Below, in pieces: positions 1-52,323 of a stretch of 52,323 bases of DNA. Source of the stretch: Komagataeibacter saccharivorans. GTDB taxonomy: Bacteria > Pseudomonadota > Alphaproteobacteria > Acetobacterales > Acetobacteraceae. Below the pieces are notes generated by a model. That model saw only the letters and a list, made by a program, of their open reading frames with translations. It was not told the origin of the DNA and ran no database searches. Made by a program: the position numbers and the translations under genes. Numbering within the stretch: the stretch's first letter is position 1; each line of letters starts with the position of its first letter. The DNA is taken from the NCBI RefSeq assembly GCF_003207825.1, contig NZ_NKTY01000022.1, forward strand, positions 1 through 52,323, read 5' to 3'.

Positions 1-1
1 C

Positions 2-97
2 TTCAACCACATCATCGTCAGCCGCAACAGCCAGCTTTACGATCTGGTCGGGCGGGACGGAAACTCCGTCGCCGGACGTATTCAGGCCGCTTTCTAA
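2..97 (+). CDS. C-terminal fragment of an unrecognised protein
   Basis: An open frame enters from the left edge and gives 31 residues ending in VAGRIQAAF before a TAA stop. A strong terminator lies about 60 bases after the stop, which supports a real gene end. The fragment is too short for me to assign a family or function, and no domain is visible. Confidence 0.6.
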   Translation, partial: FNHIIVSRNSQLYDLVGRDGNSVAGRIQAAF

Positions 98-157
98 AAC
101 GGGGCATATTTCATAATTCAGTCATAACGACCTTCCAGTTCATAAGATGTTTTACCT

Positions 158-200
158 GTATCCCCGCATGGATGTACCGAAATGCGGGGATACTTTATTT
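158..200 (+). terminator. Rho-independent terminator
   Basis: A perfect 12-bp stem (158-169 with 182-193) encloses a 12-base loop and is followed by a T-rich tail (TTTATTTTT). It closes the transcription unit ending at base 97 and insulates it from the GGDEF-EAL gene. Confidence 0.85.
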
Positions 201-292
201 TTCAGATACGTAAATATGTTCAGAGGGCAGATAGAATAATAAACAAATGTAGAAATAATATATCTGTGCTGCATATATGTGGAAAATGAATA

Positions 293-2437
293 ATGAGCGT
301 GGGCTTCGTAGAGAAAACCCGTAACAGTTTTCTTTCAATGGGGGATATTGCCAAGAAGGGGCCGATTGTACGGCCAGATGACCCCGGTGAGTGCCTGTTT
401 ACCCTGTTCCGTAATGATGAAGCCCTTCTGCTTGTGACCGTCATAAACACGGAAGACGAACCCGTGGGCCTTGTGGAAAGGCAGGCTTTTTTTCTCAAGG
501 TTTCGGGGAAATTTGGACATGCGCTTTTCAGTCGGCGGCCTGTTGCCCTTCTGATGGATGCAAGTCCCGTTATTATTGATGCGCAGGTTTCATCATCCGA
601 TTTTACGGCTCTTGCATTGCGTGGGCAGGCATCTGACCTTTTGCGTGGTTATATTGTTACTGAAAACGGGCGCTATCTTGGTACGGGGTCGGCGCTGGAC
701 CTGATCAGTGCTTCCCATTCCAATGCAATTGCATCAGCCGCGAGCCTGAAGCATTCAGCCGAAGAATTACGCAAGGCCAACCGGAAGATTTTACGCGACA
801 AGCTTTTTATTGATACGATCATAGAAAATATTCCCTCTGCCCTGATCGTACGTTCCATCCGGCATGAACGTCCGGTTCTGGTCAATCGGGCGGCTGAACA
901 CATGATCGGATGTGGGCGGGAGTTATTACTTAGAAAGAACGTCGACAACATATTCTGTGAAGATGAAGTCGGGCATTTTCTGGTCAACCGTCCGGATGTG
1001 GACCAGCAGGGAGAGGCCGAAAAGACACTGCGCAACAATCAGGGCCACAGACGGGTGGTTTCCACCCGGCGGGTCATGATTACGGATGAAAGCGATGCGC
1101 CGCGATGGGAATTATGCGTTGCGGATGATGTGACGGAACAGCGTAATGCCCAGCATCAGGTGGAACAGTTCGCGCATTATGACCCGCTGACCGGTCTGGC
1201 CAATCGTGCCCTGTTCAGTTCACGTCTGAATGCGGGTTGCCGCAAAGGGCTGAATGCAACATTGCTATGTATCGATCTTGATTACTTCAAGACGGTCAAT
1301 GACGTGTATGGGCATGCGACGGGTGATGCGTTGTTGCGACTTGTCGCGGCTCGCCTGCGGGCATGCAGTCGGGAAGAAGATCTTGTCGCCCGTCTGGGCG
1401 GGGACGAATTCGCCATTATCTGGCCCGCTGTCCCCACGCAGGCTGAACTGAAGGGCCGGGCGCGCGAAATCGTCGAGACCGTGGGGCGGCCTTATATTAT
1501 TGACGGCCATCATATTGTTATTGGCGCAAGTATTGGCGCGGCGCTGTATCCGTTTGACGCGGATTCATCAGAAACATTGCTGCAATATGCAGATATAGCA
1601 CTTTATCGCGCCAAATCGTTGGGGCGCAATGGTTTCCAGTTATTCGATGCGGAACTGCGCGATGAGATCCAGACCCGTGCCCGTCTGGGTAACGAATTGC
1701 GTGCCGCCATTGCGAATGACGAACTGACCCTTCATTTCCAGCCGCTGTACACAATGCCGGGGAACCGGATCTGTGCATGTGAGGCCCTGACGCGGTGGCA
1801 GCATCCCGTGCAGGGGATGATACCCCCGGACCAGTTTATCGGTCTGGCTGAAGAAAACGGCCTGATACACGATCTGGGGGAATGGGTCCTGCGGGCTGCG
1901 TGCAGGGAGGCCGCGACATGGCCGGAACACCTGAAGGTGGCGGTCAATGTTTCGCCAATACAGCTTCGTAATCCGCGGTTTGTGGATATAGTTGAAAGCG
2001 CGTTGCAGCAGGCTGGCCTTGAGCCGGCACGTCTTGAGATCGAGATTACGGAAAACATCTTCGTCCAGAATAGCGCGACCAATCGTGATATCCTGCAAAA
2101 GCTGGGTGAGATGGGGTGTGGCATCGTACTGGATGATTTTGGCACGGGGTATTCCTCGCTGGGTTATCTGCGTTCCTTCCGGTTCCAGAAAATCAAGATT
2201 GACCGCTCCTTTGTGCGTGAACTGCCGGAAAAGGGGGCATCCAGTATTATACAGGCCATTATCAACCTGGCGCATGGCATGGATATTCCGATCACGGCGG
2301 AAGGCGTGGAAACGCAGGACCAGTGGGCGCAGCTTAACGCGCTTGGCTGCAATCAGGTGCAGGGCTTCCTGCTTGGCAGGCCGCAGCCTGCTGACAGCAT
2401 CCGCCAGCATATCCAGTGCGCAGCCGAAATGGTGTGA
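293..2437 (+). CDS. CBS-like/PAS/GGDEF/EAL c-di-GMP cyclase-phosphodiesterase
   Basis: This is a predicted cytoplasmic enzyme of 714 aa that makes and/or degrades cyclic di-GMP. Residues 1-145 resemble a CBS-type sensory module (GLVERQ, RRPVALLMD). A helical linker follows at about 148-170, then a PAS-like domain at about 170-285. The GGDEF domain (about 295-455) has an intact GGDEF signature at 369-373 and an RxxD product-inhibition site (REED, 360-363) spaced five residues before it. The EAL domain (about 465-714) keeps EALTRW, VNVSP, DDFGTG, KIDRSFV and AEGVE, so both activities look possible. There is no signal peptide or membrane segment. In acetic acid bacteria, proteins of this architecture control c-di-GMP for cellulose synthase, but no partner gene is nearby. 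It stands alone after a terminator. The ATG at 293 is preceded by a GGAAAA purine stretch. Which activity dominates cannot be read from the sequence. Confidence 0.93.
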   Translation: MSVGFVEKTRNSFLSMGDIAKKGPIVRPDDPGECLFTLFRNDEALLLVTVINTEDEPVGLVERQAFFLKVSGKFGHALFSRRPVALLMDASPVIIDAQVSSSDFTALALRGQASDLLRGYIVTENGRYLGTGSALDLISASHSNAIASAASLKHSAEELRKANRKILRDKLFIDTIIENIPSALIVRSIRHERPVLVNRAAEHMIGCGRELLLRKNVDNIFCEDEVGHFLVNRPDVDQQGEAEKTLRNNQGHRRVVSTRRVMITDESDAPRWELCVADDVTEQRNAQHQVEQFAHYDPLTGLANRALFSSRLNAGCRKGLNATLLCIDLDYFKTVNDVYGHATGDALLRLVAARLRACSREEDLVARLGGDEFAIIWPAVPTQAELKGRAREIVETVGRPYIIDGHHIVIGASIGAALYPFDADSSETLLQYADIALYRAKSLGRNGFQLFDAELRDEIQTRARLGNELRAAIANDELTLHFQPLYTMPGNRICACEALTRWQHPVQGMIPPDQFIGLAEENGLIHDLGEWVLRAACREAATWPEHLKVAVNVSPIQLRNPRFVDIVESALQQAGLEPARLEIEITENIFVQNSATNRDILQKLGEMGCGIVLDDFGTGYSSLGYLRSFRFQKIKIDRSFVRELPEKGASSIIQAIINLAHGMDIPITAEGVETQDQWAQLNALGCNQVQGFLLGRPQPADSIRQHIQCAAEMV

Positions 2438-2599
2438 TGTAAGGGGGCGAGGCCAGACTTCGTGCCCTTGTCATGTAATGTCCTGCGGGTAAGGGCAGGG
2501 GACATATAGGCACCGCAGGTTTTTCACGGGAGGAGGGGAGCAGTTCTCCGTCCTGCCATAAAAGCTTGCCGTCGGGGCGGAAAATGCCTAGCATCGCAC

Positions 2600-2678
2600 C
2601 TGCATCAAGAGTTGGGGCGACGCCCAACGCCAACCTGCCGTTCCGGGCAAGGTGGCGCTCCTGAAAGGGAGGATGTGG
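2600..2678 (+). promoter_or_regulatory. Candidate S-box-like (SAM-I-type) riboswitch before metA
   Basis: The element can fold as a multi-way junction. P1 is 2600-2606 with 2672-2678, including two G-U pairs. It is followed by the S-box hallmark AUCAAGAG (2604-2611). A short P2 hairpin pairs 2611-2616 with 2623-2628. GCCAACC (2629-2635) then leads into P3, ACCUGCC with GGGCAAGGU. AGGUGGCGCUCC follows where SAM-I has AGGUGCUAAUUCC, and a small P4 is CUCC/GGAG. Gene context (metA immediately downstream) fits SAM control. The P2 arm lacks the kink-turn and pseudoknot of classical SAM-I, and the J3/4 sequence differs, so this is either a divergent relative or a different metabolite sensor. The alignment was made by eye. 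Confidence 0.45.
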
Positions 2679-2711
2679 CCGAACCGGCAACCAAACGGAG
2701 CAAGCCACCAT

Positions 2712-2739
2712 GTCGTCCCTGCCTGAATGGAGGAACGAC
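2712..2739 (+). promoter_or_regulatory. Hairpin sequestering the metA Shine-Dalgarno
   Basis: GUCGUCC (2712-2718) pairs with the segment 2732-2739 with one bulged A, and CC (2722-2723) pairs with GG (2729-2730). All four G residues of the GGAGG Shine-Dalgarno sequence (2729-2733) lie in the 3' arm. The ATG at 2746 follows 12 bases later. The hairpin lies 34 bases after the riboswitch-like element, which would suit translational control. The link between the two is inference. Confidence 0.4.
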
Positions 2740-2745
2740 GTCGCA

Positions 2746-3693
2746 ATGCCTATCAGAATTCCGGATGATCTTCCCGCCCGCAGCACGCTTGAGGCTGAGG
2801 GCGTTATGGTACTGGGTGAGACCGATGCCACGCGTCAGGATATCCGCCCGCTGCGTATCGGCCTGCTGAACCTCATGCCCAACAAGATCTGTACCGAGAC
2901 GCAGATTGCCCGTCTGGTCGGGGCAACGCCGTTACAGGTGGAACTGACGCTGGTACGCATCAACAGCCATGTGCCGCGCAATACGCCAGCCGATCACATG
3001 ACATCGTTTTATCGGGCATGGGAAGATGTGCGTGATGAACGGTTTGACGGCTTCATCATAACAGGTGCGCCGGTTGAGCGGCTGCCTTTTCATCAGGTGA
3101 AATACTGGGACGAACTGCGGCGGATATTTGACTGGACCCAGACCCATGTGCACCGATGTTTCAATATCTGCTGGGCTGCGCAGGCGGCGGTGCATCATTT
3201 CCATGGCATGCCCAAGCATGCGCTGGCGGAAAAGGCGTTCGGTGTCTATGACCACCGCATTCTTGTTCCATCCTCACCCTATCTGGTCGGGTTTGCCGAT
3301 GACCTGTCCATTCCCGTCTCCCGCTGGACCGAGGTAAGGCGGGCCGATATTCCTGCCCGCAGTGGCATGACCATACTGGCGGAAAGTGCGGATACGGGTC
3401 TTTGCCTGCTTGATGACCCGGATCATCATGCGCTGCATATGTTCAATCATCTTGAATATGATTCCACCTCACTGGCGGATGAATATTTCCGGGATCGGGC
3501 GGCGGGTCTCGACGTTTCCGTGCCGTATAATTACTTCCCTGGCAACGATCCCGAACTGCGCCCCATAAACCGCTGGCGTGGTCATGCCCATCTGCTGGCG
3601 GGTAACTGGATCAACCAGATTTACCAGACCACGCCCTTTGACATATCAGCGATCGGTCGGGATGCAGTCGTGCGCGATAAGGTGCCTGCATAA
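2746..3693 (+). CDS. metA: Homoserine O-acyltransferase (MetA family, predicted acetyl-CoA type)
   Basis: This cytoplasmic enzyme activates L-homoserine by O-acylation, the first committed step of methionine synthesis. The 315-aa product aligns in register with E. coli MetA. It has [10 protein letters not shown] at the N-terminus, a nucleophile Cys142 in CWAAQAA, and His235/Glu237 in NHLEYD. Residue 111 is Glu ([10 protein letters not shown]) rather than the Gly of E. coli. In this family Glu111 marks acetyl-CoA use and Gly111 marks succinyl-CoA use, so the product is probably O-acetylhomoserine. I chose the ATG at 2746 because it reproduces the family numbering exactly and has a GGAGG 12 bases upstream. 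An in-frame ATG at 2710 (GGAG, spacing 9) would add 12 residues. A structured leader precedes the gene and a terminator follows it. Confidence 0.95.
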
Positions 3694-3795
3694 AAGGGGA
3701 GGCAGTAAAAACGCCGTGGGGGCAGGGATGGCTGTCCCCTTCATGTCATGCGGCGGATGGTATTTTCCGAAAGGAAAGGGAGCGTGACGGGCACG

Positions 3796-3824
3796 GGACA
3801 GGTGATTCACACCTGTTCTTTTTT
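3796..3824 (+). terminator. Rho-independent terminator of metA
   Basis: ACAGGTG (3798-3804) pairs with CACCTGT (3810-3816) around a five-base loop. The stem is followed by TTCTTTTTT. It lies about 100 bases after the metA stop and just before the next gene. Confidence 0.8.
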
Positions 3825-3849
3825 GTAAAATTACGTCACAAGTCCGGGC

Positions 3850-5025
3850 ATGACGTTACGTAATCTCAGGATCGGGTTCCTGTTCAATCATGACTGCACC
3901 CATCAGGTTTCCCATACCGCCCCGATAGTTTCCGAGCTTGTCCGCCTGGGGCAGGATGTAACGGTCATTACCTCCTCAATCGAGCAGGAAGCCCACGCAC
4001 GCCGGACAATAGGGGCGTGTTCGGCCCGCATCAAGTATGTCCGCATTGACATAAGCCGGTTGTCCAAGGCGATCAATGTGGTCGCCCGTGCTGTCGTGCC
4101 CTTCCGCCGGATTGCCAATCTGCGGGAGAATGTGGACCTGTTTGCAGGCTTTGACGCACTGGTGGTGCCGGAGACGACATCGGCCCTGCTGAAAAGCCAT
4201 TTCCGGCTGGATACCAGACTGATCTATTTTCCCCATGGGGCTGGCGACCGTTCGATCGGCTTTCGGGACGTGACGCGGTTTTTCGATCTGGTCCTGTTGC
4301 CCGGAACCAAGACCCGTGACCGGATGCTGGAAAAACGGCTGATCCGCCATGGTCATCATGCGGTGGTGGGGTATCCCAAATTCGATACCGTGGATATGGC
4401 GACGCGCAGGCGCTTTTTTGATAACGACCGGCCCACCGTTTTATACAATCCGCATTTCGATCCCGTCCTGTCCTCGTGGTGGGATATGGGGATGGAGGTG
4501 CTGGAATGGTTTGCGGAACAGGATAAATACAACCTGATCTTCGCCCCGCATGTCATGCTGTTTCGCAGGAAGATGCATATTTCGGTCGAACACCGCCGCA
4601 TGCGCCTGCGCAGGCTGATCCCCCCGCATTTACGTAACCTGCCCCATATCCGTATCGATACCGGCAGTCCGTATTCAGTGGACATGTCCTACACGCTTGC
4701 GGCGGACATCTATCTGGGCGACGCCAGCAGCCAGATCTATGAATGGATCTGTCAGCCGCGCCCGTGCATCCTGCTCAACAGCCATGGCGCACGGTGGCAG
4801 GGCAATCCCAATTATGCCCACTGGAACATGGGGCAGGTGATCGACCGGGTGGCTGACCTGCCACATGCGCTGGCGGTGGCCCAGGAACAGCAGCGCGTAT
4901 ATGCGCAGCGGCAGGAAGCAGCCTTTCAGGCCACATTCCATACTCAGCCCCCCGAAACCGCTGCCCAGCGCGCGGCCCGTGAAATCGTTTACTTTTTGTC
5001 ACAGGATAAATCCCCCGCCGCCTGA
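3850..5025 (+). CDS. CDP-glycerol glycerophosphotransferase-like / GT-B fold transferase
   Basis: This 391-aa cytoplasmic protein looks like a GT-B type transferase. A Rossmann-like N-terminal half (RIGFLFNHDCTHQVSH, then VVPETTSALL and IYFPHGAGDRS) is followed by a C-terminal half with VLYNPHFDP, IFAPHVMLFRRK and a late ADIYLGDASSQIYEW motif. That last motif resembles the conserved D-x-SS region of CDP-glycerol glycerophosphotransferases and related polymer transferases. There is no signal peptide or membrane span. It sits directly before a GT4 glycosyltransferase and near kdsA, suggesting a role in surface polysaccharide or lipopolysaccharide decoration. The acceptor and donor cannot be deduced. 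The start is taken at the ATG at 3850, giving MTLRNLRIGF. Confidence 0.75.
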   Translation: MTLRNLRIGFLFNHDCTHQVSHTAPIVSELVRLGQDVTVITSSIEQEAHARRTIGACSARIKYVRIDISRLSKAINVVARAVVPFRRIANLRENVDLFAGFDALVVPETTSALLKSHFRLDTRLIYFPHGAGDRSIGFRDVTRFFDLVLLPGTKTRDRMLEKRLIRHGHHAVVGYPKFDTVDMATRRRFFDNDRPTVLYNPHFDPVLSSWWDMGMEVLEWFAEQDKYNLIFAPHVMLFRRKMHISVEHRRMRLRRLIPPHLRNLPHIRIDTGSPYSVDMSYTLAADIYLGDASSQIYEWICQPRPCILLNSHGARWQGNPNYAHWNMGQVIDRVADLPHALAVAQEQQRVYAQRQEAAFQATFHTQPPETAAQRAAREIVYFLSQDKSPAA

Positions 5026-5085
5026 TGGGCGGGCGGGTAATGCGGTATGTTCTTCTCCAGCCTGAAAGGGGCAGTCGAGAGAAAT

Positions 5086-6162
5086 ATGCGCATTGCTTAC
5101 ATAATCAATACGTTTGAAGGGGGTGGCGCAGCCTTGCCCATTCCGGCCATTGTGGATGTGTGCCGGGGGCGGGGGCATGACGTGCATGTTGCCGCCCTGA
5201 TACGGCGCAATGGCCGTGCCGTGCCCGCAATGAACAGCGCTGGCATAACAGGCGACGTGCTGGCGGCGGATACGGCTTCTGCCCCCCGGATCCTGCATGC
5301 ACTTGACCGCTGGGTCCGGCGCGTAAGGCCGACCCATATCTGGACATCCCTGACGCGGGCGACCGTACTGGGGCAGATGGTGGGCGCGCGACAGAGCATC
5401 CCCGTTGTAAGCTGGCAGCATAATGCGTTTCTGAAACCCGCGAACCTCGCGCTGTTACGGCTGATGAAAAAGCGTAGCCGGCTCTGGATCGGGGATTCCG
5501 ATTTCGTAACCGAACTGACCCGTAAAAGGCTGGGACTGGCGGATAGCGAACTGGCGTGCTGGCCGATTTTTCGTACACGCCCAGACATTCAGCCTGCGTC
5601 CCCATGGGCAGCGGGGGAGGAGATACGGATTGGCACGCTGGGGCGCCTGCATACGGCCAAGGGGTATGACATACTCTGTCGCGCCCTTGTCCTGTTGCGG
5701 GCTGCTGGCGATCTGCCACCATTCCGCGTCATGATCGGTGGGGAAGGGGCCGATTATCCGGCCCTGCGCGACTTCTGCGTCCGGCATGGTCTGAAAAACG
5801 TAGAGTTCATGGGCTATGTCGAGGATACTGCCGCGTTCCTGCGGCCATGCCATCTGTATGTGCAGCCATCGCGCCGGGAAGGGTTCTGCATTGCCGCGCA
5901 TGAAGCCATGAATACGGGGCTGCCCGTACTGGCCAGCAATGTGGGTGAGATGAGCCACTCCGTACAGGATGGCGTGACGGGATGGAAAATACGCCCGCAG
6001 CGCCCGCAGGAACTGGCGGATGCGCTGGCGGTAGCCTTGCGTCACCCTGAACAGCTTGCCGCGATGGGGCAGGCTGGCCGCGATCTGGTCATGCAGCGTT
6101 TCAGTCCGGCGACCTTTGCGCAGGCGGGGGAAGCAGTTCTTCAGCGGATGGAGACGCTTTGA
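5086..6162 (+). CDS. GT4-family (group 1) glycosyltransferase
   Basis: This is a retaining GT-B glycosyltransferase of about 358 aa. The N-terminus MRIAYIINTFEGGGA is typical of the family's first Rossmann strand and glycine loop. The nucleotide-sugar-binding half has IGTLGRLHTAKGYD (about 180-195), VMIGGEG and the E-x7-E region REGFCIAAHEAMNTGLPV (about 265-285). I chose the ATG at 5086 because it begins at the conserved first strand and follows a GAGAG purine run. An upstream in-frame ATG at 5047 would add 13 residues that do not fit the family. It follows the GT-B-like gene at 3850 by 60 bases and is probably co-transcribed with it. The role is probably lipopolysaccharide or exopolysaccharide assembly; the sugar is unknown. 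It ends convergent with kdsA. Confidence 0.88.
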   Translation: MRIAYIINTFEGGGAALPIPAIVDVCRGRGHDVHVAALIRRNGRAVPAMNSAGITGDVLAADTASAPRILHALDRWVRRVRPTHIWTSLTRATVLGQMVGARQSIPVVSWQHNAFLKPANLALLRLMKKRSRLWIGDSDFVTELTRKRLGLADSELACWPIFRTRPDIQPASPWAAGEEIRIGTLGRLHTAKGYDILCRALVLLRAAGDLPPFRVMIGGEGADYPALRDFCVRHGLKNVEFMGYVEDTAAFLRPCHLYVQPSRREGFCIAAHEAMNTGLPVLASNVGEMSHSVQDGVTGWKIRPQRPQELADALAVALRHPEQLAAMGQAGRDLVMQRFSPATFAQAGEAVLQRMETL

Positions 6163-6216
6163 ACGCCGACAGCCGCCCCGCATTGTTACGGAGCGGCCGT
6201 TTGGTGACGGATCGAT

Positions 6217-9120
<2,904 letters not shown>

Positions 9121-9157
9121 GCGTCTTTCCAGTTGATCCCCGCTGGCCGCGCGGCAA

Positions 9158-9901
9158 TCACGATGCGCGGGCGGCGCGGACAAGCGGCACGAAGGCATCG
9201 GCCTTCAGGCTGGCATTGCCCACCAGCGCCCCGTCCACGTGTTCGACAGGCAGGATATCGGTGACATTGCGTTCGTTGACGGACCCACCATAAAGGATTC
9301 GGATCGTTTTGCCAGCTTCCCCGAACTGGCGCACCAGTTCCGCGCGGATAAAGGCGGACATGTCGGCAATATCCTGCTGCGACGCCGCCGTGCCGGACCC
9401 GATGGCCCAGATCGGCTCATACGCCACGATGCCCCTGAAACCCTGCGGCAGGGACCCCTGGATCTGCCAACCCACTGTCTCCTGCGAATCCCCGGCGGAT
9501 CGCTGGTCATCATTTTCGCCAACACACACGATGGGGGTCAGGCCCGCTTCCATGGCGGCGACGGCCTTCTCGCGCACCGTCTCGTCAAGTTCGTGGTGTT
9601 CGCCCCGGCGTTCGGAATGGCCCAGGATGACATATTCCACCCCAAGGTCCACCAGCATCGGGGCTGAAATGTCCCCCGTATGCGCGCCCGCCCTGTCCTG
9701 ATGGCAGTCCTGCGCGCCCAGGGCGATTCCGGCCCGTTTCAGGGTGGGGGCCAGACGGGCAAGCTGCGTGAAGGGGGGGCATACGACAACATCGGCCCGC
9801 GTGGGGAGTTCACCCAGCCCCTTCACCAGACCGTCCACCAGCGCATCGGCATCAGCGCTCAGCCCGTTCATCTTCCAGTTGCCGACAATGATCTGCTTCA
9901 T
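9158..9901 (-). CDS. tpiA: Triosephosphate isomerase
   Basis: TpiA interconverts dihydroxyacetone phosphate and glyceraldehyde-3-phosphate in the cytoplasm. The 247-aa protein has the N-terminal substrate Lys in GNWKMNG, the electrophilic His in ILGHSERR, the catalytic Glu in VAYEPIWAIG (loop 6 continues GSGTAA), and the phosphate-binding YGGSV and LVGNASL segments. The ATG at 9901 gives MKQIIVGNWKMN, the conserved start; the 14 upstream in-frame codons are not family-like. It is the first gene of the minus-strand run and diverges from ppiD. Confidence 0.97.
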   Translation of the reverse strand: MKQIIVGNWKMNGLSADADALVDGLVKGLGELPTRADVVVCPPFTQLARLAPTLKRAGIALGAQDCHQDRAGAHTGDISAPMLVDLGVEYVILGHSERRGEHHELDETVREKAVAAMEAGLTPIVCVGENDDQRSAGDSQETVGWQIQGSLPQGFRGIVAYEPIWAIGSGTAASQQDIADMSAFIRAELVRQFGEAGKTIRILYGGSVNERNVTDILPVEHVDGALVGNASLKADAFVPLVRAARAS

Positions 9902-10167
9902 GCTTCCACTCCTCGGCCCGCGCCCGCGCCGCGTTATCCGCATTGTCTGCCGGGCATGGCCATCATGGGCGGCAGCCTACACCATGGCGGCCCCGGCGTT
10001 GCAACCCGCACACATGCACAACGGATGCGCGGGCATGGTAGTGCTGGTCAAACCGGCGGCGTGACCGTATGGTGCGCGACCGGAAAACAGGGTGCCCGGC
10101 AGGGGGCGCATCATGCGCATGCCATTTTCCGTCCGCCTTATGTCTTGGTCCTGGTGCAGGGTTTTTC
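9902..10167. promoter_or_regulatory. Divergent tpiA / ppiD intergenic region
   Basis: A 266-base spacer lies between divergent genes and must hold promoters in both directions. I see no convincing -35/-10 pair, repeat or small gene in it. Open frames on both strands run through it but lack family similarity. Confidence 0.5.
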
Positions 10168-12102
10168 ATGCTTTCTTTTCTGTGTCGCGTGTTTATCGAT
10201 TCATGGGTGGGACGCATCATCGCGGGGCTGTTTTTCCTTGCCTTCATCGGCTGGGGGGTGGGCGACGTGCTGATGGGTATCGGCACGGAACGCGCCGATG
10301 TCGCCGCCCGCGTGGGGGGCAGGCCCATTCTGGTGCAGGCTTACCAGAACGCGCTCCAGTCCGAGATGCCGCAGGTGGCGCAGTCCATGCACCTGTCCGA
10401 TCCATCGCAGATCCCCCCCGGCACGCGTGAGGAAATTGCCCGGCAGGTGCTCCAGCGCCTCGTGCTGCAGGCTGAAATCGCGGAAGCGGCGGACCGTCAC
10501 GACCTGATCGTTCCCGATTCCGTCGTGCGTGACGAGATATTCTCCATTCCCGCGTTCAAGGGGCGTGACGGGCATTTCGATCGTGCGCTGCTCAATGCCC
10601 GCCTGCGCAGCACGGGCATGTCGGAAGGCAGGCTGGTTGATCTGGTGCGGCAGGAACAGGCGTCGCGCGTGCTGCTGCAGCCGATTCGCGATGGCGTAGG
10701 CGTGCCGGATGTCATGGTCCGCCGCCTGTTCGATTTCGAGGCCCAGACCCGCACCATCGACCTCGTGCGCGTGCCCTTCGCCAGCCAGCAGGTCACGGCC
10801 ATCCCGACCGATGCCCAGCTTGCGCGCTATCATGCCAATCACCCGTGGGAATTCCATGCGCCGGAATACCGGCATGCGCGCATCGTCGTTCTTTCTGCGG
10901 ATACGATCGGCCACCAGATCGATATATCGGATGCCGACCTGCACAAGGCGTATGAAGCACAGGCCCAGACCTTCAACGCGCCCGAACGCCGTAACGTGCA
11001 GATCGTGACCGTGCCGACACAGGAACGCGCCGCAGCCCTGCGCGCGCAGTGGGCGGATGCAGGTAGCTGGGCGCTGGTGCAGAAAAACGCGGGCAAGGAC
11101 GCAGCCGCCGTGGAGCTGCCCGGCGTGCGCCAGAGCGATGTTCCTTCCACTGATCTTGCGAAGCAGATTTTCTCCGCCCCCGCCGATGCGACGCAGGGAC
11201 CGGTCAAAAGCGAAGGCGGCTGGGTTGTCTTCCGTGTAACCGGTGTCACCTCCGCGCATGTGACACCGTTTGATGAGGTGAAGCAGGCCCTGCATGACCA
11301 GATCGCGCATGGCCGCGCGCAGGCGCTGCTGGGTGATCGCGTGCAGAAGGTGCAGGACGCGATCGCAGGTGGTGGTCTGGACGCCATTCCTGCCGATCTG
11401 GGTGCCGCCGCCGTGTCGGGCGAGCTTGACCAGAATGGCATGACCCATGAAGGCGCGGCGGCCCCGATACCCGGTGGTGATGCTGCGCGGCAGGCAATCG
11501 TGGCACGCATCTTTTCACAGGCGAAAGGCGCCAGTCCGGAACTGGTGCAGGGGCCTGATGGCGTATGGTACGCGGTATCGGTCGATAGTGTGACGCCGGG
11601 CCATGACCTGAGCCTGACCGAGGCTGGTCCGCGCGTTGCTGCCGCATGGCAGGCTGAAGCGCGCCGTCACATGGCGGACCAGCAGGCGACCACGTTCTAT
11701 ACGCAGGCAGCCGGGCAGGGCGGTCTGGCCCATGTCAGCCCGGCCATTGCGGGGGTTGAACACAGCCAGCCGATTTCGCCCATGCAGCCTTCGCCGGAAA
11801 TCCCGCGTGAGGTCGCGGCCCTGATCTTCCGCCTTGACCATCCGGGACAGAGCGTGATGACGCAGGCAGGTGATTCCTACGTGATCGCAACGCTGACGGC
11901 GATCAACCATCCAGACCCCGCCGCGCAGAAGCCGCTCTACGACCGCGTGCGCGCCGGGCTGGCGCAGTCGATGGGTGATGATATTGAAATGACCTACGGC
12001 ACGGCGCTTGAGGGCATCGTAAAGCCCAAGCCGAACAATTCCGCCATCCGCGCGGTCATGACCGAGGTTACGGGTAGCCAGAACACGGGAACAGGACAGT
12101 GA
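10168..12102 (+). CDS. ppiD: PpiD-type peptidylprolyl isomerase / periplasmic folding chaperone
   Basis: This inner-membrane-anchored chaperone of about 644 aa acts on newly exported proteins. One N-terminal membrane helix (WVGRIIAGLFFLAFIGWGVG, about 12-31) is followed by a SurA_N-like helical region (GGRPILVQAYQNALQSE to LLQPIRDGVGVPDVMVRRLFD). A parvulin-like PPIase segment follows (QIFSAPADATQGPVKSEGGWVVFRVTGV), and then a second C-terminal chaperone part. I chose the ATG at 10168 because it starts just before the membrane helix and follows CAGGG; the frame is open upstream to 10069. The parvulin motif is degenerate, as in many PpiD proteins, so isomerase activity is uncertain. Its stop overlaps the trpE GTG by four bases, coupling it to the trp genes. 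Confidence 0.88.
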   Translation: MLSFLCRVFIDSWVGRIIAGLFFLAFIGWGVGDVLMGIGTERADVAARVGGRPILVQAYQNALQSEMPQVAQSMHLSDPSQIPPGTREEIARQVLQRLVLQAEIAEAADRHDLIVPDSVVRDEIFSIPAFKGRDGHFDRALLNARLRSTGMSEGRLVDLVRQEQASRVLLQPIRDGVGVPDVMVRRLFDFEAQTRTIDLVRVPFASQQVTAIPTDAQLARYHANHPWEFHAPEYRHARIVVLSADTIGHQIDISDADLHKAYEAQAQTFNAPERRNVQIVTVPTQERAAALRAQWADAGSWALVQKNAGKDAAAVELPGVRQSDVPSTDLAKQIFSAPADATQGPVKSEGGWVVFRVTGVTSAHVTPFDEVKQALHDQIAHGRAQALLGDRVQKVQDAIAGGGLDAIPADLGAAAVSGELDQNGMTHEGAAAPIPGGDAARQAIVARIFSQAKGASPELVQGPDGVWYAVSVDSVTPGHDLSLTEAGPRVAAAWQAEARRHMADQQATTFYTQAAGQGGLAHVSPAIAGVEHSQPISPMQPSPEIPREVAALIFRLDHPGQSVMTQAGDSYVIATLTAINHPDPAAQKPLYDRVRAGLAQSMGDDIEMTYGTALEGIVKPKPNNSAIRAVMTEVTGSQNTGTGQ

Positions 12103-13673
12103 CAGCAGACGCATCGCGCATACGCCCTTCCTTCCGGCAGCCGGATGCTGCCATGCGCGCGGCGGCACTCGCCGCGCTGCGCAAGGGTGATGCCACGGTT
12201 ACATGGCGCGTCGAGCCTGCCGATCTGCTGACACCTGTGGCGGCGTTCCTGCGGCTGTCGCATCTTGCGCGCAGCCATGGCGGGGCCAATGGCGGCCATA
12301 ATGCGTTCCTGCTGGAAAGTGTGGAAGGCGGCACGTCACGCGGGCGCTATTCCGTAATCGGCCTGCTGCCCGACCTGATCTGGCGCTGTCACGATGGTCA
12401 GGCCAGTATCTGCCATGACCCGGCGGCAGGCGTGCATGAATTCGTGCCGGAGGCGGACGCCCCGCTGGTGTCCCTGCGCCGGATGCTGCACGAAAGCCGG
12501 ATGACCCTGCCCGAAGAACTGCCCCCCATGACGGGTGGCGTCTTCGGTTATCTCGGTTACGACATGATCCGGCAGGTCGAATACCTGCCCGATATGCCTG
12601 TCGATGATCTGAACCTGCCTGAAGGGATACTGATCCGTCCCGGCCTGTTCGCGATATTCGATACGGTGCGCGACGAACTGTTGCTGGCCGCGCCGCTGCG
12701 GCCGCAGGCGGGTGTCGCGCCCGAAGCGATATGGGATGATGCGCAGGCGCGGCTGCAGCAGGCCCGCGCCGCGCTGTCCACCCCCGTCGAACTGCCGGAA
12801 GGGAACGAGGGCGAGATCGCGCCCCCCGTGCCGGAATCAAACATGACGCGGCAGGCATTCTGCGACATCGTGCGCCGGTTGCAGGATTATATCGCGGCGG
12901 GCGATGCGTTCCAGATCGTGCCGAGCCAGCGTTTCAGCGCGGCGTTCAGCCTGCCGCCGTTCGCGCTGTACCGCGCGCTGCGCCGGATCAATCCAGCACC
13001 CTTCCTGTTCTATCTCGACCTTGACGGGTTCAGCCTTGTCGGTTCATCGCCGGAGATACTGGTCCGCCTGCGTGAAGGCACCATGACCGTCCGCCCGCTG
13101 GCCGGAACCCGCCCGCGTGGGCGCACGACGGAAGAGGATCTGGCGCTGGAAGCCGAACTGCTGGCCGACCCGAAGGAGCGCGCCGAACACCTGATGCTGA
13201 TCGATCTCGGTCGCAACGATGTCGGGCGGGTGTGCGAACTGGGTTCGGTCAAGGTGACGGAACAGTTCGTGATCGAACGCTTCAGCCATGTCATGCATAT
13301 CTCGTCCAACGTGGAAGGGCGGCTGCGTCCCGATCTGGAGGCGCTGGACGCCCTCATGTCGGGCTTTCCCGCAGGCACGCTGACTGGCGCGCCCAAGATC
13401 CGCGCCATGGAAATCATTGATGAGGTTGAACCGACCCGGCGCGCGACCTATGCGGGGTGCATCGGCTATTTCGGCCCTGATGGTGACATGGATACCTGCA
13501 TCGGCCTGCGCATGGCGGTGGTGAAGGATGGCCGGATGTATGTGCAGGCCGGCTGCGGCGTGGTGGCGGACAGTGTTCCCGATGCGGAATACGAGGAAAC
13601 CCGCCAGAAAGCCCGCGCCCTGTTCCGCGCGGCGGAGGAAGCGGTCCGCTTCGCTACGGGCGATGCCGGATAA
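12099..13673 (+). CDS. trpE: Anthranilate synthase component I
   Basis: TrpE converts chorismate and ammonia (supplied by TrpG) to anthranilate, the first step of tryptophan synthesis. The 524-aa protein carries the tryptophan feedback-binding LLES motif (AFLLESVEGG, about 67-76). The chorismate-binding domain has DAFQIVPSQRF, LVGSSPEIL, RPLAGTRPRG, HLMLIDLGRND, GFPAGTLTGAPK and QAGCGVVADS. Translation starts at GTG 12099 within a GTGA overlap with ppiD, so initiation is likely coupled. It is separated from trpG by about 100 bases that contain a strong hairpin. Feedback inhibition by tryptophan is predicted from the LLES motif. Confidence 0.96.
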   Translation: MTADASRIRPSFRQPDAAMRAAALAALRKGDATVTWRVEPADLLTPVAAFLRLSHLARSHGGANGGHNAFLLESVEGGTSRGRYSVIGLLPDLIWRCHDGQASICHDPAAGVHEFVPEADAPLVSLRRMLHESRMTLPEELPPMTGGVFGYLGYDMIRQVEYLPDMPVDDLNLPEGILIRPGLFAIFDTVRDELLLAAPLRPQAGVAPEAIWDDAQARLQQARAALSTPVELPEGNEGEIAPPVPESNMTRQAFCDIVRRLQDYIAAGDAFQIVPSQRFSAAFSLPPFALYRALRRINPAPFLFYLDLDGFSLVGSSPEILVRLREGTMTVRPLAGTRPRGRTTEEDLALEAELLADPKERAEHLMLIDLGRNDVGRVCELGSVKVTEQFVIERFSHVMHISSNVEGRLRPDLEALDALMSGFPAGTLTGAPKIRAMEIIDEVEPTRRATYAGCIGYFGPDGDMDTCIGLRMAVVKDGRMYVQAGCGVVADSVPDAEYEETRQKARALFRAAEEAVRFATGDAG

Positions 13674-13720
13674 GGCGATTTTATAACATCCGCGAACGTG
13701 ATATGATGTCTTGAGACATG

Positions 13721-13748
13721 CCGGGTCAGGCCCGAAGGTTTGACCCGG
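13721..13748 (+). other. Stable hairpin in the trpE-trpG spacer
   Basis: CCGGGTCA (13721-13728) pairs perfectly with TGACCCGG (13741-13748) over a 12-base loop. No T-run follows, so it is not a classical terminator. It lies 27 bases before the trpG start and could act in mRNA processing, partial termination or translation control. No Trp-rich leader peptide is visible. Confidence 0.45.
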
Positions 13749-13774
13749 CCCAGCGGAAAAGCCATGATACGACC

Positions 13775-14371
13775 ATGCTCCTTCTGATCGATAATTATGA
13801 CAGCTTTACCTTCAACCTCGTCCACTATCTGGGGGATCTGGGGGAAAAGTGCGCCGTCTACCGCAATGATGCGATCAGCGTGGCGGACGCGCTTGCGCTC
13901 CGCCCGGAAGCCATTGTCATCTCCCCCGGTCCGTGTTCCCCGAACGAGGCCGGGATATGCTGCGACCTGATCGCCCAGGCCGCGGGGAAGGTGCCCATAT
14001 TTGGCGTCTGTCTGGGGCATCAGGCCATAGGGCAGGTTTTCGGCGGCAAGGTCGTGCGTGCGCCAGTGCCCATGCACGGCAAGGTCTCGCCCGTCTATCA
14101 TGACGGGACGGATATCTTCGCCGGTGTGCCCGACCCGTTCAACGCGACCCGCTATCACAGCCTGACCATCGATCCCGACAGCCTGCCCGATACGCTGGTG
14201 GCCACTGCCCGGTCATCCGACGGGGTCATCATGGGACTGCGGCACGCCACCCTGCCGATATTCGGCGTGCAGTTCCATCCCGAAAGCATCGCTTCCGAAC
14301 ATGGCCACGACATCATGGCCAATTTCCTGTCGCTTGCGCGGGGCAGGAACACACCGCGCAAGGCTGCCTGA
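13775..14371 (+). CDS. trpG: Anthranilate synthase glutaminase component
   Basis: TrpG is the class I glutamine amidotransferase subunit (198 aa) that feeds ammonia to TrpE. It begins [19 protein letters not shown]. It has [12 protein letters not shown], the nucleophile Cys in [12 protein letters not shown], and the catalytic His/Glu in [11 protein letters not shown] chose the ATG at 13775 by homology, although no good Shine-Dalgarno lies at normal spacing. GGAAAA at 13755-13760 instead suits an out-of-frame seven-codon ORF at 13764-13787 that overlaps the trpG start. The 5'-extended frame from 13718 is unlikely. Four bases separate it from trpD. Confidence 0.95.
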
Positions 14372-14375
14372 CCGT

Positions 14376-15491
14376 ATGTCCGGCATTACGGACGCGGCAC
14401 AGGGCCAGCAGGCGGAGTTCAGGGATATTCTGGCGGTCCTGCTTGCGCAGCGGGACCTCTCCCCTGCCATGGCGGGGATAGCGTTTGAACAGATCATGGA
14501 TGGCGCGGTGGGCGAAATACCGCTGGCCGCCTTCCTGACCGCGCTGCATATCCGTGGAGAAACCGTAACCGAACTGCATGCCGCTGTCCGCGCGGCGCGC
14601 GCGCGCATGCTCGCGGTACCGGGCATGCCTGCTGGTGCGCTGGATGTGTGTGGCACGGGCGGGGATGGTCTGGGCACGCTCAATGTGTCAACCGCCGTGG
14701 CGTTCGTGCTGGCGGCCCTTGGGGTGCCGGTGGCCAAGCATGGCAACCGGGCGCTGTCGTCGCGGTCCGGGGCAACGGATGTGCTGCTGGAACTCGGCGT
14801 GCCGCTGCCCGTCGGCAATGCGCCGATAGGCCGGATGATGGATGCCTGTGGTGTCACGTTTCTCGCGGCCACCAATCACCATCCCGCCATGCGCCACTTC
14901 GCGGCAGTGCGGCGCGGGCTGGGCTTTCGCACCATTTTCAATCTGATCGGTCCGCTGTGTAATCCCGCGGGTGTTACGCGCCAGCTTGTGGGTGTGTTTT
15001 CCCCCCAGTGGCTGGAGGTGATGGTCAAAACGCTGCACGAGGCCGGGTCCGATCGTGTATGGGCCGTAAGCGGCGCCTGTGGCGATAGCCGGTTTGTGGA
15101 CGAACTGACGCTTGCCGGTCCCACGCGGGCCTGCGTGCTGGAAGATGGCCAGATCCACAACCTGACTGTCTGGCCGGAGCAGACGGGACTTGAGCCCGCG
15201 CCCATCGACGCCATAGCCGGTGGCACGCCCGCGCATAATGCACGTGTAATGCGGGAACTGGCGCAGGGCGCGCGCGGTGCCTACCGCGATACCGTGCTGC
15301 TCAATGCCGCAGTGGCATTGCATGTGGCGCAGCGGGGCGACAATATCATTCATGGCGGCGCGATTGACTATGCCGCCTTGCGTGGGAACATCGCCATGGC
15401 TGCTGATGTTCTCGATCGTGGCGCGGTTCTGGCCGTGCTGGACGCTGTCCGGAGTTTCCGGGTGGATGAGCCTAACAGAGTAACAGGGTAG
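14376..15491 (+). CDS. trpD: Anthranilate phosphoribosyltransferase
   Basis: TrpD transfers the phosphoribosyl group of PRPP to anthranilate. The 371-aa protein has the PRPP-binding glycine motif DVCGTGGDGLGTLNVST, then VAKHGNRALSSRSGATDVLLELGV, the Mg-binding/anthranilate region FLAATNHHPAMRH, and RTIFNLIGPLCNPAG. All are family signatures. The ATG at 14376 follows the trpG stop by four bases. The frame extends upstream through trpG but that part is not TrpD-like. It is followed after three bases by trpC. Confidence 0.96.
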   Translation: MSGITDAAQGQQAEFRDILAVLLAQRDLSPAMAGIAFEQIMDGAVGEIPLAAFLTALHIRGETVTELHAAVRAARARMLAVPGMPAGALDVCGTGGDGLGTLNVSTAVAFVLAALGVPVAKHGNRALSSRSGATDVLLELGVPLPVGNAPIGRMMDACGVTFLAATNHHPAMRHFAAVRRGLGFRTIFNLIGPLCNPAGVTRQLVGVFSPQWLEVMVKTLHEAGSDRVWAVSGACGDSRFVDELTLAGPTRACVLEDGQIHNLTVWPEQTGLEPAPIDAIAGGTPAHNARVMRELAQGARGAYRDTVLLNAAVALHVAQRGDNIIHGGAIDYAALRGNIAMAADVLDRGAVLAVLDAVRSFRVDEPNRVTG

Positions 15492-15494
15492 AAA

Positions 15495-16373
15495 ATGAAC
15501 GACACGCCAATGACCTCCCCCCAGACAGGTAGTGTCCAGCCAGCGGATGTAGACAGCATCCCCGATGTTCTGGAGCGTATCTGTGCACGGACACGGGTGG
15601 ACGTGGCGCAGCGGTCAAAGGTCATGACGCTGAAGGAAATTACGTCCCGTGCGCGTGAAGTGACAACGCCACCACGCGGTTTCGGGCAGGCGCTGAAGCA
15701 GAAGACCGCCGATCACCAGATCGGGCTGATCGCGGAAATAAAGAAGGCGTCGCCTTCCGCCGGTATCCTGCGTCCCGACTACGAACCGACGCTGATCGCG
15801 CAGGAATATGAAAAGGCGGGGGCCGCCTGTATCTCGGTGCTGACCGAAGGGTCATGCTTCCATGGCAGCGCGGAGGATCTGAGCCGGGTGCGCGAAGCAT
15901 GCAAGCTGCCGCTGCTGCGCAAGGACTTCATCGTCGATCCGTGGCAGGTTCATGAAAGCCGCCTGATCGGGGCGGACTGCATCCTGCTCATCATGGCGAT
16001 CCTGACCGATGCGGAAGCGGCCGAACTGCTGGACATCGCGCGCGGACTGGACATGGACGTGCTGGTTGAGGTGCATGACGAACAGGAACTCAATCGCGCA
16101 CTGGCGCTTGATACATCCCTGATCGGCATCAACAACCGCAATCTCAAGACCCTGCAGACCGATATCGAAACCACCCTCCAGCTTGCGCCGCTGGTGCCGC
16201 CTGACCGGATCATCGTATCCGAAAGCGGCATCCGCACGCATGCGGATGTCATGAAGCTGAACGCGGTTGGGGCATCGGGTTTTCTGGTGGGGGAAAGCCT
16301 GCTGAGGCATGAAGATGTGGGGACCGCCGTCCACGCCCTGCTTGGCACGCAGCCGGACGGGGCCGGCGCATGA
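15495..16373 (+). CDS. trpC: Indole-3-glycerol phosphate synthase
   Basis: TrpC closes the indole ring of CdRP to give indole-3-glycerol phosphate. The 292-aa (beta/alpha)8 barrel shows [69 protein letters not shown] and FLVGESLLR, all active-site or phosphate-binding strands. The N-terminal 20 residues before DVLERIC are a polar extension. No TrpF domain is fused. It starts at ATG 15495 after a short AGAAA and overlaps moaC by four bases. trpF, trpB and trpA are not in this window. Confidence 0.96.
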
Positions 16374-16861
16374 CATCGGGTGGCCTGTCGCATCTGGATG
16401 CGGCGGGGCATGCGGTCATGGTCGATGTATCGGCCAAGCCCGATACCCGGCGTGAGGCCGTGGCCCATGGTCTGATAAAGATGCGCCCGGAAACGCTGGC
16501 CATGATCCTGTCGGGACAGATGCCCAAGGGGGACGTGCTGGCGACCGCGCGTATCGCGGGTATCATGGCGGCGAAGAAAACATCGGATCTGATTCCGTTG
16601 TGCCATCCGCTGGCCATTTCCTCCGTCACGGTGGATCTGGTCCCGGATGCGGCGGGGCAGGGGGTCGAGATCACGGCGCGCGTCCGTACCACCGGGCCGA
16701 CCGGCGTGGAAATGGAAGCCCTGACTGCGGCCTCCGTCGCCGCCCTTACACTGTATGACATGTGCAAGGCCGTGGAGCGGGACATGGAAATCTGTCAGAT
16801 ACACGTGATCCATAAATCCGGCGGGGCTTCCGGAACTTATAACCGTGCGACAGGTGCATGA
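16370..16861 (+). CDS. moaC: Cyclic pyranopterin monophosphate synthase
   Basis: MoaC makes cyclic pyranopterin monophosphate from the MoaA product in molybdenum-cofactor synthesis. The 163-aa protein has [58 protein letters not shown] and a C-terminal KSGGASG, the full family pattern including the catalytic Lys of MCKA. Its ATG lies in an ATGA overlap with trpC. trpC-moaC linkage is common in alphaproteobacteria. moaC ends the tryptophan run; moeA does not follow here. Confidence 0.97.
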
Positions 16862-16948
16862 CGAAAGGCGGTTACGCCCGGCAGTCGTGACGGTCGTGCT
16901 GCGGCATGGCTAGGCAACAGCGCTGGCAACATGAACCAAGGACATTCG

Positions 16949-17959
16949 ATGAGTAACGAGACAGATCCCGGCCTGTCGGGTGGGCACAACAGCCGGACCA
17001 TGACGGAAGCCGACCTGAAGCACGCCTATTACCAGATGGTGCTGATCCGAAGGTTTGAGGAACGTACCGGCCAGTTGTACGGCATGGGGCTGATCGGTGG
17101 TTTCTGCCACCTGTATATCGGTCAGGAAGCGGTCGTGGTCGGGATCCAGATGGAGCTGAAGCAGGGGGACAAGATCATCACCTCCTATCGCGATCATGGA
17201 CAGATGCTGGCAGCCGGCATGGACCCGCGCGGTGTGATGGCGGAACTGACCGGTCGTGAGGGGGGCTATTCCCAGGGCAAGGGCGGTTCGATGCACATGT
17301 TCTCCAGCGAAAAGCATTTCTATGGCGGCCATGGCATCGTGGGCGCACAGGTCTCGCTGGGTATCGGGCTGGCGTTTGCCAACAGGTATCGTGGCACGGA
17401 TGAAGTCTCCGTCACCTATTATGGCGAAGGCGCATCCAATCAGGGGCAGGTTTACGAAAGCTTCAACCTTGCCGCGCTCCACAAGCTGCCCTGCCTGTTC
17501 GTGCTGGAAAACAACCACTATGGCATGGGCACTAGCGTCGAACGGGCTTCCGCATCGAAGGAACTGTGGCGCAATGGTGAGCCGTGGGGCATTCCGGGCA
17601 TGCATGTGGATGGCATGGATGTGGGTGCGGTGCGTGCCGCGGCACAGGAAGCTGTAGCCCATTGCCGTGCGGGCAAGGGGCCGGTGCTGCTGGAAGTCGA
17701 TACCTACCGTTATCGCGGCCATTCCATGTCGGACCCGGCGAAATACCGCCAGCGCACCGAAGTGGACGAAATGCGCAGGAACCACGATCCCATTGATCGC
17801 GCCCGTCGTGAACTGCTGGATATGGGCGTGGCCGAAAGCGAACTGAAATCCATGGATGACCAGATCAAGTCGATCGTGGCTGATGCAGCATCCTTTGCCC
17901 AGACCAGCCCTGAACCCGATCCTTCGGAGCTGTGGACAGACGTGCTGGTGGAAAGCTGA
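16949..17959 (+). CDS. pdhA: Pyruvate dehydrogenase E1 component, alpha subunit
   Basis: This is the thiamine-diphosphate-binding alpha subunit of heterotetrameric E1, which decarboxylates pyruvate and reductively acetylates the E2 lipoyl group. The 336-aa protein has FEERTGQLYGMGLIGGFCHL, SYRDHGQMLAAG, GKGGSMHMF, and the TPP motif from GEGASNQG to ENN about 28 residues later. The phosphorylation-loop homologue YRYRGHSMSDPAKYR is also present. The ATG at 16949 has AAGGA seven bases upstream; an earlier in-frame ATG at 16931 has poorer spacing. It heads the pdhA-pdhB-pdhC-lpd operon, with pdhB six bases downstream. Confidence 0.96.
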   Translation: MSNETDPGLSGGHNSRTMTEADLKHAYYQMVLIRRFEERTGQLYGMGLIGGFCHLYIGQEAVVVGIQMELKQGDKIITSYRDHGQMLAAGMDPRGVMAELTGREGGYSQGKGGSMHMFSSEKHFYGGHGIVGAQVSLGIGLAFANRYRGTDEVSVTYYGEGASNQGQVYESFNLAALHKLPCLFVLENNHYGMGTSVERASASKELWRNGEPWGIPGMHVDGMDVGAVRAAAQEAVAHCRAGKGPVLLEVDTYRYRGHSMSDPAKYRQRTEVDEMRRNHDPIDRARRELLDMGVAESELKSMDDQIKSIVADAASFAQTSPEPDPSELWTDVLVES

Positions 17960-17965
17960 TTAGAA

Positions 17966-19333
17966 ATGGCAACAGAAATACTCATGCCCGCCCTCTCTCC
18001 CACCATGACGGAGGGGAAGATGGCCCGCTGGCTGCGCAAACCGGGGGAAGCCGTCGCCGCAGGTGACGTGATTGCCGAAATCGAGACCGACAAGGCCACG
18101 ATGGAAGTGGAAGCAGTGGATGAAGGCATAATGGGCGACATCCTGATCCCCGAAGGGACGGAAAACGTCGCTGTCAACACGCCTATCGCCATCCTGCTGG
18201 CGGAAGGGGAAGATGCGAAGGCCCGGCCCAGCGCCGCCCCCGCGCAGCAGCCTGCCGCAGCCACGTCCTCGGCCCCGGCTTCGGCTTCGTGTGGGCCGAC
18301 GCCCGCTGCCCCCAGCACGCCGCCCGCCAGCGCCCAGCCTGAAAAGGACTGGGGCGAATGCAGCGAAATCACCGTGCGCGAAGCCCTGCGCGATGCGATG
18401 GCCGCCGAACTGCGCCGTGACGGGGATGTGTTCCTGATCGGTGAGGAAGTGGCGCAGTATCAGGGGGCTTACAAGGTTTCCCAGGGGCTGCTGGATGAGT
18501 TCGGTGAAAAGCGGGTGATTGACACCCCCATTACCGAACAGGGCTTTGCCGGCATGGCCATCGGTGCCGCGCTGACCGGGCTGAAGCCGATTGTGGAGTT
18601 CATGACCATGAACTTCGCCATGCAGGCCATTGACCAGATCATCAATTCCGCCGCCAAGACGCGCTACATGTCCGGTGGCCAGATGTCGTGCCCCATCGTA
18701 TTCCGTGGCCCTAACGGTGCCGCCGCCCGCGTGGGCGCGCAGCATTCGCAGTGTTATGCAAGCTGGTATGGCCATGTGCCGGGCCTGAAGGTCGTGGCGC
18801 CGTGGTCGGCAGCCGATGCGAAGGGCCTGCTGCGCGCCGCCATCCGCGATCCGAACCCGGTCATCTTCCTTGAAAACGAAATCCTGTACGGACAGCGTTT
18901 TTCCTGCCCGGTGGATGAGGATTTCATCCTGCCCATTGGCAAGGCGAAGGTCGAGCGCGAGGGACGCGACGTAACCATCGTCGCCTTCTCCATCATGGTT
19001 GGCGTGGCGCTGGAAGCCGCGGCCAAGCTGGCGGAGCAGGGGATCGAGGCCGAGGTCATCAACCTGCGCACCATCCGCCCGCTGGATACCCGGACGGTGG
19101 TGGACAGCGTGAAGAAGACCAGCCGACTGGTCACGGTGGAAGAAGGCTGGCCGTTCGCCGGTATCGGTGCCGAAATATCCATGCAGGTGATCGAACATGC
19201 GTTCGACTACCTCGATGCGCCGCCGGTGCGCGTGGCCGGGGCCGATGTGCCCATGCCGTTCGCCGCCAACCTTGAAAAGCTTGCCCTGCCCAATCCGGAC
19301 TGGATCATCAATGCCGTCCGGCAGGTTGTGTGA
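17966..19333 (+). CDS. pdhB: Pyruvate dehydrogenase E1 beta subunit with N-terminal lipoyl domain
   Basis: This 455-aa protein joins a lipoyl domain (1-80; lipoyl-lysine in ETDKATME) to the E1 beta catalytic part through an Ala/Pro-rich linker (about 85-122). The transketolase-like domain starts near [11 protein letters not shown] and continues [50 protein letters not shown] and LENEILYGQ. The C-terminal domain has [14 protein letters not shown] and [14 protein letters not shown] lipoylated E1 beta is characteristic of alphaproteobacterial PDH. A 47-base stretch of its lipoyl region is nearly identical in DNA to pdhC. The pdhB stop overlaps a possible GTG of pdhC. Confidence 0.97.
18062..18108 (+). 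repeat. Direct repeat copy 1 (lipoyl region of pdhB)
   Basis: These 47 bases match 19444-19490 in pdhC with a single mismatch. Both encode the lipoyl-lysine segment [15 protein letters not shown]. The flanking DNA is less similar, so the identity is local. Confidence 0.85.
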
Positions 19334-19347
19334 AGGGGAAACGCACG

Positions 19348-20598
19348 ATGTCCATCAACATCCTGATGCCCGCGCTTTCGCCTACCATGAAGGAAGGCAA
19401 GCTGGCCCGCTGGCTCAAGACGGAAGGCGACACCATCGCATCCGGTGACGTGATTGCCGAAATCGAGACGGACAAGGCCACGATGGAAGTCGAGGCCGTG
19501 GATGAAGGCGTGCTGGGCCGTATCCTGACCCCGGAAGGGACGGAAGGCATCGCGGTCAATACGCCCATCGCCATTCTGGTGGCCGAGGGTGAAAGCGTGC
19601 CGGACATCTCGGCGGCTTCTGCCACGCCCCCGGTGGCGCAGGCACCCGTGGTCGCCCCGGCTGCGGCTCCGGCCCCTGCGGTGGCTCCGTCTGCTGCCCC
19701 CGCTGCATCCAGTGGAAAGCGTGTTTTCGCCTCCCCGCTGGCCCGCCGTATCGCGGCGCAGAAAGGGGTTGATCTGTCCACCCTGAAGGGAAGCGGCCCC
19801 AACGGCCGCATCGTGCGCCGTGATGTGGAGCAGGCCGGGCAGACCCCGGCCGCGACACCGAAAACCGCATCCCCTGCCGCAGTGGCGGAAGCCGCGGGCA
19901 CGGGTTACGCGAAGGTGCCCCATTCCACCATGCGCAAGGTGATCGCCCGCCGTCTGACGGAAGCGAAATCCACCATTCCGCATTTCTATGTGGAAATGGA
20001 TGTGCAGCTTGATGCGCTCATGGCGCTGCGCAGCCAGATGAACGCGGCATCCCCTGCGGAGGGACCGGGTGCGTACAAGATTTCCGTCAATGATATGCTC
20101 ATCAAGGCAGTCGCCGTTACGCTGCGGCGGGTGCCGAAGGTCAATGTATCGTACACGGACGATGCGGTTCTGGTTTATGACGACGTGGATATTTCCGTGG
20201 CCGTCTCCATTCCCGATGGGCTGATTACCCCTATCGTGCGTAAGGCCGATACCAAGAGCCTGCGGCAGATCAGCACCGAAACGCGCGATCTTGTCGCCCG
20301 CGCGCGGGCGGGCAAGCTGAAGCCGGAGGAATTTCAGGGGGGCACCTTCTCCATCTCCAATATGGGGATGTACGGGGTCAAGGCGTTCTCGGCCATCATC
20401 AACCCGCCGCAGGCCGCCATACTGGCCATTGCCGCAGCCGAGCGCAGGGCGGTGGTGAAGGGCGATCAGATTGCGATCGCTACAGTCATGACGGTTACCC
20501 TGTCGGTCGATCACCGGGTGGTGGATGGCGCGCTGGCGGCGGAATGGGTTTCGGCCTTCCGCGCCGTGGTGGAAAACCCCATGAGCCTTGTGGTCTGA
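19348..20598 (+). CDS. pdhC: Dihydrolipoamide acetyltransferase (PDH E2)
   Basis: E2 forms the PDH core and transfers acetyl groups from lipoamide to CoA. The 416-aa protein has one lipoyl domain (1-80; ETDKATME) and an Ala/Pro linker. A peripheral-subunit-binding domain follows (ASPLARRIAAQKGVDLSTLKGSGPNGRIVRRDVE, about 125-160). The catalytic domain spans about 190-416 with STMRKVIARRLTEAKSTIPHFY, FSISNMGMYGVKAFSAIINPPQAAIL and the active-site VDHRVVDGALAAEW. I chose the ATG at 19348, preceded by AAGGGGAAA; a GTG at 19330 overlapping the pdhB stop is the alternative. lpd follows 12 bases later. Confidence 0.96.
   Translation: MSINILMPALSPTMKEGKLARWLKTEGDTIASGDVIAEIETDKATMEVEAVDEGVLGRILTPEGTEGIAVNTPIAILVAEGESVPDISAASATPPVAQAPVVAPAAAPAPAVAPSAAPAASSGKRVFASPLARRIAAQKGVDLSTLKGSGPNGRIVRRDVEQAGQTPAATPKTASPAAVAEAAGTGYAKVPHSTMRKVIARRLTEAKSTIPHFYVEMDVQLDALMALRSQMNAASPAEGPGAYKISVNDMLIKAVAVTLRRVPKVNVSYTDDAVLVYDDVDISVAVSIPDGLITPIVRKADTKSLRQISTETRDLVARARAGKLKPEEFQGGTFSISNMGMYGVKAFSAIINPPQAAILAIAAAERRAVVKGDQIAIATVMTVTLSVDHRVVDGALAAEWVSAFRAVVENPMSLVV
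19444..19490 (+). repeat. Direct repeat copy 2 (lipoyl region of pdhC)
   Basis: This copy matches 18062-18108 at 46 of 47 positions by eye. Recombination between the copies would remove 1,382 bases, including the whole E1 beta catalytic domain, and leave one in-frame lipoyl domain. Confidence 0.85.
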
Positions 20599-20610
20599 GG
20601 AAGCGGTCCA

Positions 20611-22017
20611 ATGAGCACCACGCAATTTGATGTCATTGTTATTGGCGGTGGTCCCGGCGGTTATGTCGCGGCCATCCGCGCCGCCCAGCTTGGGCTGAAG
20701 GCTGCTGTGGTCGAAACCGCGCAGCTTGGCGGCATCTGTCTGAACTGGGGCTGCATTCCGACCAAGGCGCTGCTGCGCGCGTCGGAAATCAATCACCTGC
20801 TGCATAATCTGGATGAATTCGGCTTTGCCGCCGATAACGTGCGCTTTGACTTTACCAAGGTGGTCAAGCGTTCGCGTAAGGTTTCGGCGCAGCTTTCCGC
20901 CGGTGTCAGCCATCTGCTGAAAAAGAATGGCGTGACCGTCGTCAACGGCTTCGGTCGGCTTGCAGGCACGCAGGGCACATTGCGCAAGGTTTCCGTCACC
21001 AGTGATGGCGGGGAAACCATTCTGACCGCCCCGAACGTGATTCTGGCTACGGGCGCGCGGGCGCGTGTGCTGCCCGGACTGGAACCTGATGGCAGGCTTG
21101 TCTGGTCCTACCGCGAGGCCATGGTGCCCACCGAACTGCCGCGCAGCCTGCTGGTGATCGGGTCGGGGGCAATCGGGGTGGAATTCGCGTCCTTTTACCG
21201 GAACATGGGGGCGGAGGTCACGATTGTGGAAGTGGCCGACCGCATCCTGCCGGTGGAAGATGCCGAAATCAGCACCTTCGCCCGCAAGGCCCTGGAAAAG
21301 CAGGGCATGAAAATCCTGACCGGTGCGAAACTGGGCCGGATTGGCAAGGATGGGGACAGCGTGACGGTGGAGGTCACCGCCGGGGGAAAAACGCAGTCCG
21401 TTGTGGTGGAGCGCGTGATCTCGGCTGTGGGCATTGTCGGCAATGTCGAGAATATCGGGCTTGAGGGCACGGCGATCGAAGTCGACCGGACCCACATCAA
21501 GGTCGATCCCTACTGCCGCACGGGTGAAAAGGGTGTTTACGCCATCGGTGATATCGCATCCCCGCCATGGCTTGCCCACAAGGCCAGCCATGAAGGCGTG
21601 ATGGTGGCCGAACAGATCGCGGGCCGCACGGTCCACCCGATCAGCCCGCTGAACATTCCCGGCTGCACCTACTGCCGTCCGCAGGTGGCGTCGGTCGGGA
21701 TGACGGAAGAACGCGCAAAGGCGGCTGGTCACAAGATCCGTGTCGGGCGCTTCCCCTTCATTGGTAACGGCAAGGCCATTGCGATGGGTGAGCCGGAAGG
21801 GCTGGTGAAGACCATTTTCGATGAGGCAACGGGCGAACTGCTGGGTGCCCATATGGTCGGGCCGGAAGTGACCGAGATGATTCAGGGATACGTGATCGCC
21901 CGCACGGGTGAACTGACGGATGCCGAACTCAAGGAAACCGTATTCCCGCATCCCACCATATCGGAAACCATGCACGAAGCCGTGCTGGCGGCGTATGACG
22001 GGGCGCTGCATATCTAA
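20611..22017 (+). CDS. lpd: Dihydrolipoyl dehydrogenase (PDH E3)
   Basis: E3 re-oxidises dihydrolipoamide with NAD+. The 468-aa flavoprotein has the FAD dinucleotide fold VIVIGGGPGGYVAAIRAAQLG and the redox disulfide in GGICLNWGCIPTKALL. It also has the NAD-binding GSGAIGVEFASFYRNMGAEVTIVE, the second FAD motif GEKGVYAIGDIA and the catalytic His/Glu of HPTISETMHEAV. There is no lipoyl domain fused to it. Translation starts at ATG 20611. It is the last PDH-complex gene and lipA follows within 145 bases. Confidence 0.97.
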   Translation: MSTTQFDVIVIGGGPGGYVAAIRAAQLGLKAAVVETAQLGGICLNWGCIPTKALLRASEINHLLHNLDEFGFAADNVRFDFTKVVKRSRKVSAQLSAGVSHLLKKNGVTVVNGFGRLAGTQGTLRKVSVTSDGGETILTAPNVILATGARARVLPGLEPDGRLVWSYREAMVPTELPRSLLVIGSGAIGVEFASFYRNMGAEVTIVEVADRILPVEDAEISTFARKALEKQGMKILTGAKLGRIGKDGDSVTVEVTAGGKTQSVVVERVISAVGIVGNVENIGLEGTAIEVDRTHIKVDPYCRTGEKGVYAIGDIASPPWLAHKASHEGVMVAEQIAGRTVHPISPLNIPGCTYCRPQVASVGMTEERAKAAGHKIRVGRFPFIGNGKAIAMGEPEGLVKTIFDEATGELLGAHMVGPEVTEMIQGYVIARTGELTDAELKETVFPHPTISETMHEAVLAAYDGALHI

Positions 22018-22099
22018 CGCTGCCTGCGGCGGGGAAGGATCACGCGGTACCTGATCGTGCGGTTGTGATCCCGTCACGCGGGGAAGCGGGCAAGAACGC

Positions 22100-22126
22100 T
22101 TGACGCGGTGGGGCTGGCGTTACACT
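22100..22126 (+). promoter_or_regulatory. Weak candidate promoter for lipA
   Basis: TTGACG (22100-22105) and TACACT (22121-22126) resemble sigma-70 boxes, but the 15-base spacer is short. They lie about 35 bases before the chosen lipA ATG. lipA may simply be read from the PDH operon. Confidence 0.25.
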
Positions 22127-22160
22127 TGTGCTTATCTGCCTGTTTGCGGGGACCTGGTAC

Positions 22161-23153
22161 ATGTCTGTGCGTGTGATGATCGACCACCGGAAGAAGGGGG
22201 ACACGCCCCTTCGCCATCCAGAAAAGGCGCACAAGCCCGACAATCCCATCGCGCGCAAGCCCGACTGGATACGGGTGCGCGCGCCCAATCACCCCACCTA
22301 TCATGAAACGCGCAAGCTCATGCGTGACAACAAGCTTGTCACGGTATGCGAGGAAGCGGCATGCCCCAATATCGGGGAATGCTGGTCCCAGCGTCATGCG
22401 ACCATGATGATCATGGGGGAAATCTGCACGCGGGCCTGCGCATTCTGCAATGTCACGACCGGCATGCCCAATGCGCTTGATGCCGATGAACCCGAGCGCG
22501 TGGCGGATGCGGTGGCCCGTCTGGGGCTGCGGCATGTCGTTATCACTTCCGTTGACCGCGATGATCTGGCTGATGGTGGCGCACATCATTTCGCACGGGT
22601 GATTGGTGCCCTGCGTGCCAGCGCGCCGGATACGACGGTCGAGATCCTGACGCCTGATTTCCTGCGCAAACCCGGCGCGCTGGAGGTTGTGGTCCGTGCG
22701 CGGCCCGATGTGTTCAACCATAATCTGGAAACCGTGCCCCGGCTGTATCCCACGATCCGCCCTGGTGCACGCTATTACCAGTCGCTGCGCCTTCTGGACG
22801 ATGTGAAGCGGATGGACCCGTCCATCTTCACGAAGTCAGGACTGATGCTCGGCTTGGGCGAAGAACGGACCGAAATCACGCAGGTCATGGATGATCTGCG
22901 TATTGCGGACGTTGATTTCATCACTCTGGGGCAATATCTCCAGCCTACGGTCAAGCATGCCGCGGTGGCCCGGTTCGTTACGCCGGATGAATTCGCTGAT
23001 TACGCGACGATCGCGCGCGTAAAGGGCTTTCTTCAGGTCAGTGCCTCGCCACTGACCCGGTCATCGTATCATGCGGATTCTGATTTTGCGGAACTGCGCG
23101 CCGCACGCGAACACCGCCTGCGGACAGAGCGTGGCGCGATGGAGAGTAACTGA
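22161..23153 (+). CDS. lipA: Lipoyl synthase
   Basis: LipA is a radical-SAM enzyme that inserts two sulfurs into octanoyl groups on lipoyl domains. The 330-aa protein has the N-terminal auxiliary-cluster cysteines in [12 protein letters not shown] and the radical-SAM motif in [42 protein letters not shown] and a C-terminal RSSYHAD are also present. [11 protein letters not shown] precedes the core, as in homologues. I used the ATG at 22161 (GGGGA upstream); others are the ATG at 22176 and the longer frame from 22128. Placement after lpd puts the cofactor maker beside the two proteins it modifies (PdhB and PdhC). Its stop overlaps the next start (TGATG). Confidence 0.96.
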
Positions 23154-23635
23154 TGCCCACCCATGCCGAACGTCGGCTTATTGCCTATTCCCCCGATCAG
23201 CTTTTTGATCTGGTGGCCGACGTCGGGAAATACCCACAGTTTCTGCCGTGGTGTACCAACGCGCGGGTTCGTACGCGCACCAGCACCGAACTGGTTGCGG
23301 ACCTGACCATAGGGTTTGGTCCGTTTCGGGAGACATTTACCAGCCGCGTCCTGCTTGAAGCACCCAGTACGATACGGGTCAGCTACGAAAAAGGGCCTTT
23401 CCGCTATCTGAACAACGTATGGACGTTCACGCCCGATGCGCGTGGATGTCTGGTTGATTTCTTTGTGGATTTCGAATTCCGTTCCCGCCTGTTGCAGGCG
23501 GCGATCGGCGTTGTCTTCAATGAAGCCGTGCGTCTCATGGTTTCGGCCTTTATCCGCCGTGCGCGGGATATTTACGGCCAGCCCGCAACGCCGGCTCCGC
23601 CGCCGATCGGCACGGCAAAAGCCGGTAATGCCTGA
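23153..23635 (+). CDS. Coq10/RatA-family START-domain protein
   Basis: This 160-aa polyketide-cyclase/START-fold protein has the family opening RRLIAYSPDQLFDLVADVGKYPQFLPWC, then LTIGFGPFRETFTSRV, GPFRYLNNVWTF and a C-terminal amphipathic helix. Members include mitochondrial Coq10, which binds ubiquinone and supports respiration, and bacterial RatA. For an obligate respirer the Coq10-like role is more plausible, but the sequence alone does not decide. Its ATG shares a base with the lipA stop, a linkage common in alphaproteobacteria. Confidence 0.9.
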   Translation: MPTHAERRLIAYSPDQLFDLVADVGKYPQFLPWCTNARVRTRTSTELVADLTIGFGPFRETFTSRVLLEAPSTIRVSYEKGPFRYLNNVWTFTPDARGCLVDFFVDFEFRSRLLQAAIGVVFNEAVRLMVSAFIRRARDIYGQPATPAPPPIGTAKAGNA

Positions 23636-23673
23636 TCCCCTCAAACCGTCAGTCCGGATTGGGAAACCTCATC

Positions 23674-23958
23674 ATGAAAAAATTCATTTCCGCCATGGCA
23701 GGCTGCATGCTGCTGGGCATGACATCGCTTGCCAGTGCTGCGCCGGCAGCCCATCATCCCGCCCCCGGCAGTGATGCCGAAACGGCGGACCTGAATGCAC
23801 AGAGCCTGCAGAAAGCCCGCGCCTCACTTCCCCCGCAGGCCGCGTCTGCTGCCCCGCCGGTAGCCGCCCCCGGCCATCCGGTACAGGCAGCGGGAACAGG
23901 CGAAACCGCCAGCCCCATCCGTGTGCCGGAAACAGGTAGCACGGTTTCCGGATACTGA
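23674..23958 (+). CDS. Small secreted Ala/Pro-rich protein
   Basis: This is a 94-aa protein with a clear signal peptide (MKKFISAMAGCMLLGMTSLASA, cleavage near ASA-AP). The mature part is low-complexity, rich in Ala, Pro and Ser, without Cys. It is predicted periplasmic. I do not recognise a family. The ATG at 23674 has GGGAAA upstream and begins the signal peptide; an ATG at 23659 would put five extra residues ahead of it. It lies 38 bases after the START gene and may be co-transcribed. Confidence 0.65.
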   Translation: MKKFISAMAGCMLLGMTSLASAAPAAHHPAPGSDAETADLNAQSLQKARASLPPQAASAAPPVAAPGHPVQAAGTGETASPIRVPETGSTVSGY

Positions 23959-24044
23959 TCGTCCCATCCGTGGCAGGTAGGCGGCTCTTCCTGCCAGTAT
24001 TGCGGCAGCGCGCCTAAAGCATTCCTGTAATGCAGTGCTGCCGT

Positions 24045-24548
24045 TTATCCCGCATTCAGCCGGTCCGCATGGTCAAGCAGTAGCGAAAGGGCGATGCGGA
24101 CGGCCTGCGCGCGGATTTCGGTGCGGGTGCCTGCAAATACATGGGAAACCGTGTCAACCTGTCCCCCGCACGCCGTACCAAACCAGACCAGTCCCACCGG
24201 TTTGTCCGGCACGGCGCCACCCGGCCCGGCAATGCCGGTGATGGACACGGCCATATTGGCATCGGGCGCATGCGCAAGGGCGCCCTGTGCCATGGCGGCG
24301 GCGACCTCCCGGCTTACGGCGCCGTGGCGTTCCAGTAGGCTGAGGGATACGCCCAGCGTATGGTGTTTCATGCTGTTGGAATAGGTGACGAAACCACCCG
24401 CCACCACATCGGACGATCCGGCGGCATGGGTCAGCGATGCGGCCAGCAGTCCGCCCGTGCAGCTTTCCGCCGTGACAATGCGGCGGCCCGCAGTGCGTAG
24501 CCGCATCAGGGCATCGGGCATGCGGGCAAGAAATGTATCAGGTAACAT
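24045..24548 (-). CDS. pncC: Nicotinamide-nucleotide amidase (CinA C-terminal domain)
   Basis: PncC deamidates nicotinamide mononucleotide to nicotinate mononucleotide, recycling NMN made by DNA ligase. The 167-aa stand-alone domain has TAESCTGGLLAASLT with the catalytic Ser, GGFVTYSNSMKHHTLGV with the Tyr/Lys pair, and SITGIAGPGG. The N-terminal molybdopterin-like CinA half is absent, as in E. coli YgaD. It follows pgpA by 34 bases and ends the terC-slt-pgpA-pncC run. Confidence 0.94.
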   Translation of the reverse strand: MLPDTFLARMPDALMRLRTAGRRIVTAESCTGGLLAASLTHAAGSSDVVAGGFVTYSNSMKHHTLGVSLSLLERHGAVSREVAAAMAQGALAHAPDANMAVSITGIAGPGGAVPDKPVGLVWFGTACGGQVDTVSHVFAGTRTEIRAQAVRIALSLLLDHADRLNAG

Positions 24549-24582
24549 CCGTCACATTCTCCTTTGCTGTGGCGGTAACGCG

Positions 24583-25047
24583 TCAGGCCAGATAACGGAT
24601 GCCTGTCAGGATGATGGCGGCCATGATCCCGGCCACGACATCATCCCCCATGATGCCGAGCGCATCATGCCGCCGGTCGAACCAGCCTACGGGACCGGGC
24701 TTGGTGATATCGAACAGGCGGAACAGGGCGAAGGCCAGCAGCAGCCACAGCACATCCACCCAGCGCAGGGCGGAAACGGGCAGGGGCACCAGCGGGAACA
24801 TCGCCAGCCACATGCCCGCGACCTCATCAATCACGATCCAGCCGTGATCTTCCCCGTTGGATACCAGTGCCGTGGCCCGGTAGCCGATCAGGGTGCAGGC
24901 AATGATGGCCAGCGCCATCCATGTCCATTGTCCCAGCAGGAGGACACCCACAACCATGGCCGCGAATGATCCCACCGTGCCTGGCGCACGCGGGGCAAAG
25001 CCGCAGCCCCCGAAGCTGGCAATCAGGCGGGCAGGGGATACCGCCAT
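24583..25047 (-). CDS. pgpA: Phosphatidylglycerophosphatase A
   Basis: PgpA removes phosphate from phosphatidylglycerophosphate to give phosphatidylglycerol at the inner membrane. The 154-aa protein has GFAPRAPGTVGSFAAM, VIDEVAGMWLAM, FDITKPGPVGWFDRR and the C-terminal GIMGDDVVAGIMAA, the full family pattern, among three or four hydrophobic helices. Its ATG shares one base with the slt stop. Cardiolipin synthase (36069) uses its product. Confidence 0.95.
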   Translation of the reverse strand: MAVSPARLIASFGGCGFAPRAPGTVGSFAAMVVGVLLLGQWTWMALAIIACTLIGYRATALVSNGEDHGWIVIDEVAGMWLAMFPLVPLPVSALRWVDVLWLLLAFALFRLFDITKPGPVGWFDRRHDALGIMGDDVVAGIMAAIILTGIRYLA

Positions 25048-27032
25048 CAGTCCTGCGCCAGTGCGGGGTCGGTTGCCTGATAAATGGCCATGTTCTCCTC
25101 CACCCTTTCAACGTAATTGCGTGTTTCCCCGAAAGGAATGCTTTCGATCCAGTCCAGCAGGGCATCGGGCACAGGCGTATCGCGCGCCGGGTTGCCCAGT
25201 GTCAGCAGCCAGTTGTCCGTGCGGTGCGGCCCGGCATTATAGGCCGCCGCAACGTAAGGAACGGCTCCCCCCACGCGCTGGGCTATATCCGCCAGATAGG
25301 CGGCACCCAGCCGCATGTTCAGTTGCGGATCGGTCAGGGTGGCTGCACTGACCGGCACATCCGTCATGCCGACCTTGCGCGCAACGTCGCGCGCCGTGGA
25401 CACCAGAAGCTGCATGAGACCCACTGCATGGGCGGGGCTGACCACCGCGGGGTCAAACCCGCTTTCCTGCCGCGCCACGGCCAGTTCCACATCCGCAGGC
25501 AGGATGCTTGTGGGCGGGGTATAGGGGCGGGGCCAGCCTTCGCGTATCAGCGTCAGCCCGTCGCGTCCGGCCAGACGGGCGATCATGACCGCGGCATCCG
25601 GCACGTTCAGCCGTGTCGCCATGCGTGCGGCCAGCACATGCGTCATCGCATCCGTGCCCTGCGCATCAAGGGCCAGGATGAAATCACGCGCATGATGCCC
25701 GTCACCCCATGCCGCCAGAATTTCCGCCGCGCGCGCCAGTTCCGTCGTATCGAACCGCACGGCATCGGCTACGGTGGGGCTGGGTTCCTTTTCGCGCAGC
25801 AGGTGCGCGCGGATCTGACGGCCCGCCTGATCGGGAACCAGCAACTGGTTCATCCGGTTGCCCGCCAGCCATTCAATCGCCATCTGCCCGTAGAAGGTAT
25901 TGGCCAGTTCCGCCGCGTGCGTCCATTGGGTCCGCGCGGGTTCATGCCGGCCACAGGCCCATAACGCGCGTCCCAGCCAGAACTGCCCCCGGCTGCGGGT
26001 AATAACGGGAACCGCCTGCGCCAGCGGGGTGAAGTCAGCCTGTGCGTGTTCGGCGTCATGCAGGTATTCGAGCCTGATCCAGCCAGTCAGGAACAGGGCG
26101 TCAAAATGGTTGGCCGCGCCGATATCCGCCGTGTCGTTGGCGATGAGCAGGGCGTCCTGTGGCCTGCGGGCCTGAAGCAGGTCGCGGGCCAGCCCGTCAC
26201 GTTCGCGCCAGAATGCGGCTGCGGTGCCGCCGGTTGCATGCTGTTCCGTCTCGATGCCCCGTGCGCGCCACAGGGCCAGCGCATCATCCAGCCGCTGTGC
26301 ATGGTGCAGCCAGCGCAGGCGGTCCAGCAATAATGCCGCATCAGCCTGCTGTTCAGGCGGTAGCAGGGCCAGTGTCGTTTCCGCCTGCGGATCATTGCGG
26401 CGGAAGGCGATGCGCGCGCGGGCAATGGGCTGCTGCGCCGGGGTCAGCAGGGGTACCTGCCGGGTCGCGGCTTCGACCTGTCCCGCGCGTTCCTGCCGGT
26501 CGAAGCGCTGCCAGTGGTCCTCCGGCGTGAAAGCACTGCCGAAGGCCGCCAGCATCGCCTGCGCGTCGGTCGGGCTGTCGGCGCGGTGTATCCATGTATC
26601 ACGCGCCCAGTCATCCAGCTTCGCCGGGCGGGGGGATGCACTGTTGCAGCGCAGCAGGGCATGCACATCCTTCAGCGGCAGCACGCCGCACAGCCGCCCC
26701 GCCGTGGCGTCATCCGGTTCGGCTGCAAGGGTCTGCTGAAACCGCGCCAGCAGGGTGGGGCGCTGTGGCCAGGCGGCATTTTCGCGCAGGAAGGTCGCGT
26801 ATTCATCGGAGCTTCCCCCCACCGGGGAAAGCAGGCGCAGGTAGACCACCAGCTTCGCGGCAATCGGGTCATCATCCGCATTGCCGGTCGCGGCCTGCGC
26901 TGGGGTGGGCCAGTTTTCTGCCTTCACCGCAGGCGGCGGGGATGATGCGGCAGGGGAAGGCAGCGCAAGCAGGCCGGACAGCGCCAGCCCCGTCGCAATG
27001 CCCAGACGATGGCTGGCGCGTGTACTCGTCAT
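25047..27032 (-). CDS. slt: Soluble lytic murein transglycosylase
   Basis: This 661-aa periplasmic enzyme cleaves peptidoglycan glycan strands to 1,6-anhydro-muropeptides. A signal peptide (GIATGLALSGLLALPSPAASS) is followed by a long alpha-helical superhelix of Slt70 type (about 60-470) with repeated Ala/Arg-rich helices. The C-terminal SLT domain has the catalytic Glu in LAVARQESGFDP, then AVGLMQLLVSTA, LTDPQLNMRLGAAYL and YVAAAYNAGPHRTDNW. The ATG at 27032 lies in an ATGA overlap with terC; 30 upstream codons in this frame are inside terC and not signal-like. Confidence 0.95.
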   Translation of the reverse strand: MTSTRASHRLGIATGLALSGLLALPSPAASSPPPAVKAENWPTPAQAATGNADDDPIAAKLVVYLRLLSPVGGSSDEYATFLRENAAWPQRPTLLARFQQTLAAEPDDATAGRLCGVLPLKDVHALLRCNSASPRPAKLDDWARDTWIHRADSPTDAQAMLAAFGSAFTPEDHWQRFDRQERAGQVEAATRQVPLLTPAQQPIARARIAFRRNDPQAETTLALLPPEQQADAALLLDRLRWLHHAQRLDDALALWRARGIETEQHATGGTAAAFWRERDGLARDLLQARRPQDALLIANDTADIGAANHFDALFLTGWIRLEYLHDAEHAQADFTPLAQAVPVITRSRGQFWLGRALWACGRHEPARTQWTHAAELANTFYGQMAIEWLAGNRMNQLLVPDQAGRQIRAHLLREKEPSPTVADAVRFDTTELARAAEILAAWGDGHHARDFILALDAQGTDAMTHVLAARMATRLNVPDAAVMIARLAGRDGLTLIREGWPRPYTPPTSILPADVELAVARQESGFDPAVVSPAHAVGLMQLLVSTARDVARKVGMTDVPVSAATLTDPQLNMRLGAAYLADIAQRVGGAVPYVAAAYNAGPHRTDNWLLTLGNPARDTPVPDALLDWIESIPFGETRNYVERVEENMAIYQATDPALAQD

Positions 27033-27634
27033 GCGGTGCCCCCGATATGGGTCCAGACCTCGCCACCACCCTTGATGATGAGTTCGATCGCCACAACCAG
27101 CACAACCAGCAGCCCGATCCACGAAATCCAGCGATACCGTTCCAGCAGGCGCGCGATCAGGGATGCCGCAACTGCCATCAGCACGACCGATATGACCAGC
27201 CCCGTGACCAGCACGCCCATATGCTCGCCCGCGGCCCCGGCTACCGCCAGAACGTTATCAAGGCTCATGGACAGGTCGGCCACCATGATGCGGATGATGG
27301 CATTGCGCAGCGATCCGGGGGCGGGGGCTGCATCGTTCTCCACGGCATCACCGCGCATTTCCCGATACATGCGCCAGCACACCCACAGCAGCAGCAGGCC
27401 GCCCGCCAGCGTCAGCCCGATAATGGCCAGCAGCCTGACGGCGACCAGCGCCAGCCCGATCCGTATGACTGCAGCACCCAGTATCCCGCACAGGATGGCG
27501 ATTCGCCGCGAACGGTGCGGCAGGTTACGCACCGCCAGCCCCACCACGATCGCGTTATCGCCCGCGAGTGTCACGTCAATCAGGATAACCTGGGCCAGCG
27601 CATAAAGCGAAGACGGCGAAAAAATAGCGGACAT
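27029..27634 (-). CDS. TerC/YjbE-family integral membrane protein
   Basis: This predicted 201-aa inner-membrane protein has six or seven helices. It carries the two diagnostic acidic motifs DVTLAGDNAIVVGL (about 20-33) and DLSMSLDNVLAVAG (about 118-131), which are probable metal-binding sites of TerC-type proteins. The family is linked to manganese or other metal export and to metalation of exported proteins, which fits its position ahead of an exported hydrolase. I chose the ATG at 27634 (MSAIFSPSSLYALAQ); the frame is open to 27724. It diverges from purB. Confidence 0.85.
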   Translation of the reverse strand: MSAIFSPSSLYALAQVILIDVTLAGDNAIVVGLAVRNLPHRSRRIAILCGILGAAVIRIGLALVAVRLLAIIGLTLAGGLLLLWVCWRMYREMRGDAVENDAAPAPGSLRNAIIRIMVADLSMSLDNVLAVAGAAGEHMGVLVTGLVISVVLMAVAASLIARLLERYRWISWIGLLVVLVVAIELIIKGGGEVWTHIGGTA

Positions 27635-27867
27635 GGAGCAGATACGATCCTGTAGGGGCATGCCCGTGGGCAGCGCGCGGTGCGTTATAACCGCTTTATG
27701 CCGTTGTGTGCGCCCATGATGCAATCACACCTGTCATGACAGATGATGTCGCCCCCTGATCGCCTTCATGATGGATCGGACGTGAATTAAGGGAGACGCA
27801 CGCAACAGAATTGGGTAGGAAAGCGGCCTGATCCCGATTGTGTCGCTACGTGAGGAAGCCTGAGAAC

Positions 27868-29220
27868 ATGGTACCGCGCTATACCCGCCCCGTCATGGCC
27901 GCCATCTGGTCCCCTGAGAACCGCTACCGCATCTGGTTCGAAATCGAGGCCCTGGCCTGCGAGGCGATGGCGGAATATGGCGCGATTCCCGCCGAATCCG
28001 CCCGGACCATCCGCACGAAGGGCGATGCCGCCATGGCCGCCTTTTCGCAGGCCGATCTGGACCGTATTGACGAGATCGAGGCCGAAACCCGTCACGATGT
28101 CATCGCGTTCCTGACATGGCTTGCTGAAAAGATCGGACCGGACAGCCGTTTCGTGCATCTGGGCATGACATCGTCCGACGTACTCGACACCTGCCTGTCG
28201 GTGCAGATGGTGCAGGCGACGGACCTGCTTCTGGAAGATGTCGATGCCGTGCTGGCGGCGCTGAAGCGGCGTGCGTTTGAACACAAGCATACCCTGACCA
28301 TCGGCCGCAGCCACGCCATCCATGCCGAACCGACATCGTTCGGTCTGAAGCTTGCGGGTCATTATGCCGAATTCGCCCGCAACCGCGAACGGCTGGTCCG
28401 CGCGCGTGCCGAAATCGCGGTCTGCGCCATTTCGGGCGCGGTGGGCACCTATGCCCATATCGACCCGCGCGTTGAGGAATATGTGGCGGAAAAACTCGGG
28501 CTGAAGCCCGAGGATGTGTCTACGCAGGTCATCCCGCGCGACCGGCATGCCGCCTATTTCTGCGCACTGGCCGTGATCGCCAGCGGGATCGAGCGTCTGG
28601 CGACCGAAGTGCGTCACCTGCAGCGTTCCGAAGTGCGCGAAGCGGAAGAATTCTTCCACAAGGGGCAGAAGGGTTCGTCGGCCATGCCGCACAAGCGCAA
28701 CCCCGTGCTGTCGGAAAACCTGACGGGCCTGGCGCGCCTTGTGCGTTCGCACGTCATTCCTGCGCTGGAGAACGTGGCGCTGTGGCATGAACGCGACATC
28801 AGCCATTCCTCCGTCGAGCGTAACATCTGCCCCGATGGCACGATCGGCCTTGATTTCGCCCTCATGCGCCTTGCGGGCATGATGGAAAAGCTGGTGGTCT
28901 ATCCCGAGCAGATGCAGGCCAATATCGACAGCCTTGGCGGGGTGGTGCATTCGGGCGAAGTGCTGCTGGCGCTTGCGCGTGCGGGCATCCTGCGCGAGGA
29001 TGCCTACCGTATCGTCCAGCGTAACGCGATGGCGACATGGACCCGGCTGGGCCACAAGGATGGCCGGACCTTCCGTGAGAACCTTGCCGCGGACCCGGAA
29101 GTGGCCGGACGCGTCGCGCCGGAGGTTCTGGACGCCGCCATGGACAGCGCATCCCACCTGCGCATGATCGACCACACCTATACCCGCGTCTTTGGCGAGA
29201 CAGGCCCCGCGCGGACCTGA
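27868..29220 (+). CDS. purB: Adenylosuccinate lyase
   Basis: PurB splits SAICAR to AICAR and adenylosuccinate to AMP, each releasing fumarate. The 450-aa protein starts MVPRYTRPVMAAIWSPENRYRIW. It has TSSDVLDTCLSVQM, TIGRSHAIHAEPTSFGLK, the fumarase-superfamily signature GSSAMPHKRNPVLSEN, and HERDISHSSVERN. I used the ATG at 27868 by homology (GAGG 12 bases upstream); the frame is open ten codons earlier. It stands ahead of, but separate from, the purC operon, with an NRDE gene between. Confidence 0.97.
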   Translation: MVPRYTRPVMAAIWSPENRYRIWFEIEALACEAMAEYGAIPAESARTIRTKGDAAMAAFSQADLDRIDEIEAETRHDVIAFLTWLAEKIGPDSRFVHLGMTSSDVLDTCLSVQMVQATDLLLEDVDAVLAALKRRAFEHKHTLTIGRSHAIHAEPTSFGLKLAGHYAEFARNRERLVRARAEIAVCAISGAVGTYAHIDPRVEEYVAEKLGLKPEDVSTQVIPRDRHAAYFCALAVIASGIERLATEVRHLQRSEVREAEEFFHKGQKGSSAMPHKRNPVLSENLTGLARLVRSHVIPALENVALWHERDISHSSVERNICPDGTIGLDFALMRLAGMMEKLVVYPEQMQANIDSLGGVVHSGEVLLALARAGILREDAYRIVQRNAMATWTRLGHKDGRTFRENLAADPEVAGRVAPEVLDAAMDSASHLRMIDHTYTRVFGETGPART

Positions 29221-29262
29221 TCCCGCCTGCGGATAGGGAACAACAGCACAGGATACCGAGGC

Positions 29263-30006
29263 GTGTGCACAGTCGTCATCTCCCACGATCCACAGCAGGA
29301 ATGGCCGCTACTGCTGGCGGCCAATCGTGATGAACGTCTCGACCGGCCATGGCTGCCGCCCGCACGGCACTGGGCCGACCAGCCCGATGTCATCGGCGGG
29401 CAGGACGAGGTCGCCGGTGGGTCCTGGCTGACCCTTAATGATGCAGGTGTGGTCGCGGGGATCATGAACCGCGTGGGCAGTCTTGGCCCCGCGCCGGGCA
29501 AGAACTCGCGCGGGGCGCTTCCCCTCATGGCGGGGCGCTTTTCCACCGCGCGGGAAGCCGTGGCTCATATCGGCCAGATCGACGCCGGGGCATGGCGATC
29601 GTTCAACATGATCGTGGCGGACCGGACGGACGCCTTTTTCATCCGGGGGCCGGGCTATGGCCAGCCGCAGGTGGAAGGGCTTGAACCGGGCGTACATATG
29701 GTCGCCACGACCGATCCCGATGACATGGCCATGCCGCGCATCCACCGCCACCTGCCGCGTTTCCGCGCCGCCGCGCGCCCGGTGCCGCCGGAATGGACGC
29801 AGTGGACCACCCTGCTGGCCGACCGTTCGCTACCGGCGGGCAGCGAGATCAACATTCCCCCGCGTTCGGGTTTCGGCACATGCAGTTCATCGGCCATCGG
29901 TGTGGCGGTGGACAGCCGCCGGTCATGGTTTTTTGCCGCGGGCGCACCTGACCGGGTGGGCTACAGCCCGGTCGATCTTGACGCATCGGGCGCGCAGGCA
30001 AGGTAA
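29263..30006 (+). CDS. NRDE-family (TANGO2-like) protein
   Basis: This 247-aa protein begins MCTVVISHDP and carries the family's name motif in LLAANRDERLDRP, followed by GGQDEVAGGSWLTLNDAGVVAGIMNR. The conserved Cys2, exposed after Met removal, suggests an N-terminal-nucleophile hydrolase fold. Eukaryotic TANGO2 has been linked to heme and lipid handling; the bacterial function is not established. It starts at GTG 29263, chosen because Cys2 must follow directly. It lies between purB and purC on the same strand. Confidence 0.9.
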   Translation: MCTVVISHDPQQEWPLLLAANRDERLDRPWLPPARHWADQPDVIGGQDEVAGGSWLTLNDAGVVAGIMNRVGSLGPAPGKNSRGALPLMAGRFSTAREAVAHIGQIDAGAWRSFNMIVADRTDAFFIRGPGYGQPQVEGLEPGVHMVATTDPDDMAMPRIHRHLPRFRAAARPVPPEWTQWTTLLADRSLPAGSEINIPPRSGFGTCSSSAIGVAVDSRRSWFFAAGAPDRVGYSPVDLDASGAQAR

Positions 30007-30135
30007 ATGGTATCTTCCCGACCGGATCGCTGCTATGGCATGCGCATCATTCGGGATCATGCCGACAGCAGATCCTACAGATCAGGGGAGGGGCCGCTCC
30101 CGGCCCGTCCCCGCAGCGTTATGTGAAGGACGAGT

Positions 30136-30900
30136 ATGGGCCGCCGCCGTCAGCTTTACGAAGGAAAAGCCAAAATCCTTTTCGAGGGGCCCGAACCCGG
30201 GACCCTCGTGCAGTATTTCAAGGATGACGCCAGCGCCGGCAACGGCGCGAAAAAGGGCATCATCACCGGCAAGGGTGTGCTGAACAACCGTATCAGCGAA
30301 CACCTGATGCTGCGGCTGCATGATATCGGGATTCCCACCCACTTCATCCGCCGCCTGAACATGCGCGAGCAACTGATCCGTGAAGTCGAGATCATCCCGC
30401 TGGAAGTCGTGGTGCGCAACGTGGCCGCAGGCAGCCTGACACAGCGGCTGGGCATTCAGGAAGGCACGCGCCTGCCGCGTCCGATCATCGAATACTATTA
30501 CAAGAACGACGCCCTGAACGACCCGATGGTGAGTGAGGAACACATCACCGCCTTCGGCTGGGCCTGTCCGCATGACATGGAAGACATCGTGGCGCTGAGC
30601 ATGCGCGTGAACGACTTCCTGTGCGGCCTGTTCATGGGCATCGGCATCATCCTTGTCGATTTCAAGCTGGAATTCGGCCGCCTGTTCGAGGGCGACAACA
30701 TGCGTATCGTTCTGGCTGACGAAATCTCGCCCGATAACTGCCGCCTGTGGGATGCCAAGACCAGCGAAAAGCTGGACAAGGACCGTTTCCGCAAGGACAT
30801 GGGCAAGGTTGAAGAAGCATATCAGGAAGTTGCGATGCGCCTGGGTATCCTGCCCGAGGCCACGAATTCCGACATGAAGGGACCGGAGGTAATGCAATGA
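30136..30900 (+). CDS. purC: SAICAR synthetase
   Basis: PurC joins CAIR and aspartate with ATP in purine synthesis. The 254-aa protein has [60 protein letters not shown] and [15 protein letters not shown], all ATP- or substrate-binding elements. The ATG at 30136 follows AAGGACG. It heads a tightly packed purC-purS-X-purQ-purL operon in which every junction is a four-base ATGA overlap. Confidence 0.97.
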
Positions 30901-31139
30901 AGGTACGCGTGACCGTCATGCTGAAGGAAGGCGTGCTCGACCCGCAGGGCAAGGCCGTGGAACATGCGCTGCATGTGCTGGATTTCGGCAATGTGGGGGA
31001 AGTCCGTATCGGCCGCGTGATCGAGCTGGAAGTGGATGAGACCGATCGTGAACGCGCCCGCGCGCAGGCCGACGCCATGGCGCGCGCGCTGCTGGCCAAC
31101 CTTGTGATCGAGGACTTCGTTACGGAGGTCATTGGATGA
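30897..31139 (+). CDS. purS: FGAM synthase subunit PurS
   Basis: PurS is the small (80 aa) bridging subunit that assembles PurQ and PurL into the three-part formylglycinamide ribonucleotide amidotransferase. It shows [45 protein letters not shown] and an [12 protein letters not shown] tail, the standard pattern. It overlaps purC and the following exported-protein gene by four bases each. Confidence 0.96.
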
Positions 31140-31519
31140 AAACCGCCCGCCTTCTTGCCCTGGCCTGCGCCATGGCAGCGAGCATGCCGGTGGCGCAGGC
31201 GTACGCCCAGCGGGTGTCGCGGCTGGATGGCACGCAGCTTGGATCGCTGTGCACCAAGGCCGCGAGCGCTGGTGTATGTGATGCCTACATTTCCGGCATC
31301 GCGGATTCCGCGGCCCTGGCGCACCTGTTCGAGCGGAATGCCGAAAAGGACACCAAGGATGTCGCGGCCTTCTGCATCGCGCCCGCAACACCGATCGCGG
31401 ACATGCGCGGCAAGGTCGTAAGCTGGATGAAGGACCATCGCGACGGGCTGAGCCGCCCGGCGGGCGAGGTTGTGTTCACCGCACTGCACGAATCCTATCC
31501 CTGCGGCGGCAGCAAATGA
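31136..31519 (+). CDS. Secreted Rap1a/Tai-like four-cysteine protein inside the pur operon
   Basis: This 127-aa protein has a signal peptide (about 1-24, ending QAYA). The mature domain has four cysteines at 39, 48, 80 and 123 in the order [21 protein letters not shown] and ESYPC. That spacing, with the YISGIAD and C-terminal ALHESYPC motifs, matches the Rap1a/Tai immunity-protein fold, so a two-disulfide periplasmic protein is predicted. Rap1a and Tai proteins block type VI amidase effectors, but no effector or T6SS gene is present, so a housekeeping role is equally possible. It is locked by ATGA overlaps between purS and purQ, so it is expressed with purine synthesis. Confidence 0.8.
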
Positions 31520-32220
31520 AGGCGGCGATTGTAGTTTTTCCCGGCACCAACCGCGAACGCGACATGGCGATCGCGCTGCGTGGTGTGACCGGGCAGGCCC
31601 CCGTTATGGTGTGGCATCGTGATACCGCGCTGCCCGCCGGGGTGGACCTTGTGGTCCTGCCCGGTGGCTTCAGCTATGGCGACTACCTGCGCTGTGGCGC
31701 GATGGCGGCCCATGCCCCGATCATGACGGCTATACGCGAATACGCGAACAGGGGCGGGCATATCCTTGGCGTGTGCAACGGTTTCCAGATCCTGACGGAA
31801 GCGCAGCTTCTGCCCGGTGCGCTGCTGCGTAACGCGGCGCTGCGTTTTCTGTCGCAGGACTGCTTCCTGCGCGTCGAGCGTGACGATACGCCGTTTACCC
31901 GCCATTGGGCCAAAGGCGACGTGTTCCGTACCCCCATGGCGCATGGCGATGGCAATTACATTGCCGAGGCCGAAACCATCCGCGCGCTGGAAGACAGCGG
32001 TCGCGTGGCCTTCCGCTACGTGGCGGAAAACGGACGGATGGACGCGGGGGATCCGCAGCTCAACCCCAATGGCTCGATGAACGCCATTGCGGGTGTGTTC
32101 AGCGAAAACCTGCGTATCTGCGGCATGATGCCCCATCCGGAGGATCTGGTTGATCCGCTGATGGGCGGCGAGGATGGTAAACCCCTGTTTACGGGGCTTG
32201 TGGAGGCACTGGTCGGATGA
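31516..32220 (+). CDS. purQ: FGAM synthase glutaminase subunit PurQ
   Basis: PurQ is the class I glutaminase of FGAM synthase (234 aa). It begins [17 protein letters not shown]. It has [19 protein letters not shown], the nucleophile Cys in [24 protein letters not shown], and the C-terminal [18 protein letters not shown] with the catalytic His. Four-base overlaps on both sides couple it to the secreted-protein gene and to purL. Confidence 0.97.
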
Positions 32221-34427
32221 GCGCAAAGGCACAACGGCCCGTTGACGAGGCGCTGGCCCGCGAATTCGGCCTGACGGCGGAAGAATACGGCAACGTCCTG
32301 TCGATCATGGGCCGCACGCCCACGTTTACGGAACTGGGCATTTTCTCGGTCATGTGGTCCGAGCACTGTTCGTACAAATCGTCGCGTGCGTTCCTCAAAA
32401 CCCTGCCGACAAAGGCCCCGTGGGTCATCCACGGTCCCGGTGAAAATGCGGGCGTGGTCGATATCGGGCAGGGACTGGCCGCCATCTTCAAGATGGAAAG
32501 CCATAACCACCCCTCCTTCATCGAACCCTATCAGGGGGCGGCGACCGGCGTGGGCGGCATCCTGCGTGACGTGTTCACCATGGGTGCGCGGCCTGTCGCC
32601 AACCTGAACGCCCTGCGTTTTGGCGATCCCAACAACCCGCAGACCCGCCGCATCGTTGATGGCGTGGTGCGTGGCGTGGGTGGTTACGGCAACTGCGTCG
32701 GCGTGCCGACCGTGGGCGGGGAAATCAATTTCCACCCGGCCTATGACGGCAATCCGCTGGTCAACGCCATGACGGTCGGTGTTGCACGGCAGGACCGCAT
32801 CTTCCTGTCGGCGGCGGCGGGAATCGGCAATCCTGTCATCTATGTCGGTTCGAAAACCGGGCGTGACGGGATTCATGGTGCGACCATGTCCTCGTCGGAA
32901 TTTGATGAAGACGCGCTGGCCAAGCGTCCCACCGTGCAGGTGGGGGACCCCTTTGTCGAAAAGCTGCTGATCGAAGCCTGCCTTGAACTGATGGCGACCG
33001 ATGCGATCGTGGCCATTCAGGACATGGGTGCTGCGGGCCTGACCTCATCCTCCGTCGAAATGGCGGGCAAGGGTGGTGTCGGCATCGACCTTGACCTTGA
33101 TAACGTGCCCCAGCGCGAGCGCGGGATGACGGCATATGAAATGATGCTGTCCGAAAGTCAGGAACGCATGCTGATCGTGCTGCGTCCCGACCGCACGGAA
33201 CAGGCGCGCGCCATTTTCGATAAATGGGAACTGGATTTCGCGGTCATCGGCCATCTGACCGATACCGGCAACATCGTGATCCGGCACAAGGGCGAGATCG
33301 AGGCGGAGATTCCGCTGGCGCCGCTGGCCGATCAGGCCCCGGTCTATCACCGTCCGACGGCACCGGCGCAGAAGCCGCAGCCGATGGAGCCGATCATTGA
33401 CCCGGTAGGTATCGAACAGGCGCTGATCCGGCTGATCGGCTGTCCGGATCTGGCGTCGCGTGCCTGGGTGTACAACCAGTATGACAGCACGGTTGGCGGC
33501 CAGACGGTGCGCAGGCCGGGTGCCGCCGATGCCGCCATCGTCAAGGTGGAAGATACCGATCTGGGTCTTGCGCTGACCACGGACTGCACCCCGCGTTACT
33601 GCCGCGCCGACGCCCGCCTTGGTGGCGCGCAGGCCGTGGCGGAGGCATGGCGCAACATTACCGCGACGGGTGCGCGCCCGCTGGCGGTAACGGACAACCT
33701 GAACTTCGGCTCACCTGAAAAGCCGGAAGTGATGGGCCAGTTTGTCGATGCCATCGCCGGTATGGGTGATGCGTGCCGCGCGCTGGATTTCCCGGTCGTC
33801 AGTGGCAATGTCTCGCTTTATAACGAGACGCGTGCGCCGGACGGCACGTCCCAGTCCATTCTGCCGACCCCGGCCATTGGTGGCCTTGGCGTGCTGGAGG
33901 ACGTGCGCACGGCGGTCGGTCTGGAAATGCCCGATGGCTGCGACATCATGCTGCTGGGCGAGACGAAGGGCCAGCTTGGCCAGTCGATCTGGCTGCGTGA
34001 GATACTGGGCAGCCAGGATGGCGAACCGCCCACGCTTGACCTTGCAGCGGAACGGCGCAATGGCGATTTCGTGCGCGGCCTGATCCAGAACGGCACTGTT
34101 ATCGCCTGTCATGACGTGGCTGATGGCGGTATTCTGGTTGCCGTGGCGGAAATGGTCATGGCCGGGCAGGCGGGTTGCGTGCTGGAAAGCCCGCAATCGG
34201 GCATGCGGCCTGAAGCGTTCTGGTTTGGTGAGGACCAGTCCCGTTACATCGTGGCGGTGCGCGACGGGCAGGCACTGGCCGATCTGGCGGCTGCAGCGGG
34301 TGTTCCATGCCGCAGGCTGGGCCGTTCAGGGGGCGAGGGTTTGACATTGCCCAATGGTTCCACAATATCCAAGGCACGTCTGGTTGCGGTTCATACCGAA
34401 TTCTTTCCGCGACTGATGGACCGATAG
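32217..34427 (+). CDS. purL: FGAM synthase subunit PurL
   Basis: PurL is the ATP-binding synthase subunit (736 aa, the small PurL type that needs PurS and PurQ). It shows [54 protein letters not shown], the two AIRS-like repeats with [15 protein letters not shown], and [37 protein letters not shown] and [15 protein letters not shown] follow. No frameshift is visible. It is the last pur gene; bolA follows 19 bases later and may share the transcript. Confidence 0.97.
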
Positions 34428-34446
34428 GGCAGGAGTTTAAAGCCAG

Positions 34447-34680
34447 ATGGCAATGACGGCGCAGGAAATCGAGACCTATATCCGTGAAGCCCTGCCGGAT
34501 GCGAAGATTACGATTGACGATCTGGCGGGCGATGGGGACCATTATGCCTGCCGCGTTGTCAGTGCCGCGTTCCGCGGCCTGACGCGCGTGCGGCAGCATC
34601 AGCTTGTCTATGATGCATTGCAGGGGCACATGGGCGGCAAGCTTCATGCGCTGGCATTGCAGACACAGACCCCGGACTGA
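34447..34680 (+). CDS. bolA: BolA-family protein
   Basis: This 77-aa BolA/IbaG-type protein shows MTAQEIETYIREALPDAKITIDDLAGDGDHYACRVVSAAFRGLTRVRQHQLVYDAL, with the conserved RVVSxxF and the late HxLVYxAL segment. BolA proteins pair with monothiol glutaredoxins through a shared [2Fe-2S] cluster. Here the gene sits 44 bases before grxD, so the pair is encoded together, as in many alphaproteobacteria. Confidence 0.94.
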   Translation: MAMTAQEIETYIREALPDAKITIDDLAGDGDHYACRVVSAAFRGLTRVRQHQLVYDALQGHMGGKLHALALQTQTPD

Positions 34681-34724
34681 GCCTGAACGGATCATTATCC
34701 ATTCCCAAACCAGGAAACCAAATC

Positions 34725-35060
34725 ATGGCCGAAACAATCGCACAGCGCATTCAGGCGCAGATCGACGCGAATCCCGTCATGCTCTACATGAAGGGTGACT
34801 CCACCTTCCCGCAGTGCGGTTTTTCCGCGCGCGTGGTGCAGGTGCTCAAGCACATGGGTGTGCCCTTCAAGACCGCGAACGTTCTGGAAGATCCGGAACT
34901 GCGTCAGGGCATCAAGGAATTCTCCAACTGGCCGACCGTGCCGCAGCTTTACATCAAGGGCGAGTTCATTGGTGGCTGCGACATCGTGACCGAGATGTAC
35001 CAGACCGGCGAGCTTGAAAAGCTGCTGACCGAGAAGGGCATCGCGACCGCGACTGCCTGA
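34725..35060 (+). CDS. grxD: Monothiol glutaredoxin (Grx4/GrxD type)
   Basis: This 111-aa CGFS-type glutaredoxin carries or delivers [2Fe-2S] clusters with BolA. It has VMLYMKGDSTFPQCGFSARVVQVL with the CGFS active site, then WPTVPQLYIKGEFIGGCDIVTEMYQTGEL, the cis-Pro and glutathione-binding segments. It begins at ATG 34725, preceded by CAGGAAA. A strong terminator follows the stop. Confidence 0.97.
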   Translation: MAETIAQRIQAQIDANPVMLYMKGDSTFPQCGFSARVVQVLKHMGVPFKTANVLEDPELRQGIKEFSNWPTVPQLYIKGEFIGGCDIVTEMYQTGELEKLLTEKGIATATA

Positions 35061-35087
35061 TATCGGGGCAGCACGGCACGATACCGG

Positions 35088-35120
35088 ACGGGCGGGACAG
35101 AAATGTTCCGCCCGTTTTGT
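35088..35120 (+). terminator. Rho-independent terminator after grxD
   Basis: A 12-base stem with one internal mismatch (35088-35099 with 35104-35115) closes on a GAAA loop, and TTTTGTATTTT follows. It ends the purC-to-grxD transcript. Confidence 0.9.
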
Positions 35121-35201
35121 ATTTTGGTCATAACATCGCTTGCGTAGACGGCATTCTTTCGCCTAGCTTCCTCTTGGTTTGAAAATCTGGAGATGGGCCG
35201 A

Positions 35202-35540
35202 ATGCGATACGGCGACTTGCGTTTTGCTACTATGCTGCTGCTTGGCGCAGGTCTGATCGGAAGCATCACTACCCCGGCCCACGCACGGACCCACGCCGTG
35301 ACGGAAAGCGAGGCCGACCGCCTTACACTCGGCGCGCTGATCGCGCCGCCGCCGCCGGTACGCCATGTGGTCTATCACACCACTACCCGCTCGGGTGGAC
35401 ATGCGCCGGTCGTGCTGGCAGCACACCATGGCTCTGCCGCCACAACGCGACATACGATGGTGCATAGCATCGTCTATCATCCGCATGCGGCAGCATCTTC
35501 CCGTCATACCCACACGGCGCCGGCCCGGCATCGTACCTGA
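35202..35540 (+). CDS. Small exported histidine-rich protein
   Basis: This 112-aa product has a signal peptide (about 1-28: LRFATMLLLGAGLIGSITTPAHA). The mature part is rich in His, Ala and Thr, with many spaced histidines (VVYHTTT, AAHHGS, HSIVYHPHA, HTHTAPARHRT) and no Cys. It could bind a metal, but that is a guess from composition. I recognise no family. The ATG at 35202 is preceded by GGAG at nine bases; the ATG at 35193 abuts that Shine-Dalgarno and is unlikely. It is monocistronic and ends convergent with yraN. Confidence 0.6.
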   Translation: MRYGDLRFATMLLLGAGLIGSITTPAHARTHAVTESEADRLTLGALIAPPPPVRHVVYHTTTRSGGHAPVVLAAHHGSAATTRHTMVHSIVYHPHAAASSRHTHTAPARHRT

Positions 35541-35553
35541 TCCGGGCAGTTCA

Positions 35554-35961
35554 TCAGAACTGCCGGAAGGCGTCCGGTATCCATTCAATGACATTGCCCG
35601 GCAGTACCGCACACACATCGAAGCGGACGCTGTCATAAACCCAGTGCGGATTGGCCGCGCACAGGAACTGCGCCGCATTCATGATGCGCGTGACCTGTGA
35701 CGGGCGGATGGCTTCCCCTGCGGCCAGCAGGGATGGGCGGGCCTTGACTTCGATAAATACAAGACATCCCCCACGCAGCGCCACTAGGTCGATTTCACCC
35801 CAGCGGGTGCGCGCGCGATGCAGCAGGATTTCCCATCCCTCCATGCGCAGGGCTGCTATTGCAGCCTGTTCCGCCGCGATGCCATCGGCAAAGGCCCGTC
35901 TGCCCCGCCGTTGACGGGGTGTGGGAAGGCCGCCATCGCCATCGCGGCTCACGCCATCCAT
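35554..35961 (-). CDS. yraN: UPF0102/YraN-family nuclease-like protein
   Basis: This 135-aa protein has the endonuclease-like core GIAAEQAAIAALRMEGWEILLHRARTRWGEIDLVALRGGCLVFIEVKAR. It carries the PD-(D/E)xK-type E-x-D and E-V-K residues. Function is unproven in the family, though nuclease activity and a link to lipoprotein/YraP loci have been suggested. The basic N-terminus (RQRRGRRAF) is typical. It diverges from cls with 107 bases between. Confidence 0.92.
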   Translation of the reverse strand: MDGVSRDGDGGLPTPRQRRGRRAFADGIAAEQAAIAALRMEGWEILLHRARTRWGEIDLVALRGGCLVFIEVKARPSLLAAGEAIRPSQVTRIMNAAQFLCAANPHWVYDSVRFDVCAVLPGNVIEWIPDAFRQF

Positions 35962-36068
35962 TCCATGCGGTGGCGCAGGTGGGGAATATCCGGCAGATAA
36001 GGTATGGAAAGCCGGATAACAGGTTTCAGGGCCGGGTATCGATGCGCGGCCATGGCAGGATATGTGAC

Positions 36069-37487
36069 ATGATCTTTCATTCCCTCACCATATGGGATTT
36101 TTCCCTGCTTGTGGTTCGCGTGTGCATTATCGCCGTGGTGATGGTCCATGTCCTGCTGACCAAGCGCGATGTCGGGGCTTCGATCGGGTGGATTGGCGTA
36201 ACGGTGCTCATGCCGCTGACCGGTGGCGCACTGTATTCCATGTTCGGCATCAACCGCGTGCATCGTCGCGCCCGCCGTCTGGTGGGGCAGCACCCATGGC
36301 ACAGCCGCACCACGTCATCGCAATGGCGCAGGGAGGAGGAGGGCGTATTCGCGCCTCTGGCCTCCATGGTGGGCAAACTGACTGGCCGCCCGCTGCTCAG
36401 CGGCAATGCGGTTATTCCGATGCATGATGGCGATACGGTCTATCCCCGCATGCTTGCCACCATCAATGGCGCGCAACGCAGCGTGCTGCTGTGTTCCTAC
36501 ATCTTTCGTGCCGACCGGATCGGTCGGCAGTTCTGTGATGCGCTGATTGCAGCCCACAGGCGCGGCGTGCAGGTGCGGGTGCTGGTGGATGGGGTGGGGT
36601 CTGGTTACTTCCATTGCGGCGTGGAACGCATATTGCGGCGTGCCGGGGTGCCGGTCGGGCGGTTCATGCATTCCATGCTGCCGTGGCGCATGCCGTTCAT
36701 CAACATGCGCGACCACAAGAAAATACTGGTGGTGGATGGCAGCACGGGTTTCATGGGCGGGTTGAACATAGGGGAGGAAAACATCGCCTCCTCCCACCCC
36801 CGGCATCTGGTGTCGGATACGCATTTTGAACTGGCGGGGCCGGTGGTTCACCAGTTGAGCGAAGCCTTCGCGCGGGACTGGTCCTTTACGCGCGGCGAAG
36901 AACTGCGGGCCGATATCTTCTTCCCGCCCCAGGCCAGCCACGGACCGACATTAAGCCGCATCGTTACCGCAGGGCCGGATCTGGATCTGGAAAAAATCGA
37001 ATATACGATGTTGCAGGCCATTGCGCTGGCAAGGCACAACGTCCGGCTCATGACACCCTATTTCCTGCCTGATGACCGGTTCCTGACCGAACTGGCGCTG
37101 GCATCCCTGCGTGGGATCGAAGTGGATATCGTGGTGCCGTGGCACAGCAATCATACGCTGCTGGACTGGGCGCGTTCAGCCAACCTGCCGCGTTTTCTGG
37201 ATTCGGGATGCCGTATATGGCTGGCGCGTCCGCCCTTCAATCATTCCAAGCTTATGGTGGTTGACCGGCACTGGTCGTTCGTGGGCAGTTCCAACCTTGA
37301 TGTGCGCAGCCTGCGCCTCAATTTCGAGATCAACCTCGAATCCTATGATGATGCGCTGGCCGGTTCGATTGATGACTTCATCAGCATCCACCGGCATGTG
37401 CGCCTGACACATCATGATCTGGACCGGCGTTCCTTCCCGCGTAAGCTGCGGGATGCGGCGGCCCGGCTTTTTCTGCCGTATCTCTAG
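36069..37487 (+). CDS. cls: Cardiolipin synthase (phospholipase D type)
   Basis: Cls condenses two phosphatidylglycerol molecules to cardiolipin at the inner membrane. The 472-aa protein has two N-terminal membrane helices (LLVVRVCIIAVVMVHVLL; IGWIGVTVLMPLTGGALYSMFG). Two PLD domains follow, with HxKxxxxD motifs in MRDHKKILVVDG (about 216-227) and FNHSKLMVVDRHWSFVGSSNLD (about 393-414). I chose the ATG at 36069 because it starts before the first helix with AGGA eight bases upstream; the frame is open to 35859. Its stop shares a palindromic CTAG with the convergent EEP gene. Confidence 0.95.
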   Translation: MIFHSLTIWDFSLLVVRVCIIAVVMVHVLLTKRDVGASIGWIGVTVLMPLTGGALYSMFGINRVHRRARRLVGQHPWHSRTTSSQWRREEEGVFAPLASMVGKLTGRPLLSGNAVIPMHDGDTVYPRMLATINGAQRSVLLCSYIFRADRIGRQFCDALIAAHRRGVQVRVLVDGVGSGYFHCGVERILRRAGVPVGRFMHSMLPWRMPFINMRDHKKILVVDGSTGFMGGLNIGEENIASSHPRHLVSDTHFELAGPVVHQLSEAFARDWSFTRGEELRADIFFPPQASHGPTLSRIVTAGPDLDLEKIEYTMLQAIALARHNVRLMTPYFLPDDRFLTELALASLRGIEVDIVVPWHSNHTLLDWARSANLPRFLDSGCRIWLARPPFNHSKLMVVDRHWSFVGSSNLDVRSLRLNFEINLESYDDALAGSIDDFISIHRHVRLTHHDLDRRSFPRKLRDAAARLFLPYL

Positions 37488-38191
37488 CGCCGGTCGCCCG
37501 ACGGGCGCAGCATGACCGATATGGGCCGGTGATCGGAGGCATAGTTTTCGATCACATGCCGCGCGGTGCAGGTCAGGCCGCGTACAAGGCAGCGGTCCAG
37601 CCTGATGGGCAGCATGTCGGCCATGCGGTGCGTGGGCGCGCGTGGTCCGACATCCTGAAAATGACGGATCAGGGCCGGGCCTACCTGATTGAAATCCCCC
37701 AGTATGGCGGCCTGATGCGGCAGAAGCTGTACCACGCGGCGCAACTGCCGCCGGTTCAGAAGCTGCCCGTGGGACAGGTGGACATTGGCCACCACCAGCG
37801 AACGACATTCCACCACCTGCGCTACGCGGCGGAACACGGTGCCAGCGGGCAGGGTGCAGGCCAGCGGCTGGCGCGCGAAGGGCCATGGACTCCAGCACGC
37901 CAGACCATGGATGCGTCCGGGCAGCGGCGCGCGGGCGTAGTGGCCGCCAATCAGCGTGGGCAGCGCATCGATTTCCACCGTGGCTTCCTGCATCAGCAGC
38001 AGGTCGGGCCGTTCGGCGCGGATCAGGTCGATCACGTCGCGCGCGGTGGCCCCGATGCGGCGCAGCAGGTTCCAGCTTACGATCTTGAGCGCACCGTCCT
38101 CACGTCTGGGCGGGGTCAGTTCAGGTCGTGGCACCGCACCGTGTAGCGGCGGGGTGGACGAAAGGCGGAGATAGGGACGGGCTAGGATCAT
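37484..38191 (-). CDS. Endonuclease/exonuclease/phosphatase-family protein
   Basis: This 235-aa EEP-fold protein has the family motifs LKIVSWNLLRR (about 35), LLLMQEA with the metal Glu, VVANVHLSHG, AAILGDFNQ and a C-terminal ASDHRPISVML with the catalytic His. It has no signal peptide. The substrate could be nucleic acid, phosphoinositide-like lipid or another phosphodiester; sequence does not say. The start overlaps the AI-2E permease stop by four bases (ATGA). Placement against cls may point to membrane-lipid metabolism. Confidence 0.88.
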   Translation of the reverse strand: MILARPYLRLSSTPPLHGAVPRPELTPPRREDGALKIVSWNLLRRIGATARDVIDLIRAERPDLLLMQEATVEIDALPTLIGGHYARAPLPGRIHGLACWSPWPFARQPLACTLPAGTVFRRVAQVVECRSLVVANVHLSHGQLLNRRQLRRVVQLLPHQAAILGDFNQVGPALIRHFQDVGPRAPTHRMADMLPIRLDRCLVRGLTCTARHVIENYASDHRPISVMLRPSGDRR

Positions 38192-39264
38192 GGTTCGGTA
38201 AACGGCTCGCGTATTTCGTCTGGGATGGGGTCTTTCAACCGGGGATCACCCGCCGCGAATTCGGCAGTCAGGGTATAGCCCACGCCGATCAGGACGGGGC
38301 CAAGAAAAATGCCAAGCCCGCCGAATGTCAGCACCCCGCCCAGCACACCCAGCACGGTCAGCAGATAGGGCATCTGCGCTCCGCGCGCGATGAACATGGG
38401 ACGGATGACATGGTCCGCGCCGGAAACGATGATCGTGCCATACAGCAGCAGGAAGATGCCCCAGCCCGGATGATGGCTGAGCAGCAGGAACACGGCTGCG
38501 GGAATCCAGATCAGTGGCGCGCCAATGGGCAGCACCGCGATGAAGGCGGTGATCGCACCCAGCAGGACCGGGCTGGAAATCCCGGCGATGGCGAAGCCGA
38601 TTCCGGTCAGGATTCCCTGTATGATGGCCGTGCCAAGGATACCGTAGACCGTGCCGCGGATGGTTCGCCCCACGATTCCCAGTATCCGGTCGGCATAGCT
38701 GCCCGCAATGCGGCGCACCACGGCGACGAAGGTATTGCCCAGCGCGTCCCCGCCCAGCCAGAAGAAGAAGGAGATGAACAGCGCCATGGCCAGATGGGCC
38801 AGCCCGCTTGCCATCTGCATCATGGCCCGCAGCGCGGACTGCCCGATCCGCCCGGCATAGGGGCGGACCACTTCGTCTATGCTGCCGACGTCAACCGACC
38901 ATTTCTGCCATTTCTGTGCAATTTCAGGGCCGAAATGCGGAATATGCGTAATCCGCGCGGGCAGCGGCGGCAGGTGCAGCGCGCCCACCGCATCGACCAG
39001 ATACTGCAGGGTGGCCGGTACATCGGCAATGCTGCTCGACACCACGATAACCAGTGGCACCACCAGAACCAGCGCGCATAGCAGCGTCATGACCAGTGCC
39101 GCAGGCAGCAGGGACATGTCGCGCCGCAGCCGCATGAAGACCGGCCACGTGGCAAAGGTCAGGATCGCCGCCCACAGAAGGGCGGTCATAAACGGATACA
39201 GGATCAGGACGCAGCCAAATGCGATCCCGCCCAGCATCAAGCCCATCATGATACGTTCGACCAT
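38188..39264 (-). CDS. AI-2E family transporter / permease
   Basis: This 358-aa membrane protein has about seven or eight helices in the PF01594 pattern. Two N-terminal helices come first, then a long extracytoplasmic stretch (about 80-160), then the conserved core ALFISFFFWLGGD, VYGILGTAIIQGILTGIGFAIAGI, AFIAVLPIGAPLIWIPAAVFLL and a C-terminal GVLGGVLTFGGLGIFLGPVL. Members export AI-2 or act as Na+/H+ antiporters; substrate is unknown here. I used the ATG at 39264 (MVERIMMGLML); the frame can begin at a TTG at 39297. It is coupled to the EEP gene. Confidence 0.9.
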   Translation of the reverse strand: MVERIMMGLMLGGIAFGCVLILYPFMTALLWAAILTFATWPVFMRLRRDMSLLPAALVMTLLCALVLVVPLVIVVSSSIADVPATLQYLVDAVGALHLPPLPARITHIPHFGPEIAQKWQKWSVDVGSIDEVVRPYAGRIGQSALRAMMQMASGLAHLAMALFISFFFWLGGDALGNTFVAVVRRIAGSYADRILGIVGRTIRGTVYGILGTAIIQGILTGIGFAIAGISSPVLLGAITAFIAVLPIGAPLIWIPAAVFLLLSHHPGWGIFLLLYGTIIVSGADHVIRPMFIARGAQMPYLLTVLGVLGGVLTFGGLGIFLGPVLIGVGYTLTAEFAAGDPRLKDPIPDEIREPFTEP

Positions 39265-39382
39265 ATGGCTGACGTACCCCCTCGCGTGTGGAAACAAAAG
39301 ACAAATGTTCAGGACTTTCGTTCATGCGCGCTATGCTGCACCCTGTTGGCGAAATGACAATTCCTAAGGACCGGGAGAAGGT

Positions 39383-40231
39383 ATGCATCCGCTGATCTCA
39401 GCCACCGATCTGGCGCAGGCCATGCAACACGACAATGTCCTTGTGCTCGATGCCAGCATGGCGCTGCCGGGGCAGGCGTTCGACCCGCAGCAGCGTTTTG
39501 CCAACGGTCATATCGCCGGGGCGGTGCGTTTTGATATCGACCAGTTTTCCGACCCGGATTCCCCCCTGCCGCATACCATTCCGGGGCAGGCCCGCTTTGC
39601 GGCGCTGGCGACCGAACGCGGCATGGCCAATGACAGGCGGATCGTCTTCTACGATCAGGACGGCATGGCGTGCGCCGCACGCGCATGGTGGCTGACCACC
39701 CTGTTCGGGCATGACAGGGTGCAGGTTCTCGAAGGGGGACTGCCCGCATGGAAAAGTGCTGGCCTGCCGCTGGAAACCGGGCCGGATCTGACTGCTCCCG
39801 CCCGTTTTGTCAGCCGCCCGCGCTACGGCCGCCTGCGGGGGACGGGCGATGTGCTGGATATAGTGGAAGGGCGGGTGTCGGGGCTGATCCTGGATGCACG
39901 CAGCCGCAACCGCTTTGAAGGGCGCGACCCGGAACCCCGGGCGGGGATACAGTCGGGTCATATGCCCGGTGCGCGCAGCCTGCCCTATCCCGAACTGCTG
40001 GATGACAAGGGCCGTTTCCTGCCTGCTGACACACTCAGGGATATTTTCGCGCGGCTTGGGGTTGAAAGCAGCACGTCCGTCACCTGCTCGTGCGGCAGTG
40101 GCATGACGGCGTGCATGATTGCGCTCGCGCTGGCCAATGTGGGCATGGATGCACAAAAGGTTGCCGTTTATGACGGGTCATGGGCCGAATGGGCATCCAC
40201 CCCGGATTCCCCCATAGTCGTGGGCGCATAG
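39383..40231 (+). CDS. sseA: 3-mercaptopyruvate/thiosulfate sulfurtransferase
   Basis: This 282-aa tandem rhodanese transfers sulfane sulfur from mercaptopyruvate or thiosulfate to acceptors. The N-terminal inactive domain has LVLDASMALPG, GHIAGAVRFDID and FYDQDGMACAARAWWLT. The C-terminal active domain has LILDARSRNRFEGRDPEPRAGIQSGHMPGARSLPY and a catalytic cysteine loop SCSCGSGMTAC. The CGSGMTA loop is of the mercaptopyruvate type. The ATG at 39383 has a GGAGAAGG purine tract just upstream. metC follows five bases after the stop, suggesting a shared sulfur-amino-acid transcript. Confidence 0.94.
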   Translation: MHPLISATDLAQAMQHDNVLVLDASMALPGQAFDPQQRFANGHIAGAVRFDIDQFSDPDSPLPHTIPGQARFAALATERGMANDRRIVFYDQDGMACAARAWWLTTLFGHDRVQVLEGGLPAWKSAGLPLETGPDLTAPARFVSRPRYGRLRGTGDVLDIVEGRVSGLILDARSRNRFEGRDPEPRAGIQSGHMPGARSLPYPELLDDKGRFLPADTLRDIFARLGVESSTSVTCSCGSGMTACMIALALANVGMDAQKVAVYDGSWAEWASTPDSPIVVGA

Positions 40232-40236
40232 GACGG

Positions 40237-41508
40237 ATGCCTGAAATGACCGATCACGCCGTTACGGTGCCTGCCGCCCTGCTTGAAAGCGTGGTGCGCG
40301 GCTGGCGCGACCTGTCCACGCGCCTTGTCCAGCTTGGGCGTGACAGGCCGGAAGGGGACGGGGGCGTCTTCGTCAATCCCCCGATCACCCGTGGGTCCAC
40401 TGTGCTGTTCGCAAGCCTTGAGGCGATGGATGCAGCCGGACACCGACGCTATGATGATGAGCAACTGATTTACGGCGCAATGGGTACCCCGGTACAGCAC
40501 CGGCTGGAACAGGTCATCGCTGCAATCGAGGGCGGGGCGTATGCGCAGATCGTACCCTCCGGCCTGGCCGCCTGCGCGCTGCCGCTGCTGGCCTGTCTGG
40601 CGGCGGGGGATCACTGCCTGCTGTCCGATACCGTCTATGGTCCCACCCGCCGTTTTGCCGAAAAGGTGCTGCGTCGCTTCGGGGTGGAGATTACCTATTT
40701 CCCCCCGCTGGCGTCCGAATCCGAACTGCTGGCCCTTGCCCGGCCCACGACCCGCGTCATTTATGCCGAAAGCCCCGGCAGCCATTCGTTCGAGGTACAG
40801 GACCTGCGGATGCTGGGTCGCGTCGCCCGCCAGCTTGATGCCCGCCTGATCGTGGATAATACATGGGGCATTGGCCTGATCGACCCGTTCGCCCTTGGGG
40901 CGCATATATCGGTGCAGGCCCTGACCAAATATCCCGCCGGCCATTCGGACACCATCATCGGCGCGGTTACCGTGGCGTCTGATGCGGACTGGCGGCTGCT
41001 GCGCGATACCGCCATCCAGTCGGGCCAGACGGCGGGACCGGATGACTGCTGGCTGACCCTGCGCGGGCTGCGCACCATGGGCGTGCGGCAGGAACGGCAG
41101 GCGGCTACTGCCATCGCCGTGGCACTGTGGCTGCAATCCCGACCGGAGGTGGCGCGCGTCCTCCACCCGGCGCTGCCGTCATGTCCGGGGCATGAGAACT
41201 GGAAACGGGATTTCACCGGCGCGTCGTCGCTGTTTGGTGTGGTGTTCGACCCCGCCTTTACCGGGGCGGACCTTATGGCGATGATCGACAGCCTTACGCT
41301 GTTTGGCATCGGTGCCTCATGGGGCGGGTATGAAAGCCTTGTGCTGCCGACCACGGGTGGCATTTCGCGCACGTGCCAGTCGGTTACGCAGGACGGGCCC
41401 GCATGCCGTTTCCATATCGGTCTGGAAGCCGGCGAACTGCTGATCGCCGATCTGGCGCGTGGGCTGGATGGCATGTCCGCTACCCGCCGGGCGCGGGCAG
41501 GGGCCTGA
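40237..41508 (+). CDS. metC: Cystathionine beta-lyase
   Basis: This PLP enzyme splits cystathionine to homocysteine, pyruvate and ammonia. The 423-aa Cys/Met-metabolism fold shows NPPITRGSTVLF, YGAMGTPVQHRLEQVIAAIEGG, VPSGLAACALPLLA, DTVYGPTRRF, IYAESPGSHSFEVQD, IVDNTWG and the PLP Lys in QALTKYPAGHSD. The C-terminal end has IGASWGGYESLV. The pattern matches MetC rather than gamma-synthase. The ATG at 40237 lies just after the sseA stop; an ATG at 40246 is also possible. It acts in the same pathway as metA at the left of the window. Confidence 0.93.
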   Translation: MPEMTDHAVTVPAALLESVVRGWRDLSTRLVQLGRDRPEGDGGVFVNPPITRGSTVLFASLEAMDAAGHRRYDDEQLIYGAMGTPVQHRLEQVIAAIEGGAYAQIVPSGLAACALPLLACLAAGDHCLLSDTVYGPTRRFAEKVLRRFGVEITYFPPLASESELLALARPTTRVIYAESPGSHSFEVQDLRMLGRVARQLDARLIVDNTWGIGLIDPFALGAHISVQALTKYPAGHSDTIIGAVTVASDADWRLLRDTAIQSGQTAGPDDCWLTLRGLRTMGVRQERQAATAIAVALWLQSRPEVARVLHPALPSCPGHENWKRDFTGASSLFGVVFDPAFTGADLMAMIDSLTLFGIGASWGGYESLVLPTTGGISRTCQSVTQDGPACRFHIGLEAGELLIADLARGLDGMSATRRARAGA

Positions 41509-41655
41509 CGTAGATCAAGGTGACGCGCAGGCAGGAATGGGACACTTGGCGGGCACGAAACGAGCCGCCGCTGTAGCTGTCATGGCTGTTCCGGCGACGT
41601 GGATTAGTAATGTGGCCCTGTATCCGGGGCATGATATCGGAACTGAAGGTGCAAG

Positions 41656-42690
41656 ATGCTTGGAAAGATGAAGGCGGCGGTCGTTCGGGAATTCGGCAAG
41701 CCGCTGACGATCGAGGAACTGGACATTCCGCAGATCAGGCCGCACCAGATACTGGTCAAGGTCGATGCCTGTGGCGTGTGCCATACCGACCTGCATGCCG
41801 CGCGCGGTGACTGGCCGACCAAGCCCAACCCGCCCTTTATTCCGGGGCATGAAGGGGTCGGCCATGTGGTTGAGGTCGGGTCCGACGTGGACTGGATCAA
41901 GACCGGCGATGTGGTGGGCGTTCCCTGGCTGTACTCGGCCTGCGGACATTGCGAACACTGCCTGGGCGGGTGGGAAACGCTGTGTGAAAAGCAGGAAGAT
42001 ACCGGCTATTCCGTCAATGGCTGCTTTGCCGAATATGTAGTGGCCGACCCGAATTACGTTGCCCATCTGCCCAGGGATATCGACCCCATCCGTACGGCCC
42101 CCGTGCTGTGCGCCGGGCTTACGGTATACAAGGGCCTGAAAATGACCGACACGAAGGCAGGGGAATGGGTTGCCATTTCCGGTGCGGGTGGTCTGGGGCA
42201 GATGGCGATCCAGTATGCCGTTGCCATGGGGCTGAATGTCGCGGCGGTCGATATCAGCGATGAAAAGCTGGACGAAGCCCGCAAGCTGGGCGCGCGCGTG
42301 ACCGTAAACGCGCTGAAGGAAGACCCCGTCGCCTGTATCCAGAAGCATACCGGCGGCACGCATGGCGTGCTGGTGACGGCAGTATCGGACAAGGCGTTCA
42401 CGCAGGCCATCGGTTACGCCCGCCGTGGTGGGACGATCGTGCTCAACGGCCTGCCGCCGGGTGATTTCCCGCTGTCCATTTTCGATATGGTGATGAATGG
42501 CACCACCGTGCGCGGTTCGATTGTGGGCACGCGGCTCGACATGATCGAAGCACTTTCCTTCTTTGCTGATGGCAAGGTCTCGACCGTGGTCAGCACGGAC
42601 AGGCTGGAAAACATCAACACCATTTTCGACAATCTCGAACATGGTCGTGTGCAGGGTCGTATCGTGCTGGACTTCCGTAACGGGGCCTGA
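41656..42690 (+). CDS. adhP: Zinc-dependent alcohol dehydrogenase (AdhP type)
   Basis: This 344-aa cytoplasmic NAD(P)-dependent MDR-family alcohol dehydrogenase has the catalytic-zinc ligands in ACGVCHTDLHA and PGHEGVGHVVEVG. The structural-zinc cysteines are in CGHCEHCLGGWETLC, and the dinucleotide fold is GAGGLGQMAIQYAVAMG. It resembles propanol-preferring AdhP, which interconverts ethanol and acetaldehyde. This is distinct from the periplasmic PQQ enzyme used for vinegar formation. The ATG at 41656 follows AAGG; MKAAVV at 41668 is an alternative start. A 147-base gap upstream suggests its own promoter. Confidence 0.95.
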   Translation: MLGKMKAAVVREFGKPLTIEELDIPQIRPHQILVKVDACGVCHTDLHAARGDWPTKPNPPFIPGHEGVGHVVEVGSDVDWIKTGDVVGVPWLYSACGHCEHCLGGWETLCEKQEDTGYSVNGCFAEYVVADPNYVAHLPRDIDPIRTAPVLCAGLTVYKGLKMTDTKAGEWVAISGAGGLGQMAIQYAVAMGLNVAAVDISDEKLDEARKLGARVTVNALKEDPVACIQKHTGGTHGVLVTAVSDKAFTQAIGYARRGGTIVLNGLPPGDFPLSIFDMVMNGTTVRGSIVGTRLDMIEALSFFADGKVSTVVSTDRLENINTIFDNLEHGRVQGRIVLDFRNGA

Positions 42691-42792
42691 GGCAACCCCG
42701 CCTGCCTTTATGCGTTCCTGTTACAGACACGGTGCCGTGGGGTGGTTCAGTCCGCCCTGCGCCCCGGTAGACAGAAAAAAGGACGGTAAGGC

Positions 42793-43092
42793 ATGATGAA
42801 AAAAACGGTGATTCTGGCGGGGCTGTTCGGCGCAGGCCTGAACGTGGCGATGCTGACACCGGTTCTGGCCGATACGTGCGACGGCGTAACCGACCATGCG
42901 GAATGCGAGGTCAGGCTTAAGGCGCGTGAAACCGGCCATGCCACTACCGACACGGCCCACAAGGCCGATCATAAAGCGGCGGAAGCCGGGGATAGCGTGA
43001 AGAACTGGGGTCAGAATACCGGCAAGACGCTGGACAAATGGGGCCACAATACCAAGGGCGACATGAGCCAGTTCTTTACCGGCCACCGATAA
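42793..43092 (+). CDS. Small exported His/Lys-rich protein
   Basis: This 99-aa product has a signal peptide (about 1-26, MMKKTVILAGLFGAGLNVAMLTPVLA). The mature part starts DTCDGVTDHAECEVRLKAR, with two cysteines that could form a disulfide. It continues in an amphipathic, repeat-like stretch (TAHKADHKAAEAGDSVKNWGQNTGKTLDKWGHNTKGD) with two related WGxNT segments. A periplasmic stress role is possible, but I recognise no family. The ATG at 42793 or 42796 follows GGTAAGG. A strong bidirectional terminator follows. Confidence 0.65.
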   Translation: MMKKTVILAGLFGAGLNVAMLTPVLADTCDGVTDHAECEVRLKARETGHATTDTAHKADHKAAEAGDSVKNWGQNTGKTLDKWGHNTKGDMSQFFTGHR

Positions 43093-43104
43093 GGCTGATG
43101 GTAT

Positions 43105-43146
43105 GAAAAAAGGGCGGTACCCGATCCGGGTGCCGCCCTTTTTTCA
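43105..43146. terminator. Bidirectional Rho-independent terminator
   Basis: GGGCGGTACCCG and CGGGTGCCGCCC form a near-perfect 12-bp stem with a very short loop. A-run and T-run flank it (AAAAAA before, TTTTTT after), so it can stop the plus-strand gene at 42793 and the minus-strand gene at 43160. Confidence 0.92.
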
Positions 43147-43159
43147 TGCCTGAAACGGA

Positions 43160-43348
43160 TCAGGAATGATGATGGTCTGCTGATTCGTGCTCGCGCCAGC
43201 CACTTTCGATGGCATGGAGGAAGGTCTTGAAGTGCTTCTTGATCTCATCGGGGGATGCCTTTTCCATGACATCCTTCTTCGCGGCGGTCAGCGTTGCGGC
43301 GGCATGGATCAGGGCGGCGTGGATGGCGTCTGTCGGTTCTTTGCTCAT
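43160..43348 (-). CDS. Small hypothetical cytoplasmic protein
   Basis: This 62-aa protein begins MSKEPTDAIHAALIHAAATLTAAKKDVMEK, predicted helical, with a C-terminal ESADHHHS histidine tail. The ATG at 43348 has GGGAAAGAAA upstream. The frame is open to 43570 but that part is not supported. No family is recognised. It is convergent with the exported His/Lys-rich gene across the shared terminator. Confidence 0.6.
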   Translation of the reverse strand: MSKEPTDAIHAALIHAAATLTAAKKDVMEKASPDEIKKHFKTFLHAIESGWREHESADHHHS

Positions 43349-43529
43349 GGTTTCTTTCCCGGTTGCGTAAGGCCGGTACGATGTAAGAAACCTCCTGTTA
43401 TGACAACCGTTTCCCCCGCATGACTGCCGTTCTTCCATACACCCTTGATTCCCCGTGGGTGCGGAACGGGGGAACCCGGGCACTGTCCTGCCGTTAACAT
43501 CGGCAGACACTAACTTTATGGAATATAAA

Positions 43530-43829
43530 ATGATTTCTTGCCGCACAGTATCTGCCTTCGCCGCTGTCACCCTTATGGCCCTGCCGCTTGCCGCACAGGC
43601 CGAGCCGGGCGGCTGCGTAAAGGGAGCCGTTGCGGGTGGCGTGGCCGGTCATTTTATTGGCAGCGGTCACGGCAAGGGGGGGGCTGCCGCAGGGTGCGCG
43701 GCCGGGATGGCGCGCCGCCATCATGCCCGCAAGGAAGCAAGGGAAAACCAGCAGCAGGACAGCGCGCCCACACAGGGCGGTTCCCAGACGCAGCCTTCCG
43801 CGCCCGGCGGCAATGGTAACGGCGAATAA
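43530..43829 (+). CDS. Exported glycine-zipper-like small protein
   Basis: This is a 99-aa protein with a signal peptide (SAFAAVTLMALPLAAQA) and a glycine-rich segment GCVKGAVAGGVAGHFIGSGHGKGGAAAGCAAG resembling glycine-zipper 2TM domains that insert in or line membranes. A basic HHARKEAREN stretch and a Gln/Gly/Ser-rich tail follow. It is probably envelope-associated. The ATG at 43530 has GGAA six bases upstream; ATG 43518 is an alternative. Confidence 0.65.
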   Translation: MISCRTVSAFAAVTLMALPLAAQAEPGGCVKGAVAGGVAGHFIGSGHGKGGAAAGCAAGMARRHHARKEARENQQQDSAPTQGGSQTQPSAPGGNGNGE

Positions 43830-43847
43830 ACGCCTGTATTCCTTCCG

Positions 43848-45176
43848 TCAGGGAACAGCCCTGACGGAAGATGCCCTCATGGCCTGCGCGAAGCATGCGG
43901 TCAGGAAATTATGGGGATCGGGATTGATCCCGACGAAAATGATATCCTTGCGAACATAAAGCAGCTTGTGCCGTGGCCCCATGGTAATCTGGCGCAGCAC
44001 GACCGGGCGGCCCTGCGCGACCTGCGCGCGCGTGCTGGCCACCCAGTCATGGCTGATATGGGCCAGCAGGGTCAGGTCCGGTATGACAATGGCCAGATGC
44101 ATGGCGATCAGGCCCATGCAGGATAATTCCGTAATCCGGCGAAAGACCGGTAACGCCGGGCACTGGAACAGCAGGCATGTCAGGTAGCATGCCAGAAACA
44201 CGCTGGCCGGGAAGGACAGCCGTGCCGCCAGTGCTGCGCGCGGAAACATGAGCAGCAATGCCATATAGGCCATGGCCATGACCGCGAATATCCAGCCCTT
44301 CCCCCCGCGCAGGCAGTCAGGAAAGCACAGGTGCTTGCGGCCCATGAATAGGCCAAGTCCCACAAGCAGCACAAAGGGAAACCAGAACGGGTCAAACAGG
44401 CTGCCCAGATTACCCAGCAGACCATCCAGCCGGTCGGTCAGGGGGCTTGGCGGCATGGTGCGCATACGTACGTAATTGCCCGGCGCCATGCCCAGTACCA
44501 GCGTGCCCGCGGCATGACTGCACAGCAGGGCCCATGGCGCCGCACGCCCCTGCAGGAAGGCCCGGAGGCAGGTACCTGTCAAAAACAGCGTCAGCAGCAG
44601 CGAAAGCGGTTCCAGAAAAGTCGCAATCAGGAATACGACCCCATACTGCACCGCATTCATATGCGCGCGGCGCGAGAGGATACGCGCCATTACCCAGATT
44701 TCCCCCGCGACGGGCCACAGATACCCTATTGCGCCGGTCTTCCATAATGCGACCTCGCCAATCGTGCGGGGCAGCCACCACAGCATGAGAAACACCAGAA
44801 CGGTCTGCGCCAGTCCCAAAATGGCGGAGGGGACGGGCGGGTTGCCCGCGGCACTGCGGCACATACCCACCGTGACATGGACCAGAAAAACGAAGATTCC
44901 CGCATTCAGCACGGCGAAGACGGCAAGGGAGCCATACTGGTGCAGGTCAAGGAACAGGAATGTCACCAGCGTGGTGAACCATCGTCCGGTCCAGAAATTG
45001 TAATTGCCCCATACGGTGCGCAGGATCGTGGCCAGATGGGGGGGCATGGTCCGGCAGTAATCATCAGCCCATAGCGGTGTGACCCAGTTGGCCCATAATA
45101 GAAAGGCAGAACATAACGCCAGCCCGGCCCGTTCACCGGGCAGCAGGCGCGGGGTGGTATCCGCAGGTGATCCCAT
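43848..45176 (-). CDS. Polytopic membrane protein of unknown function
   Basis: This 442-aa inner-membrane protein has about ten hydrophobic helices. The first loop has WADDYCRTMPPHL, followed by WGNYNFWTGRWFTT. This arrangement resembles the acidic first-loop motif (DD) of membrane glycosyltransferase-like DUF6056-type proteins, so a lipid-linked sugar transfer role is possible but unproven. A long C-terminal soluble tail ends DPHNFLTACFAQAMRASSV. The ATG at 45176 has GAGG ten bases upstream; ATG 45212 is an alternative. It diverges from the MFS gene at 45381. Confidence 0.7.
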   Translation of the reverse strand: MGSPADTTPRLLPGERAGLALCSAFLLWANWVTPLWADDYCRTMPPHLATILRTVWGNYNFWTGRWFTTLVTFLFLDLHQYGSLAVFAVLNAGIFVFLVHVTVGMCRSAAGNPPVPSAILGLAQTVLVFLMLWWLPRTIGEVALWKTGAIGYLWPVAGEIWVMARILSRRAHMNAVQYGVVFLIATFLEPLSLLLTLFLTGTCLRAFLQGRAAPWALLCSHAAGTLVLGMAPGNYVRMRTMPPSPLTDRLDGLLGNLGSLFDPFWFPFVLLVGLGLFMGRKHLCFPDCLRGGKGWIFAVMAMAYMALLLMFPRAALAARLSFPASVFLACYLTCLLFQCPALPVFRRITELSCMGLIAMHLAIVIPDLTLLAHISHDWVASTRAQVAQGRPVVLRQITMGPRHKLLYVRKDIIFVGINPDPHNFLTACFAQAMRASSVRAVP

Positions 45177-45380
45177 TGATGCAAAGCCTCTTTGTGGTCC
45201 TGTTCTTGGCATGCGCCGTGCGTATTCACCCGAAAAAATGATCTATCACAACATGCGTGCGCCTACACAATCTGCCTGAATCCGGGGTTGTGTCATGGAT
45301 CATCCCCGTTAGCATCGGTTATGGACCCGGCCTGACCGGTGCCGATCCGTCCAGCGCCGCACATCAGGGGATAGAGTAAC

Positions 45381-46811
45381 GTGTTACAGCCAGCTACGTC
45401 GTCCGTCTCTGCCACGGGTGCGCCGTCCACGGATACCGTGTCAGCAGGGCAGGGGCGAAAGGTGCTTCGCGCGGCCCTGACCACCGCATCCGCCGGCCTG
45501 CTGGTGGGGCTGGACACTGGCCTGATTGCCGAGGCACTGGGCTTTATCGGTCGTGATTTTCATGCCACGCCCCGCATGCAGGAATGGATCGTGTCGGTGC
45601 TGATGGTCGGCGCGCTTCTGGGGTCGCTTGGGGCAGGGGTCTTTTCACAGCGATTCGGACGCAGGCTGGCGCTGGGTTCGGCCACATTGCTGATTGCGGT
45701 GGGGGCGCTGTTATGCGCTACGGCCGGGATCATCGGGCAGATCCTGCTGGGGCGGTTCCTGATCGGGATGGCCATCGGCATCTGCACCTTCACCGCGCCA
45801 CTGTATATTTCGGAACTGACCAGCGGGTCGATGCGCGGAACCATGGTGTCCACCTTCTCCATGCTTCAGTCCACGGGCATTCTGCTGGGTTATCTGGCGG
45901 GGGGGATTTTCTCCGGTGGGGGACACTGGCGGCTTATGGTCGGCCTGCCGGTCATTCCGGCTGCCCTGCTGTGTGCAGGGTGTGCGCTCCTGCCTTCCAG
46001 CCCGTCATGGCTTGCGGCCCGTGGCCGGTTTGAGGAGGCGCGTAGCGTGCTGCGCAGCCTGCGTGGCGATGTGGCGGTGGCTGACCGGGAACTGGACAAC
46101 ATCCGCCATGAACTGGGGGCGGGTAAGCCGGTGGGCGGGTTTGCCCTGTTGCGCAGCCAGCCGTTCTTTCGCCGGTCGGTCGCGCTGGGTATCGGCCTGC
46201 AGGTCATGCAGCAGCTTACGGGCATCAATGTGGTCATGTATTACGCGCCCAAGATTCTGGAAGGGGCGCATTTCGGCACATCCGCCGCCGCATGGGCCAC
46301 GGTTCTGGTGGGTCTCATCAACGCCGTGGTGGGTATCGTGGCCATTTTTCTGGTTTCGCGCTGGGGACGCAGGCCGCTGCTGGCGGCAAGCTGCATTACC
46401 ATGGCAGCCGCCCTTGGCTGCGCGGGCCTGATTGAGGGGCTGCACCTGCAGGGGATGGGCGCCACGCTTTCCCTTATGGCCGCACTTCTGGTGTTTGTCG
46501 GCGGGTTTGGCATTGGGGCGGGGCCGCTGGTCTGGACGCTGTGTTCGGAAATACAGCCGATCGAGGGGCGTGATTTTGGCGTGGCCTGCTCCACCCTGGC
46601 CAACTGGGGCATGGACTGGGCGGTCAGCAACACGTTCCTCAGCATCGTGGCGGTACTGGGCGCGGGGTGGACATTTGCGGGCTTCAGCGCGCTGAATGTC
46701 GTGTTCCTGTTCTTCACGCTTCTGCTGGTGCCTGAAACCCGCAATGTGCCGCTGGAAGTCATCGAACAGCATCTGGAAGCGGGCCTGCCCCTGCGCCGGA
46801 TCGGGCGTTAG
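45381..46811 (+). CDS. MFS sugar-proton symporter family protein
   Basis: This 476-aa transporter of the sugar porter family has 12 predicted helices. It carries the family motifs GLLVGLDTGLIAEAL, FGRRLALG, GRFLIGMAIGICTFTAPLYISEL, MRGTMVSTFSMLQSTGILLGY, QVMQQLTGINVVMYYAPKIL, SRWGRRPLL and VPETRNVPLEVIE. The substrate is probably a hexose or pentose, as in GalP/AraE, but cannot be told exactly. Translation starts at GTG 45381, with GGGGA nine bases upstream. It ends convergent with the hemolysin III-like gene. Confidence 0.93.
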   Translation: MLQPATSSVSATGAPSTDTVSAGQGRKVLRAALTTASAGLLVGLDTGLIAEALGFIGRDFHATPRMQEWIVSVLMVGALLGSLGAGVFSQRFGRRLALGSATLLIAVGALLCATAGIIGQILLGRFLIGMAIGICTFTAPLYISELTSGSMRGTMVSTFSMLQSTGILLGYLAGGIFSGGGHWRLMVGLPVIPAALLCAGCALLPSSPSWLAARGRFEEARSVLRSLRGDVAVADRELDNIRHELGAGKPVGGFALLRSQPFFRRSVALGIGLQVMQQLTGINVVMYYAPKILEGAHFGTSAAAWATVLVGLINAVVGIVAIFLVSRWGRRPLLAASCITMAAALGCAGLIEGLHLQGMGATLSLMAALLVFVGGFGIGAGPLVWTLCSEIQPIEGRDFGVACSTLANWGMDWAVSNTFLSIVAVLGAGWTFAGFSALNVVFLFFTLLLVPETRNVPLEVIEQHLEAGLPLRRIGR

Positions 46812-46843
46812 GCCACACCACCCGCTGTCAAGGGGCGGAGCGG

Positions 46844-47509
46844 TTATCGCGGTGGGGTGTAATGAAGCAGCATGCTTCCCACCGCCGCCATATGCGTGCC
46901 CGCGCCCAGCACCACCATCACATGCCATAGCGCGTTGGAAAACGGCATGCCCGCGCGCATGTAGAACACGACGCCAATGCAGTAGAAAAACAGGCCGAGG
47001 ACAATCAGGAAAAACGCAGGCGAAGGCAGCATCCATACCTGCGGATCGGGGCAGAGGAAGAAGATCCACGCCACGCACAGATAGGGGATCACATGAAACC
47101 GCCGGGACCATGTGAAAAAGCACATCTTGGCTACAATCCCGGCCAGCGCCATGGCCCATAACACGCCACAGAACCACTGGTTGGCCCAGCCCTTTCCACC
47201 CAGCAGGATGAAGGGCGTATAGGTCGCGGCGATCGCTACGAAGATGATTGACTGGTCAAGGCGCTGTAATCCACCCTTGAGCCTGCATGGTGGACAGAAA
47301 TTGTAAGCTGCCGAGGACAGGCAGGTGCCAAGGATACCGCCGCAGTAAAGAAGCGTCACATCCTTCTCAAGCATGGAATGCGACAGCATGGCGGTATGAA
47401 TCAGCCAGATCACCCCATATCCAAGCCCGACCACGCCCACGATATGGACAAGCAGGTCAGTCGCCCGTTCGGGCGCGGAATAGATGGGGAAACGTGTGCG
47501 GATGTTCAT
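46844..47509 (-). CDS. Hemolysin III (YqfA/TrhA, PAQR-like) membrane protein lacking a conserved His
   Basis: This 221-aa protein has seven hydrophobic helices in the hemolysin III pattern. LQRLDQSIIFVAIAATYTPF matches the D-x-Iy-xIAGTYTPF signature, and the last helix has HVMVVLGAGTHMAAVG with two histidines. Where relatives have S-x-x-YH in helix 2, this one has SAAYN, so the first conserved metal-ligand His is Asn. The family affects membrane-energetics homeostasis in E. coli; hydrolase activity is doubtful here. I used the ATG at 47509 (MNIRTRFPIYSAPERATD); no strong Shine-Dalgarno is visible and the frame is open to 47644. Confidence 0.85.
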   Translation of the reverse strand: MNIRTRFPIYSAPERATDLLVHIVGVVGLGYGVIWLIHTAMLSHSMLEKDVTLLYCGGILGTCLSSAAYNFCPPCRLKGGLQRLDQSIIFVAIAATYTPFILLGGKGWANQWFCGVLWAMALAGIVAKMCFFTWSRRFHVIPYLCVAWIFFLCPDPQVWMLPSPAFFLIVLGLFFYCIGVVFYMRAGMPFSNALWHVMVVLGAGTHMAAVGSMLLHYTPPR

Positions 47510-47710
47510 GCGGACCGAAATACCCGTTATTTTTCCGTGGGTCCGGTCCTGTATGATGAATAAGTCTGTTTCCGGATATGCAAAAAACAGCTTCAGAACG
47601 GGAATCTGCTTCCGGCTGGCCGGGATGCCGCGAAGGAAAGGCAATCATGGCGTATCCGGCGCTGAAGGCACGTTGGGTGCATGACGGCACACAGGTGCGG
47701 AGAGGGTAAC

Positions 47711-47737
47711 CGCCGCCCCGTTTTGGGCGGGGCGGCG
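47711..47737. other. Very stable GC hairpin downstream of acdS
   Basis: A perfect 10-bp stem, CGCCGCCCCG (47711-47720) with CGGGGCGGCG (47728-47737), closes a seven-base loop. No T-run follows in either direction. It lies 13 bases after the acdS stop and may stabilise the mRNA 3' end or serve as a Rho-assisted stop. Confidence 0.55.
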
Positions 47738-47749
47738 CGGTGTCAGCGT

Positions 47750-48760
47750 TCAGCCATTGCGGAATGTGTAACTGTAGCCGTTAAGGGCGGGGGCACCGCC
47801 CAGATGGGCGTAAAGCACTTTCGCCCCCTTGGGGAAAAAGCCTTTTTTGACCAGATCCATCAGGCCCTGCATGGATTTGCCCTCATAGACCGGATCGGTG
47901 ATCATGCCTTCCAGTCGGCCGGAAAGGCGGATGGCCTCTACCGTCTCCCTGGAGGGAACACCGTAGGCAGGGTAGGCGTAGTCTTCCATCAGGACGATGT
48001 CGTCACCGCAGATTTCCGGCCCCTTCACCAGCGCCGAAGTTTTCTGCGCGATGTCGAGTACCTGCGCCTTTGTCTGTGCGGGGGTGAAGGATGCATCGAT
48101 GCCGATCACGTTGCGCGCGCGGCCATCGGCGGCAAAACCGACCACCATGCCGGCATGGGTGGACCCGGTTACGGTGCATACGACGATGAAGTCGAACCTG
48201 GTGCCCATCTGCGCTTCCTGCGCGCGGACTTCCTCCGCAAAGCCGACATATCCCAGGCCGCCATATTTATGGACCGAAGCACCCGCAGGAATGGCGTAGG
48301 GTTTGCCGCCCTTGGCCCGGACCTGTTCCAGCGCCCGTAACCAGCTATCGCGTATGCCGATGTCAAAGCCTTCATCCACAAGCTGCGCCTGCGCCCCCAT
48401 GATCCGGGTCAGCAGGATATTGCCCACACGGTCATAAACCGCATCATCATGCGGAACCCAGCTTTCCTGTATCACATGGCACTTCATGCCGATTTTCGCC
48501 GCGACGGCCGCGACCAGACGGGTATGGTTGGACTGCACACCCCCGATGGAAACCAGCGTATCGGCGCCCGACGCGATGGCATCGGGAATGATGTATTCCA
48601 GCTTGCGCAGCTTGTTGCCGCCAAAGGCAAGGCCGGAATTGCAGTCTTCCCGCTTGGCATAGATCTGCACATCGCCCCCGAGATGGTCGGACAGGCGTTT
48701 GAGGTGTTCGATATGCGTGGGGCCGAAGGTCAGCGGATAACGCTCAAAAGCGGACAGCAT
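47750..48760 (-). CDS. acdS: 1-aminocyclopropane-1-carboxylate (ACC) deaminase
   Basis: AcdS converts the plant ethylene precursor ACC to 2-oxobutanoate and ammonia. The 336-aa PLP protein has [43 protein letters not shown] with the PLP Lys50, and [10 protein letters not shown] with Ser77. [21 protein letters not shown], the active Tyr292-Glu293 in DPVYEGKSM and Leu320 in [10 protein letters not shown] are also present. Glu293 and Leu320 correspond to Glu295 and Leu322 of the Pseudomonas enzyme, the residues that separate ACC deaminases from D-cysteine desulfhydrases. A small difference is SNHTR in place of SNQTR. The ATG at 48760 has GAGG six bases upstream; the frame is open to 48823. It diverges from an Lrp-type regulator. 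Confidence 0.94.
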
Positions 48761-48831
48761 GAAAAACCTCGCATCATGATTGTGGCCTGAGCGTATCAGA
48801 CAAGGCATGAGGGGTGTTTTCATATTCAGTG

Positions 48832-48851
48832 GAATTATGGCGATATAATTC
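48832..48851. promoter_or_regulatory. Candidate operator between acdS and acdR
   Basis: GAATTAT (48832-48838) and ATAATTC (48845-48851) form a perfect 7-bp inverted repeat with a six-base centre. The right arm contains TATAAT (48844-48849), about 50 bases before the acdR start, so binding there would affect acdR initiation and possibly acdS. The composition and position suit an Lrp-family site. No binding data can be seen from sequence. Confidence 0.45.
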
Positions 48852-48899
48852 TGAAATGATGATTACTATGCGGTATATGTTCCTTAAAGACGGTTTATA

Positions 48900-49379
48900 A
48901 TGGAAGAAAACACCACAAGGGTCGAACTGGACCGAACGGATATGCGGCTTTTACGCCTGTTGCAGGCGGATGGACGCATGGCCAATGCGGACCTCGCCAC
49001 ACGGGTCAATATCAGTCCGGCCACCTGTCACCGCCGCGTGCAGCGCCTGCTGGCGCTGGGATGTATTACTGGCGTGCGCGCGACCCTGAACCCGCAGAAG
49101 ATGAACCTTGGCACGCTGGTCATGGTGGGCGTGGTGCTGGATCGGTCCACACCGGAAAGTTTCGCAGCGTTCGAGGAAGCCGCGCGTAACCTGTCCATTG
49201 TGATCGACTGTCATCTGGTTGCGGGGGATTTCGACTATTTCCTGAAAATTCGGGTGCGCGACATGGCGGATTTCAATCGCCTGCACGGGCATAAACTGAT
49301 CAGCCTGCCAGGCGTGCGACAGACACGGACGTTTTTCGTGATGAAGGAAGTGGTCGATAACCGCAGCCTTGATATCTGA
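48900..49379 (+). CDS. acdR: Lrp/AsnC-family regulator (AcdR-like)
   Basis: This 159-aa transcription regulator has an N-terminal winged helix-turn-helix (LDRTDMRLLRLLQADGRMANADLATRVNISPATCHRRVQRL). A C-terminal RAM ligand-binding domain follows (MVGVVLDRSTPESFAAFEEAARNL and VAGDFDYFLKIRVRDMADFNRL). Divergent placement next to acdS matches known acdR-acdS loci, in which AcdR responds to ACC and leucine. The ATG is at 48900. Which ligand it senses is an inference from neighbours. Confidence 0.9.
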   Translation: MEENTTRVELDRTDMRLLRLLQADGRMANADLATRVNISPATCHRRVQRLLALGCITGVRATLNPQKMNLGTLVMVGVVLDRSTPESFAAFEEAARNLSIVIDCHLVAGDFDYFLKIRVRDMADFNRLHGHKLISLPGVRQTRTFFVMKEVVDNRSLDI

Positions 49380-49944
49380 CGTGCCAGCCAGCGGGGTATT
49401 TTTGCGCAAACATCTGTTTTCTGACGCGCCCCATGCGTACCCATCAATCCATCGCGGCCTGAAGAACAATCTGGCCCCAGTGCACTGTCCGACTGTTTCA
49501 TGGCTGTGCATGTTGAGGGGAGGAAGGGAAGATGACCGTCCGTTCCTTTAACGCAAAGAAAGCATGAGTACAGGCCGCACCCTCGGGAAGCGTTCATGAC
49601 AGTTCCTTCATCTGCCATGGTGACATGGCGAACAGAGCGGAAGGGAGCAGTTCCATGTCTGCATTCTGTTATGACAAAGTGCCTGTTTTCCCTGCAGGCT
49701 CGGGGAAAAGGGCATGAAGTCAGCCCATCACGATCCTGACCATGTGCGATTGAGGAGGCAGACGCAGGCGTTCTGTCCCTATAGTTTCGGGGACGTGCGG
49801 ATCGTCCCGAATGGCTGATGGTAGCGCAGTATGCATTAAATGTCTGACAGGTATGCATTGATCGTTGCGTTTTCGCATGCGTCATGTTGTTATCAGCCAT
49901 GCGCAGGAAGCGGCGTTTCTTACTACCCTTGCCGGAGACATGAC
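49380..49944. other. 565-bp region without a supported gene
   Basis: No open frame with a convincing Shine-Dalgarno and family similarity lies here on either strand. It contains a short direct repeat of ATGCAT (49831-49836 and 49853-49858). It could hold the promoter of the CsbD-like gene, an sRNA or decayed sequence. A minus-strand frame passes through it and through acdR but lacks any recognised domain. Confidence 0.5.
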
Positions 49945-50133
49945 ATGGATCGTTTGAAGACAATGCTCCAGGGCCGTGCCAACATGCTGCTGGGTCAACT
50001 GAAGCAGGAAATCGGCTACGCAACTGGCCTGCGTCGGCTGGAGCGACAGGGCATCGTGCAGGAAATGCGCGGCTTTTCCCAAACCGCCCGCCTGCACCGC
50101 ATGGCCGCGATGGAACAGGCCGAGCAGGGCTGA
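49945..50133 (+). CDS. CsbD-like small stress protein
   Basis: This 62-aa protein begins MDRLKTMLQGRANMLLGQLKQEIGYATGLRRLERQG. The spacing of G-x-x-K-x-x-x-G-x-x-x-G then L-x-x-x-G resembles CsbD/YjbJ proteins, which are small stress-induced helical proteins of unknown molecular role. The ATG at 49945 has GGAG seven bases upstream. It stands alone after the long gene-free region. Similarity is by pattern and moderate. Confidence 0.6.
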   Translation: MDRLKTMLQGRANMLLGQLKQEIGYATGLRRLERQGIVQEMRGFSQTARLHRMAAMEQAEQG

Positions 50134-50251
50134 ACCGTTCCCGATCGGGATCTGATGACAAACGCATAACCGCATCGCGTGCAGGGTGGTTGCCCGTGGG
50201 CAGCCAACCCGTACGATGGCCGCATTACATAATTCATGCAGGAATGCGGCC

Positions 50252-50491
50252 ATGAGCGAAGACCAGATTATCGACATGCCTTTCACCACCGACGCCATGA
50301 AGGCGGCTGTGGAACGGCGCATCATCCAGTCCCCCGAACTGTCGGATCAGGAAAAACACGATCTCAGCGTGACTCTGGCCGGACTGGACGCACGCCGTCT
50401 GGCGGAACTGGTCGAAACCGTACTGGGGCATGCGATTGAATCCGGCCCGGAAATCCTGCCTTACCTGAAGCGGATCGGTCAGCGCGGCTGA
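50252..50491 (+). CDS. Small hypothetical helical protein
   Basis: This 79-aa protein begins MSEDQIIDMPFTTDAMKAAVERRIIQSPELSDQEKHDLSVTL, predicted helical and acidic/basic mixed, with no Cys, signal peptide or recognised domain. The ATG at 50252 is preceded by AGGA at about nine bases. It ends 4 bases from the convergent DUF2075 stop, and a long perfect hairpin lies just past its stop. Confidence 0.55.
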   Translation: MSEDQIIDMPFTTDAMKAAVERRIIQSPELSDQEKHDLSVTLAGLDARRLAELVETVLGHAIESGPEILPYLKRIGQRG

Positions 50492-50494
50492 TTT

Positions 50495-51751
50495 TTACGG
50501 GGCGGCAGGCTGCATCGTGCGGGCAGCCTGCCGTGCTTTCCACAATGCCGCCAGCCGGGCATGCAGCCGGGGTTCGCTGGCATAGATATAAAGTCCCCTG
50601 ACACCCCGCGTCATAAGGACATTGATGGAATTGAGGATGATCCGTTCCATCACTGCTGGCGGATTGGTTATGCCGTCACGCCCGGTAAAGGCGGCCCTGT
50701 CCTCATAGCGGGCGGGATCGATCACGATCCGGTCTGCCGTCGGGTCATATGTGACGGATGGGCCAAGTATGATGCCCGCATAATTCAGGTCGAAACCCTG
50801 AATGGTGTAGACTGATCCCACCTCGTCAATCGTATCGGGCCGTTCAGCCCACGGCAGGCGGGCCTGTGGCATGGCGCGGTCCCAGCGCAGGTGAAAGCGG
50901 CCTTCGGTAATGAAATGGTCCCGCCCGTTCAGGGTATAGGGATAGTCATAGGTCGCCAGCATGCGGCACAGGCCGAATTCCGCATTACGCTGCCTTATGG
51001 CTTCGTACATGGATTGGGCATCGTCAAAAATGCGGAAATCGAAATGTTGCGGGGCGGGCAGGGAGGCAAGACGGCCATCACGCAGGGCGCGTATCCAGTC
51101 CATGACATCGGGGTTCGCGTGCATGCGGAACTGATGGTCCAGCCTGCGGGTTACGACCGGATAGCCCGCGACCAGACGGGCCAGCGTGGCATCATCCCAC
51201 AGGCTCTTGAACTTCAGCACCTGCCTTGCATCAAATACCATCACGACAACATGGGCGTGACGTATGATCTCCTCCAACTGGTTATCCTGCCGGAAGCGGT
51301 TATAGGGATCGCTGCGGGTCAGGAGCAGATGGGCTTCATCCACCAGTACGATATCGGCGCGTCTGTCCGTGCCATCCATCTGGTTGATGAATGTTGTCGG
51401 GCGCTCGAAATCCTTCTTGCGCAGGGCGGGCTGGGTTTCGGAAATATTGCGGTACAGCTTGATCATTTCCGGGTGGTTCACCAGCACCCGGTTATCGCTG
51501 CCATGCAGCGGGTCATGCCGATCAGTCCCGCGTGCGGCCTGCTGGATGGCCGTAAACAGCGTATTGAGCAGCAGGCTTTTGCCGGTTCCCGCATCGCCTT
51601 CAATAATGAATAGTGCGTGCCGGTCCGTGCGGTGGGCACGGCAGAAAGCCAGTACTTCGTTCTTCAGTTGCAGTTGCTGCGCCGTCAGCGCCACGGTAGG
51701 GGCAAGTCGTGTCAGGGCGCTGTCAGGACCGGAATGGATGGGCGTGTGCAT
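50495..51751 (-). CDS. DUF2075-type P-loop ATPase (Schlafen-like helicase)
   Basis: This 418-aa SF1-like ATPase shows Walker A EGDAGTGKS (51-59), Walker B IVLVDEAHLLL (about 134-144), a motif-III region VVMVFDARQVL and RRLDHQFRMHANPDVMDW. A C-terminal GSVYTIQGFDLNYAGIILGPSV (motif V) and NVLMTRGVRGLYIYASE (motif VI-like) follow. This is the DUF2075 layout. No nuclease or methylase domain is fused. The family is often found in mobile or defence-related contexts, but here no partner gene is adjacent. The ATG at 51751 is preceded by GGGGAGAGA; ATG 51763 adds four residues. Confidence 0.88.
   Translation of the reverse strand: MHTPIHSGPDSALTRLAPTVALTAQQLQLKNEVLAFCRAHRTDRHALFIIEGDAGTGKSLLLNTLFTAIQQAARGTDRHDPLHGSDNRVLVNHPEMIKLYRNISETQPALRKKDFERPTTFINQMDGTDRRADIVLVDEAHLLLTRSDPYNRFRQDNQLEEIIRHAHVVVMVFDARQVLKFKSLWDDATLARLVAGYPVVTRRLDHQFRMHANPDVMDWIRALRDGRLASLPAPQHFDFRIFDDAQSMYEAIRQRNAEFGLCRMLATYDYPYTLNGRDHFITEGRFHLRWDRAMPQARLPWAERPDTIDEVGSVYTIQGFDLNYAGIILGPSVTYDPTADRIVIDPARYEDRAAFTGRDGITNPPAVMERIILNSINVLMTRGVRGLYIYASEPRLHARLAALWKARQAARTMQPAAP
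50503..50533. other. 11-bp perfect hairpin at the DUF2075 3' end
   Basis: CGGCAGGCTGC (50503-50513) pairs perfectly with GCAGCCTGCCG (50523-50533) over a nine-base loop. It overlaps the last codons of the DUF2075 gene and lies 12 bases after the stop of the convergent small gene. The T content after it is low on both strands. Confidence 0.55.
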
Positions 51752-51922
51752 GTCTCTCCCCATAAGCCCGACGGGACGGTGGTTCCACTACTATCCGGCA
51801 GGGCAGGGCAGATATGTGAAATATGCCCCAAGGTCAGGCATCCTATCGGTTTTCGCGCGCTTTCTTAAGTTATAACATGAATGGACGCGCATATCGCGCA
51901 TCACCGGACAGGATGACAAGCC

Positions 51923-52174
51923 ATGACTGACAAACCCACCGCCGCCGCGCGCGAACATCTGCACAAACTGGCCAGCAAGGGGCTGAAGGAACCCAAGCTG
52001 CTGCAGAAAGAAGAAGTAATTGCCCTGGCCCAGCATGTGGCCAAGGAACATGGCCGCGCCAGCGGTGCCGAGCACGAAATCGCCAAGAAGGCAGAGCATA
52101 ATCCCGAAGGCGTTACAGCAGCCGAAATCCAGGCCCTGTGCGCCCATGTGACAGGCGAACGTACGGCCCGTTAA
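51923..52174 (+). CDS. Small hypothetical helical protein
   Basis: This 83-aa protein begins MTDKPTAAAREHLHKLASKGLKEPKLLQKEEVIALAQHVAKEHGRASGAEHEIAKKAEHN, highly charged and predicted helical, with no signal peptide and one Cys near the C-terminus. The ATG at 51923 follows a weak AGGATGACAAG. No family is recognised. A strong hairpin follows the stop. Confidence 0.6.
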   Translation: MTDKPTAAAREHLHKLASKGLKEPKLLQKEEVIALAQHVAKEHGRASGAEHEIAKKAEHNPEGVTAAEIQALCAHVTGERTAR

Positions 52175-52185
52175 GTCGTATTTCG

Positions 52186-52211
52186 GGGAGCAGGAGAAAA
52201 CTCCTGCTCCC
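52186..52211. other. 11-bp perfect hairpin before the insertion sequence
   Basis: GGGAGCAGGAG (52186-52196) pairs perfectly with CTCCTGCTCCC (52201-52211) across an AAAA loop. It lies 12 bases after the stop of the gene at 51923 and 14 bases before the IS5-family edge. There is no T-run, so termination would be weak or Rho-assisted. Confidence 0.6.
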
Positions 52212-52224
52212 GGTCTGTGCCGGG

Positions 52225-52323
52225 CTAGGTTCTGTTGACAAAAGACGGTAGCCACAATTTTACGGCTGCGAGGTTAAGAAAGGCGAGAAATGATTTTCTT
52301 GTCTTGTCATATCGTGTGGCGAT
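52225..52323 (-). mobile_element. Edge of an IS5-family insertion sequence (transposase C-terminus)
   Basis: The minus strand encodes the 32 C-terminal transposase residues, ending ATRYDKTRKSFLAFLNLAAV, then KLWLPSFVNRT and TAG. This matches IS5/IS427-type transposases common in acetic acid bacteria. The probable terminal repeat begins GGTTCTGTTGACAAAAG at 52228. The stop codon TAG falls at the junction, within CTAG (52225-52228), so it may be partly supplied by the target site. The rest of the element lies beyond the window. Confidence 0.85.

Follow-up and report, generated by a model that had tools for sequence, protein, structure and literature searches.

SAM-I/IV riboswitches are described in PMC2864571 as having no internal loop in P2, and PMC6890682 assigns to them an undivided P2, a missing PK-1 and a P4, whereas SAM-IV is given P2a and P2b, PK-1 and no P4. 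For riboswitches operating by strand exchange, the switching sequence is most commonly located in the first helix, and the ZTP riboswitch exchanges strands via a helix other than P1 (both according to PMC10907184). Methionine genes of Alphaproteobacteria are controlled by SAM-II (SAM_alpha, RF00521), as stated in PMC4239095.

The RNA analysed here is located ahead of metA in Komagataeibacter saccharivorans (contig NZ_NKTY01000022.1); the window refers to the whole stretch of 52,323 nt, and all features and coordinates are on the forward (+) strand. This leader shares with SAM-I (S-box) the core order of P1-P4, a methionine gene downstream and an expected repression by SAM, but is without the P2 kink-turn and PK-1 of SAM-I. 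With SAM-IV it shares the periphery of P5 and PK-2, but differs from it by its undivided P2, the lack of PK-1 and the presence of P4. The plain P2, the AA/U loop in P3, P4, P5 and PK-2 are all features of SAM-I/IV (RF01725), whose Rfam consensus has a Shine-Dalgarno (SD)-like aaggag near its 3' end, whereas the metA leader has its SD about 30 nt further downstream, in a hairpin of its own. The mechanism is predicted to be a SAM-I/IV riboswitch that probably represses metA translation at high SAM by switching through its P2 arm. Strand-exchange riboswitches usually use the first helix, whereas P2 is proposed for the metA leader; the ZTP riboswitch is a mechanistic precedent, but with another aptamer, another ligand and another direction of control.

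The SAM-I/IV aptamer upstream of metA

In a scan of the window with all 4227 Rfam families, only SAM-I-IV (RF01725) exceeded its curated cut-off, at 2597-2704 with 60.2 bits against a gathering threshold of 41.1 (E 1.6e-7 for the whole window) and over model positions 1-99 of 99. The same was found with a 501-base piece, SAM-I-IV was the best match of the SAM clan, and one RF01725 match was present in the whole genome (3.35 Mb, 107 contigs). Weaker matches to Retro_dr1, mir-184 and other families were regarded as chance since they fell under their cut-offs. By sequence and structure, membership of the metA leader in the SAM-I/IV family is near certain, and the aptamer itself is ordinary, a known family in the expected place.

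For comparison, MetA-encoding loci were collected from named genomes (397, of which the best 80 were retained), and the aptamer core was sought by regular expression, not by covariance model, in the 400 bases that precede the start. The core was present in 68 of the 80 loci, and the resulting alignment, anchored on the MetA match, contains 68 rows (the window and 67 homologues, after removal of the exact duplicate L065). The regular expression did not find the core in L069, L079, L092, L106, L114, L116, L117, L118, L125, L128, L134 and L135. On visual inspection, L114 has a degenerate aptamer, and L092, L106, L116, L117, L125, L134 and L135 presumably carry SAM-II, whose motif they resemble.

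The initial annotation had recognised, before metA, a riboswitch of the SAM clan whose P1-P4 follow the SAM-I order, in agreement with the RF01725 match obtained from the SAM-I/IV model search it had suggested. The sequence blocks it named are all present in the order given, namely AUCAAGAG (2604-2611), GCCAACC (2629-2635), ACCUGCC (2633-2639), GGGCAAGGU (2645-2653), AGGUG (2650-2654), CUCC (2658-2661) and GAUGU (2672-2676). P1 is formed by 2602-2606 with 2672-2676 (GCAUC/GAUGU), with 99.7% of cells paired and 4/5 pairs invariant in the 68 rows. P2 was correctly seen as a bare hairpin without kink-turn or pseudoknot: it has 5 bp (2612-2616 with 2623-2627), a 6-nt loop (2617-2622) and no PK-1, and 3/5 of its pairs changed on both sides. 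From the covariance-model match and the pair counts, P3 comprises 2629-2631/2654-2656, 2634-2636/2650-2652 and 2637-2639/2646-2648, with 7/9 pairs invariant across the rows, and contains the AA/U internal loop (2632-2633/2653), which we take to be the loop contacting SAM. P4 (2658-2671, CUCCU GAAA GGGAG) was paired in 98.5% of cells, and 3/4 pairs changed on both sides, 4 of its 5 pairs being counted.

P5 (2678-2681 with 2685-2688) was paired in 96.0% of cells. PK-2 joins the P3 loop (2642-2645) to 2696-2699 by the pair counts of the 68 rows, and by sequence alone it extends in the window to 2640-2645 with 2696-2701. Three of its pairs are invariant, and the covarying pair 2642-2699 is UA in 42, CG in 20, UG in 2 and other (unpaired) in 4 of the 68 rows. 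The outermost drawn pair 2641-2700 was unsupported as a conserved fifth pair, being unpaired in 51/68. Over P1-P5 and PK-2 together, standard pairs occupied 96.5% of cells against 94.2% in shuffles, and two-sided changes were seen in 11/32 pairs, compared with 6.5 in shuffles; 0/500 shuffles were as high on either count. The covariation in homologous metA leaders on which the initial annotation had made its candidate depend is therefore present.

Its description of the element as an unclassified, trimmed S-box has to be revised, since the RNA belongs to an established family whose Rfam cut-off it passes, and the features taken as trimming are those by which SAM-I/IV is defined. The fold is not merely reduced either, because P5 and PK-2, outside the coordinates first given, form the periphery. 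The end of the element at 2678 was too short, leaving out P5 and the partner strand of PK-2, and the expression platform reaches the start codon at 2746.

The metA start and a P2 arm complementary to the anti-SD strand

The metA gene (homoserine O-acyltransferase, Pfam HTS) occupies 2746-3693 and starts with ATG 2746; the best score was obtained with the acetyl model (440.6, below its cut-off of 460.5). An upstream ATG in the same frame (2710) lacks conservation among relatives and was rejected. It is an unlikely start because all 68 rows have an NTG codon (ATG, GTG or TTG) at the position of window 2746 and the MetA model starts with the M of codon 2746, which is residue 13 of the longer frame. 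A GGDEF-EAL (cyclic di-GMP) gene is located immediately upstream of the riboswitch (293-2437). Within 2400-2800, no intrinsic terminator was found, and a consensus scan found no sigma-70 promoter, the consensus telling little for this lineage.

The SD, GGAGGA (2729-2734), lies 11 nt upstream of the start codon. Folding and the strand-swap test described below place it in a hairpin (2710-2716/2735-2741, 2718-2720/2731-2733 and 2722-2723/2729-2730), in which the whole GGAGG (2729-2733) is paired in the window. A start-proximal hairpin was predicted in 68/68 leaders when the stretch from GCCAC (2704-2708) to the start was folded alone.

It is unlikely, though conceivable, that SAM-stabilised PK-2 and P1 alone mask the ribosome-binding site as in the solved relative, with the complementarity of P2 as a by-product. 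PK-2 is present and covaries, its 3' strand in the window contains GGAG (2697-2700 region) at an SD-like spacing to ATG 2710, and for the SAM-I/IV RNA that was crystallised, PK-2 is reported to participate in switching. However, the MetA match starts at the M of 2746, and direct blocking by PK-2 of an SD for ATG 2710 was dropped because this ATG is unconserved. Moreover, the PK-2 3' strand of relatives is mostly CGGG or CGGA with, by eye, no SD at the proper distance, and the SD at 2729-2734 sits in the separate hairpin, not in PK-2. The by-product reading would also not lead one to expect that the match between P2 and the anti-SD strand is specific to each leader, as was observed in the following comparisons.

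Duplex energies of a leader's own strands were compared with those of swapped strands in 31 dereplicated metA leaders (<80% identity), with the P2 segment (5' strand and loop) defined as alignment columns 15-28, which reach one base into the P2 3' strand. For the anti-SD and SD strands, own pairs averaged -15.30 against -12.52 kcal/mol for swapped pairs (0/5000 permutations; 25/31 rows better). For P2 and the anti-SD strand, the values were -14.01 and -11.61 kcal/mol (0/5000), and 27/31 rows beat their row mean. The control of P2 with the SD strand gave -7.08 against -6.80 (878/5000). The anti-SD strand tested against itself was own-biased too (-9.31 against -8.03, 2/5000), indicating that some of the own-bias in the swap tests comes from self-complementarity. 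The P2 result held at identity cut-offs of 0.90, 0.80, 0.72 and 0.66 (n = 44, 31, 15 and 9; 0, 0, 0 and 2 of 10000), and also among 27 distinct P2 strings as a test of the mean (0/10000), with the own strand being the single best partner in only 3/27.

When the aptamer was scanned in 32 overlapping windows, a single peak was observed, with z -6.5 at 2612 and -4.4, -4.2 and -2.9 in overlapping windows; z was at or below -4 in only three windows, all over P2, and ranged from -2.0 to +3.0 elsewhere. Across these leaders, the complementarity of the anti-SD strand to the P2 5' strand and loop is thus seen to be leader-specific by comparison. In the window, the complementarity tests and folds point to a putative antisequestor of 8 bp, in which 2614-2621 (GGGGCGAC, P2 5' strand and loop) pairs with 2712-2719 (GUCGUCCC, anti-SD).

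Complementarity is strongest at the P2 loop GACGC, as would suit a kissing contact between this loop and the anti-SD strand in the SAM-bound state, with no strand exchange in the SAM-free state. We consider such a contact improbable, since the pairing continues into the P2 5' strand, segment 2606-2618 gives 7/2000 with the anti-SD strand, and in several relatives the complementary stretch has bases in common with the 5' strand of the hairpin further down, making the two mutually exclusive. That the leader is an S-box-like RNA for another ligand (SAH or homocysteine), as the initial annotation had offered, is highly improbable in view of the full-length match to the SAM-I/IV model and the invariance of 4/5 P1 and 7/9 P3 pairs in the 68 rows, the A-U pairs of P1 being those that read the sulfonium in SAM-I.

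Folding and the proposed switch at P2

For the switch through P2, a second helix is predicted in the SAM-free state, in which GUGGC (2675-2679) pairs with GCCAC (2704-2708) and excludes P1 and P5. This anti-P1/P5 helix had a probability of 0.96 in the nascent window RNA and is nearly invariant among the 68 metA leaders, where its pair 2676-2707 is UA in 64, CA in 3 and UU in 1; the 3 leaders with C have A as partner, a mismatch.

Transcripts ending before the SD strand and free of SAM formed the P2/anti-SD helix with a probability >0.3 in 53/68 leaders, the 3' end being picked for each leader to maximise this pairing. Even with the favourable 3' end, the other 15/68 did not reach 0.3; they are Caulobacteraceae, Sphingosinicella, a Pseudolabrys-like group and L076. 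With a fixed 3' end, the helix exceeded 0.3 in 21/31 leaders with their own tails against 302/930 chimeras, the mean was 0.545 against 0.256 (0/5000 permutations), and 23/31 leaders were above their chimera mean. At this fixed 3' end, the P2/anti-SD probability of the SAM-free window RNA was 0.88. Taken alone, the window gives a modest result, with 15/1000 shuffled tails doing as well by energy and 17/1000 by probability; 2/1000 random 20-mers of the window were as good by probability.

The Caulobacteraceae metA leaders L127, L129, L131 and L137 are without GCCAC and without the P2/anti-SD helix. They have GGG[U/C]GAUCCC in place of GCCAC, which could be a local hairpin competing with PK-2, and L124 is similar (GGGUGAUCC).

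When individual structures were scored for the nascent window RNA, the antisequestor had -39.9 kcal/mol and the aptamer without PK-2 or SAM -35.6 kcal/mol, a gap of about 4 kcal/mol that PK-2 and SAM would have to make up for the aptamer to persist. Over 2600-2765, the structures as drawn gave -39.9 kcal/mol for the antisequestor, -40.3 for P2 with the anti-P1 helix and the SD hairpin, and -44.1 for the aptamer with the SD hairpin. In full-length equilibrium folds, the SD hairpin was favoured with or without a bound aptamer, and the P2/anti-SD helix exceeded 0.3 in only 5/68 leaders (0.03 in the window). The located SD was unpaired with a mean probability of 0.32 in free and 0.30 in bound-constrained folds; its accessibility was higher without SAM by more than 0.1 in 7/68 leaders and lower in 1, giving no general effect of the free against the bound state. 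The z of -1.19 from folding the whole leader (2590-2712) is uninformative as a significance test. Because the SD hairpin is favoured at equilibrium in both states, the switch would have to be kinetic, and the mechanism needs a choice made during transcription and translation before refolding.

The putative mechanism would be as follows. With SAM bound, P1-P5 and PK-2 would be folded, P2 would retain its 5' strand, and the hairpin 2710-2741 would hide the SD, turning metA OFF. Without SAM, the anti-SD strand emerging during transcription would nucleate on the P2 loop, invade P2 and pair with its 5' strand, while GCCAC would pair with the strand that forms the 3' side of P1 and the 5' side of P5. 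The SD would then emerge unpaired and metA would be translated (ON). SAM-responsive repression of metA by the SAM-I/IV element is very likely. Strand exchange at the P2 arm of the metA leader is likely, with good statistical support and clear exceptions. We infer that SAM would be the ligand, that control would run in this direction and that both helices, P2/anti-SD and anti-P1, would form in the cell.

SAM-I/IV loci beyond the metA leaders

The family search gave 45 RF01725 matches, 10 of which precede metA (L001-L030 by tblastn, L041-L055 by eye). In the 35 non-metA loci, own P2 and anti-SD strands averaged -12.8 against -10.81 for swapped strands (0/5000), slightly different segments gave -13.64 against -11.88 (0/5000), and the 21 loci left after dereplication gave -14.08 against -11.90 (0/5000). 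The anti-P1 strands were compared in all 45 loci, taking for each the top match within 28 positions: GCGGC was matched by GCCGC in 11 of 11 loci, and GUGGC by GCCAC in 20, by GCCGC in 5 and by others in 9. A class-wide sample of 27 loci, with 22 parsed P2s, gave -15.11 against -12.50 (0/5000), this sample being not fully independent, as L154, L157, L159, L160, L161 and L163 precede metA and, judging by length, the contigs of L154 and L161 are those of L096 and L089. Without these six loci (n = 16), the values were -14.09 and -11.85 (1/5000), and 0/5000 after dereplication (n = 14).

A terminator-like hairpin with a U-tract was observed downstream in 11/72 loci (45 + 27). In 8/11 (L139, L140, L146, L148, L152, L158, L002 and L041), the stretch complementary to P2 shares 4-9 nt with the 5' strand of the hairpin, so that in those RNAs either the P2 helix or the hairpin can form, not both. 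L144 had no overlap, P2 of L162 was unparsed, and the hairpin of L008 lies further down. As proof of a terminator version the overlap is weakened, because foreign P2s overlap about equally often, reaching at least 4 nt on the eight hairpins in 50-97% of trials. By energy, the own P2 stands out in L152 and L002 (2/70 others as good), L139 and L140 (7/70) and L041 (9/70), and is not distinctive in L148, L146, L158 and L144 (17, 29, 43 and 48 of 70 others as good). The hairpins of L140, L144, L148 and L152 (4/11) carry GGAGG, resembling an SD, shortly upstream of an ATG and may for this reason be SD sequestors rather than terminators. The clearest terminator candidates, with no SD and start codon inside the hairpin, are L002 and L041, two SAM-I/IV copies in one genome (G077), each followed by the same hairpin and T run.

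At E 0.001, SAM-I/IV was found in 42/249 and SAM-II in 206/249 family genomes, and SAM-I/IV in 25/289 genomes of the class-wide draw. SAM-II has a pseudoknot fold unrelated to SAM-I/IV. The genome of the window also has a SAM-II (L056, G000:C73:35383-35463), located upstream of a gene that by eye resembles metZ and not before metA, so that two SAM riboswitch families occur in one pathway. Within the genus, a MetA match and SAM-I/IV were both present in the same 10/19 genomes and both absent in 9/19, as if the gene and the riboswitch were gained or lost as a unit. In other Acetobacteraceae, L024 and L044 precede a threonine aldolase-like gene (Pfam Beta_elim_lyase), which one would not expect a SAM switch to control, and by eye 12/45 family loci show that N-terminus. 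Another alphaproteobacterial genome (G532) contains four SAM-I/IV matches (L140, L151, L158 and L165).

A literature search, with the main structural paper on SAM-I/IV and all supplements outside it, found no P2-based platform for this family, though one may already be in print. On balance, we lean towards a toehold strand exchange shared by alphaproteobacterial SAM-I/IV riboswitches, in which the P2 loop and 5' strand, not P1, would be the switching sequence and the P2 loop would be the toehold for the anti-SD strand or, in some relatives, for the 5' strand of a terminator. The bare P2 would be freed for this job, and one device would exist in translational (metA) and transcriptional versions. 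If the P2 mechanism is true, it would explain how a SAM-clan riboswitch without tertiary contacts of P2 is coupled to its gene, and it would provide a large natural series on one aptamer for testing toehold strand exchange.
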